From Sphagnum magellanicum (lineage: Eukaryota; Streptophyta; Sphagnopsida; Sphagnales; Sphagnaceae): a DNA stretch of 64,000 nucleotides. The DNA lies in the NCBI GenBank assembly GCA_021904315.1, contig CM038911.1:5801390-5865389 (forward strand), given 5' to 3'. Position 1 is the stretch's first letter; every line of letters begins with the position of its first letter. Positions 1 to 64,000 of the stretch are shown in pieces. Position numbers and translations under genes: made by a program. Under the pieces are notes generated by a model. The model did no database searches. It was not told where the DNA came from and saw nothing but the letters and a program-made list of their open reading frames with translations.

Positions 1-236
1 AGGATGGAGAATCTGACCATCCAACTGCACAATATGTTAAACCAACACAACATTTGTGACTAGAGAATGAGAAGAGCTGCATGAGAAAACTAACACCTGC
101 AGCTTCAATTCCATGTTCAGCACACATTCACACCTTCATACAGCCTGATCATTTTTTGCATTTGCAAAATTTGGTCAGATCCTGTACAAAATGAAGAAAT
201 GCAACCCACATCTGCTGATGATATTGAAAACCTCAC

Positions 237-3045
237 CTTAACAGCAACAAGCTCACCAGTGGACCGTAAGCGAGCTTTGTACACCTGCAGAACCAAATAT
301 ATCAATTTAGTTTTTTTCTGAATCTCTTATCATCTGATTTTTACTGCTTCCAGCAGTTTCCAGAAACTTACTGATGCCATGATTGTTCTCTAACAACAAA
401 CTGAAATCTAACTTGCAGAATGAACCCTGAGCTTTCTCATTGTAATAGTGAGAAGATTCAATGGTGACTTGTATCAGGATGCCCATCAACTTGCGAAAAG
501 AAAAACAAATCTATCTTCATGGTTGGTGCATACCTGACCCAAACTTGCAGCAGCCACAGGCCCCACAGAGAGCTCAGTAAAGACATCCTCAATCTGGTTC
601 CAAAACATGGGGAAGTGTTAGGAAATGCTGTATGTCACATCATCCTCTATGAGAGTGATAAGCACATAAAATGCAATAGATAATGGCCTGTGGGGAAACT
701 TCAAAGGAAGATTTGAGCAGGCACAAGGAAAGTCCAGATAAAGAAAATCAAACAAGCCGAAGGGAACTTCTGGGAACTAAGATCTGCAGTACAATTTGTT
801 GAATCCCAATCAGCAGGGAAACAGAAACTTACTGAAACACCTAACTCCTCCTTGATAAGGGCAAGCGCAATTGGGGTTGCAAAGGAGGGAATGTTGTCCT
901 ACACACATGCATGAAGCAAGTGCGTGTGTCATGGATAATTGCTGTTGAACACAAGGTGCAAATGGTATGAATCAGTCGCAGTAAATGCTCTAGTCAATGC
1001 TCTTGAACACAGTTGTTCCAAGTCATTGTGTACAAGAGGATGAGGAAGTGCTCACCTGGAGCTCAGCAAACTCATCCAAGTACTCTTGTGGACAAATATC
1101 AGGTCTTACTGATAGCGACTGCCCCACCTGCTCATTGACCACACAGGAATTAGCAATTGGCAAGGAAAATTCCCTCCAATATCAGACGCTAACTTGTCTA
1201 TCAATATGTTTGCCTTCCCACCCTGGACTCATAGTAAGACTGGGCATGTGTCATTCACGTGTTAGTCTTGACAAGCACCCATAGATAGCTGCTACTAGGG
1301 TTGAGTTTGAACCTTTATGAAGGAGGGGCCGAGCTGACAGAGAATGTTGCGAAGTTCTCTTGCACGCTGCTTCCTTTGCTGCCTGTCTGCTCTTTTTATC
1401 TGTCACCTCAACCAAGCAATGGATTAAAAGCTATCCTAATCTTCCCTAAAAGAGAAAGAAGATCATTCCCACCAGTAGTGTGAGGATTCAGAGCAGGGAG
1501 CAGGACTGCCCAGCACTATCTTGAATGTCTAGATGTACACAGGAATCCATCTCTCCTTTTTGAAAACAAAAGCTCTGAAATTGTGGGAGCCCATCACGGA
1601 CGAGTTATGCTCGGCCTCCACTTTCATGTTGTCACTATCAGAGTTCCTTCATGTATCTAATGATTCCACGGTGGCATGTTCTGATCACTGTGTGATGATC
1701 AACCCAGACCTCCTCCTGATCATGTCACACCTACAGCAGCTTTGAGTTGTGCTACTGATGGATGATGGTCTCTACAGCTCCATGTACCTGTTTGTCAAGT
1801 AGGACATTCATAGCAAAAAGTCCAAGACTTTTGATGATTGAGAAAGCACGTGCACGGACTTGGCCAGGTTGTTCTGCCATCAGTTCAGCCAGCTTGACTG
1901 GATCATAACTACAAAATGCTCAAAACAGCAGCCATGTCCAAGACAAGGAAGGGTGTCAGTCATCTTCTGTACAATCTCATCATCATCAAAGAATTCCAAT
2001 TCACAAACATGGGAGGGATTGGACATAAAACTAAAAAGCTTGTCAAACAATGCAGGAGACAAACAAATCCCACACACTAAACAAAACAAGGAAACCTCTT
2101 GAAAAGTGGAGATGGTGACCCAAAAGCCTGCTGCTACAATTGTGTACCTTTGAGCAAAGTCACGGGCAACACTGGGTTTTAGCTCCAGCATTTCAACCTG
2201 AAAAAAAACCAAATGCAAATGTGATTCTCTGTCTGCATTATACTAAACATGGAGCAAATATGCTCGATGTCTGACAACTCTGTGAGCTGATCATTGATTG
2301 GTAAATCATTCCATAAAACCTTGAGAACCCAAAAAAAAAAAAAAAAAGACTGCCAAACCCTAAAATGCCTGAAGAACATACAGACATAAAACAACCAGAA
2401 GAAGATTTCCATTGGTTCAAGAAACAAATAGACACTTGATGAACTTTACCCATCCATTGAGAGCTGTCTCGCCACCTGGCCATCCTTTGGACCAGTCTCC
2501 AAGTTTGTCTGCCACGCTCTTCTCTACTTTGCTGTCGTACTCTTGTGATTTCTTCCCCATCATCACCTGCCAAATTGGAAAAACTCCTTTATCAAACAGA
2601 CTTATCTGATTTGTTTGGACAAAAATTCAATCATACCCTAACCCTAGACCTAAAACAAGAACCTGCCTCTGTCTCTGTCTCTGTGAGCTACTTGTGAAGT
2701 TGTTCATCATCATACCCATAATAAATAAATAAAATTTGCTATGTATTATGGGAAAACCCTGTACAACTTCTGTTTCTACTGCTGCTGCTGCTGCTGGTCT
2801 CATGACCCAATCTCTCTCTTCCCCTTGATAGGGAACTTTTCACACAATGCAAAAGCCACCCATCATCATACCCCTTGTACCTGTGATCTTGACTTGATTG
2901 AGGTACTACTACGAGTCTCGTTATTGTCTCCTCGCCTTTCTCGTCTGCCGCTGCTGATACCCATGGGAGTTGAGCGGGTTACTGCAGCAGCAGACCTGAT
3001 GCCAATTCCATATGTGGCAACGGAAGAATACCACCCCAATTCCAT
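237..3045 (-). CDS. ABC1-family atypical kinase (ABC1K/ADCK type), 5' part, probably plastid or mitochondrial
   Basis: Nine minus-strand exons join in one frame: 2881-3045, 2450-2566, 2148-2197, 1788-1908, 1313-1399, 1056-1127, 833-898, 534-593 and 237-284 (786 nt, 262 residues). All introns are GT-AG. Start: the first in-frame ATG is at 3045; the frame is open further upstream to about 3132 but has only GTG there. Residues 1-55 are rich in Ser, Arg and Thr with few acidic residues, like an organelle transit peptide. Residues 174-183 (LGPSFIKVGQ) hold the family's KxGQ motif; residues 239-246 (VAAASLGQ) are the Ala-rich loop that replaces the Gly-rich loop; VAVK ends at Lys262, the expected ATP-binding lysine. 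Family members regulate prenylquinone metabolism and organelle stress responses. The next family block (normally beginning VQRP) and the rest of the kinase are not found in bases 1-236, so the gene continues beyond the left edge. The subfamily is not resolved. Confidence 0.9.
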
Positions 3046-3420
3046 CACTTGTCTCGTTGTCGTCGTCGTCCTTCTCCTCCTCCAGAGTGCGTACAGATTG
3101 TCGCGCAAGCTCGTCGCGCAGATTCCAAGCACAAAACTAATATTGGAATTTTAAAACAGAAGAAGAAATTCATGTGACTCATATGATGAAAACACAAAAC
3201 ATTAAATCAAAACAAAAGAACTTCTCCACAAATTGGACCCCCAAAATTCATTCATGTGACTCGTGTCACAAACTTGGAGGGGGTCAAATTCACCAAATTG
3301 CGTGTGCTCAGACAACCATCATCACCTACATGGAAGGCTCTAGGGTTTAGGGTTTAGGTTTACTGTTTCCAAATTGCAACACAGCTTTTTGCACACTCCC
3401 TATCTACTAGGTAACTAACT
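3046..3420 (-). promoter_or_regulatory. Leader and promoter zone of the ABC1-type kinase gene with telo-box motifs
   Basis: The stretch directly upstream of the kinase start codon. At 3341-3361 the + strand reads two and a half telomere-like units (TAGGGTTTAGGGTTTAGG), i.e. AAACCCTAA telo-boxes on the gene strand, about 300 bp before the ATG. Such boxes are common near transcription starts of plant housekeeping genes. The transcription start is not visible, and no clear TATA box was identified. Confidence 0.45.
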
Positions 3421-5030
3421 CTTTTCACTCTCTTCTAGAACTAATTTTGTTTTGCTTCTTTCTTCTTTCTTTATGAAGCAAAAAAACTTGTTTTTTTTTT
3501 TCTCTTCATCAATCACAAATCACTCCAATCAAACAAGCACAAATTTGTCATCAATCACACATCAACTCCATGGTGCAAAGCTACACCAATAAACGAATGC
3601 ATAATTTGGGGCTAAACTGAGTTTCATACCCCCATTGAACCCTGGTGTACACACTGAAAGAGGGGGATAGGGGGTGAAAGAGAGGGTGACTTTATGGATA
3701 AGTCTATTATCGTTTATAGGTGTTGTGTAACCTCACCCTATGTTGTGTGTTGATCTTATCGCTTGCAGAAGAAAAGGGTTGACAAATTTTATGATGAACT
3801 TACACCTGACACTTTTCATCAAGCTTGGGAGCCAAAAGAATGGGCTTTGGGATTTCTTTTAGGTTTCTTTTTTTGGGCCAACTAATGGGTGAATGAAGAA
3901 ATGGGTTCTTCTTCACCACCATTTTTTTCATCAAATTGTGAGCAAAAAGGATGGATTTTGGAAATTTTTCTTTAGTTTTCTTTTGGGGGACCAATTTACA
4001 TGCAAGTCATGAGTTCTTCAATATCTACATTTCTTTTCAGCTCTACTTTTTAATATAAACTTGCCCAAACTTTATTGTGATAAAAACAAAGAAGGAAAAA
4101 ATGGGTAGGTTCCATCAAACCTTTGCCTAGTCAAGCCCCCAAAATTGTCTGAATAAACATATTGAGTAAATGAGACTTTTCATTTTTTTTACAAACATTT
4201 TTTTTTAAAAAAATAGAATTTAAAACAAAACCCAAGTTGAAGAATGTTTTTAATAAATTAATTAATTATGAATTTTTAATTTAAAAAATTGATAATGGTA
4301 TCATGTAATGTCATGTGAATGGTGGGTGTAGCAACTCAAGTCATCAAAAGAGGACCTTTAATATGGACAAAGGAAGAATCCTAAAAACCAAGGCCATATA
4401 TGTGCTCAAAATAGACCATGCAATGGACTGGACTTGAAATGGGTTGGACTATAATCTCAAACTAGGGTATAGATCTAAATTATTTTGAAACTAGGGTTTA
4501 GATTAATCTTTAAATTGAAAGCTACTGCAATCACACATTCACAAAGCATAATTTGAACTATTATAACTTATGGGAAGCTCTAATAAGGCACAGTTCAAAG
4601 TTCACAAAAGGTTCTTTTGATGCTACAGCTCTAATGCTTCATAATTCTCAAACTTATTAAACAAGTAGGCTCTTCCATCCAGTAGGTAATTGCTACTAAA
4701 GCTTTAGAATAAATGCAATAGCCAGGCTTTGTAGGAACTATGAACCTATGCATGAAGCTAGCTAGCATCTATGGCAAATTCAAAGTTTAAACCAGGAACA
4801 CTAACTAGTTAATGTAAGAAATGTTCCATGAACTTTCAAAAAAGATGAACTCATAATTCACAGGTGGTGAACATTCCTCAAATGGAAGAAGGTACATTGT
4901 TCCATAGTCTCTCTCCCTTGCAGACAGAGCCGAGCCAATGAACACCATTGGAGTAGTTGTTGTGTCTATCTTCTTCTTGTGGATGAGGAGGAGATAAAGC
5001 ATTGGACCACACAACATGATTTCCAGAGTG
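3420..5030. other. AT-rich intergenic DNA with one imperfect duplication
   Basis: No coding signal. Two related segments of roughly 70 bp begin at about 3816 and 3928 (period about 112 bp); both run from a TCATCAA start through GAGC(C)AAAA..GGAT/TGG to a T-rich tract and GG(G)CCAA/GACCAA. The remainder is A- and T-tract DNA. The short open frames here have no family resemblance. Confidence 0.4.
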
Positions 5031-5338
5031 TTGCCCAAATCAAGTGTGATTTTTACTCAATTGGATTAGCCTTCACCTTCATTGTGACTTTCACTCTATG
5101 GATTCAACTTCTGTGTGACGTTCACTCAATTGATTAACCCTCCGTTCTCTCTTGTGTTGCCCAACCCAAAGTGTGATTTCCACTCAAATGATAACCTTGC
5201 TTCTTCCTTTCTTGTGTTCTCATTGCATTAACAAGTTAACCCTCCGTTCTCTCTTGTGTTGCCCAACCCAAAGTGTGATTTCCACTCAAATGATAACCTT
5301 GCTTCTTCCTTTCTTGTGCTCTCATTGCATTAACAAGT
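5030..5338. repeat. 102-bp tandem repeat, two near-identical copies plus a degenerate third
   Basis: Copy A spans 5134-5235 and copy B 5236-5337; I see a single difference (..TTGTGTTCTC.. against ..TTGTGCTCTC..). A decayed relative lies at about 5030-5130 and shares GTTGCCCAA..CAAGTGTGATTT..ACTCAA. Because 102 is divisible by three, the repeat keeps one frame open and yields a 100-residue open frame with an internally repeated peptide. I regard that frame as a by-product, not a gene. Confidence 0.8.
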
Positions 5339-5339
5339 G

Positions 5340-7320
5340 GGCAGCTGGACTGAACTCCAGACAGAAAAAAAAAAGGGAAATCAAATTTTTAATCTTCTAC
5401 TATTTGAGATATTATGTCATGACTTGCTTGATGTGCAAATTCCAGGAATTGTAAATTGTAAATTAGTGTTTTCTGGTTTTATATATAGCAAGCAACTCCA
5501 CTGGTGCTCAGTATGTGACTCTACAAATTAAAACTGGATAAAAGGAAAGTCAAAACATGCCAGTTTGGCTCAGCAAACTGGTTTTGGCCCAGCATTTTTG
5601 CAGAGTTTGTAAAAAGGCATGGCAAAGCCTAACACCCGACCAGAGAAGAGTGTAATAAATATGATATGACTGGTGCTCCTTGTTTCTGATTGGCCAATCA
5701 TAACGATTGGTCCAGGTGATTTGATATAGTAGTCTCCCACCTACTTGGAGTCCTAGTTTCAGTTTTATGGGTGGAGTTGGGAAAAAACTAAACCTAAACT
5801 AAACTTGAATGTGAGAATTTTTTTTGCTGGGGATGTTCGAACCTCTTGTTTCAGGCTTTTGAAAATTTTCAAAGAAGTGATGGGTTTTTGGAAAGTATTA
5901 GCAAAGAACAAATGGTTCAAGGTAGGTTCTTTGACGAGTTATTTGGTCTGTTTGAGAACCACAATTATGGGGGCAAATTTGGTTCTTTGAACTTTTGAGA
6001 ATCATGTGTCAAGTGTCTATATACCTGTCTCTTACCCGTTGTTCCATTCTTTCTTTGAAAAAGAGATAACCGCACATTTGTTTGTCCCGACCCCTTCTAC
6101 AAAACTTAAACCTAAAAACTAGAGGAACTACATACCTACCCAATGAGCCTTTGCATGTCGCTTAATATATGACAAATGGTTGCACCCAATTTGTGGAATC
6201 TTGTGAGTGTTGTGGAAGATTTTACAAGTGGTTGTGTCTTATTTGTCAAATAGCTAGAGTGTTTTTCTTTCTTTAAAATGCACAATGGAAGAGAAAGAGA
6301 GTGGTGTGTAGTTTTGAAAGCATTTCCAAACATATATATGGATGGGATTCATTTTTTTTGCTTTTGTGGGGGCCATCAGCCATCAAAGTTTGCACTACTA
6401 CTTCTCCATTTTGCCATTTTTGGCCCACCATTAATTTGTTAGAAATGGATGACAAAAAGACTAATGTTGCATGAATATTCAAAAAAATTCAAATATCCAA
6501 CTCAGATATCACCTTAAAAAATTTCTGCATGTAATGAAAAAGGGATATCTGAAATGATATCTTCACCCCCCCCATCTTAAAAGTATGAGATTTAGTTAGT
6601 TAATATTTTTGAATGGACTTTTAAAAATAAAGTTGTAAAATTCAGGCAATACATCAATTTTTTGCCCAAATTTGGATATCAAAACTCACAACAAGGCTAG
6701 GAATTAGGGCATCAATTTGAAGGGGAAAAAAAAATGAAAATAGGGTTTTGGAAGGCTAGGGCTTCAATTTGAAGGGGGGGGGAAAAGGGCAAATGGTGTT
6801 TTGGAGGTGGTTGCCACCTCCAACCTTAAATCCAAGGGGTTGTAAAGGGGTCCAAGCTCCAACTAAGCCCTATTTTATTTTTGCATTTTTTGAGTTTTTT
6901 TTGTCTTCTCATTTTTCTCCTTGCTCATTTCATTTCCTAAATGTAAGAATCTAAGTAAATATTACTTATCCCAATAGTAAATGAAAAATCTGCAAATAAA
7001 ATCGAGAAAAAACTAAATAAATATAACATATTCAAAGAAAAAATTTGCAGCCACATGATATGAATGTTCTATATTAGCTTTATATTGTGTTAATGACAAT
7101 GAAAAAGTCTCATTTGAAACCTTTCAGATCATGTGTTATATATTGTGTTATTCCAAACTTGTGCTTTCTCTAAATCCAAAAAAAAAAAAAAAATTTGAAC
7201 AAAAGGTCTGATAAAATATTATAAAACAAAGGGAATAGCATGTTTGAAAAAAACATGTTGATGTAAACCATTTTGTAATTTCAAAAAAATTAAAGAGGAG
7301 GTTAATAGTTTAATAAAAGG
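5340..7320. other. AT-rich intergenic DNA, no gene seen
   Basis: Open frames are short and have no recognisable motif. The stretch holds poly-A/T tracts, a C run near 6566-6573 and a G run near 6773-6782. GGGTTTTGGAAGGCTAGGGCTTCAATTTGAAGGGG near 6740-6780 partly repeats the wording at 6700-6725. Nothing else supported. Confidence 0.4.
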
Positions 7321-7324
7321 AAAT

Positions 7325-9300
7325 TTGGAAAGACAATTTGCTGAAAAAAACACACATGTTTTTGGTTCTTCCATTTTTGATTTTTTTGCATCAAAGGATC
7401 TTTTCAAAAATGATGATGTGGAGCAAAAAATGTTTGTGGAGGACCTTGCACTTTTGATAGTGAAAAACCACTTGCCTTTATTAGTTTGTGGAAAATGTAT
7501 GGCTAAAATATTTGGTATTACATTTGTGTTCTCATGTTTAATTTTCTTCTAGAATTTTTTTGTCACACAATTTTTTACATTACGTACAAAAAAAAACTAA
7601 GCAAACATAGGTTTTGCCTCAAATAGAAGAATGTTATTGTGCTACTGCCAATTTTGATCTCTAAATGTTATTGTGTTACTGCCAATTTTGATCTCTAGAT
7701 GTTCAAGGGTGCACATTATGTGTTTGATATGGTTGTAATTTTTTGGGGATCTAATTGGAAGCCAAAGCATGTAACTCTTGGTCTATTTGAAATTGTTGAC
7801 ACCACATGATAGGCATTGGCAAGAAACTAGATTGGTCTTTTGAATATATATGGCTTTAAAAATAAGGTAATAATGTATGTTAAGAATGAGGGTTCAAATT
7901 TGAACACATTGACAACTGCATTAAAGTCTATTATGAAATGTGAAGCTTTAGATTTGAAGGAGAGCTTTCAAGGGACTTATTTCGAGCATGTTTTTTCCAA
8001 ATATTGTCAATATGTTATCAATAATGAAAAAGTTTATAAGGGTTTCAAATATGTTTTTATAATATATATTTAAGCATATTCATGAAAATGTATCACTTGG
8101 CCCAAAAAAATCTAACAAAGGTTAGCAAGAATGGAATAAGGTTTGCATTGAAGTTGGTTTGAGGTGAAGAAAATTGAACATTTTAATGAAAATAAGTCCC
8201 TGTTGTTTTTCGACATTGTGTTTTTCGTTTGTTTTTTTGAAGTTTCTAGATTATTTTATTGATTTTTGATGTGTTTATATATATAGTTCCAAGAGGCATT
8301 GCAATTTAAAGCGGCCATTGTCATTTATTATATTCAACAAATAGTATTGAAGATTACTAGCCATGTTCCCTTCACCATTACCTTAACACATACATCAAAT
8401 CATTGTTGATGTTTTATTTATGATTAGAAGTGTTTCTATTGTTGGCCATTGGTTTTTCTTATGCATTGCATGCAACAATTACTGTGACATTGAAATTTAG
8501 AAAAGAATGTAGAATTTAAACTAATATGAATAATTTGATCGATGATGGATCTATGTTGCTTTGGAATTATCATTGCTTACATCTAACACTAGAAAAAATA
8601 AATGAGGTTTTAGATGGATTTCTTTGATTTCTACAAAAATTTCAATAAAATAAAACCCATAATATGTTATCTTTAATGTTAAACCCAAGATTTAAAAGTC
8701 TCTAATTGGTTTCATCTATTATTGGTAAAAAATAAGGGGTTTCCATTATGGAAAAAATATGACAAATGGTCCTTATTTCCAATGCTTTTGATGCCACCAA
8801 ATCTTACACCTTATGGTAGAATTTAGACCTATGGCAAGTATGCAAATTGATGAAGATTTTAATCTTGACATTTTTCAAATTTTATTTAGACCAATGAATT
8901 AACCAAAAAGTTAATGAATAAAAAGTTATAGATGTTTAGGAAATATTAGGTGCATGCAAAAGATATTAAATGTCTTTTGGAATGGTGGGAAAAACACAAG
9001 TCTCTGTTTTCAATTGTTGCATTTCTTGAGCACCATATTTTTGGCATAGTGGGATTTTATTTAAAAACTGAAAAGATATTTTCATTGCCTAGAATATTTA
9101 CAAATTTGAAGAAATGTTACTTATAGTTAAATAATTGGATAATTTAATATTTATTAGTAAATACTAGCTCAATGATCCTAGGGCGAGTTGTAGTTCACCT
9201 TTTAGTTTGAGAAAATTGATTGAATCTGATGTGGCTCTATATATATATATCAAGGGGAATTTGAAAGAGATGAAATTTTGTGCTTGTAATTTCATCCTGA
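7325..9300 (+). pseudogene. hAT-superfamily transposase relic (left copy)
   Basis: Read on the + strand, broken hAT transposase blocks appear in the expected order. About 7340-7500 resembles the segment before the catalytic core (DVEQKMFVEDLALLI). About 7700-7800 (FWGSNWKPKHVTLGLF) precedes a TGA stop near 7806. About 7840-8060 carries the block with YVKNEGSNLNT and CEALDLKESFQGTYFEHVFSK. About 8940-9230 resembles the C-terminal dimerisation region (FLEHHIFGIVGFYLKTEKI, then a decayed SPFSLRKLIESD tail). Stops and frameshifts separate the blocks, so no transposase can be made. Terminal inverted repeats and target duplications were not identified, so the ends are approximate. Confidence 0.75.
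7631..7698. repeat. 34-bp tandem duplication inside the hAT relic
   Basis: The unit ATGTTATTGTGCTACTGCCA..GATCTCTAA at 7631-7664 is repeated at 7665-7698 with only small changes (GTGCTACT against GTGTTACT, last base A against G). It lies between two transposase blocks and looks like a local duplication after the element decayed. Confidence 0.75.
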
Positions 9301-11110
9301 ATTATATTGAATTTATTTATTTTGGTTATTTGGAAGCCTTGGATATTTAACAAATATTATATCAAGTAGGATATCTTTAATATTAAAATTAAACATTATA
9401 TCTTTATATGATATATTAAATGGAAAACGAACCAAAAATAATGAATATTGATAAATTGAATAACTAGAACTAATGGATATTGAAAAAATATAATATTCAC
9501 CCAAATTTGAAAAAAAAAAAAAACCCTATGATCAACTTCTTGATATATATTACAAAATATTTATTTGATTTTTTTAAATCTAGGGAAATTTTATTATTTT
9601 TAATCATTGAATTTTGTGGAAAATTTTTCAATTTTTTTGCTACAGTGCATAAAATTTCACAAAAAATGGTTGAGCCAAAGTGATGACCATCCACAGGAAG
9701 ATTTAGAAATATGGAAATAAAAAAATTGAAACATGCTTTTGATGTTTTTGGCTACCTTCTTTAACAATGAAACAATTTTGACATATTTTTCCCTTCCAAT
9801 TCTATTCATTGAAAGCATCAAAAATCTTTTATTTTTAGCAATTTTCTTTATAAAAAGTTGCCAAGAATAAAGAAGTCACACCCCTATTGTTGATATGGTG
9901 GGTTAAGCCCTCTTTGTTTGACTCCTTCCTAAGGCATATCACCTCCCTACTTTGGTTTGACATTTTGTGATCATTATTACAATTGGGTTGATAAAGGTAT
10001 GCAACATAAGTCCTTCCCAAAACCACAAAATTTCAACATGGATCGACTTATGTTGGGTGTGTATATCAATTGAATTTATCAACCTATTAAGGATAGGTTG
10101 TTTTCAATTATAAATAATTCTATGTGTTCACAAAATTTCAAATTTTATCATGTTCATAAACTAAATATCTATATACATTAAAATTTATGCCATCTATAAT
10201 TAAATACAAAAGAATACTCTCCAAATACAAGGAATTCCCAATAAATAATAGAACCATGTGGCTAGGGAAAAAGGTTCTAGAATAATATGAGGTTATGTAA
10301 TGTCAATTCAAAAATTACATAATTAAATATAACTCATACTTTCTTTAAAATATCCAAATATTATTTATATTTTATGATTTATCAAAGTCAGAAAATGAAA
10401 AATGAAATTTTTATTTTAAAAGATATTCAAATTGAAATATAATATATTTTTAGCATTGTATATTTAACCCGTGTCCCTACCTTTTGTGCCCTTTATTTGC
10501 CCAATGCCTTTATTGTCTGCTTCTATGTACAACAAGTGCATTAGATCAAATGAAACAATTAAAAATAAATTATATATGTTATTGTGAATCATCTTAATTA
10601 TTTTTCATAAATTAAAAAACTTAAACTTTGATATTTCAAATTGTCACAATAGTTGCATTAGATTAAATAAAATAATTAAAAAATTGTTAATGTTCTTTCA
10701 TTTATTTAATATCCATGTAAGTAGCCAAAAAAGGAGTAAGAAAGTTATGAAAAATAGGTTAATGTGCTTTTCATATCCATGAATGGAGTGAGATAATTAA
10801 GACTAATAATAATAATTGTGAAATATACCCAATAATTGTTTAAATAACATAATTACACCATTACATAATTAAAAGGCTTGAAGCCATAGACTTTGGATAA
10901 ATCTAGAACATAAAATAATGATCATTGCAACTTGCAAGTTACACCACACTTGAGGGTGGTGGGGCGATGGTCTTGAGGGCATTAGCTTTAAGGTGTAACT
11001 CCAAAACACTTGACATTTCCAAAAAAACACACATTTGCAAACATAAATATTGATTAAAAAAAATTACTTGTGGTATTACATTAAAATTTATGTGTCATTT
11101 TTATGTCATC
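9300..11110. other. AT-rich intergenic DNA, no gene seen
   Basis: Strongly AT-rich with many A/T homopolymers and only short, unrecognisable open frames. I found no RNA gene, terminal repeat or conserved coding block. Possibly older transposon remains, but nothing specific can be supported. Confidence 0.35.
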
Positions 11111-11118
11111 TTTCTTCA

Positions 11119-11230
11119 AAACTTCAAAGTTTTGATCCATAGTATGGAATAATACTAAGGACTATAAGTAGACAATAAAATAAGCAAGAAAAAGAACATA
11201 TTATGGAAAGTTTAAAAGCTTGAAAAATTG
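11119..11230 (-). repeat. LTR-like repeat, 3' copy of the Ty1-copia relic
   Basis: This segment matches 15540-15650 over about 110 bp in the same orientation, with frequent substitutions. Shared anchors are AAACTTCAAAG, then ATCCATA.TATG, then ACTA.AAGTAGACAATA, then AAGTTTA.AA.CTTGAAA.ATTG. It sits just downstream (minus sense) of the RNase H block, where a 3' LTR is expected. The full LTR may be longer than the similarity I can see. Confidence 0.6.
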
Positions 11231-11789
11231 TAGATTAATGATCTTGAAACTTGAAGGTGCATGAAATAAAAACGAGAAGGCCAAATATACTAATTGGGGG
11301 TGATAGTTAGGTGAACTAAATAAAGGAGCTATAAGGTGAAAACTACTATCATGTAAAGAAATTCAACTTGGAAAGAATTGGGGTGCACTTGCATATCCAA
11401 CTAATGTGCTTAATGACGATGTAAGAAATTAATTTGTTGCATATGCATCTATGGCAAAACTACCAAAACTACTATTTAAATGATGATGAAAACTTGTTTT
11501 GCTACCAAATTTTGTTATTTAAAAAAATATGATTATCAATTAAACAATTTGACCAATTCCAACTTACACTACCATTTGGTTAAGTTGTCAAATGTTCAAC
11601 CCTAAGAGTTGTATGCGTTTCAAATGTTTCAATGCAAAGAATGGTTTCATTAAAACATCAACTTCCATGTTAGATGTAAGACAATACTAAAAAAACATTT
11701 CCTTTGTTGTCATTTTATCTTTGACATAATGGTGGTGTATGTCGATGTGCTTGGTTCTTTTGTGGTGGACCAAGTTTTTTAATAACACA

Positions 11790-14700
11790 AGATTCCCTTA
11801 GCTATCGTTAAAAATAATTGTGGTATCCTTTTGTGGGAAACCTAATTCTTGCAACAACATTTTTAGCCACAATATTTTTCTAGTAGCAAATGAGGCTGCC
11901 ATGTATTTTACCTCTATTGATGAAAGTGCCACAATTGGTTGTTTTTTACTTGCCCAACTCATGGTTCCATTTTTCAACAAAAAGGAAAACCTTTTCATGG
12001 ACCTCTTAGAATCTAAATCTTCACCCCAATCTAATTTTGAATATGTTTTAAGAACCACCATTGTTGATCCATGTCCTGAGTATCGTAGCCACATATGTTT
12101 GTGCCTTGTAAGTATTTGGAAATTCTCTTAGTAGCTACCCACTATTCAATGGAAAGGTCATACATAAATCAACTAATTATGCTTATTACATTAAAAAAAT
12201 TTGGTCGAGTTGCAACCGTTGTGTACATTAGATTACCCACATCTAATTCCTTTTATGGTATGCCTTTCATTTTAACAATTTATTTTAAGATCCTCGATGT
12301 GGTTGAAATCTGTAACTTACATCGATATCGAAAGGTGTAGACACATTTTTATAGTTTTCCATGCTAAAGTGTTTCAAGCTTTTTTCTATGTACTTAGGTT
12401 GTCCAAACCTAATCATTTTATGTTGCTGATTTATCAATATTTAGATTCCAAGAAAAAAAAGTAAATTTTCCTAAATCTTTCATTTCAAACTCTTGAGAAA
12501 TATATTATTTAATTCTTCTAATGGCAAAGGATCTTTGCTAAAAAGGAGCAAATAATATACATACAATGCTAAAAACACATTTGATGATTCTTGGCTATCA
12601 AAACAATAGATGCTAAGATTAATGTGACACCTTTCAAACCCAAAACTCAAGAGGAAAAAATCTATTCTCTCATTCCAAACTCTTTGAACTTGCTTCAAGC
12701 CATATATGGCTTTCTTTAGTTTACAAACAAGCCCTTTACATTCATTGTTTTCATACCCTATTGATTGCATCATGTAAATGTCCTTTTCCAACTTTTGTTT
12801 AAGAACGTGCTTTTAATGTCCATTTGGTGTATCTCAAGGTCCAATGTGGTTGCTAATGTTAGTAGCACCTTAATGGAAATGAACTTTACAATAAGGGCAA
12901 AGGTTTTATGAAAATCTAGTCCTTTGGTTTGAAAAATCCATGTGTAACTAATCTTGCATGATATTTGTTAATTCTCCATTCGTTTTCCTATTTATAAGTA
13001 AAACCCATTTGCTCCTTACTACCTTCTTTCTTTATGGTAGTTGAATGAGATCCTAGGTTCCATTTTTCATAAGTGCACAATATTATTTGTTTGGAGCTTC
13101 TTTCCACTTATTCACATCTCCTCTTTTGAAAGTTTTTTGCCATATCAATGGTTCATCCATAACAACAATGCATGCATAATCAAGTAGTCATGAAGGTCCC
13201 CCCTATTATTCTAGATGATATCCTTTCTAGTACTTTGGGAGTTGCACCAACCTTCATAGGTGATATTGCAAAAATTAAAATTAGTAGGTTCACAAAAAAT
13301 TGATTAGACGGGTTGATTACTTGTTTGTTAGTCATTTTTGGAATTGGAATATTTTCAAATGTAGCATCCTTATCAAAATTAAATTCATATTCTTCATTAA
13401 AAATTGTTTGTTTAGATTTCCTTTCCAATTAATTTTCTCCTTGTGAAATGATTCTTGCTCCTTCATTGAAAACATCATGACTGATGATTAGTTTTGATGT
13501 TTCCAAATCTATTAATTTATATGCCTTTGCATTTTGGTGGTACCAAATGAAGATGCACTTTATGCTCTTTGGATCCACCTTTGTTCTCATTTGACTTGGT
13601 TTGTGAGCATAAGTGTCACAACCAAATATTCACAAGTGGTTTATTGAAGATTTTTTCTCATTCCAAATCTCTTCACATGTTGTTCTTTCATTTGTTTTGT
13701 GGGGAAATCTTCCTTTTAGGTATGTGATAGTTGTTACAACTTTTACCCAATATCTTGGTCCTAAATTGCAATGTTAAAACATGCATTGTTCTGGCTCCAT
13801 AATTATATGGTTCAATCATTTTGCAACTCCATTTTGCTACAACATGTACACTGTAAACATTTGGTGATGAATTATGTGCATCATCAAAAAAATTTGAAAA
13901 CCTTTTGACATAAATTTGTTTGCATTATTGTTCCTTAGATTCTTGATCTTCTTTTTAGTTTGGTTCGTTGCAAGAACTTTAAATTCTTTGAATTTTGAAA
14001 AACATTTAACTTTTCTTTTCAAAGTGTAAATCATTTGTGAAAGATACAAAATACCTTATTCCATCAAGAGATGGTGTTTTGGATAGTCCCCAAACATCAT
14101 TGTTGACAAGCCCAAATAATTTATCTACACATGATGTTCCTTCTTTTAGGAAATTTTCCTTGTGTTGTTTGCCTCACACAAAACTTTCACAAAAGGTGAG
14201 CTCTTTTTATTTATTTTTGTTAATGTTTTCTATAGGATTGCTTTGTAACAAAAGTTCCATGTTTTCTATGCCTAGATGACCCAAGCATTCATGCCACAAT
14301 TGGACACTATTTGATTACTTAGAAAGAGTAAGGTGAACATTTTTTATCTCTCTTAATTTCATTTCACATGGCAATCAAGATAGACAATTTTTTTGAATGC
14401 CAAACCCAACTACTTCTTTCAATTATTTGTGATGATGCATTTTTTTCTCTTTGAACTCAACATGTCCTAATGAAGTTGTTTTAGTCATAAAAAAAAGGTT
14501 TTTGCCAATTTAAGGACATGTAAAACATTAATGAAAACAACATCAACATTATTTTCTCCCATTGACATCAACACCTTAATATTCCCCCTCCCAATAGCTT
14601 CTTGGGTGGAATTATCCCCCATGTAGATCTTGATGGGTGAAATTGTTTCATAATCTCTAACCCATTTCCGCTCATGAGACAATTGTGTGGAAATATTAGA

Positions 14701-15480
14701 ATTTACATACCACATTGTGGACCCTAATAGTGTGGGCAAAGAAAATATGAAAGCTTCAACAATAGCCTCATTGTTAGTTTCAACAACATTATTCTATTCA
14801 TTTTTTTAAAAAAAATTCTCTTTTTTTGCACTTTCATGCCCAATGGCCAACCTTTTTACAACAATTACAAATATCTTCTGACTTGTTTATATTGTTCTTG
14901 GATTCTGATTTTCTTTGAACTAACATGAATGCATATTCGGAAATTGATGTAAAAGACCCAAACTTCTCTTCCCTCATTTAATAACCTGGTTGCTATGACC
15001 TCCCACGTTAATTTTTAGGGTCAATGGATTCTAACAACTTTAGAAAGGTGAACTTGTAGATTTCAAGCAAACTCATCAATAAGACCATGACCTTCACCTT
15101 AGGAAGAATGGGTGCCCCAATGGTGTCCAACTCTTTAACCATTGCTCCTAGCTTGTTTAGATGCTCCTCCATCATGTTATTTAAACTTATCTAGGAGGTA
15201 AAAAACTTCAGCATTAAAAAAAAGAAAAGTTGGTCAAGCAATTATTTAGATATTGTTTCACAAAGCTTTTGAAATTCCTTTAGCGATGGTTTCTTTTTTC
15301 ATTGCAATTAATTATTTATCCAACAAACTTTGTATGATGAGATTAAGAACTCAACTTTCTCTCTTTGGGTAGGTGGATAGTGTGATCGCATCACGCTCAC
15401 TTGGCTTTACTTTTTTCCCATTTATTAAAGCTCGCAAGTTTTTAGCTTTCACCATTGTCTCCATCTTAAACTTCCAAAAC
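11790..15480 (-). mobile_element. Ty1-copia retrotransposon coding region, decayed (gag-PR-INT-RT-RNase H)
   Basis: All copia domains occur in canonical order on the minus strand. Gag runs from about 15480 to 14880 (KAKNLRALINGKK). A CCHC zinc knuckle at about 14830-14872 has a stop codon inside it. A protease-adjacent segment at 14485-14739 includes IYMGDNSTQEAIGRG. Integrase lies at about 14300-13430 (KEFKVLATNQTKKKIKNLR, then an IFGCDTYAH block). Reverse transcriptase lies at about 13150-12300 (VCKLKKAIYGLKQ). RNase H lies at 12094-11798 (KKQPIVALSSIEVKYMAAS). Many stops and frameshifts make it inactive. With its LTR-like ends the element is about 4.5 kb, normal for copia. Substituted conserved residues (for example SSIEVKY where SSTEAEY is usual) show old decay. 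Confidence 0.9.
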
Positions 15481-15539
15481 ATAAAATCTTTTTTTTGCAA
15501 ATTTGTCTACATACTCAAATCATGGGCCCATAACCTATG

Positions 15540-15650
15540 AAACTTCAAAGTCCCAATCCATAATATGCAACATGACTAAGACTACAAGTAGACAATAGAA
15601 TAAACAAGAAAAATAACGTATTTTTGAAAGTTTAGAAACTTGAAACATTG
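15540..15650 (-). repeat. LTR-like repeat, 5' copy of the Ty1-copia relic, cut short
   Basis: Partner of 11119-11230. In minus sense it ends about TTGAAGTTTCA and is followed by TAGGTTATGGGCCC, which may be a degraded primer-binding site of the initiator-Met tRNA type (usual TGGTATCAGAGCC). On its other side the similarity stops at 15650, and the next bases are a CACTA-like terminus. The copy may therefore be interrupted by an insertion or may simply end there. Confidence 0.55.
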
Positions 15651-15651
15651 T

Positions 15652-18010
15652 CACTAGTATAAAACCCATCTTTTTTAACTAAAACATTTTCAACTAGATG
15701 TGATTTGCAACTATGTTGCGACTAGAATTTTTTTATTTTAAAATTGAATAATGGCAATTACCAATGAAGTTGATTCATCAACTAAATTGGTATATAGTTG
15801 AAAGTAGTTTTCAATTAGGTGGTGTATTGCCGAATATTCCATATTCTTGGCATCAACAATGTTTATAAATTGAAATGCCTACTATATTGGTAAATAATGA
15901 AAAACATGTCTTGAGTAAAAGGTCATTCTTGAAATATTCTTAACATTTAAGGTTCTTTAGTTGACACATAGTTAAGATGTTAACCAATGTTCAACTATTT
16001 TGGTGACACCATCAACATATGCATGGATGATAAAATGTATTAAAAGATGGATGAAATGTAATTTCATTTCCAACTATCTTTCAACTCAATTAAACATCTA
16101 ATAGGTGATTTTACTTTTATACATATCGTATATGTTAATATTTATGCAAAAAATTTGGTAACATTAAATTACATGAAAATTTATTTATACAAATAGATAG
16201 TTATGTGTGACATGATTTTTGTAATGCATATAAAATTTGAATAAATTCTCTTGAATATAAATTAGTAATTTAATCTTGTATATGTTCATACATGTAATAT
16301 TTGATTTTTATGTAGACCAAATTTAGTTTATGATATATAATTGATGATAATTAAAAATTAAAATTCTAATGGTCATTCATTTATTTTCATGTGATAGTTT
16401 AATATTTATTAAAAATTATGATCAAAATTCATTAAAAATTAAATTACATGTAATTTATTTGCAAAAGTGAATGGTTATGTATGATATAATTTATTTTTTA
16501 TGCATTCAAACAATAGTATTCAATTTTCAAATATTAGTTAATAATAATGCACATGTTCAATATATATAATTTCTATTTTTGTGTAAATCAAATTTAGTTT
16601 TCAATATATCAAGTGATGATATATAATTAACTTTTTTGTGGAACTCTAATGTTTATTCATTTTTATACATATGATAACTTTATATTTGTTCAAGATTTTA
16701 TCAAAATTCATTAAACTGAAATAATTTTTAAAATTATTTTTTTGTAGGATGAAATTTTCCATTTAAATAATAAATAAAAATAATGATAATAATAAAATTA
16801 AACTAAAGTATAAGTTTAAAATATTGTGTATTATAATATTAATTAGACTAATATGTTTGTTAATGGGGTTTTCTATTACCTTGATTTTGAAATTGATTTA
16901 GGAACATAACAAAATTGAATAGGTTTTGATGTTATTCTTCAACAAATTTTGTGCGTTAGTTTGTTTATGTCCATTATCAGAGTATTCCAATATATTGCAA
17001 TAATTTTATTATTTTACTTCATAAACAAAGGGGTTTCCTCTTTTTCCTAATTGAAGGAAACAACACAAAAACATGTCCCAAACCAAAAAGTTGTCCAATG
17101 TAAGTATCAATGTTGTTGTATACATTGGTATTTTTTTTTGTTTTAACAATAATTAAGTAGTATTAGATGAAACATTGGTACTAAATAGTAAACATTATTT
17201 TTTTGTCTTAAATTCAAATTTTGGCTACTTGTTTATTTAACCACCTATTCTACCTTCTACTACTAGTTTTGTTAAAAACTACATGTTCACTTATCTACAA
17301 ATCTTTTTTTAATTAACAATGTTTAACACATGTAATGATAATTATTTATATAAATTTAATGAAACATAATTAGAGTTATTTGAAATTGATTTAATTTTAA
17401 CTATTGGTCTGAATATATTTTCAAATTATTTATTTCATTATTATTTTATTTTAGACTAAATAGTAATAATAAAAATAAAATAATAATAATAAGCATAGTT
17501 AGTACGAACATCTAATACATGATTATAAAATTTCAAAATATATATTTCTTTTAGCACTATTATATTTACTTCAATTTTTATTATTTTAATATATATTAGA
17601 TTAATTTATAATAATTATAAGAAGTTAAATAATAATACAAATAATAATAGTTAAATAGTAACATAGCTTACATTAGCTACAATAGTATTATTTATGTCAT
17701 TTTTATATAATTTATTTTAAAATTAATTAATTAATATATCTAATGAAATATTTATAAAAATAAATTTAAAATAAATAAATAAATGAAAAAATATTTTTAT
17801 TATAAAATTTTAATCAATTATTAAATTATGGAATTAAAAAAATTTGTTGAATATTTACTATAAGTAATTAGCACAATCAACTAAACTTAAATTAGGTAAA
17901 CTATTGGTTAAGGTCTAGGTTTAATTACATTAAAATTAGGTTGTAAATTAGTTGCAACTAATTGAATTGTAATTATGTTATTATAGTTTGCAACTAAGGT
18001 AAAATAATTA
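15652..18010. mobile_element. Possible non-autonomous CACTA-type DNA transposon, one end visible
   Basis: At 15652 the sequence begins CACTAGTATAAAACCC, resembling the CACTA(G/C)TA..AAAA termini of En/Spm elements, placed exactly where the copia LTR similarity stops. Within 80 bp follow TTTGCAACTATGTTGCGACTAG and further CAACTA variants, as in subterminal repeats. GCAACTA recurs near the far side at about 17950-17995. The interior is about 2.3 kb of extremely AT-rich DNA with no transposase. No matching inverted terminus and no 3-bp target duplication were found, so the right boundary is a guess. Confidence 0.3.
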
Positions 18011-19652
18011 ACAATCATACATTCAAGTCATTAAAGAACTTTAAATCTTAAAACATCCTTTCTTTGCTTTTTAAATTCAAAATGATGTTTTAGAGTTCAA
18101 CTTGGAATAGCCATGGGCACTTAAATGTGTCACACTTTGGCCTTGTCATTTACATTAAAATGGATCTGAAGGCAAAAGAAAAATTATGGAAACTCAAATA
18201 TTTCACCATAGCAAAAATATAATCTTCAAAAAATTCTCTAAAAGAGACCAAAATCCTTCAAGATGTTATAACACTCTAACTAATCTCAAGTTTCAACACA
18301 AGACAAAATATCATCTTTCAAAAATCCTCATACAATATCCTTGCCTACTGCAAATAACTGATAACTTAGAGAAACAAGCACCTGCATGCATGAAATGATA
18401 AACCCTCAGATCACAAATTTGGTGCAACATTAAAGCTCAAAATGTCCAATCATATTGCATATAACATCTAGCAAATCCAATCATCACTTACACTCTGTAG
18501 AATTTCCACAGAGGACAGCTACCAAACTGGTAGCCTGCTAGCAGTAATTCCTTCACTGCTGCTGCATCTCAGCAATTACAACTGATAACAGGCTAGCTGT
18601 TGGCAGCCCCACTCTGCATAAACACTATCTAATTCTTGTCTGTTTCAAGCATAGTTATCATAGGAGGTGTGCCATCCCTCTCCAGTATTCTATGCACCTT
18701 TGTAATACTCATGTTTCATGGAGTCAGCCATCTCAATGGCTTCATTCTTTTCAACCAAGATTCAGCCAACCCCTCATTCATGACAGTATTTTGAGATCAA
18801 CTCACAATATAATTTGTCAGACTGGGATTTGTTTTTGAATGTCACACATATTAGCCATATAATAAGTGCTACACTCTTGCCCCCTCCCAATTGAAGTGCA
18901 ATCCACACTGATCATGTCCTTCATTTGATTGGCTCCATATTCTGGGCATTCTGGGCTTAATCTTCTTACCTCCAGGATAATCAGATCAGGGATCACCTGC
19001 TGTGTACATCCATGAGATCACTGAAAGAGAAGTGCACTTGATGTGCAGACTATGCAGTTGCACTAGCAACCAAATCCATGAAGATAAACCATTTCCAGAT
19101 GTAGAGGCTGCAACTCCACATTGAGACAGGAATCTGGGCTTACCTGTGTGATAAGTACAGTAGAGAATAACTTGATGGTAGCAATGCAGTGATGGGTGGA
19201 CCTATTATCTACAAAGTATAGTATCTCAATGTACTGAATGAACTGGAAGCAGATCCACATATTACTGTTGCTTTTCTATTCCAGCTTCTTGCTTGCCTGT
19301 GATGGAAGATCAAAAGTTCATGAATTGCTTCTGGGGCAAATCAATACGTCAGTCAAGAAGTCAAATGTTTTCCTGCTCATTAAAACTGAAACCAGCACCA
19401 GAGAAAATCAATAAATTCCTCAGAAAGGAAACTAGAGCAAACCCATTGCTTAATGAATGTTAGGCCATCCGACCACCTGCGAAAACAGACTCCACAAAAT
19501 GGACAATGACAAATGACAGGACCCCTGTCAAGAGAATATGAAGACCAACCTGTGGCTGGAAGGTGGTCGAATGATGTTCTGATCAGGCCTTCAACAACAA
19601 TCCCTGCCAAAATTTCCCCAGAAACACTAACTGTCTTACTAACAGAAGCACA
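18010..19652. other. Downstream (3' UTR/intergenic) region of the ANKRD13-type gene
   Basis: The base composition becomes less AT-rich from about 18450, as in the adjoining gene, so part of this is likely its 3' UTR. No open frame shows a recognisable motif. A poly-A site could not be fixed by eye. Confidence 0.3.
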
Positions 19653-22600
19653 TCAAAGAGTGTCCCTCTCATTTCCCAACCCTTCCTTGGGATACAAAGG
19701 AGGTTTCTTCTCCTTTTTACTCTTCCCCTTTTTCTCTCGCATTCGTTTCTTTTTCTCCTCCATGTCTACCCACAGGTAGTCACTGGGAATTAGGAATGGA
19801 TCGGCTTCCTCATCAAGCTGCTCCTCCAAACCACTCAGGGTACCTTCCTTTGCCAAATTCTGTGACCCTCTGAGCCAATAAAGCCAGGACCCATTTGTTG
19901 CTGCAGTAGGCACCTCTGCTACTTTTGCATCCTGAAAATGCCGTGGGCTAGAGAGGGGAGTGGAAAACTCCTCTGACGGTTTCATTTCCTCAAACTTAGT
20001 AAATGTGACAACAACTCTGATGGTGGGGACCACTGGAATAGCCACCTGCCAATTGCGAAATCCACTTTGTCACTAAGCTATGAACTATGCACAGCTTGTC
20101 AGTTAGGGTGTGTTCATGAGAATCAAAACAAAGAGACCAAAGAAAACAATTACATTTGAGCATCCAACAGACCTTGACAGGGAACGATCCTGCAGGCAGC
20201 TTGGTGGTAAGGAGCTCCCGCAGCCGGCGCACAGCCTTGACCTTGTTTGCCAGAATATCTAGAAGTGGCAACAATTCCTCTGTCTTCAGAGGGAAATCAT
20301 GTGTCAACCAAAGGATAGGTCTCAATCCTTTCTTGTACTCACTCTCTGAGGTGGCCTCAGACCTTACTGTACTTCGACGAGCCTTATTTTTCAATAACTC
20401 TTTGTGAGTGCTATTTCTAGGGCTACTGTGGCTACTGTAACTGCTACTGTGCAAGTTGGTTCCCTTTATCTCCTTTCCCTTTCCCTTGGCTAACAAAAGA
20501 CCATCAACATTAGAAGCTCTCCTGTCCACTGGTACCCGGTTCTCAAAAGAAGAAGTGAGTTGGCTGTCAACAGACCTCCGACCATCAACAGGCCTTCTTC
20601 TGTTCACCTGCTTCCATTGGCTTTGACTTTCTGGTGCTGGACGTCCTGGGCTCTGGTTGGCCATTCTAAAGGTCTCACTACCAGAGCTGGATGCCTCGGA
20701 CTGCTTATCAGACAGCTGTCCATTTGATTTGACTGCCTCCAACTTTTTAGCATCCTCTCGCTTTAAGCTTTTCTTCCCCCAACCAAACCAATGCCCTTTC
20801 CTCTCCTCTTTCACAAAACCCGGGGATTCCCTGCTTCCATTCTGATTAGGTGTCTGCCGAAGATCAGAATCATCATCTGGAAACCCATACTCATACTCCT
20901 CTGTCCAGTAGTCAGAGCTTCCATTCTGGATGCCTTGATCATGCCTTCCCACACCATGTGAGCCTTCATCTCCATTCTCTACATTGTCAGATTTCAGGAC
21001 AGATTCAAGCTGCTCCTTCTCTTCTGCTGTCAGCAGATTGCTGTAGTCTTCTTCAGCCTCACCTTCTTGCCTGTCACTTTCAACTGCAAAGAGCTCCTCA
21101 TCTGTCATCGCTCCAGGAACTCTTCTAGACCTTACACTCACCTGTACATGAACCAAATTGGCATACATTTTGGAAACCAAAATATAAGCTCACTATAACA
21201 GTACATAAAACTCACAGTGCATTCCTCACTTAATCAGATTCTTCCACATTTCCAGACCATGTTTAGCTCCAGAGAAGTCCACATAGATTTGACTTGAAAG
21301 CTAAGAACAAGAAAGACCAACCTGCACATTGTGCATGTCATAAATCTTGGCCTTCCAGGAACCAACCATCTCTGTTTTCTCTTGGCGCCTCCAAGTGGTC
21401 TGGGCCACAAGTTCTGCCTGCATGACATCAATGCCTGTCACAGGCAGCCTCTTTCAGCCATTTCACATGAACACAACAAACAGCCTTGTGTGCTTGCATA
21501 CACACTGGCAACTATACTTCTCTTGCTTGGTGTTGTAAGACTGTCATATCTTGGGCACTCTATACACAACCTACATTGATCACAAATCCTTCTGATATGA
21601 ACAAAATACATCCCACCTTCTAAGGTCAAATTGCATTTCAGATCTTGAGCCCAGGCTGCTGTGGCACAACTCTAACATATCTCTAGCTTCAGCATCTCAA
21701 GCATATTCATTGCTGCATTGATATAGATAACTCAAAATGCATGTCTAGCTGTCATTAGATATAGGAGCAGACATTGAAAAAATAAGAAGGATGCTAACCT
21801 GGCCTGTACATATTGGTCCGTGACATTGCTGCAACTTCTTGCACAATCTCAGCCTCTGATGGCTGAATACCGGCTCCTTCCAAAGCATTCGACACCTCCT
21901 TATCTTTGTGAGTTAAGACGCAAAGCGTGCCTGGGGCGAGCTTTCCATCCTCGCTTCCATCACCCAAGAATAAGAAACTCTGGTCTGACCTGTGGATTCG
22001 AAACCCATCAAAACCAGCAAGAGTCATGTCTGCCCTAAGATTTGAACCCCGTTTCCATATTCGGTAAGTGTCAGATGGAGCAATGCGACCTATGAAAGGA
22101 ATCACTGAACTCTCAAAATGGAAAGTGATTTCCATGTAAAAGTCCCGCATGCGCTGCATAGTGGCTGAAAGACGAGGAAGACGGCGGCACCACTTGGCCC
22201 ATGCCATAGGTTGGTAATGCCGGGTTATGATGACAGCAATCTCTTCCTCTCTTGCACACACAGCTTCTTGCAATGCACTCCACCCTTGCTCATTTTGCAA
22301 GCTCCAGTCTGCTCCTGCACTCATCAACATCTCCACAGCTTTGCTATCACTGAGACGAACTGCCAGGTGCAAGGGTGTTTCCCGACCAGGCACATCACGT
22401 CTGTCAATAACTTTGGACACATCATCAGCCTGCTGCTCGGCTTCTATTGATTGTGCTTCTGTAGTAACCTCACCAGCTCTTGCAGGCCGGGGCAGTGTGG
22501 AGAGGATGTGGCACAGGGTAGCATGGTCCTGCTGGGCCACAGCAGTATGCACTGGACTATGTGCATATAGTGCACAATTGACTCCCACAAACTGAGCCAT
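19653..22600 (-). CDS. Ankyrin-repeat / GPCR-chaperone domain protein (plant ANKRD13 type)
   Basis: Four minus-strand exons (21799-22600, 21322-21434, 20173-21141, 19653-20045) join without a break into 2277 nt, 758 residues plus stop. Splice sites are GT-AG and the exon phases agree. The ATG at 22600 opens MAQFVGVNCA; related plant proteins also start shortly before the conserved Y-A-H-S-P-V-H. Ankyrin repeats lie at about residues 14-130 (SPVHTAV, then GRETPLHLAVRL and GADWSLQNEQGWSALQEA). The GPCR-chaperone (ANKRD13) domain follows from about 134 (WAKWCRRLPRL, MRDFYMEITFHFESSVIPFI, IAPSDTYRIWKRG) and resumes near 590 (LRPILWLTHDFPLKTEELLP). Between them, about 325-575, is a long acidic and Ser-rich low-complexity insert. 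The C-terminus (about 725-745) is Lys-rich. Animal ANKRD13 proteins act in ubiquitin-dependent receptor trafficking; the plant role is inferred from family only. Confidence 0.92.
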
Positions 22601-24060
22601 ATGGTCTTCTTCCACTTTCCAAGTAGCCTTCACATGTGTGTGATGCTTCACACCAGCCGAAACCTTTCCTGTAGAAGATATCCTCTGCCTTAAACTAAAG
22701 ACTTCCTAATCTAATCCTGTTGTCCACCAGCACACTTGGTGTACATCAGCAATAATACCCTAGACAAAACCATTATGGTATTAACACAATGCTACCCTCA
22801 TCATCGCAAGCAACAGGCTCCCTACTGTTGTTTTCTTTGCTTCAGTAGACAAATGAGCCTACAGAACAATGCTGCAGCCATATTGAGCATATGTCCAAGC
22901 TCCCTCAACCCCTCTAAAATTAGGTCAGATAGCTTTGACACCAGCTGGAAAACACTGCTCAAACACTCCCACCCACTAGTCTGAATGCCACTAGTAGAAT
23001 TGGAGTACTGTCAGCAACAAATTGCTTCCCTTGTCAACAAGGCAGTCCATCAAGTTCTCTGACAGACGAAACTAGCTCCTAGCCCACCGCCCCATCACAA
23101 ACATTCCTCAACACCTCAAGGTAGGTCAGCTTTGCTGTTGTACTCTTTGCTTCAATGATTATCTGTATTCTGACAGAACCACAATTGTATATGTCAGTGG
23201 ATGCCCTAATCCCTTCCCTCTACCTGTGACATCATTTTCCAACATGGAAAACAATTTTCATATTTTCTCTCTTCAACCATGTTGATCCAGGCAGAAAGAA
23301 CACTAAGATGAAGCCCAAAAAGAAGTGCAGCACCTCTGTGAAGACAAACTAAACCAGGCTTAACTCTCATCAGCTTCTGAATGAAACCCTAACTCCACTT
23401 TGGCTGAACTCTTTTCTCTTCCTGCCTTCTCTGTCTGTCTTTCTGCCTGGTGCTTAGGTATCCATCCGCCTCAGCACACATTGCCCGAACCCCAAACAAA
23501 GCGATCCACAAGCTTCCCCGACTACTAGCTTTCTCTCTACCATCTATTTCTATACAATCATTTTTTCTCGAGAAAAACTCTTCAAGTGGAGTTGAGAGAA
23601 TGAGAAAAGACAGTGCTAGACTGCTTTGTTACAAGTATTTTCCAAAAATAAAATAAAAATCATAAAAAAAATAAACAGCAATGCTACTGCCTGTCTGCTG
23701 TCTGTCTGCTGTTGCTACAAAACAACGACTTCTTCTCTCCCACGCCAGTTCAGAGAGGCCTCAAAAGCTCAAAGGACATGAACAAAACACACAGAGACAA
23801 AGAGACAGAGACCGAACCAAAACAAAAGAAAAGAAAAAAAAAGAGATTGTTGCACATGAAAGCGCAGAAAGCTGTGATCAGGAATAAGTACTCACCTGCT
23901 TGAAGCTCCAAAGTAGGATCCTGCAACGTCCAATTCCCTTGCCGCCTCTAAAGCATCGCTACCACCTCCTCCTCCGACGACGACGACGACAACGACAGCG
24001 GCAACAGCAGCAGCTGCGAACTCCGGGCAAAGGAACAAGAAGACACACAACAAGGGTCAC
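22601..24060 (-). promoter_or_regulatory. Spliced 5' leader of the ANKRD13-type gene
   Basis: The leader continues upstream of the ATG to an acceptor (TATCTTCTACAG) at 22669, so 22601-22668 is untranslated. A good donor (CAG followed by GTGAGTAC) lies at 23891-23898. The exon it closes extends upward through a purine/GAG-rich and CGTCGTCGTC-rich stretch to roughly 24000 or beyond. The intron of about 1.2 kb (22669-23895) has no coding block I recognise. The frame upstream of the ATG stays open within the 22601-22668 exon, so a slightly longer N-terminus cannot be excluded. Confidence 0.5.
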
Positions 24061-24200
24061 ATTTTGGACCGTCAGATCATACACGCTTCGGAATCTGGAG
24101 CGTCAGATCAGATCTCACAATGGACGGTCAAAAATTTTTGACGGTCGGAATCAGACAGTAGTTACCCCCCACCAATTTTGGACGGTCCAGATCACACCAA
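24061..24200 (-). promoter_or_regulatory. Promoter cluster of GACGGTC / CGTCAGATC boxes
   Basis: Five related boxes occur within about 130 bp: GGACCGTCAGATC at 24066, GGAGCGTCAGATCAGATC at 24097, TGGACGGTCA at 24121, TGACGGTCGGAATCAGA at 24139 and GGACGGTCCAGATCA at 24180. The middle pair flank a perfect 14-bp palindrome, TCAAAAATTTTTGA, at 24128-24141. The position, just above the leader exon of the minus-strand gene, suggests transcription-factor sites in the core promoter. Confidence 0.5.
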
Positions 24201-25300
24201 GGGAAACAAAGAGAACTCTTGCTCAAGAAAATCCACAAATTAGGTTTACTCCAAAGAATAATAATTAAAATTTTCTTTGGTTTTGGGTTTTGGTTTTTTT
24301 TTTTTTAAAAGAAAAAAAAGTTACACTTGCTACCTTAGCAAGCTTTGACACTAATTATATTATTTTCAGAAATATTGAAAATTATTTTTTTCTCTCTCCA
24401 TAATTTTTTTGAAGGAAAGTATGGAATCTTCAAGAGTATTTTATTCATCAAAATGAAAAATTCAGAAATTAATTAATTATTTGACAGCCGTGTGTCCGAT
24501 TTTTTGTATCTTTGAACCTATAATATTTTGTACTTATAAGTATTATTGTTTCCAAGGTGGTTGACACATACTTTACTTCAAATGAAAAACAAGCACTCTT
24601 TGAAGCAACTAACTTCATTTTATTTTATTTTATTTTAGTTCACGATTGTGTATGTATCATGGCTTCTTACAAGCAAAACATTCAACCCACTTTTTCCCAT
24701 GAAAAAAAAATTGTGGATTTGGACCTGACCTATTCATGTTACAAATTAGACAAAGAAGAATTGTGCTGTACTACACCCACAAGGTCACGAGGAAAGGGTT
24801 TGTTTAATTTTTAAAAAAAAACCTAACTTACGGTCAAGAGCAATGTCATATGATTGTTCGGAGTTTCCTTAGAAACCCATTTTATGAATGAAGAAGAATA
24901 GAGATCTTTTTATTTTATTTTTGGTGTTGGGGTAATTTAGACAAGTTGAATTTTGGAAACTCGTTCAGCAAGGAAGAAATCATATGGAAAATTAATTAAT
25001 TAATTAACTAATTACTTACATGTTTCTTTTCATGCATAGATGATTAAATATAGAGAAGAATTTGAATGTAGGAAGGGGGTGGGGGGGGGTGGGGGGGAAG
25101 GAAAGAACGACAAAAGAAAAAGAAATGGGAGTCAGAGAGGGGACACAAAGAGAAAGGAGAAAGAAAGCCTGGCAACTTCATCTATGCTTTTGCAGATAAA
25201 AACTGAAAAATCAGGAATGAACTTATTTATTTATTTATTTATTTTCCAAATTTCTCCCCAGATGTTGTGATTTTTTATTAAAGGGCAAAAATTAGACTGG
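24200..25300. other. AT-rich intergenic DNA with simple repeats
   Basis: No gene seen. Contains AATT repeats at about 24990-25012, a G-rich tract at 25075-25098 and a TTTA microsatellite at about 25220-25246. Confidence 0.4.
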
Positions 25301-26036
25301 GTACAAAGTGTGTGGGTCTTTCCATCATTTGCTCAAACCCCAGACAATTTGTTTCAGCAAAAGTTTAAGTACAGTGTACTCTCAAACAGAGGGCATTACA
25401 CAGATTCTATAGATCTGCATTTCATTTCTAATACTAGGTTCTCTTAGTACATGAATCTTTCAACAATAGAGTTATCCGTAAAGTCCTGCGCCTAGGGGGC
25501 TAGAATGCTCAGTTTCAGCATAATAGGACATCAAAACGTAACTGCAAATGAAAATTTAGCAAAACGAAATAAGTGGGACCCAGACTGGTTCTCCCAGCAA
25601 TTTTGGTGGTAAACTGAGTTTCATCCTGTCTTTCCTTTTTCCTGAGCGCCTCCATTGCTGCTACATATATTTTCACGGCTCCTTCCTGTACAAATACTAT
25701 AATTACTCTCGAACCTGGAGCATTAAATGCTGAGTTTCATTATTTCATACTGAGATTCAATAAACTTTCCTTGCTTTGCGGGTACCACAGAAAAAAGGGT
25801 ATAGGGGTGAAAGCCAAAGGCCCAACGACAAGGTGAAGACAGCGTGACTTTACAGATAACTCTAATATCCAGGCTAAATTCATCACTAGCTGTAACAAAA
25901 TGCATCATACTCATGATCAAAGCCAAAATCTATAACCAACCGCATTTGGCATAACTTATATGATTTTATGTTCAGTGGGTGGGTTGGGTTCGAGGGCTCA
26001 CCTTGATTGATTGATGATCATCATCACATCAAGAAC

Positions 26037-26200
26037 TTTGTGTTGCCAAGTCCAAGGCCCCAGACAAATATCTGTCCACACACAAAAAAAAAACCCCGCA
26101 CCCAGAATTTTTTTTGCATATCACCCATTCCATGGTGTTGCCAAGTCCAAGTTGCTGGACAAGTATTTGTACATGTACAGAAAACCCCACACCCCACCCT
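26037..26200. repeat. Imperfect tandem duplication, about 98-bp period
   Basis: Two copies begin with GTGTTGCCAAGTCCAAG at about 26040 and 26137. Both continue through CCAGACAA/CTGGACAA, a TAT.TGTAC/TCC block and a CCCC(G/A)CACCC block, with more divergence toward the end. Confidence 0.6.
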
Positions 26201-27867
26201 ACCCCACCTTGAAGAAAACAGATCTGTGTTTGCTCGTCCTTGTTTATCCAGGCTCTGGCAAAAGTTTTTGTTTCTGCATGTGTCATGCTGCAGATCTGTG
26301 CTCTGTCAATCTGTGCATTCACAAACCTTGCCTTCATAAACATCCCGACAACATTGGCCCCACTCTCTTTCACAGGAGCACAATCTCTGTGATGCAGGTC
26401 ACAGGTGCCATTCTGTGACAGTACTACCTCTCTTCTTCTGTCCTTGTTGCAATCTGTAAAACATGGAGTGATGAAACTTCAGGGTCATCCCCATTACTAG
26501 GATTTGGATTCTGTGTGCCTTCTGTTGAAGATCCAGAGAAAAAACTGCAAAACCTGCAGCAAAGAAAATGGGTGTACTTCAAAGGACAAATGAAAAGACA
26601 TTGCAGTACAGTGCTCAGTTCTCTCAGTTTTATTATATCCTGTTTGGAATAGAGATGCTGGGGCTGATGCAGGTCCATAATATACATTCAACCTTCAACC
26701 CAATGCTGGTTCATAATATACCTGGTCTCATTCCTTGTAACCTAACATGAAGATCTGCCCAATCTTGGTGCTCACCATCAACAAGCTGATTGCAGGCGGC
26801 TATGGGTTTAACTGAAAAACCCCTGCGACTGAAACTAAATCTACAACCCTCTAGAAGTTCCAGCTACCAATATTCCTGCTTGAAGATTTCATGTACAACA
26901 TCGGTAACAATGTGAAATTATCATGTCTTACGACCAAGAAAGCAAAAGATGTATACTCTACAGCTGCAACATCGTTGTTTTTGGTTGATGGCAAATGGGG
27001 AATGCCTTTTGCTAAACCCAAAACCTGATAACTGGGAAGAATGGGTGGTGAGACCAATGACACTCTGCTGCGGTAATCAAAGACCTGATATATATACATA
27101 TATATGCATCATCTGAGGTGATTTCAGCTGGTTCACAAGTTCAGACAGATTGTTGAAACATGCACTGTTAATCTAAATAGAAGAGAGTTATACAAGCATT
27201 TTTGTGCATTCTTGGCTTCTCTCCATGTTTCCATCAGCAAGTTGCTGCCATGAAAAGAAAAACGTATTACTTGTTGAACATGTGATAAATCTCAATGTTA
27301 CAGATCCTGCCATCAACACAGCAGACAAAATCTTATCAGTTTCCAATAAAACCAAAGACTTTTAAGGGTTTGAAGTTCTGGTTCTCACTTTCGAGCAAGC
27401 AGTAGGGTTTAAGATGTTGGGTCAAAGACCTTAGGGATTTACAAGCTTAAGGAAGGGGACTGACTGAAAAGTCAAAAATGCCTGAAGCTCAACATACCTG
27501 CTAGCTTCCATCAGTGGCTGATGGTTCACTGTGAAGCATCTCCACCACATGCTCCACCTGGAATGCAACAATACCAAAGATAACAATTCAGCAAGAAAAT
27601 GATGCAATGAATTCTCCTCCCCACAAATTCTATGGGGCATCACTGACAAAGTACACAAGTCCCCCCTAATCTCCATCCATTGCCATCTCAAAAACAAAAC
27701 TAAGGACACGCAGTCTCCGAACATCACCATGTGGAAAGAATTTTTTTTGCAATGATTATACAGTAGTGAATCCATGTCTTTGTACAAATATCATACCATT
27801 GATAGCAACTCTTGACTCTCAGGGGGCTGCTTTTTCAAGCTTTGTGGCTCTAAGTCCCATATCAACT

Positions 27868-28008
27868 GTATTTTCTTCTACTTTCCTGAACAAGAGGAGG
27901 AAGCAAAAAGCAGATATGCATCCTGGATCAACTGTAATTCTTTTCCTAAGCTTCACTGAACAAGAAGAGGAAGCAGAAGCAGATCTGAGTCCTGGATCAA
28001 CTGTAGTT
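27868..28008. repeat. 70-bp tandem duplication, two copies
   Basis: The two copies share CTTTCCTGAACAAGAGGAGGA / CTTCACTGAACAAGAAGAGGA, then AGCAGAT, then CCTGGATCAACTGTA, at an offset of 70 bp (CAAGAGGAGG at 27891, CAAGAAGAGG at 27961). An extra ATCAACTGTA lies before the first copy. Confidence 0.7.
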
Positions 28009-30086
28009 GCTCTCTCTTTGTAGTGAATTGGCATTTACTCTCAAATCTCTACACTGCACCCAACATGAAGTTTGGAGAAGCTCCAAAAACAGAAAAAGTC
28101 CACATTATTTTGTTTTCATTCCATCAACCTTTATTCTCATTAGCTTCAAATCCAGAACCCAGACAAACTCCTGTACTCCTTCGTTAACTCCTGGTGAAGT
28201 TTGGCAGGTCACAGATGAAAGTGTGGCAAGTACAGAAACCCTGTGTGCTTGGTCCAGTGTGCAAGATATTTCTGCAGGACTTCTTCTTGGCACACTGGAA
28301 GAGGGAACAACTCTTTAGCAAGCAGCTGGCAGAGAGGTGGGAGCCACAGCAGCAGCAAACCTGTACACTTCTGCAGAGGCCAGTGGATTCAGAGCTTCAC
28401 ATCCTGACCTCCTACAACAATGCTGAAATCGGAACCCAGCAAAAAACAGATTCTTGTTGAGAATGAAATGCTTGAGATTCAATTGACTGAATAAAAACCA
28501 AAATCTTCAGAGATCTCTCTAGAGAAACTGCATTGGAAACCATCTGCAATTCACCCTTCTCTGGCAGATTCAACATTCCTGAACAGCAGAATGAGTATTT
28601 TGGATGGAGGATCCATGGATTAGAGAAGAGCAAATGAGCATTTTGAGACATGCATGTTCATGGTTTCTTTGCAAAAGCTCATTCCAAAAGTCTGGCACTG
28701 ACCGACCTCCTTCTGAAAGTTTGTGTCTGCATGGTAATCATCTTCTAGTATCTGGTGTCAGGAACTTCACTCCGACTTACCACTCTTACACATTCAGAAT
28801 CTTTCAAGTATAGAAATGTGTAACAACAATGGACTGTCCATGCCTGATCTAATGCAGTTTCTCTCTGCCAAGCTCCCTACTAATCACAGGGAGACTCCCA
28901 TGAAGGAAGGAAGCACACACACTTTCACTTTACTGGCAGACCAGGAATTGGTCTTCTTCACAGCTGAGCTCTCTACCATTGCAGATTTTGCTACTAGGTA
29001 GAAAGAAACAAAAAGACAAAGAAACAAAGAAACATACACCCTCTTTAAGCACAATTGACAGGAGCACAAGATGCGAAGTGATGTACCTCATGCTCCAACA
29101 GAACCACCAAAAAATCATGTTGGGTGTGGACTCTTGAAGATGGTTTGAAATTCTTCCCCTCCAAACAATACAGTACAAATGCCCAGAACAATGCATTCCA
29201 ACAGAGCTTAAGCAGAAGATTGAATAAGGGCAAAGCAGAAAATGTTTACCAAAACCACACCTTTGTAATTGAAACTTTGTTGATACATCATCACCTGCAA
29301 TTTTCCAAATGGGGTGGCTGAAAGCTGTAGCTCCAGCCACACAGCTGTGCCCCCCAGCTGGCCTAAATTCTTTCCTATGTAAAAACTACATCTCTCTGAT
29401 CACTTTGAGGTGATCTCCTAACATTTTTTTGCTTCTTCGAGCAATCCACATTACCTGGAACAAAATTCCAACACTACAAACAGACTGGGAGAGGGTGGGG
29501 AAGGGGCCCCACAAAAGCTCTAGTTTTCTTTCAAAGGATTTCACCAACATTTGCAGAAACTATACTTTGTTTTAAGGACCCACTGTCACTTCATGTCATG
29601 TGGAACTTCAGCACCTAGCTAAATTCTATACCCATAATGTGTGGCAAGGGATCTTTGCTAAAACCCTCTCTGAAATTTCTCTTCACCCCCTTTTTGAGCA
29701 TGCAATCACACCATGTCATTGCTTCAGTGAATTTCACAATCACCTCATTCCAGATTGTAAGCAGGTGAAGGTGTGAATGATTGATCCATCAAGGAACAAG
29801 TTTGAAGGCCAAGATTAAGCATACTTTGTGCAGGTCACACATATAGAAGAGGAGTTGGAAGCACCCCTTTCCCTAGAATACAAGCATATAGTACAACAGC
29901 ACCTGCCTCCTCTCTCAACCCCATCTGACACTCAAGATCAGCCAACCTGATGTTGGAATTTGTCATTGGTCAATGAACATTGCAAGTTCCATGTTGGAAC
30001 TGGAGAAACAGCTGATACACAGGTTGGCGACCACTGCCTCTCTTATAACATTGCATGCACCCACCAGAACTTCAATATTCAACTCC

Positions 30087-31868
30087 TCACACATAGTTCA
30101 AAGAACTCCCACCTCCAGGCATTGAGTATGTTTGCTCAGGGATACTGTACCCACCAACTACCACAATACTTCCCTCCTGAAGATCTTTGATTTCACGCAG
30201 AGATGAGCTACCACGTAGCTCCCCTGCAACGAGCCCCACCCTCTGGGGCACCTTCTTGACCAACTGGCTTGGTCGGATAACAATTCCATCCAAGAGCAGA
30301 CCACTGCTCCAAATACCTGCATGGAGTTCTGTCATGGAAAATTGCAACTCCAACGACCTGCCCTCATGTTCTACCTGAAACTCTCCACCATCAAATTCAA
30401 GCCACTTGTGGCTCCCTCTCAATAAGGGGAAGCCTTGAAGCTTGTTAGTGCAGTTGAGGTACTGTTGTGAGTCTGCATGCTGGCCATCATTTGTCGCCAG
30501 GCGGAAGATGACAGGTTTAGTATGTTCTAAAGTATATGCTGTTACAGGCAGGTGTCTCTCCCTTGATATTGGTTGGACTCCTGCCAGTTGCAGCCTCCAC
30601 GACAGCGTGTATCTTCCTTGGGGCAAAGAGCAGTTAAAGACTCCACTCACTTCCACCAATACTGCAGCCTTTGAGTATGCCACCTCTGAAAACCTGCAGT
30701 CAGAAAAATTTACAATCTGTCATAGACAAGAAATACTCAGTAAACTCAACTCTGTCAAATCAGCTAAAAGTTGAGCTCGGCTTCAAACAAACAGACAAAT
30801 CGTGATCAGATATGGCCATGATGATCTTGTATGAAAACAGCATCAACTAAAATGGGATATATCTTGAGAGGTCTCATCTGTTGCATTATGTAACAAGAGA
30901 GCTGTGCATTGAGAACTCAAATTTGCACTGTCAGATGGTTGTTCGCGTATGTCAGGTGGATGGCTTGGCTCAAGAAACATCCCTTCCCCTAATAACTGAC
31001 TGGCCCTTCAATTGTTGACAGACCTGGATTCCATGTTATGGGGGAGCCATTCCCAGTATCTGGCATCGTCTCCACGTACAATTGTGAACTTTTTAGCTGA
31101 AATAGTGCAGCAAACTCCTCCAGTTGCACGATCCAACCAGTATCCCTGCTCAATCATTACCAGTTATTAGTTCTTAAGAAAATAAATTCAGAGCTAACTC
31201 TGCACCATGATATAGATCAATGCCATATCCTATTTGTCAAAACCCAAACCAACAAATCCAGCTGGGTTATGTTCTTCTCTGCAAGGGAAGAAGCCAGCTG
31301 AAATCCAGGACCAAAGCTGAGACAAGGACCAAAGGTAGTTAAAAGCTACACTGCCATCTCTTTTCAAAACACTGAGCACATACAATGTGCCCTAGTCTGC
31401 TCTATAGGAAAGAATGAAGATGGAAATGATGTTTATTACCTCAGTCCCATCTTGAAGAAAAATCTGTTTGCACAAAAGATGGTACAGATCTCTCTTTGAA
31501 TTGTATGGAGCCAAAGGCCTGTAATTCATTGCAAGGGATACAACCTCACTGTAATTGAAGGGAAGCATGTTCTCCCACACCAGATCACAGCCAGATACTT
31601 CTCCAAAAGTGCGATTAACAAGGGCAAGCCTTGCTACATCCCATGGACTTGTGTATGCCAAAATCAGTGCAATACAACCTGCCGGTAGATTTCCTAGTCC
31701 TCTGGATTCTCCTTCATCATTATAACCATCTATAGTTCCAGCATCACCCTCTTCTTCTCCTTCTTCATTATCGTCATCATCATCCTCAGCAAAATGAAAC
31801 ACTCTGTTTTTGATACCTGACATGCTACACTGATCCCCTATGACCTTGTCTGAATGTTCACACTCCAT
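30087..31868 (-). CDS. F-box protein with phloem-protein-2 (PP2)-like domain
   Basis: Three minus-strand exons, 31440-31868, 31024-31145 and 30087-30693, join to 1158 nt (385 residues plus stop); GT-AG introns and phases agree. The ATG at 31868 is the first after an in-frame stop. Residues 28-56 are an Asp/Glu-rich acidic tract. The F-box is at about 58-103 (LPAGCIALILAYTSPWDVAR, then ALVNRTF and VWENMLP) and should bind SKP1 in an SCF ubiquitin ligase. The PP2-like region runs from about 144 (GYWLDRATGG, ISAKKFTIVRGDDARYWEW, RFSEVAYSKAAVLVEVSG) to about 325 (WSSGLLLDGIVIRP), matching plant F-box PP2-A13/A15-like proteins, where this lectin-like domain may recognise glycans or client proteins. 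About 60 extra residues follow it. The substrate is unknown. Confidence 0.93.
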
Positions 31869-33620
31869 TACTATTCTTGAGTTACTTGACACTCCAGCAA
31901 AGTGAAATAACTTCTCTTTTGATGGCACTAGCCCCTACATTCCAAGTACTGTCTCATTGTCAACAACACCTACAACTGAATAGTAAATGCTCCAGTTTCC
32001 TGAAGTGATGGATGCACTTCTTGTTCTTTGCTCCAGAGATAGATTCTTCATTGTATCTGCATCTTCCATCCTGGATGGCATAACCCATTGTCTTCTTTGA
32101 CAACAAATCACTCATGACTGGATGATGCTCAATGACTGTGTTCTATTGCTCAAAGATTCCCAATCCTGTCTTACAGTAGTAGATCACAGAGAGTCCCGCA
32201 CCACTTGATTACATTTGACCTGCACACACACACACACACACACACGTAATATAAGTTCCAGTTTCTTCAATGCCAGCAGCGCTGTTTTTTTCTGGCTTTC
32301 GCTACACATTGCTCCTTCACACGTGATCTAGCAAGACTTATAAGTCCTGTCATCCTCATACCTCATACTCGCAGAACCACTCTAGAATGTTCTTGTTGTT
32401 GTTTGTCTTCCTGACATGATTTGTATTCTGGATGAATCTGCACTGAAAAGGGTTTTGATTTTTGCAATAAAGCTTAGCAATGTGTGAACAAGGAGCCACA
32501 TCATCCTCTGCTGCCTGGAACAGGCTGAGGCAGAGCTCGTGTTCCACACTATCATCATCAACCATGGACCAGAAAACCATCACCAAAAACCACATAATTA
32601 TATAAACTGATTCTTCTGCATCCTCTGCAAACACTAAGACCATACATAACACCACCACAACAACAATAATAATGTGATGCAGAAGAGCTTGTCAATCCTC
32701 CTGCAACACCTACAACAACAACCTGAAAGAAAAGAGAAAAAACATAGATTACAGCAACATGCTTCCCAAATTCAAACTCCCTGGTGTTCAATGGTGTGAA
32801 GTTCTTCTAGAAGCTTCTGGACTCAAGCTAAAGGTCCCTCATAACCCGGAAGAAAATAGGGTGCAGCTTCTCCTCCCCTACTTCTCTCTGACGTGATCTT
32901 TAAGGGAAAAAACGCCCCATATTCCATGCAGAAACCATGATGCCTGAATGGCATCATCATCATCACAAAGTTGAGGAAATTCGACTGGTGAGAGAACAAG
33001 ACTCAACAAAGCAAAAGAAAGAAGAAGAAGAGACAGAGAGAAATCTACCAAAGCAAAATCCGATTCGCAGCATCAGCAGCAGCAGAAGTACGATGTGATG
33101 CCAAAGAAAATAAAGGGGGAAGAAGGCAAAAAGGGGGAAATGTTTGATGTTCACACGATGTCGTCATTTGTAGTAACAGCTGCTTTGCAGAAGCTTGCAT
33201 GACGTTGTTGTAGCTGTGGAGGAGGAGTCGAGGGGGGGAAAAGAAAGAAGGCAGAAGAAGAACAACAAGAACAAGCTACAAATAGCAGCTACTGCCATTG
33301 TTGTTCTCCAAAGCTTTGATCTCCAAACCCTAATAGCACAACAACAAGCTTACTTTTGCTGCTGCTGTTGTAACACCACCATTTTTCCACCTATCAACTT
33401 TCTCTCCTACAATCCGAATCTTGTGTTCACAAATTCTTCAACTGCACTCAACACTCCTTCTTTGGTCTCAAGAAGAAGAAGAAGAACGGAAGAAGAAGAC
33501 GATGACGACGAGGAGATCAACAACTCCCGAGACTTCGAAGAATTCCTTTCATTTCTCCAACTTCATCACAACTACCACCTACAATCTACAACACCGCCAC
33601 GGAAAATAAAATAAACATAA
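31869..33620 (-). promoter_or_regulatory. Probable spliced leader and promoter zone of the F-box/PP2 gene
   Basis: No protein is recognisable upstream of the F-box gene's ATG. Features that fit a leader or first intron are pyrimidine-rich tracts on the minus strand and a candidate donor AAAA/GTAAGC at about 33350, preceded by a short minus-strand frame (ATG, Gln-rich, stop) that could be an upstream ORF. A telo-box, AAACCCTAA, is at 33325-33333 on the + strand. A CTT/GTC-rich stretch lies at about 33470-33520. The exact transcription start is not visible. Confidence 0.35.
32222..32245. repeat. CA dinucleotide microsatellite
   Basis: An uninterrupted run of about 12 CA units in the upstream/leader region of the F-box gene. 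Confidence 0.9.
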
Positions 33621-33856
33621 TTAAAATTCCCCAGTCTAAGAAACTTAAAAATTAAAAAAAAAATTCCTGACTTTCATTTGCTTGTTTTCCTCCAGAAGAC
33701 GAAGACAACAACAACCAAATGCTCCAACAATCGCACCCATTCCTCAACGCAAGAGCACCGAGCGCAAGCGACAACGTCGCCAATTGGGAAAAACGAAAAA
33801 GCTCGTGCGAAGGGCAAACGGGGCCTATGATGCGCGCGAGAGAGAAGAGAGAGAAG

Positions 33857-33893
33857 AGGGGGAGGAGGGGGGCGGGGGGGGGGGGGGGGGGGG
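33857..33893. repeat. G-rich tract with an uninterrupted 20-G run
   Basis: Purine-rich GAGAGAAGA DNA passes into GGGGGAGGAGGGGGGC and then 20 consecutive G (33874-33893). Such a run can form G-quadruplexes on the + strand. It is also a place where sequencing length errors are likely. Confidence 0.85.
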
Positions 33894-34049
33894 TCGTTTA
33901 AAATTAAAGGGATGTGAATTTGGAGTTATCTACCAATGGGGAGGGCCCGTTCTATATTTTTGAAAGCTTTTTGATTTCTGATTTTTTTTTTTTTTGGTTT
34001 TTTGGGGTCCCAAGAAGGAAGGGCATTTACACGAGGACTCCATTAGGTA

Positions 34050-34240
34050 TTATTCCAGGTGCTAATCCACGTGCCAACGCGCGTCCGTGCCTGCCTGCAT
34101 TCCACTTGGTGCGTCGTCGCCGACAATTTCGGGACCTCGACTTTGTTCTTATCCAAAGCTGACCCAGCCACCCGGCCGGGCCCGCGGGCCAGGTGTTCCC
34201 GCGGGAAAGCAGGTTCTTTAAAAGTTACCAAGCGCAGGTA
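34050..34240. other. Isolated GC-rich island
   Basis: About 190 bp rich in G and C, including CCACGTGCC (a G-box core, at about 34065) and GGCCGGGCCCGCGGGCC near 34170-34195, surrounded by AT-rich DNA. No coding frame is recognisable. It may be the outer promoter of the F-box gene or an unrelated regulatory patch. Confidence 0.4.
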
Positions 34241-34249
34241 AAAACAAAT

Positions 34250-37200
34250 TTTAAGCATTTAAATGTTTTACTTTTTTACTTTTCTCACTCTACTAGTTCT
34301 ATTCCTAGTAATTTTGTCTGCTGTTGGATGTGGGGGGAAAAACACACACACACACACATATACACACAAATATACAAATATTTTATCAACTTCTGTATAA
34401 AAAGGAAAAAAATACAATAATTTTAGAAAAATGACATATTTCAAAATCCAAAACTATTAATTGAATGGAAAAAGATAATTTAATGTAATGCAATTTAAAA
34501 ATTAATTTACAAGTTAATAATTGTTGGGGAGGGGAGGAATTAGCCATAGTTTTGTTTTGGTATATATATATTATAGTTTTATATGTATTACGCATCTCAT
34601 TTATGAATATTAAATTACCAAAACTATGGATGAGCATTGAATACCCTTTAAGTTGTATAAATTGTTTATGACAAGTTATATATATACATATATATTTGCA
34701 ATAAACTTCAATGCACTCAGAGCTGGTGGGTATTCAAACTTGCATTATATTTGAGAAAATAAGCAAAATATACAAATGGGAGTTGTAGTTAGGGGTTTGT
34801 TTGCTTGTTTGTTTGTTTTTTTGGGTCAAATTTGTGATACGAAAATTTGGCTAAAATTTTTCAAAAAAATTTAGCAAAATGATTTGAATTTACACTTTAA
34901 AAAAAAAACACATTTCCCCCAAAAACTTCTCAAAACTTTTGTTCAAAACAAGAATGACACAAAACAAAATGGAAAGCAAAGGCATGTGTGCACATGAGTT
35001 GGGGGTGTTTTTTGTACTATAGTTGGGCACCTTCCACCAAGGGACATGTTGAGCCCGGTAGAGTGTATGGTGTATGATATATGTCAAGTTTCCGTCTAGT
35101 AATAATATTCAGTTCAAAGGATTAACTCTCAATTAAGGCAGTGAGAGCAGATCTACCTAAAACCCCAAGGGAATCATATATTGTAAAGGAGGTCGGGATG
35201 AGAAATGAGGGAATTATTGCAAGTAAAGGAAGCCTTGGTCCCACAATAGTTAAATTTCAAAGCATACAAAACCTGGGATCAGTACATGACATAAGGTACC
35301 CACTTAACTATGCAAGATAATAATAATAGTAATAATAATAATAACAACAACAACAGACCCAAAACTTATAATAAGACAAAAATCATCTGGATCAAGAATG
35401 CATAGTGATTAGTGCAAGAATGCTGCCAAAAGTTTTTCCATTAAAAAAAATACACACAAAAGTGTAAAATGTGTGCAGCAAGCAAAGCAAAGTTAAAGCA
35501 AAATCAAGGCAAAGACAATGGGCAAAGTATAGCATAGCATGCATGAATTTTTGTCTTGACACATTGTGGGGTTGGTTTCCTGGAAAACAAGTTTAAAAGA
35601 ATAATATATTTTAATGGAAAAAGATGAACAGACTGACTGATGGGATTTAGGGTAGAGTGTGAAGTCATGCAACAAAGCTTATCCTCAAGAAGAACCCCAC
35701 TTAACTTATCAAGAAATATAATAATGAATTAATAATCATGCAGAGCAATTTCAGGGTGTGAAGATTTTGCCTTGTGCACATGGAGACTGCAGAGAAGATT
35801 TAATTAGAGAGAGAGATTGAGTCCTCCTTCTCCTTGCAGCATGTCCTCTGCTGAGATCAAGAAAATAAAATACAATACACATTGTTTACATTCAACATGA
35901 TCTCCGTAGTACTGTGAGGAGTCTTTGTATTATGTGAGAATATATATCATTCTAGACCATACGTTGTGACGCCAGCCTTGTCATTGCATTGACTTGGGCA
36001 TCCTTAGAACCAGCCATATTTTGATGATAGGCTTTCTCACAACTGCCAAATTTCAGTCCATTTGTTGAATTGACGCCTTCTAGTGACTCAAATTTTTGTG
36101 CCCATTTATTAAAGGAATTATTGTTTTTCAACCAGTAGTCTGAAATCCTCATTTCAAAGTTCCGAAATGACAAGCTCTATCAGAATATTGTACTTCCATC
36201 ATTATTTTCCACGATGGGGCATCATATGTACATGGTAAAGAACTTAAGGGCTAGATTGGTGATCCAGTGTGAAAAAAAAAGTACCCTTAACAACCATTTT
36301 CCTCATTGAACTAAACTCAATATTATTTTTTCCAAAAAAAAATTGTTTCTGAAATTTTCTGTTCAGGAGGAAGAGTTTTCCTTGTAGTTATTGTTTTGAT
36401 AACATTCTTGGTGAGAGCAATATCTTATCCATTTCTGATAAGGCTTGAAAATGTTTGCAACTAAACTTAAAGTAGGAAGTGGTCCTGTATCAACTTTTGA
36501 ACATACTAGACTGGTCATCATCTACGGTACTTTCCAAAAATTCAGTACCAGCATAGTCCTCTTATTGGGTTCAAGGCTGATTTTTGGCTGGTATGAGGAA
36601 AATATCTATCAGGTATTGGGATTGATATAAAACTGACACAAGGTTGGTACTGTGTGAGGTCCCTACCAGGCTTGTATTGTCTTAGGTCATACCAGCATGC
36701 TAAGAACTAGCTAATTGGCAAGAGCTGCCGGGATATTGCATATAATTGAGCTGTGGGAGCATCAAGATAACCAGGCAGCTCAAACCAGTTACTGGACATA
36801 ATTGATTGTCTGTGACAACAAGTTACAGTGGTGTACCAATGATGCCTCAAGGTGATTCACATGTCTTCCCACATACCAGTTATGGCTTCTAACCTGTGTG
36901 CAGCTGCCCATTGCGTGCTGCTACAACTCCTAACAATCGGTTATGATCCTTGATATGAGTGTTCATACCAGGTGCAAGCCTATACACGAGAAAAACACTG
37001 GTTGTATCCAAGGGTTATTTGCTCTTATCAGTTGACAATTTTTTTTCATGCACACTCAGACCAAGGAATACTCTCTTTGTCACAAATACTTTCAAACGTC
37101 CCATGTGTGAAAACAAAGAGAATGGCCTAGTACACTGCATACAGAATGCTTTAAAAAACCAAGCATGACAATGAAGAAGATTGCAGGTTTGTTGTTCAGG

Positions 37201-40200
37201 CCATTGCCATCACCTCAACATGCACAAGCTTTTTTATGCTAATTTGTCCCCACTAGCTGTGCTTTGTACATAACAAAGCAGCAGTGGTAGTGACAGAGCC
37301 TATGACTATGTGCATGAAGATGAAAGTAGCAGCAGCAGTTGTGGCCTGATCAGGGTTTTTTTTCTTTTTCTCTTCAATTTTGTACTAATGGAAATTTGGC
37401 AAGAATTTCCCCAAAAAAGGGAAAATTAGTCAAATTTACACTACAATTTTTTTAGAAAAAAGAAAAATTCCCCAAATTTCTTGTCAAGAAAGAGACAAAT
37501 TTGTCAGAAAAGAATCACTCAGCATGATATGTCATGACTCTGATTAATAATCAAATTGAACCTCGCATCAATATCACTTGAATACATGTGTGTGTGTGTG
37601 TGAAAATCTTAAACCAGTGGTATGAATCAGATTACGAAATGAATCTAGTTTCAATTCAAAGTTTACACACACAGAACATTATTTGATATCTTAAGTTTCA
37701 GCCCAAATCAAACAACAATGTTGAGATTAGCAAAACTAGATTCCAGTTCATGTCATATCAAGCAATTGTTGCCCAAAGGTTGGATCCAAAGCTTCACTGA
37801 CTGTGAAAAAAAAACATAATTCTAACATGGCTCTAATGCACATTCATACTAAATACAGAATTGAAATAAGGTGATCATGTTAAGTGTTCATGTGTTAAAA
37901 GATTGAGCCAAAATGTGATTATCAATAGAAGAATGAAAACTTTCTGATTTCCAAAATGAGGATTTATTTGAATGTGACAAACTTTGAAAATTTGTAGTAG
38001 CTTCAAATTAGCATGGTAGAATCTATGCTGATCCCGATGCTAGAAATTCTTACAAAAGAGGAATGAACCAAATTTAACTATAGGTCAGAGAGGAAAGAAG
38101 AATTCTCTTAAGAATACTGCACAAATGTAGGTAGTGACTTAAGACCTTTTTTTCTTTTTTCTTTTTTCAAAAAGTCCCTTTGTACACTTCATAGGGGATT
38201 TTTTTTTATTGTTGCCACAGGACAAAATTTTGGGAGAGAAAAAAAACACTGATCCACACATGTACATAATTAGTATTATAAAATCTCTATCTTGAACTAT
38301 TTGTGTTAATTGAAGAAACTAATAATATACTTGAAAATAATTTGTTTAGTTGGGTGTAATGCAAGTGAATACAGACTTTAAATCTTAAATCAAACGGATT
38401 TTAAATATTTTGTGAAAAATGATTGAAAGTTTTAGAATCCAAAGAACCAGGTTCAAGACCGAATCGAAAACAAAAAAAAACTAAGTTTAAACTGAGATCA
38501 AAGGTTCCTTTTGAAATTAAAAAACTGGAGAACATTAGTGTTCACCAATGTTAGTCTGAAATTATTCAAAGAACCAGTTTTGGTATATATCCATGGTTTT
38601 CAGAAATGGAGAAAAAGTCAAAGAACTGACTAGAGAAGCATCCATTCTTTCATGAAAACTGCCAGTTCTTGAAGGCTTTTGAAATAACCAGAACCAGATT
38701 TCGCCAAAATATGAAAACTAAGAATAAAAATGGAACATTTTGTTGCAATATAGTCTTTTTTCTAAAATTAATTACAATTTTTTGGAGAATTGATATTTTT
38801 GGAATACAATTCATCACATTTGGACTCTGATTTTAATTTGGTAGCAACTTTTTAATTAGTTTTCTTTTTATTGTTTCGAATGTTCTAAAACCCATGTCGC
38901 CATTTAATTCTCAATCCAACAGAGATGCTAGCCAATGATGCAACATCTGAATTTTTTATTAAAAAATTGCTGACCAGAATTGGTGGTTTTTTAATTCTGA
39001 AAATTTTAAAGAACCAGAACCTGCAGTTCTTAAAAATTCAAAGAACCCACAACACTAGTATTCATATTGGTTATAGACCAGTGATACTATTTTCTTTGGC
39101 AAAAATTTCACCAAATTTTGACCTGAAAATTTTGAATTTGACCTATACAAAGGATACTTTTTCATGGAAAAAAAATGACCCAAATTTTCCAGATATTTAG
39201 AAAAATAATTTCTTAAATTACCAAATTAATTTTATGATATGTTTCAAGTAAGTAGCCAAGAATTTACAAGGATGCTTAAATTTTTTAAACTTAATATCCG
39301 GTTTGTAGCCAAATTTGGCTAAATTTTATTCTGAACAATTGCCACTTTGGCTACATGCATGTCACAAAATTGAAAAGAAGTAGGTTACATGGATATGGAT
39401 AGTTTCTCAATAGAATTTGTGAATTGTGATGATTTTGAAGGCTCGATTACAAAGAGCTTAGAAAGTCTTGTACATTAGCCAAAAGCTTTGTATTGAAAGT
39501 GACCAGAGGGCAAATTGGCAAGTGTCTAGCTGCATGTTAGCTCATTGATGATTGCCGGGTTTTTTGTGCAACCAATTATAAAATAAAATTGTAAACTACA
39601 CAAGCAGTTTTTATTTTTTATTTTTTATTTTTAGTTTTTAATAAATTATTAAAAAAAAATTAGCGGCAAATCTTTGACACATGGCTACAAAAAAAAGGTT
39701 GGGATTGCCACCCATATGAAAGATTTTTTTTGGAAAAAAAAATCCAAATTTGCCATATTTCAAGGAAAAATAAAGGATGAAATTGCCAAATTTAGACCAT
39801 AGCTTCTAGCATGCCCATGGTTGCCAAATATCTACTTGGGATCCAATTTTTTAATTTTACTTTCCTCTCTGACCTGTAGCCAAATTCAGCTAAGTCCTCT
39901 TGTGAAAGATAGCCAGTCCAACTACCTTGCAAAATTGAAATTAAAAAATAAAATTAAAAAAAAAATTGTAGACAAGGTCCATGCCACAACATTACTATTA
40001 ATTTGAATTACTGTTAAATTTTATTATATTTTAGATTACCTCATTTATCTTATACAAAAAAAATTGTCATTAGACTTTAACATGGGATTAAAGATTACAA
40101 TTAAACCCAAAATGGAACAGGAAACAAAGTAAAATGAGATGCATATTATTTATAAATTAGAACTTTGAAATATGTATGTGGAAACCATCTTACAAGTAGT

Positions 40201-41040
40201 AATAAGTATGTCTTAAATAAGTTGGAAAATTTAAAGCTTAAGTTTAATAAGTGTCCTAATAAAAAAAATTAGTTAGTGGAAACTACCATTTCACCTCAAG
40301 TGTACTAGTTTCACAAATTAAGTAAGACATAATTATTTCCTTCATTTTGGTAAGACACTTTACTTATTTCTTAAATTTAGCACAAGTTTAATTTTTTATT
40401 ATTATTATTTTCCCTTTAGTAAGACACAAAGAAAGATATAAATATTTCGTTTTAAAAAAAATTGTTTTTGAAGAAGAAATTGCATGTCTTTGATTGATGT
40501 CCCTTTCAATGTTCACTACCAACCAACCCTAATGAGCATCTACTTACACTTGATCATCATGTGCTCAACTTGATCTGCAACTTGATTAGGATTTGATTTG
40601 AAGGATTGAACTTTTGCAATGACAGGGCCATGATCAGCATCCCATGATCACCAGCTATGATTTGTGAAGAAAATGACAATGCAAAATTTGTGTCATTTCA
40701 AAAGAACTAATTTCTAAATTGCAACCCTAAAACCTAATTGCAGGCACTTGCAAGCTTCAGAGATATCAGGGTGTGTGTTTTTTTTTTGCTGTTTAAAATT
40801 TAGTCTTTTTTGCTCTAGAGTTTGAGGGAGAGTTGTTGTATTAACTATGTTTTGTGATGTGTGTGTAGAATGATTTGCTTGGGCCTTAGTCGTGTTGCGT
40901 GGAGAACAATTGCATTGGACAATCGTATAAGAAGAAGTTGTTGCATCATTACTTGTAGCACATGTGTACTCCACTCTTGAAAATATTGCTCTCAGGTCTT
41001 CACTCTCGACTCTATCACAGTCCTGTTTTTTTTTTAACTT
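34250..41040. other. AT-rich intergenic DNA with dispersed repeats
   Basis: No gene or conserved transposase block seen in nearly 7 kb. Contains CA/TA repeats at about 34340-34380, an AAT/AAC microsatellite at about 35320-35356, a TG run at about 37587-37602, a repeat fragment at about 36488-36730 related to 48120-48320, and members of the dispersed family listed at 39110-39380 and 39830-39940. Confidence 0.4.
39110..39380 (+). repeat. Dispersed AT-rich repeat family, copy 1
   Basis: Shares with 59645-59905, in order: TTTGACCT..., ACAAAGGAT.TTTTC.AT, AAAAAAAATGACCCAAATT, CCAGATTT..GAA, AGTAGGCAGCCAAGAAT, ATAT..GTAGCC, and AT.GCCACTT.GGCTAC..CACAAAATTGAA. Partial copies of the last third lie at about 39830-39940, 43080-43140, 43385-43465 and 47635-47690. 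All are in the same orientation. It has no coding capacity. Confidence 0.6.
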
Positions 41041-41192
41041 GCCTACTTTATTATTTCCGGAGTGCTGGATGGAGTTGCAGGTCCTCGGAAGAGTGTGCCT
41101 GTGACGCGGTCCAGCAGGCTACATTTGCTGAAGGATAACGCAACTGGGTGGTGGTGGATATACTCATAGCTGGTGCTGGTGCTGGTGCAGGA

Positions 41193-42713
41193 ATGTCTCA
41201 AACTCAAGTTACTCAACCAGAGGAGCGGATGCAGCCTGTTGCTTATACGTCCTGCCGCGTACCATCCCGGCACACCAGTAATAATTCTGATGGCACTAGT
41301 ACTAGTTATCGCGCAGCAGCACCTCGCCACCGTGCTTCTAAAGCTGAACGGAAAAAATTGAAAAAGCTCAAGAAGTCTCTGCATGAGGCCAAGATGCAGC
41401 AAGTGCAACAGAATAATTATAGCAGCAGTAGCAGCACCAGCAGCACCAGCTCCACTATATCAACTCTAGTGCAAGCTGCGGCCCACGATCAGAGTATAAG
41501 TACTACTACTGATCATCGTCCAGGTGCTTATGGTACTGATCATCTTGCTACTGCAACAATGTTCCAGTTCAATATTATGCAATGCTGCTGCTCTATTGTT
41601 GCACCTACAAACGAACCCTTTGAATATAATAATACAACAGTAACAGCAGCACCAGCTCCTCCTTCATCACTGCAGCTGGATCAGTACTCACCAATTGTAG
41701 AAGAAGAAAGAGGGGTCATGCAGGAGGATCAGCAGCAGCAGCAGCAGCTCCTAGTGAAGAATCTGAGGACCCAGTGTTTCATCATTCCCGCCTTCCAAAA
41801 GCGTGGAGCTGAATATGATGCCCACATCTGGTCAATGCCCATCAATTTCATGTTGCAGGTCAGGAAAGAAAGAAAGAAAGAAAGGAATTTCATTCTGCAA
41901 TTCTCACACAAGTTTTTCATTTTGCTGCACTGATCTTTTGATTAGTACAGAACACTAATTATTCTGATTAACTAGACACTAATTACTTTCACTAGTACAC
42001 TAATTACTTTGATTAGTACACTAATTACTAACTCAGAGTATCTGTATTTTAATTTGGATATTTCTTTCAAGAATGAATATTGGCTTGCCATTGCTTAAGC
42101 CTTGGCTGATCAGTAAATAGTGATTTATATAATCAGGTTCCGTGAGTTAATTATTATTAGTCTTGAACATTAATTATTTAGTGAAGTTTTATGAACCTCT
42201 ATTAGACATAAATTTTGCTTGAATTTTATTGAAAAATTAATCAGGTTCATGAGAGCTTATTAATCTAATTTAACATTATTATTTAACCTAAGTTATATTA
42301 TTTAGTGGAAATTCTATCAGGCTCATGAGCTTAATAATACTATAATGATTAGAAAAACTTTCATTCTTTTACAAAATTTGCTAATTGCAATCTTTGGCTC
42401 AGTAAATTGATGTACAAGAAATTTAATTAAGTCTTCAAGTTTTGAGTTTAAGGAAAATTATTAATTATCACAATGTTGAGTGTGGCTGGTTGATTGATGG
42501 ATGGATGGATGGATGGATGTCCAGGGTGAAGTTGTGGAAGCAGCTACACGCCAGAATGAAATACATCCAGACTACTCTTCATCTGCAGAATTTAGTCACC
42601 ACAGTCTGCGCATCATGGAAGTCCTGGAAGAAGAAGAAGAAGAAGAAGAAAACATTGATGAATCTGCTGCAGCAGCTGGAGAAGAGGAAGAAGAAGAAGA
42701 AGAATCATCATGA
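41193..42713 (+). CDS. Uncharacterised two-exon protein with low-complexity runs
   Basis: Exon 1 (41193-41858) ends at CAG/GTCAGG and exon 2 (42525-42713) begins after GTCCAG; both are in phase 0 and join to 855 nt (284 residues plus TGA). The frame of exon 1 is closed upstream by a stop at 41136-41138, so the ATG at 41193 is the first possible in this exon; an earlier exon spliced near 41166 or 41190 is also possible. Seen in the protein: a basic helix-like segment at about 50-70 (SKAERKKLKKLKKSLHEAKM), Ser/Thr runs, a short poly-Gln, a more complex segment at about 195-250 spanning the splice junction (IPAFQKRGAEYDAHIW, then GEVVEAATRQNEIHPDY), and a strongly acidic poly-Glu C-terminus. I recognise no family. 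The neat splice and intact frame in AT-rich DNA argue for a real gene, but the codon repeats leave doubt. Confidence 0.5.
42494..42519. repeat. GATG tetranucleotide run at a splice acceptor
   Basis: About six GATG units directly precede the TCCAG acceptor of exon 2 of the uncharacterised gene. This replaces the usual pyrimidine tract, which makes the acceptor weak-looking. Confidence 0.85.
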
Positions 42714-42719
42714 TCTTGT

Positions 42720-44110
42720 AGTAGATCAGGATTCAGTACTGTGAATTTTTCTTAATAATAACAATAACATAATATAAAGCAAATTTTCATATATTATGTA
42801 ATTATGCATCTTTTTTGCAAAAAAAATTCTTTGCATTTGGTTCAAACTTCAAACAGTCTAGTAGCTATGGACCAGTGATTTAATTTTTTGGTTGGCAATT
42901 TTTCGCCATTTTGCGAGAAATGTTTTGAAAAATAAAATTTTGTCACAAATTCCCTGTTTTTTTTTTTTTTTTTTGCAAAAAAAATTGCCATCAAACAAAA
43001 AATAAATTTTTAAATTGCCAAAAACTCAATACAATTGCCTGCAATATGGACTACTTTTATATTTTTAATATCACAGAATTTGGCTAAATTTACTTATGGG
43101 TGATTGCCACTTGAGCAATATTACAAAATTTGGGGGGAAAAAAAAACACTACTATGGACAATGTCATTTTTCATCAATCAATCCTCTTGCAAGAACAACT
43201 GGGGCAAGTTTTTGCCACTTGGTGACAAGAAAAAAAAAACGCAATGCAAACCTTTCAAAGGATTTGTTTTCAGAGATTGGCCCAAAGTCACCACAGTTGA
43301 AGAAAAAATAGAACTTAAATCACCATATTTAGAGAATAAGTTCCAAGATGTTGCCAAAAGATAGCAGAAATTCTAAATTTTTCTAATGTCCTCTCCAACC
43401 CATCGTCAAATTTGGCTAAGTCCTCTTGTGGATGATCACCACAACCTAACTCACAAAATTGAAATAAAAGCCCCTCTTGTACCACAACTTCCATTCGTTG
43501 GAATTTAAAAGAAAAGCGATTCCTTTCAACACATCATTGTCAAAGGAGTCATACCAAATACACAAAACACAAAAACCCAATCCTTTAATAAAAATACGAT
43601 TCAATAAAATATACACACATATATTATATATGTATACTTGGATTTATGTGAATAAAACATCAGAGTATCAGAGTAATTTTATTTATTTTTGGGTGTGGAA
43701 TTTGGCATTGTGGCAAATCGTATTGACCCGAATGATAATAATTTTGGTGTGTTTTCATGACCATATTTTCTAGATTAAGAAATAAAATTCCACATGTCAC
43801 CAAATTTTGAACTAGAAAATTAGTAAGAGTTATGAGGTAGAAATGCTGCCTGAAAATTTCTACATTAACTTTTTAATGTAAAAAAGTGGCTCAATCTTGC
43901 TTGTTATGCATGATTACCATTTACTCAACATCAAAAAATTGGGGGAAAAAAGAAGGTTTAGAAAAACTGGAGTAGAGAAGACATGAAAGTGAAACATGGG
44001 CTGGTTTGTCCCTCAATCAATAACAAAATAGCATGGACCTCCCACCTAGCTACCCTATTGATCTTCATCTTGGCCTTACTGACCAACTAACAACCAGTCC
44101 CCTTACCAAT
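42720..44110. other. AT-rich intergenic DNA with dispersed-repeat fragments
   Basis: Holds partial copies of the family seen at 39110-39380 (about 43080-43140 and 43385-43465) and a long T run at about 42956-42974. No gene seen. Confidence 0.4.
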
Positions 44111-44570
44111 CTTTTATTTTTTCTTTGCTAAACCTCTATTTCTTAGCAAAACCTCTATCTTTTCCTGATTTAACATTTATTTCTTAGTTAAAATATTTAT
44201 CTCTTTCTGAAAAATCACTATCTCTTCTTGACAAAATCTTTATTTTTTTCTGTCTAAACCTCGACTTCTTAGCAAAACATTTATATATTCTTTGCTAAAC
44301 TTTTATCTTTTGGTAAAAAAATTATTTCTAGTTAAATCTTCACCTTTCATCAAAATCTCTATTTCTTGGCAAAAATTTTATTTCTTCCTAGCTAAACCAC
44401 TAGCTTTTAACAAAATCTTTATATTTTTTGGCTAAACTTCTATCTCTTGACAAAATCTATCTATTTCTTAATGAAAAATCTACCTTTCGACAACACATCT
44501 TTTTTCATGGCTAAACCTTTTTATTTCTTGTTTAAACTTCTACTCCTTGACATAACCTTTGTAAATATCC
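44110..44570. repeat. Degenerate minisatellite, about 40-bp period, roughly 11 units
   Basis: The segment alternates two half-units: GCTAAACCTCTATTTCTT and (A)GCAAAATCTTTATTTTTT(C/G). Successive units vary in length (about 36-43 bp) and sequence, but the pattern C-TAAAC-TCTA-TTCTTG-CAAAATCTTTAT recurs from end to end. There is no open frame, and the units are not identical enough to be a recent expansion. Confidence 0.7.
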
Positions 44571-45370
44571 ACCCACCTATTATTAAAAAAATTTGCATTT
44601 AAATATGTTTGTATAATTGTTAAGATTTATAGCATCTACTAATAAGATTATGTATATATGTTTTTGGGTTAAATTAGTTTTAAACTCTAGGGCTAAGTTT
44701 TTCATTCATTAATTTTTTCATTTGAATAATTTTAAAGTTCAAAGCATAATTAATTGTTGTTAAACAAAATTGTTTTGCATTTGTATGGTCTACCTTGGGA
44801 TGTAAGTATTACATTCTTAGAATAACTTTGTATGATGCAATACTTGCATTGGGGATTTATGAAAACCACTTGGCTTTGGTTCAAAATAATTGAATAATGA
44901 CCCAATTCAAAAATGCAATACCTGCATAAACCTTGAGGCCTAAACCAATATGTTTAAAATCATTTGGGGTTTCCAAAACCAACACTTATTTTCATGACTT
45001 GTACAAGTATTACATTAAAACAATGGTTTTGTCCTTTGCAATAATTGCACATGGGTTTCGATGGAAATGATTCAATTTTGGTTTATGGTTGTAAATGTGA
45101 GGGGATGTGGTTGAACCCCAAGTGCAATCTGCGCATCCCTTCACATTGGGTTTCAAAATATAGTAAAACCCCAATAAACTAACATTTACACTATTACAGA
45201 TCTTGTCTTTTACATTATTTTTTATGACTAAATTTTAATCAAAATGAACACATGGATATCTTGACTCTATAATAAAAAATGACTAATCATCTAAAACAAC
45301 ATAATGTAACACATTAATGATTTCAAACATGAATGAATTACGAGTTATGTCCATTGTGTCATGTCCATTT
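44570..45370. other. AT-rich intergenic DNA
   Basis: Nothing recognisable. The words GCAATACTTGCAT / GCAATACCTGCAT recur at about 44838 and 44916, which may be a faint duplication. Confidence 0.3.
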
Positions 45371-45540
45371 TGATTAAAAGCTATCAAGTGCTACTTTATG
45401 CAACTTATTAGTATTGATTGAAAACCAGCAAATGCTAGTTAATGTGGCTTATTTATTTTGATTGAAAACTTACAAGATCTAATTGATGTGGCTTGTTTAT
45501 TTTGATAAAAAATTCACATAGTTCCTAGTTGACATTGCAA
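45371..45540. repeat. About 45-bp tandem repeat, three to four degenerate copies
   Basis: Units begin TTTTGATT(G)AAAA and run through CAA.TGCTA.TT.ATG..GCTTATTTATT. Copies start at about 45371, 45414, 45459 and 45501, the last being partial. Confidence 0.65.
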
Positions 45541-45619
45541 ACCAATAGGTAGCATAAATTAGGGCTGTTTTTTATAATCATTTTTAAATATTAAAAAATA
45601 ATAAATTGGCTATTAAACA

Positions 45620-45778
45620 TAGGTAAGCCACTTGAAGCTCCAGCAAACCTAGGTAGCCTCATTGAATCTCCACAAACCTAGGTAAGCCTTACCAAACCTA
45701 GGTAAATTTCCTTGAGCCTCCTTGAGCCTAGGTAAGCACTTGGTAAGCATTCTCAAACCTCCCCAAGCCTAGGCATGA
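45620..45778. repeat. CCTAGGTAAGC-core short tandem repeat
   Basis: Six to seven copies of (A/G)CCTAGGTAAGC or close variants, spaced about 20-30 bp apart and separated by short CTTGAGCCTC / CTCCA..AAA spacers. Each core contains the palindrome CCTAGG. It follows directly after the 45-bp repeat block. Confidence 0.65.
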
Positions 45779-45779
45779 A

Positions 45780-48700
45780 TATCAAATGCAAATCAATACA
45801 TTTTGGTTATGATTGAACAGTTCTTGAAATGGCTAAACTTGATAACATTGCCAAATCACAACAATGAAAGAATTGCCTATGCAATTTCAAATAGGGTGTT
45901 GAGTTGATTTAACATTTTAGTTAAAATATTAATTAGCCAAGGTATGAAATTCCATGGGGAGTTAAAAGTTGTGTGAAAAAACATTGATTGATCATCATAC
46001 GACTTCATGAAACCATCTTAAAGTAAATGAGTTAACTAAATGAGTGGTATAGATAGTGAAAAAAAACTTGCAAAAGTATGGGCTTAAAAAAGGCCATACT
46101 AGGGATTGGGATGTATAATTATCGTGGTTAATTATGGGGCATAAGTTTAGTTAGTAGATTTCTCTTACATCATTATCACCACATCCTTATTGTTTGGCCA
46201 TGAACTTGAACTACCAACCTCTATTTGACAAAATGTGATGGTAGTAATCAATTTGGATGATCCAAATGTGTAGCTTTAGGCATGTGAATAACAAATCGTT
46301 TTGTTTTAATGCATAATGCCAATGGCAATGAAAAATTTGGAAATTGTTGAACATTGGGAAATATTTCAATATGCCATTATTCATGGAGGTGGTTATTGGC
46401 CTCAAGTCCATATATTTGAGTTGAAACATTACATGTACATGTGTAGCAAACAACATTGACTATGTTAAATGTGATTATGGGACTTGTTATTTTGTATGTG
46501 GGGAAGGTGTTATTTTTAAAAATGTTATTGTTAGAAAGTTGAGATGGCTAAACATGGAAAGATCACATGTGCAATTATGCATTGTGTCATCTTTCACATG
46601 ATGATGGTCAAGTTGACCTATCTTTAATGATTATTCATATCAAATTACTTTGTATGTTGTATGGACAATATACAAGGGGTCTCATTATCTTGATTTGTGA
46701 TTAATGTTTTAGAGGTTGACATAAGGGATGTCCTATGCCACCATTGGAAAAAATACCAATTGAAAAATGGCTTTGCCTGCAATGCATTATGCAAACTTAG
46801 GTACTTAATTTTATAATTAAATAGTATGAGTATCCTAAGTTTTCCCCATGATGATTCACATCCGGTTAAAGATTTGGAAGGATTATAATTAAGTGATTAG
46901 TAATGGGGCTCACATTTGCACTCAACCTATTAATCCTCTCACATTAAAAACAAAATGTTATTCTTAGTGGATTTACAAAAGGAATTTTTAATGTTGTTAT
47001 TTAGTTTAAGTGAACCTTAACCCTAAATAAAGAGGTTGCCATTTAAGGTGATTTTATGTTGATTGGTTTATGTGTGTTTGGGGAATGATAATTGTAAATA
47101 TTTGTATGGTTGTGCATAATAGTTGTTAAGAATGTTAATTTAACCACAAAATTAAATCATGATTAGGTTAGCCTTAAGTTGAATTAGTGTAGTTAAGTGT
47201 GTTTTAGTTCAAAACCATTTAATTGTGAATTAAGCTTGGGATATTTCATGTGTGAGATATAATCTTAAGTTGAGTATTCACAAATCACTTTTAGTGATTT
47301 AAGATTTTATGACACACAAGTTTGTTATTGCACATTTTGAATGTTTTCATGCAAGTCCATTGTGACACATGATTTTGTGTGTATTTCATGTTGTGTTTTG
47401 GGCTTGAATTCATGTTGTTTGTTTGCAAGTGAATAGATGTTTTGCTTGGAGATGATGTGCCATTTAAAGTTATTTTACGTTGTTTTGTCTATGTATGTGT
47501 GAAGAACAATAATTTTGATGTTAATATGATAGCACATGACACAAAGTTCTATATTCAATAAGTAACAATCAATACATAAAAAATGTTTAAATATTCTTAC
47601 TTTCATTTTTTGTTTGTCAACAAATTTGATTGAATCACCTTCAGGATGATCACCATTTTAGTTACATCACAAAATCGAAAAAAGAAAACACTCTAAATCC
47701 TCACACATCGTCGTGATACAAAAATTGTCATGCATGTTGAATGTAACATGTTGACAATGACCAAAAATAACATTTAACAATTGGCAATTCTAAAGATGGT
47801 TTTTTAATATGTATAACCACAGTTCTCAAAAATCAAAGAACCAAATCCAATATGTAATTACAGTGCTTCTAATAAAAATCTAAGAACCAATTATGATAGA
47901 TAGTCATAATTCTCCCAAAAAAAAGAAAAAACCCAAGAACTTAACCTTTTATAAAATTGCCAATTTTTCGCTAGTTGTTTCACAGATTCTTTGATTTTTT
48001 TGAATTGGAATCAGAGGTTATCTGGTTCTGAAATTTCTCTAGAAATACGAATTGGAGCTGTTTGATTCTAAAATTTTCCCAAAAAACCGGGACCAGAGGT
48101 TATTTGGAAAATCAATTAACCACTCAATGGGTATTTCCGGGTATCAACTTTTGGAACATACCAGCTGGTATGTGACAAGTAATGCATGTGATATTGAGAC
48201 CAGTACAGCCCTGGTATTTTAACTTGGAATCGCCTCAAAGTCCCTACCACCAGGCGGCAGGTACTGGTACACTGGTATCATGGTATGTACCAGTGTTGGC
48301 CGGTTATTTCATTTTGGTTATATTCAGTCGGGTATGTTATCAATAACAGAAGCAAAGATTTAGACCCATCAGTTATCAGTTTTGCTACCAAAGTAATACC
48401 CTAAATTATCAATTACTCTGATTTTTTACAGGTAATAACCGTTCATTATCCATAAGGGTTGGTTATCAAATGCTATCGGTTGAGAACTGTCCGGTCATAC
48501 AACTGGTTATACACAAATTACATAGTTTTTTACTTTTTACTTTTTATTTTACTTTACTTTTATTTATTCTTTTTATCATAAAAATATTTAGCATTTCAGG
48601 ATTGATAACCTACCCAGATGATCACTATGTCAACCAGGTAGGTTATTCAAATTTGAAGATTCAATACCAAGTGAGGTTATTATCTGGTTATCACAATCAA

Positions 48701-49790
48701 TAACAAATCATTTATATCTCAGAAAAGATTTTTATATTATAATTATAATTTATTTAAAAATTGATGTGTTTTATTTTAATCAATTCTTGCATAATCTTCT
48801 GAATCAATTTTTTAAGAATCTCATTTTAATAAGATTTAAAAGAGTTGAAGCTAATTATTTGTATGTTTATCAAACAAATTTCATTTTAAAAATTAGTCAT
48901 ATGAATTTTTTTTCACATTTCATAGTGATATGAAACCTTTTGATACAAAAAAAATTAAAAAATGGTATAAAGGCATGATTAAATCAGTTACCCAACATTC
49001 ATATTTTGAGAGGAAACCCAACAAGTAAATGGGTAAGACTTCAAAACAACCCATCAATTGGATGGGTGCACCAAAAATTTACACATGCACATCCATTAGC
49101 TTGGGGCAATAAAAATTGCATACTTGAGACATGGTCAGAAAGTAAGAACTACATGTCTATTGCCACTCGCACCCCACCCCAAAATTATTATTCAAAAAAG
49201 AATGTCACTGTTATTTTTCAAAACCCTGAAAAAAAAATTCCTCAACAAACACCATGTCTATACCCCAACCAAAATAAATTTTAAAAATTATTTATTAAAA
49301 TTATTTTTTTCCCATAACCAAAAGATGGATAAAATGGGTGTTGGGGGTGGTTTCAATTTTGGGTCTAGACCCTAGTTCTAACCAGAGGCCAGTTCCCAAT
49401 TCCAGTTTTGAAATTATTTTTCAAAATTCATATAAATATTTGAACATACATATCCAGCAAATGGATATTGACTAGTTATCTATGCATATCCATATCCATC
49501 AGTCTACTGTTTATTGATAACCTGATACATATTCATGTCTATCATAATATGTGCTTATGTCTGGATATGTATTGGATATTATGCATATCCGGATTTTAGG
49601 GTTTTTGATTTTTTCAGAGTTGAAGGATATGCATTCAAGTGCTTGAGGTTCTGCAAGTTTTTGTTGTCTCAAACCCTAAATGGCCAAAAAGGTTGCACTT
49701 TCCTTTGTGTTCGTTGTCATTTTGATGGAGCTTGGTGTTGTGGTGGGATATTTTTTTTGTCTATGCATTCCTTTCAAGTATGCATTCCTC
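45780..49790. other. AT-rich intergenic DNA with an imperfect long-distance duplication
   Basis: No gene seen. About 60 bp at 47039-47098 (CCATTTAAGGTGATTTTATG onward) recurs imperfectly at 47459-47518, an offset of 420 bp. A partial dispersed-family copy lies at about 47635-47690. A fragment at 48120-48320 shares TATCAACTTTTGGAACATAC and a CCCTACCA block with 36488-36730. Confidence 0.4.
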
Positions 49791-49810
49791 CGGTTCTTGC
49801 AAATCTTGTG

Positions 49811-49946
49811 AGCTCATATGAGTTGTTCATTCCTCTTGCAAAAGCAAGATCATGTTTGTTTTGTTGTTGTTGAAAACTTCAAAAGCTCATATGAGTTGTT
49901 CATTCCTCTTGCAAGAGTAAGAACATGTTTGTTTTGTTGTTGTTGC
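49811..49946. repeat. 73-bp tandem duplication
   Basis: AGCTCATATGAGTTGTTCAT at 49811 recurs at 49884, each followed by TCCTCTTGCAA.AG.AAGA.CATGTTTGTTTTGTTGTTGTTG. Just after it, TTGCTATAGACTA recurs twice (about 49975 and 49992). The unit contains the palindrome CTCATATGAG. Confidence 0.8.
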
Positions 49947-49949
49947 CAC

Positions 49950-52285
49950 AAGTAAACTATTTCGTTGCTATAGACTACTTGGTTGCTATAGACTATATGG
50001 CTATTGAAAACTACTTGATTGTGTTTGAAGATATTGTCACTTTTGCCAAATAGTTGGTTCTTCAAGCCATTCCAAATCATCACCCACCTCAAGAAAATTA
50101 AATCTCAAGTTTATGCTACGTGTGGTAATCAATTTGTGCACATCACCTTTCAATTGGCCCTTTTTCAACTCACTTGATTGTAGCAATTTGATGTTGGGTG
50201 AATGAATAAACAACACAATTTTTTCATTGAATTTTGTATATGTTGATCAATATTGTGGATGATTAGGGGTACACATAATATGCTACCCCGGAGCTTTCAA
50301 CATGACAACTTGTCCTCTCCATTGGGAACTTTTGCCAAATGTTCTATCTAAAGTTTCATGCTCTTTTTTATTCCCCATTGCTACTCAATATGAAAGTTTT
50401 GATCAAGTTCATTCACTATAAGCAAGAGGGAAACATATTTATATTCCTAAATATTCAGTTCTTGTGCAAGTTGAGTGTTTGAAGTTGTGGTTAATTTTTT
50501 TCTTGTATGTGGGTATTGGGTCTATGCACTGTGATTACTGTTGGCAATGGGACATTAGAACTATTGATAATTAGGTATGACCTACATTCTAAAAGATCTT
50601 CAAGTTCTTGGTGTTGTTTATCTCTTCTTTCCTTATTTCCTTATTTGATTCTCTTTTGGTTTGTCCTTCTTTTTTGTGTCTTGACAAGGTAACCATCATC
50701 ATGGCTAAGTCTTCCAATTACCATTGGTTTATGACAAAACTTGTGTACATTGCTTCACATAGGGTATTGAATATTGACCCACTACATGGACTTGACACTA
50801 AGGATATCATTGTACTAATCATTAGCATACATTTTATTATTGAAATTCAATGAACATGCCTATGACAGTTAGCATTGTTCAACATGCTCCTTAGTTTTAT
50901 CAACATTTCTCCAGGGTTGGGGTTTCATCTTTTTATGTTTTTTGATATGTTGTTGGAACTAAAATCTCAATAACTTTATTATTGGCTCCATTTCTCAATT
51001 CTATTTAGTTTGATTGGGACTATTTTTTTTTTGTTTTTTAATCTTGTTTTTGTTTTGAAATTTCAATAACCTTGCTAGTGGGTCATTTATTTTAGTCAAT
51101 TTGAAATAAACTTTAAATATGGGAAGTTTAGTCACTACCTTTTATGTAGGCCTCCCTTTGCCTTTGGTTTAAATGCTTACTTATACAAATGAAAGCTAAA
51201 ATGAAATGAAGTTACAAGCTTATTGTGACTTGAATGAAGATGCTACTGACTTTTCTAATTGGCCACACATCCGAAAATGTTAATCTAATGGTGTGATGGA
51301 GCCTCTTGTAACTTCTAAAAATGTGATAGAAACTTGGATTTCATATTTTTGTATAGTCTTTTGCCCTAGCTTTTTGACACATATATTTATATATCACTAT
51401 ACATGCATCGTTAAAAGTTAGTTTAATGGGGGGGGGGGCATAATGGTAGCCAATCACTGCCATTCATGATGATTAGTATCATGTTGAGATTGGGAGGTTT
51501 TTTTTAAAACAAAATGAACTGTTTTGCCAAACTATTACATGAGTTCATCTATTTACTTCCTATGTACCCTACCTAGCATGGAAAATTGCATATACAAGCT
51601 AGTAGGCAACTAGGACAATTCCATTGATGCATATTAGCTTAATTAGTCATGTTTTGCTGATGGTAGTACAATTAATGGGATTATAGGTATGAGTGATAAG
51701 GCCAAGTTAGGTGATTTAGGTTTGTTTAAATGGTTGAGCACCCAACAAATGTACATGGCACAAGGATGAGTTTGTAAATTTTCAATAGTAAATAAATGTT
51801 TTTTTCTTTATATACCATGTTGAAGTGTTTTTTCTTGATTTATTATGTTCCTTGCTGAGTATAATTTGTCATTATGCACATATTATGAGTTATAGGAATA
51901 GAGATCATCATTGAAATGAGCATGGCAAAGAGATCCACATCCATCTTGAAACTGCATAAAATTTGATTTGTATATTTGTGAAAGATGAATGAAGATAATG
52001 GTCTAATATCTTGTGACAATTTCAAGGTTATGAATTATGACTACACTCATTCTTGTTACAATTTGGTTACATTAAAAGTTACGTAACATTTATTCACTTG
52101 TTTTTGTGGAGTTTATTTTTGCAACCACTTTGACATATCACTTAAATCTATTGTAAGGTTGAAAGTTGAATTAGTCAATTTACAAAGATTAAGTTTTTGT
52201 TATTGACCAATTGTGTTTTTCCTTTTATTATTGGACCCTTTAACTTTCCTATTTTTAAAAGCAAACTAGTCTAAACTTCTTACCC
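49950..52285. other. AT-rich intergenic or intronic DNA
   Basis: Only short frames without motifs. A 14-G run lies at about 51428-51439. If the TLDc exon downstream belongs to a live gene, part of this could be its introns, but I found no companion exon here. Confidence 0.3.
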
Positions 52286-52299
52286 ACATGGTTTTTATC

Positions 52300-52383
52300 C
52301 AAGTGGTAGGTGATAGACATGGAGTTATGTTTGGTGGTTTAATGAATGACCAATTGCAACCAGCACCCAAGAAAAAGTACAAG
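52300..52383 (+). pseudogene. Orphan exon of a TLDc-domain protein
   Basis: The + frame encodes VVGDRHGVMFGG followed by a Pro-rich QPAPKKKYK. This matches the conserved TLDc segment (D-x-x-G-x-x-F-G-G/A ... P-x-P-K-x-K-Y) of plant TLD-domain proteins, which have been linked to oxidative-stress tolerance. It ends exactly at a donor-like AAG/GTAAAGCC, as a normal exon would. The flanking exons expected next (GTN..FVFT and the LALGGGG block) were not found within about 1 kb. It is probably a gene fragment moved or left behind, though a gene with very long introns is possible. Confidence 0.5.
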
Positions 52384-53265
52384 GTAAAGCCCTTTGCATG
52401 TTTACAAACTAACATTTTTTGTGCAACTAGTTGCAAGAGTTCATTAAGTTGTAGTGTCCTTTCAAGACAAGTATAATGTCACTTTACAAGGATTTGAATC
52501 ACTATTTACAAGGAAATGCAGTATTTGCAAGCCCTTCTCTCCCTTTGTGGGACTCAGGGCCCTTTAGATTTCATTATGGGGGTCAAAAATATTTGATGGA
52601 GATTTATGTTGTTTTTTTGTTGTTGTTGAGAAACAATGGAACTATAGTACGTGCAACTAGTGTCAAACATCATACTAAAGCCTCAAATAAGCATATTCTG
52701 TCAATGTTTTTCATTCAGAGGTAATGCATTTAGATGAATAGACAAATTACTGTGTAATCTTTCAACTTTGTCAAACCAACATCCTAGCACTCTTGCAATA
52801 TTATTCACCATCACCCATGATTTGAAGTGCATGATTGTTTGCCAATCTTTTTCAATGGCTAGGTCATTCCTTGAGGTTGTTAGGTGCAAGTGTTGGTGAT
52901 AATAGGATTTATGATCTTGGAGGGTAAGGTGTAAGGTTTTCATTGTGCAATGGTTGAAGGACAGAAAGGGGAGCTACATGGTGTTGATGTTGTTGAAAGT
53001 GTGAGTGAAATTGACTTCAATTGCTTTGATTTGACAACATCAAATATTGTTGGTAGCAATTTAGATGTTGAGAGCATGGCAATTGGTAATTTGGCATTTT
53101 GGTCATGTGGTAACAACAATAAAGGCTGTGAAACTTATAACTATAAAAGTTCAAGCTACATTGTGGAAACTTCACCATGGTTTATCCATTTGATCGGGTT
53201 TTTTCGCTATTAATGATAACCTCCATGTTGACATTCTAAACCCACAAACATTGAGATGCATTATT
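52384..53265. other. Unassigned stretch between the TLDc exon and the hAT relic
   Basis: Contains a + strand open frame at 52950-53213 with a coding-like amino-acid mix (includes EIDFNCFDLTTSN and NLDVESMAIGNLAFW) that I cannot assign. It could be another fragment of a captured host gene or part of the transposon's 5' region. Confidence 0.25.
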
Positions 53266-53269
53266 TGTA

Positions 53270-55318
53270 GGTCTGCGCAAGCAAATGAAAATGTTTTAAC
53301 CCATATTTATTCTATTCTAAAGAAGGGGCTTATAAAATACAAGTGTAATGGGGTGATTATTATGAAAACACACATTCATTGTGCACATCCTAAGTTGTTT
53401 GCTACCAAGAGGAAATAGTTTATTAAAATGATTCCCTTATATCATATTTGACAACTAACAAAAAAAAGGCTTGGAGTTATTGGCATTGCAATCACAAATT
53501 TCTTTTGATCTTCAAATCCTTACAAACAACACGATGAGTAACAACAAAAGTTTCTTGAAAATCTAATCTTGTATATTTGTAAGGGCTACAAGGCTTTATC
53601 CACTTGTGAAAATATTTGGTTAAGAAGGTTAGTTTTACACCAATGCCCTCATGTTTTATTTCCATCTCATTCACAACTTGTTGAAGAAGTGTTTCATGCT
53701 ATGGTTACCAAGTATATGGACATTCATGATTTGTCAAAACTTGTTGCAAGTGCAGCAATTGTTTTTGTTTCATTTGATTTATGGATGTCCGAAGGAGGCA
53801 TTCACATGTTTGCGATGGATATAACTATCTCTCTGAAAATTGGGAGCCTATGAATGTTAATGTTGGCATGTTTGAGGTAAATGAAACAACCGACTTGTGC
53901 ATGGCATGACAATTACAATCTTTGTTTGAGAGATTTGGTTTAATTCATTGAGTTTTTGCTTTTGTCAAAGATGAAGGTAACAATTTGGCTTCCATGGCTA
54001 CAACATGGCACTCCATTATTAATTGTGAGTTGTTAAACCTTCCCTAGGTTTATGAAGGCATTTTTTTTGGTCATGTGTTGTCTAAAACATGTTAATAGTT
54101 TATGAATGATGACAATGTTTCTATGGGGCTAAGGCAAGTGAATGTGAAAGATGCTGAAACAAGTTACATAATATAATTACTTGGACAAAAAATCTGAGAA
54201 AGGGAGGCAAGAGTGGGAGAAAACTTGTGTTGAAAGTGGGTTGTCACCTCACAAGCTAAAAACACTTATCAAAACAAGGTTTGTAAGAAAAACCATTATG
54301 TTTGAAGGATGTTTTGAATTTAAAAAAACCATCTTTCTTTGTTATGATAGGCAAAAGATAGTGACATTACAACAAGGAGTTCTTAAGGCCCAAGTTTGGG
54401 CTATTGCAAAGGCAATTATTTCTTGCCTAAACTTTATTGTGAGTGCATGTGTGATGAATCAATCAAAAAGGCATTGGCTCTTATCAGATGCTTTGACTAT
54501 TGTTGTTAATATTTCATTCAACATAAAAGCTAAGGTTGTGGGATTCAATGAAGGGTCTAAAATTCTAAATGAATTTGATTCAAAGCTCCTCACCTTGCAA
54601 AAAGATATGTAGCAAGAAGTCATTAAAGTGATCAGACCTTTCTTCTTACTTTTGAAAACATTTGATTTACATAATGTTCATAACATGTTTGCCATGATGT
54701 TAGAACCTTGTTTCAAATCTTTAAGCCATTGTGTAATAATTCATCTTGCTTCTAAATATGATGCAAAAGTAATGATTCCACTATTAATGGCTTGTTTTGA
54801 CCGATTGAATCCTACTTCCCAAGCATGTACAACTATTACTAATGTGCCCAATTTTCAGTTTGAAAAAGAAAAAGGTAATATGTTTGGTGTTGGAACATCC
54901 ATGGAGGAATCTTCTCATGTTCTTGTTGTTAAATTTTTTATATATTAGGAGGTCATCTATCCTTGCATTTGTATGTGCATATCTTCTATCTTGGTGGCAG
55001 TGCCATGAAAATTAGATTTCGAATGTGGGTTTTTTAGCCAAACAGATCCTTGGAATTTAAGGGTTTCAAATTGAAACTAAATGTGTTTTTAGCCTCATTA
55101 TTGCGTTGACAACCTTGTGGCATTGTCACCTACAAGTGGAGAATTTAGACTGGATAATCATGGTTCTCAAAAAATGGCCTAATGATCCATGGCTAAATTA
55201 CATGCCAATTGTTGCTTTTAAGGATTATATGAAAGTTGAATGTTTTCTAGCTGAAGAAAATTATGATTTAATTGAAGAGGTTGATTTTTTTAAACAGTTG
55301 GAGGTTGATGACAATTAA
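53270..55318 (+). pseudogene. hAT-superfamily transposase relic (right copy)
   Basis: The + strand carries hAT blocks in order over about 2 kb. About 53310-53415 (KYKCNGVIIMKTHIHCAHPK) resembles the zinc-finger end. About 53570-53850 holds CENIWLRRLVLHQCPHVLFP and IVFVSFDLWMS, the catalytic-core entry. About 53950-54170 holds FVKDEGNNLASM and YEGIFFGHVLSK. The open stretches 54181-54612 and 54628-54948 hold the large helical insertion. About 55100-55318 is the C-terminal dimerisation region (HCHLQVENLDWIIMVLKKWP), ending EVDDN and a stop. At least seven stops or frameshifts break it. It is homologous to the 7.3-9.3 kb relic but better preserved. Ends are approximate and no terminal inverted repeats were seen. 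Confidence 0.85.
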
Positions 55319-55319
55319 T

Positions 55320-57180
55320 TAAGTCAAATGGCTATTTTATTTTGTTGTTTTTTATTTGCTAGAATTTACATTTTGATTTTTTTTCATCATTGTGATTGAT
55401 TTTAGTTGTTGTGTGTAGGTTTTATTCATGGATTATATATGGATTTCACACTCCACTTTTCACCAACATCATATGTTGTTGCCCAAGCTTTTGATATTAT
55501 CTTAGGTTTTTAGATTTTGGGTGTTAGGGTGGTTTTTGTTTTTTTGCAAGTAGCTTGTGCTTTAGTGGACAAAGTTCTTGTTTTAAGAACTAGGGTTAAT
55601 TTCCCCCACAAGTTACTTTAATTTGTAACGTGGATTGGTAAGGTGTTCATGTTTATTTTACTACACTTACAAGTTTTTGTGTAATATTCATATGTTCTAT
55701 ACATATCTATAGTTTATCAACATTTGAATTTTAGTTCATTCATAACTAGACCATATACATATCTACAATTTATCAACATTTGAAAACTGGTTCATTCATA
55801 CTTTTAGCATCTACATATATTTATAGTTTATCAACATTTGAAAACTGATTCATTCATAATCGGCAAAGGTAAATTAAAATGGTTGAATACATAACCATTT
55901 ACACAATTTATTTCTTGAATTAAAAAAATACATATCCTAATTTTTTTTTAAAAATAAAATTTTGTTATGTTGATATCTAAGGGTTTATTCTAAAACTAGA
56001 TAACCAAACAACATTGGTGTGTACCAAAAAAATTCCCATCCCAATGCACAACTCTCAAAGGACATTAGGGAGATTAAAGGACACTTTAAATAAGGGTCTA
56101 AGGAGCAAGGTGTAATGAAATAAACATTCCTATTGGTCAAGAACTTTAAATTGGTCCCAAGGCCTTTAAACAAGGATCAAAGACCAAAACAACTCAAATT
56201 GTGATTTAGCTTACAAGGCATCATTTTGGAGGGAAAACCAATTGGCCCAGACCACAAAGAAAAGCTTAAAGGAGAGTTTTGGTTTGGAGAACCAAAGTGC
56301 AAACTAGGGTCCAAGGTTCATTTCTTCATTTTTTGTTCTTTTCCATTATTATTTTTTACTCTTGTTGTTCAAATTCTATGAGAATGGAATAAATGCTATG
56401 GATTGAGAACATTGTTGAGAACACATCAGCTCCCCCATTTTTTACCAATTCTAGAATTGACATTGCTAGTTTTGTGGATCCTCACAAGGCGGTTGCTAGA
56501 AGGAATGTGTTTTCAACCTTTCCAAATGCAGGAAATGGAAGTGAATCGAAAGGTGGGGCAGAAAGTGGAAGGTTGAAGAATCAATTTTCATAAGTGGAAG
56601 GGGGTTTGGATTTGTAAGAAATCTTTAAACTGCTTCCCATTTTAAAGAAAAAAAAAAAAAAAAACAAGGCAATTATGGTGAAAGATGAAGATGAAGAAGG
56701 TGAAAAGACTGAAAAAATTGGGTGGATGTAAAGTACTACACCTCATTGCTCCAAAAGGAGAAATGGAGTTTGAATTTGTATAAAATGATAAAAAACCAGG
56801 TAATTTTTCTTTTCATCCTTGAATTGTTTTTTCAACTTTGAAACCTTAATTGTGCATGTTAGCATAATTTGACTTCATGTTTGAAATTTGTGGCAAGTAA
56901 AAGAAAAAACTTGCAAAAGTTCATACTTAGATTGGGTTAATTGGGCCTTTTAAAGGTGTTTCCTTTTGCCTCTTGCCGCCCTTTCCCACCATTCACCTTT
57001 TTTCAATTCATCCACTATGAAGATTGATTTTTCATCTCCCTGGGGGAAGGGAGAGGAACTAATGACCAAACCATCTTTATTTCAAACAATTTGAAATGTT
57101 TTTCATTTTTTCAATCCATGTATTGCATTCTTAATTTTTAAATTTTAAGGACTGTTTTCGGCTTGTATTTCATGGCTTTC
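55320..57180. other. Intergenic DNA between the hAT and Harbinger relics
   Basis: Apart from the 60-bp repeat there is a + frame at 56393-56593 with a fairly complex composition but no family resemblance, and a poly-A run at about 56648-56664. No gene supported. Confidence 0.35.
55690..55862. repeat. About 60-bp tandem repeat, three copies
   Basis: Three copies of CATAT.TCTA.A.TTTATCAACATTTGAA followed by (A)ACTGGTTCATTCATAA. They begin at about 55699, 55753 and 55811. The unit lies about 380 bp after the hAT relic and may be part of its 3' non-coding end. Confidence 0.75.
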
Positions 57181-58365
57181 TATCACATCATTTTCATTTT
57201 CACCTTGATGTTCCATGTCTTCCATGTCCCCCATGTCATTTCTATCATCTCCATTTACCATCCCTAGATTTTGTAACCTCTTCATTTTGTTTGATTACTT
57301 CTTTAGCCAAGAAAAAAAATATCAACACCTTTTCAAGTTCCCAAATGTTGTGTTTGTTTCAATTTGTGCATATTTTTGGGCCTCCAAAGCCTAGTCCATG
57401 TCAAAGCCATTTGAATTAACAATGCGCATGTTGTGTAAACATATGCAAGTTGTGACCAAGTTTGGCATGTGGTGTAATGGAATGTTTACTTCCTTTAGTG
57501 GAATTTTGAATTTGCCTTTCAACATTCCAAAAGTTCTTTTCATTAACATCCTTGTCCTAGATTGTATAAAATTCCAATGTGCTTTGTATCTTGGCAATCC
57601 ATCTTTCTCATCTTTGAAAAGAGAATAACACCATGGCCATATTTGATAAGTGGCATATCCTATCAATTTATAAGGTAAGAATTTGTCTTTCATCACATAG
57701 CTTCCTATGTCTATTTTTTGGAAAAGAACCTAATCATGGATACTTCCTACCCACCCATAATCATAATCCCAAAAAATTCACTTTGCATTTACAATTCCTC
57801 GAATCAATGTGAAGTAAAACCTTTTTCAACAATAATATGATTTTGGGTCTACCTTAAGTGCGAAATTGGAATGTGACTACCATCTATGGCACCTAAAGTG
57901 TATGGAATTCCATGCAAGCTCTCAAAACTAATAGTGAATTCTTTGATCTTGTCTTTCGTCAATTTAGAGGATCACCAATGGTTTCAAGTAATTTTTAATT
58001 TTTGAACAAAATTCTCTCACTATAATTGATGATGTACTTTTTGCAATGCCATGGACCTCTCCACACATTTGCAAAAAATTTCCATTACCTAGTTATGCAA
58101 AAGCCATTGCTACTCTAATTTCAATAAGGATGTTTTGTTTCATGTGTGTATTTTTTTTGCTCAACACTTGAACCTACAACCCTAATTAATGAACAAAATG
58201 TGTCATATCTTAACTTTGTTTGTTGCCAAAACATCTTTTCAAAAAAACTCCCAAAAAGTTGATTCTTCATGTATCCCACCACCTTTTCATACCTACACAT
58301 GTTGTGAACTATTGATGTCATGTCACATGTTACGAACTCTTGATGCCATCTCACATGTTGCAAAC
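57180..58365 (-). pseudogene. PIF/Harbinger-type transposase (DDE nuclease) relic
   Basis: On the minus strand, about 58290-58130 resembles the N-terminal helical part (FEKMFWQQTKLRYDTFCSLI). About 57870-57905 reads GAIDGSHIPIS, containing the first catalytic Asp. About 57760-57720 reads DYDYGWVGSIHD, with the second Asp. The open stretch 57696-57391 contains LPYKLIGYATYQIWPW, AHWNFIQSRTRMLMKRTFGM and CICLHNMRIVNSNGFDMD. In the block normally written VERxFG, the third catalytic residue Glu is Lys (MKRTFG), and several stops and frameshifts occur. The C-terminal tail probably runs to about 57180. Inverted repeats and a myb-like partner gene were not found. Confidence 0.88.
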
Positions 58366-58369
58366 TCTT

Positions 58370-60300
58370 AATGCCATGTCAACAAATTCCATGAAAAACA
58401 ACATTACATTCATCAGACTCCAATGTTGTTCAATAACTACTTGTTGCAATGTAATTAATTGTGCAATCACTCAATGCATGACCATAGGAAAAACAAGAAC
58501 CACCAATATCTTGTGCTATGCTCATTGATTGCGTGTACTAAGAGGAAAAAGAAAGAAAATAATAAAAAATAAAAAAAACTATTGAAAAAAAGAAAAAAAA
58601 GACCAAAGGTTAACCTAATCCTCTCAAATGTCAATGGCACATTTTTGATATTGCACCCTTGAATGGACCCCAGGCCTTCAGACACACTCATTGTACCTTA
58701 GGAAGAAGTTTCCTTTTCTTTTTCTTTTAATGTGAAGAAGAGTCCAATTCAATTCAAGGTTGAATTTGCTTCAAATTGGTCCTTGTGTTTTTGGTCCCTG
58801 GACCCTTGTCTAAAGTGGCCCTAATCTTCTACCCCAGCCACCAAAACTTGGGGTGGGCAGGCAGGGAAAATTGCTTGGCAACTACCTCTTCCAACACTTG
58901 TCATTAAAACATTTGTGACAAGAGGGTTTTAGGGTTTTGTGACAAGTGGGGGGCCACACAATGGCAGTGATTAGTGAAGTTGAGCTAAATAAATAAATTG
59001 TCATTGCCTAAGCCAAGTAGAGCATGAAAGGTGGCAAGTTTTCCTCCTGCAAAATTGCATGCACATCTTCTTAAGCCTACCTCTCTATGTTGCACCCAAA
59101 AACCCTAAAAAAACCCTATTGTTTCATCATCATTGTACATGCAATGTTCTGTTTGCCCTCAATTATTATTTCCTTGGTTTCTGTGACTTCTGACCTCCTA
59201 GCCTAAGTAGGTATTCCAAGAACTACTACAAATATATATATAGCCCTCCTCCTCCCAATGTGTAGATTACCATGATATATAGGGGTTTCTGTCTTTGGAA
59301 TAATTAATTAATTAATTAATTATTTATTTATTTAGAATATTCCATTTCCAAAATAGAATATTTCAAGTGATTCTTCACTTTCCTTCACAAAAAAAAATTC
59401 ATTAAAGAAAATAGTTTTTGTAAAATTGCAGCATTTCTAAAAATAATATAATTGGTGCCTGAACCCACCAAATTGTTAGGGTATATGCTTCACATTCACT
59501 TGGGTCTACTGGTTATACACTCAACTAAAAATGAAAAAAATAAAAAATCATTTGCTGTTGGTGTATGTAACATGGTTGGGACTGGGCTAGTGTTTTTTTT
59601 TTAATAAATTAAATTAAAATTTTAGGGGTGAGAAGAATTTCGCAAAATTTTGACCTTTAAAAATATGATTTCAATGTTTACAAAGGATTTTTCCATATGA
59701 AAAAAAAATGACCCAAATTCACCAGATTTTGAAGAATTGTTTTTTCTTCAAATCATCAGATTTTTATTATAAGTTTGAGTAGGCAGCCAAGAATATGGAA
59801 GGATTTGGGAGGGTTTTTTATTTTTTTTCCCCTAATATGTAGCCTAATCTGATTAAATGATCTTACGGATGATTACCACTTCAGCAACATCACAAAATTG
59901 AACCCCAAAAAGAAACCCTCAAATAAGGAAGGGGGACCGTCCAGCCCGGACCCAATTCATCCATCATCTCTATTTATTTGGATTGCGAACCAAAAAAGAA
60001 AAAGAAAAAACTTGGGTCAAAAACTTGTATTAGAATAATCACAAATAATGAGCCTTCAAACTCAGTCAAATCTATCTCTCAGTCAAATAAGTCACAAGAA
60101 CAAGTAGGCTTTAAAACACAGTCAACAAAACAAAACAAATCAAATCCATTTGCAGAATCATCATTTGCTTCAATGCTTTCTAAATCTAACTTAAAATTTT
60201 TAATTTTCATTTTTTTCTTAAAACCTTGCATTTTGGGCCACGGTTTCTTGCAATCAATCTCTGCAGAGTCTGATCTTTTTTTGTAAATTGGGAGAATTAG
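58370..60300. other. AT-rich intergenic DNA upstream of the glycosyltransferase
   Basis: No gene seen. Contains telo-box-like AGGGTTTTAGGGTTTT at about 58924-58939, AAACCCTA words at about 59098-59121, an AATT microsatellite at about 59299-59333, and a dispersed-family copy at 59645-59905. Confidence 0.4.
59645..59905 (+). repeat. Dispersed AT-rich repeat family, copy 2
   Basis: Second long member of the family described for 39110-39380, same orientation: TTTTGACCTTTAAAAA, ACAAAGGATTTTTCCATATG, AAAAAAAATGACCCAAATTC, AGTAGGCAGCCAAGAAT, GTAGCCTAATCTGATTAA, GATGATTACCACTTCAGCAA, CACAAAATTGAA. Confidence 0.6.
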
Positions 60301-60474
60301 AGAGAAATTAAGAGAATTTCAGGCAAAACTCAGCAATCATAGAGCATGTGGAGACGAAGATTTCAACGAAGATTTCAATGAAGATTTTGCATAATAATAA
60401 TAATTTTGCAAAGAAGAAGAAGCTGCTGCTGCTGCTGCTGTTGGACATGAGCAAGTGTTGCAGTGACATCACTG

Positions 60475-60517
<43 letters not shown>

Positions 60518-60710
60518 CAAGCATTGAGTAGTGATGATGATAAAAAAGATGATAATGACAAAATTTGCAAACAAGTAAATTGTCTGCTTGCTGATTGTTA
60601 GCTTCTTGTTGTTGTTTTTTTTTTTTTCGCTAGCTAGAATTTGAAGCTTCTCGGTGGGGAGCTGAACCCTTGACTTAGTAGTTGTTGAGGAGAGAGTCTG
60701 AAGTCCTCAG
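60300..60710 (+). promoter_or_regulatory. Leader/promoter zone of the DUF604 glycosyltransferase with GA repeat
   Basis: Upstream of the ATG at 60711 are a CTG trinucleotide run (60422-60440) and a perfect GA run of about 19 units at 60478-60515. GA runs close to plant start codons are common in 5' UTRs and can bind GAGA-type (BPC) factors. A T run at 60617-60629 follows. The transcription start is not visible. Confidence 0.5.
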
Positions 60711-63700
60711 ATGATGATGGCAAGAGGATCTGGCGGAGGAGGAGGAACCAAGAAGCTTCAAATTGGGGATCTGTTGCAGACGGGAATCATCATGGGGTAC
60801 AGTAGAAGCATAAGCATCGCAGTAGTAGCCATAGCCGTGGTATGCTTCTGTACCTACATCCTCCAAATTCTAATCCTCAATACAGCTGCAGGCTTGAACC
60901 CATACTCTTGCACTTCCTTGTTGCAGTGTACACTACTAGATCAAAACCAGAGTAGTATTCATCAGATTACATCTGAATCTTCCAGGAGCAATTCTTCAAG
61001 GACACAAAATTCTTATACACAGCAGCAGCAGCAAGAGGAGCAGCAGCAGCAGCAGCAGCAGAACAACAACACCAACAACATCGTCATCATCTCTGAGCTA
61101 AATGAATCTCCTGGACCCAAGAGTCGATCCGGTGGAGGCACTGAGCTTTCGAGGATCGTCTTTGGAATTGCCACAGCTGCCAAGAATTGGTCCAGGAGAA
61201 AAGAGTATATCAAGCTGTGGTGGAATTCTTCCAGCTCCTGCAACAACAGAAACAACAATTCCAGCTGCTGCAACAATAACAACAATAAGAATTCCAGCTG
61301 CAGTAGCACACGAATGCGGGGATTTGTGTGGTTAGATGAAGAGGTGAATGAAACAACACATTGGAGTGAAGACTGGCCTCCTTACAAAATCTCTGAAGAC
61401 GTTTCAGACAAATCCAAGTTCAATTGGAGTCATGTGAAAAGGAAATGGGGAGTACGCATTTCTCGCATTGTGTCTGAGACTTTCAGGCTTGGATTACCCA
61501 ATGTGGATTGGTTTGTGCTTGGAGATGATGATACTTTCTTCTTCCCCCAAAATTTGGTGAAGGTTTTGTCGAGGTATGATCATACTCAGATGCATTATAT
61601 TGGCAGTTTCTCTGAGACTCATTCCCAGAATATTATGCTCTTCTCCTACAACATGGCTTTCGGTGGTGGCGGGTTTGCTATCAGTTTCCCCTTGGCTCAA
61701 GCTCTTGCTCAGATGCAAGATGAGTGCAATTTCAGGTACCCAACAAACCCCCTCACTTGACAATTCCTCCCAAGTCCTTTCTTTCTGTGTATAAGGTAAG
61801 GAACTTTTGTGAAGCTCTTCCTGGGTTTGAGGGCCTAGAGGAGGGCAGAAGCCCAAGTTTGGGGCCCAAAACCCAAGAAGAGCTTCACAAAAGTTCCTTC
61901 ATATGCTTTCCTCAGGCTCTTCTTGGCTTTGAGGGCCAAGCTGAGGGCAGAAGCCTGAGATTGGGGCCTAAAATCCAAGACAAGTCTTTGGAAGAAAGAG
62001 CCTCACAAAAGCTCCTTCAAAGGCTCTTCTTGGGTTTGGGGGTCCAGGTAAAGGCAGAAGCCCAAGTTTGGGGCCAAAGACTCAAGAAGAGTCTCAGGAA
62101 GAGCCTGAGGAAGAGCCTCACAAAAGGTCCTTCAAAGCCTCTCCCAGAGGCTCTTCTTGGGTTTGAGGGCCAACCTGAGGGCAGAAGCCTGAGATTGGGG
62201 TCGAAAACCCAAGAAGAGTCTCAATAAGAACCTCAGAAAAGTTCCTTTTCCTTTACATAAAGAATTAAAAAAATTTGGGCCTAACAAAAATGGAAGCTCC
62301 TTTGAAAATCAAATTGAAATCTTCCATGAATTGGACTTTAGTTTGTGGTTTAAAAGGGAAATTCTGCCCAAGGGGAGGTGACTGAAAAAGAAGGAAGAAA
62401 TTTTCAAAAGTTGATTATGAATCCAATGGTCAAATCAACCTTCAAATTTTGAGTTTGCACTAAAAATTGAAAAGCTCAGATTGATGCTTGGGTTTTGGAT
62501 GAAATGCTTCATCTTTGTGTTTTGTGATCTTGTAAAAAGCTGCTGCTGCTGCTCTAGTTTTGTGAGTTTTTTACAATTTTGTAGATTTTTGCAAAAGGGT
62601 TTTAAGCTTGAATCTACTGTCGCAATTTAGTGATCCTGAAGAAGGTTTGTTACAATCCAATCAGCTCATAATTTCATTTGGAAAATAAATTCCTCAGAAT
62701 AATAGTACATGGAGTATTGTTATTGTTTGTGCCCATGATCTCTGCCATTATGTCACGTGCCAAGGCTTAAGAATGGTGGGATAAAAAGACCCGAAAGAAA
62801 TCTCACCTCTAAAATGAGTATTCTGAACTTGGATTTTGTATTGAGATGTAGTAGCAGTATGTGATGGCTGATGAATGTAGAACAGGTATGGACAAATGTT
62901 TGGGAGTGATGATCGGTTGTATGCATGCATATCAGAACTTGGCGTACCTTTGACTAAAAATCCCGGATTCCATCAGGTAAGAGACAAAAAACTTCCTTCT
63001 GAGGCCCATCCACTCTCATTTTCTAATGTTTTTGGCACAACCCAACAAGCCTGAATCAATCTTTTTTTCTAGTTTCAACATATCTGTTAACATCAATGAC
63101 CAGCAACGCAGAATTCTAACTATGGGGAGTCTAGCTGAAGTACTTACCACCTTGCACGTGGGTAGTGCTGGATTGAATTGATCTTGTTCTGGTTGTATGC
63201 AAATTGATATAAACTTGACTTGTCGTGAACCCAGTGTCCTCTAAAAGCATTGGGACAACAATATACATGGTTGCTAGTCCTTGGAAGAAGGAAGAATTAG
63301 GGCAAGCCAGTTTGTGAGGGTTGTAAAACCAAAACTAAGAAAGGAGAACAATTTATCCTTCTGTAAAATGCAAAATGCAAAGATAAAGAATGTGGTTTGT
63401 TTGTGGTGCCATTATTGTTGTTGCAGATGGATATAAATGGAGACCCATTTGGAATACTAGCAGCGCATCCGGTAACACCCATTCTAAGCATCCATCATTT
63501 GGATACAATCTCCCCAATTTTTCCCAATAAAACCCGCCTTCAAGCTTTACAAAAGTTAACTCAAGCAGCGGAGGTGGAATCAGGAAGTGTTGTACAGCAG
63601 TCCATCTGTTATGACAAAGAGCTGAAATGGTCATTCTCAGTTTCTTGGGGTTATGTTGTTCATATTCATGCTGGATTCTTACCACCTCATGAAATGGTGT

Positions 63701-63990
63701 TACCAATTCAGACATTTGCCTCAATCCGTAGGAAGTGGGACAAGTCTGAATTCTCATTCACTACCCGGGCTTATTCAAAGGACCCTTGCACACATCCAAT
63801 TCGGTATTTTGTGGAATCTGTTCAAGGTCCCAATTCTAATTTTTCTCAAGGGCTTCTTGAGAGTGTTTATTCCAAGGAACACAAAGAGAAGAGAGCAAAG
63901 TCTAATTGCAATCAACAACTCATGGGACCACTGACTTCAGTGAATCAGATTCATGTTTGGAAAGAGCCAATTCGTGAAGATTGGTACCAG
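60711..63990 (+). CDS. DUF604 / Fringe-like glycosyltransferase (GT31-related), type II membrane protein, 3' end outside window
   Basis: Three + exons, 60711-61735, 62886-62976 and 63427-63990, join in frame (560 residues visible); the last ends at a CAG/GTGATT donor 10 bp before the window ends. Residues about 34-56 are a single signal-anchor helix, so a Golgi type II protein is expected. The stem is low complexity (poly-Gln at about 104-117, Asn/Ser/Cys-rich at about 172-199). The catalytic part starts near 145 (ELSRIVFGIATAAKNW, GFVWLDE). It contains GDDDTFFF at 271-278, holding the DxD metal/sugar-nucleotide motif; FGGGGFAIS near 317-325; GSDDRLYACISELGVPLT near 348-365; and HPVTPILSIHHLD in exon 3. 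This is the plant DUF604 set. The acceptor substrate is unknown. Intron 1 contains the hairpin array listed separately. Confidence 0.93.
61020..61062 (+). repeat. CAG/GCA codon repeat encoding poly-Gln in the glycosyltransferase stem
   Basis: Within exon 1 two CAG runs, interrupted by GAGGAG, encode about five and seven Gln. They sit in the stem, outside the catalytic domain, and are flanked by AAC/CAACAA codons giving poly-Asn, so length polymorphism should be tolerated. Confidence 0.85.
61799..62250 (+). repeat. Tandem array of four fold-back (hairpin) units in intron 1
   Basis: Unit 1 (61799-61898): the left arm at 61799-61828 pairs with 61869-61898, with one mismatch in 30 bases; a few more pairs (GGGCC with GGCCC) extend toward a loop of about 26 nt. 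Units 2-4 start at about 61913, 62021 and 62148. They repeat AGGCTCTTCTTGGGTTTGAG on the left and AACCCAAGAAGAGTCTC on the right with more mismatches, and share GAGGGCAGAAGCC and TTGGGGCC in the loop side. The array keeps a + frame open at 61724-62227, which I regard as incidental because the array lies between two well-supported splice sites. Confidence 0.8.
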
Positions 63991-64000
63991 GTGATTTTAT

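Follow-up and report, generated by a model that had tools for sequence, protein, structure and literature searches.

A hairpin array in a glycosyltransferase intron of Sphagnum magellanicum, probably an expanded old copy of a dispersed MITE- or foldback-like repeat

Foldback elements of plants, which include the FARE and Hairpin families, are among the described systems that come closest to the hairpin array presented here, together with MITEs and with plant MIRNA genes derived from transposable elements. The terminal repeats of the Mutator/Foldback family Tm1 are composites of 13-15-bp tandem units, and target-site duplications of 8-10 bp accompany 45 of its 53 complete elements (PMC3169594). 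MITEs lying near genes are described in a mulberry study as affecting expression and splicing (PMC6593561), and MITE-derived miRNAs in promoters and introns have been reported for wheat (PMC10004981).

The array lies in a 64,000-nt stretch of a Sphagnum magellanicum contig (hereafter the window), within an intron of a DUF604 glycosyltransferase gene, and probably represents an old member of a family of dispersed repeats, about 285 bp long, that bear a hairpin and resemble MITEs or foldback elements. The copies share a common anatomy with repeatable ends, are dispersed and diverged, and fall into two subfamilies, and the window copy has an intronic position. Like MITEs, the repeat is short, non-coding, dispersed and capable of forming a hairpin, and two of its copies, those of the window and of locus L076, lie in apparent introns; unlike MITEs, it carries an asymmetric unpaired tail, shows no detected target-site duplication and matches no named superfamily tested. 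With foldback elements, as exemplified by Tm1 (PMC3169594), it has in common the presence of palindromes and of internal tandem repeats whose number differs from copy to copy, whereas its tandem unit is a whole 107-nt hairpin, its four-unit array is found in one copy and no duplication was seen. As in plant MIRNA genes derived from transposable elements, a near-perfect hairpin of repeat origin lies within an intron, but the candidate hairpin lacks strand asymmetry. The repeat thus appears to be a new family of a known kind, presumably a transposon. Among the titles listed by literature searches, one of them for Sphagnum with MITEs or small RNAs, none concerned the element. What is described is an apparent old hairpin-plus-tail repeat family in a moss genome, whose palindromes, decayed to varying degrees, form a natural series; the window copy is one clean locus at which to ask whether the hairpins of an intronic repeat are maintained by RNA processing, by DNA-level correction between arms, or by neither.

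The hairpin array and its host gene

The host gene is read on the plus strand, as are all features of the array given below. Its first exon (60711-61735, start codon assumed) matches the Pfam families PF02434 and PF04646 over 60720-61733, and its frame joins that of the next exons. A predicted GT-AG intron of 1150 nt (61736-62885, with the junctions TTTCAG/GTACC and GAACAG/GTATG) separates it from exon 2 (62886-62976), which was recognized from the spliced reading frame. With these splice sites, predicted by eye, the frame stays open and runs on into DUF604. The placement of the array inside an intron of a glycosyltransferase gene, proposed in the initial annotation, agrees with this predicted structure, the gene being of the DUF604/Fringe type. 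Window positions 60478-61061 contain a GA microsatellite, upstream of the assumed start codon, and a CAG/polyglutamine run within exon 1.

The array does consist of four tandem units of hairpin type at 61798-62250, which are also detected as an imperfect tandem repeat. Taken as units of 107 nt, they lie at 61797-61903, 61899-62005, 62006-62112 and 62133-62239; spacings of 107 and 127 bp agree with the range of 107-127 bp first given for them, but the first spacing is 102. Identity to the reference unit at 62006-62112 is 65%, 65% and 77% for the other three, and units 2 and 4 form the closest pair (64/71 positions of the core and 23/24 of the loop). The 71-nt cores are only 77-90% identical pairwise, which makes the recent origin once suggested for unit 1 doubtful. 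Loop words do recur among the units, GAGGGCAGAAGCC being exact in units 1, 2 and 4 and carrying two mismatches in unit 3. An open frame of 167 aa across the array (61724-62227) was rejected as coding because, with spacings of 107 and 127, successive units fall out of frame with one another.

The left outer arm (61798-61822) is single-copy in the array, and unit 1 (61798-61899) joins this left terminal arm to an inner hairpin and to the first copy of the right outer arm. Units 2 (61908-62017), 3 (62018-62132) and 4 (62133-62249) each consist of an inner hairpin and a right outer arm, without the left one. The right arm of unit 4 adjoins an AT-rich tail (62254-62417), which is common to the dispersed copies, has no consensus secondary structure and matches a by-eye consensus of the family at 84% of 158 aligned positions. 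The whole repeat element, with its expanded hairpin half and its tail, extends over 631 bp (61787-62417), its ends being set by comparison with the dispersed copies. The left arm at 61798-61822 is 92% complementary to 62108-62132 and 88% complementary to 61993-62017; a longer stretch, 61788-61819, is 78% complementary to 62226-62257, the right member of this pair preceding the tail and not standing at the end of the element.

Unit 1 had been credited with a 30-bp arm containing one mismatch, which is what is found: 23 pairs, a mismatch and 7 further pairs (30/31). All 23 pairs of its outer stem are formed, and over 61798-61831/61866-61899 pairing amounts to 31/34. The array as a whole folds to -233.4 kcal/mol, compared with a mean of -166.1 for shuffled sequence (z -10.9, 0/100 as low). 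Folded alone, units 1, 3 and 4 reach -69.9 (z -11.2), -46.8 (z -5.6) and -44.7 (z -5.7), respectively, with 0/300 shuffles as low in each case, and unit 2 is weak by itself (-35.6, z -1.8, 12/300 shuffles as low), hardly above chance. In the minimum-energy structure unit 2 pairs with unit 3 in one joint hairpin, flanked by the hairpins of units 1 and 4, in place of four equal ones. Folding of unit 1 is equally good on either strand, the minus strand reaching -71.3, which is the behaviour to be anticipated of palindromic DNA. No other fold in the window is as strong: among 8520 segments of 110 nt, sampled every 15 nt on both strands, unit 1 ranks first. The initial impression of a unit 1 far better paired than units 2-4 arises because unit 1 alone has both outer arms.

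A dispersed family of hairpin-and-tail repeats

The array makes up the hairpin half of a dispersed repeat, about 285 bp long, that consists of a ~110-nt palindrome and a following AT-rich tail. In the window's own genome (438,994,042 bases), searches with the array, unit 1 and two other copies as queries found 48 other matching places on 18 of the 31 contigs; this number is a lower bound, and some of the places are short, with only the hairpin or only the tail covered. Of the first 12 copies, counting that of the window, 9 have an alignable tail of ~165 nt, which always lies on the same side of the hairpin; a 19-mer of the tail core occurs 34 times at ≤2 mismatches, compared with 6 occurrences of the reversed control. 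Of 35 loci examined, 19 allowed both ends to be placed, in some cases by extrapolation, and C13c and C8b, which are among the 19, share flanks; the analysis of ends was made without L081, L082, L085 and the places lacking loci. Lengths of the 18 non-window copies with both ends range from 242 to 515 bp around a median of 285 bp, and most of the extra length of the 631-bp window copy consists of additional hairpin units. Among the copies examined, that of the window alone has a four-unit array, confined to one side of the element; the others have one hairpin or partly duplicated arms. The right arms of C13a and C13b are partly duplicated, and internal duplication is therefore a recurrent event in the family. 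An exact pattern scan of viral contigs gave 0 matches.

Five rows of the search results (L038, L039, L046, L049 and L054) correspond to one copy inside a younger repeat; they were dropped and are still counted among the 48 places. This younger repeat exceeds 3 kb, has copies about 89-96% identical on C14 (twice), C7, C16 and C9, and carries one old tail and part of a hairpin, which it has multiplied passively. L066 and L080 have common flanks beyond the element, as seen by eye, and seemingly represent one larger duplicated segment. A Pfam search of 30 open reading frames, 29 near copies and one in the window, found families above cut-off in 7: ketoacyl synthase twice in L004, P450 in L005, S1 self-incompatibility in L072, parts of glyoxal oxidase twice in L076, and DUF604 in the window. 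Only L076 clearly sets another copy between coding parts of one gene; there, at L076:849-2767, the copy stands between two coding parts of a glyoxal-oxidase-type gene and is apparently intronic.

The copies are dispersed and have defined ends, as MITE/TIR elements do; by eye, ATGTATAAGGTAAGGAACTTTT at the 5′ end bears only a loose resemblance to the reversed 3′ end, ATGTAAAGAACTTT. No target-site duplication was found in the 19 copies with both ends (best z 2.4 over 1456 combinations), and since the copies are old, such duplications may have decayed. Long terminal repeats made of tandem subrepeats, which characterize foldback elements, were not found among the copies read. The initial annotation had named a multiplied fold-back transposon as the alternative to an RNA locus and had expected of it hundreds of dispersed copies with target-site duplications. 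This alternative is the better reading, given a dispersed family with a common 3′ tail, and half of what was expected is present, in the form of the 48 other places (a lower bound), but the duplications are missing; because none was found, the MITE or foldback status of the repeat is one that we infer.

Transposition of DNA from active source copies, in which the two palindrome arms remained alike, would have dispersed the family. Once the element had been inserted, tandem duplication of the inner hairpin together with the right outer arm, by slippage or unequal exchange that the palindrome would have favoured, could have produced the four units. As a consequence of this duplication, the left terminal arm would be able to pair with any of the four right arms, the nearest of which gives the long stem of unit 1. 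The element would be removed with the intron, and the array is most likely a passenger that may occasionally feed Dicer-like enzymes.

Decay of the stems and correction between arms

The family copies appear to be old: with gaps disregarded, 24 tails show 79-91% identity (mean 83%) to a by-eye consensus. A conserved RNA structure in the tail was considered and rejected, 0 consensus pairs being found in 17 tails (7 of the 24 measured tails left out). The hairpins were compared in an alignment of 16, from which 7 of 23 loci with truncated or complex hairpins were left out (C1a, C4a, C13a, C10b, C8, C6 and C4b) and outside which stand 12 loci added later. The RNAalifold structure of these 16 hairpins collapsed to 3 pairs (R1) and gave way to a hand-set structure (R2). 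Stem positions are paired in 79.6% of 563 cells, close to the 80.2% computed for unconstrained decay at 16% divergence with two-thirds transitions assumed; family-wide, stem pairing is about what such decay would give.

The covariation score of the 16 hairpins is 0.226 vs 0.142, with 0/500 shuffles as high, and 14 of 36 pairs have changed on both sides, a number that 61/500 shuffles reached. Two tail types mark two subfamilies, and in 10/10 copies scored for both, the bases at stem columns 27 and 31 agree with the type: 5 copies of one tail type have T at column 27 of the 5′ arm and C-G or G-C at column 31, and 5 of the other type have A and T-A, respectively. Since these stem bases go with the tail type, covariation largely reflects source copies whose two arms changed together. 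The observed pairing of 79.6% stands against 75.6% after global shuffling and 77.5% after shuffling within subfamilies (55/2000 as high); without the window copy it is 78.7%, compared with 77.0% within subfamilies (98/2000 as high). Shuffling within the two subfamilies removes about half of the excess pairing, and on this ground, and because shuffles reproduced the both-side changes, covariation was rejected as a sign of RNA selection. The excess that survives within subfamilies was counted against a repeat that simply decays.

Unit 1 keeps 31/31 inner pairs, compared with 365/454 cells in 15 other copies (68-90% each, best 28/31), a comparison that favours unit 1 in that the 31-pair structure was taken from unit 1 itself, which was also picked as the best of four. 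Under neutral decay from a perfect stem, ≥30/31 pairs would be kept with P 0.009 at 16% divergence and 0.08 at 10%, and 31 of 34 pairs with P 0.07 at 16% and 0.36 at 10%. These values are suggestive of a unit 1 somewhat better preserved than simple decay predicts. At column 31/162 it has G-C, compared with C-G in 5/5 other subfamily-A hairpins, and GAAGC/GCTTC is found only in the left arm and the nearest right arm. RNA selection, correction from arm to arm and parallel C-to-T changes are all possible explanations of its pairing.

Correction of the palindrome at the DNA level, by template switching or arm conversion, would account for the pairing of unit 1 without any RNA function and is compatible with an origin of the array from an old dispersed repeat. 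The change common to the left arm and the nearest right arm and absent from the other three right arms points to such correction, as does the pairing excess within subfamilies, with or without the window copy; yet the shared change concerns one locus only, and parallel C-to-T changes in identical contexts of both arms would look alike. We hold this explanation tentatively, with the balance tilted somewhat against it.

Small RNAs, splicing and other features of the window

It seems quite improbable that unit 1 is a young MIRNA or hpRNA locus derived from the repeat, cut by Dicer-like enzymes into 21-24-nt RNAs and kept paired by selection. Such a locus would agree with the strongest fold of the window, with an arm duplex of few mismatches, as is required of plant MIRNA genes (23/23 outer pairs, though the array units differ by 10-23%), and with covarying changes of unit 1's own (G-C vs C-G at column 31, and GAAGC/GCTTC). 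The neutral probability of 0.009 at 16% divergence also speaks for it, but this value rises to 0.08 at 10% divergence and to 0.07 over 34 pairs at 16%, unit 1 was chosen as the best of four, and its stem is symmetric on both strands. The MITE-derived miRNAs reported from introns and promoters of wheat also speak in its favour (PMC10004981).

Rfam families in the window numbered 0 at gathering score, which weighs against a MIRNA locus, a curated miRNA match being supportive and not required for a new one. Matches at permissive thresholds, the best with 40.8 bits vs a cut-off of 95 and on both strands, were rejected as chance products of a palindrome; the best of them belong to what we take to be animal miRNA families. 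With ≤3 mismatches allowed, an outer-stem 21-mer is matched 35 times in the genome (4 in the array), compared with 13 for the reversed control, and at least 3 of those outside the array coincide with family copies; a second 21-mer has 51 (2 in the array), compared with 24 for the control. In this genome search neither 21-mer had a perfect match outside the window and no trans target was convincing, and the nearest outside matches of the outer-stem 21-mer, a further point against a MIRNA locus, are a 1-mismatch site that lies within or next to open frames and a 2-mismatch site in a local repeat. In its most far-reaching form, this reading would have double changes peculiar to unit 1 (C-G to G-C, G-C to A-T) keeping its stem paired ever since insertion, and the intronic repeat now serving, in a moss lineage, as a functional hpRNA- or MIRNA-like gene transcribed together with the glycosyltransferase, while units 2-4 would offer a ready stock of further hairpins, a course of events to which we give little credence.

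An influence of the array on splicing or expression of the glycosyltransferase, through intron structure or through silencing of the repeat, is very unlikely: strong structure in the 5′ part of the intron, a stop at 61758 that a retained intron would meet and the reported effects of mulberry MITEs on expression and splicing of nearby genes (PMC6593561) favour it, but nothing in the sequence ties the array to regulation.

Elsewhere in the window, a Phloem-protein-2 (PP2) domain is encoded on the minus strand at 30087-31934, and the next open reading frame has an F-box-like match below cut-off (22.9 vs 24.3 bits). An ankyrin-repeat gene with an ANKRD13 C-terminal domain lies at 19996-22705, also on the minus strand. 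At 5134-5338, two head-to-tail copies of a 102-bp unit match at 99% and represent a recent local duplication.
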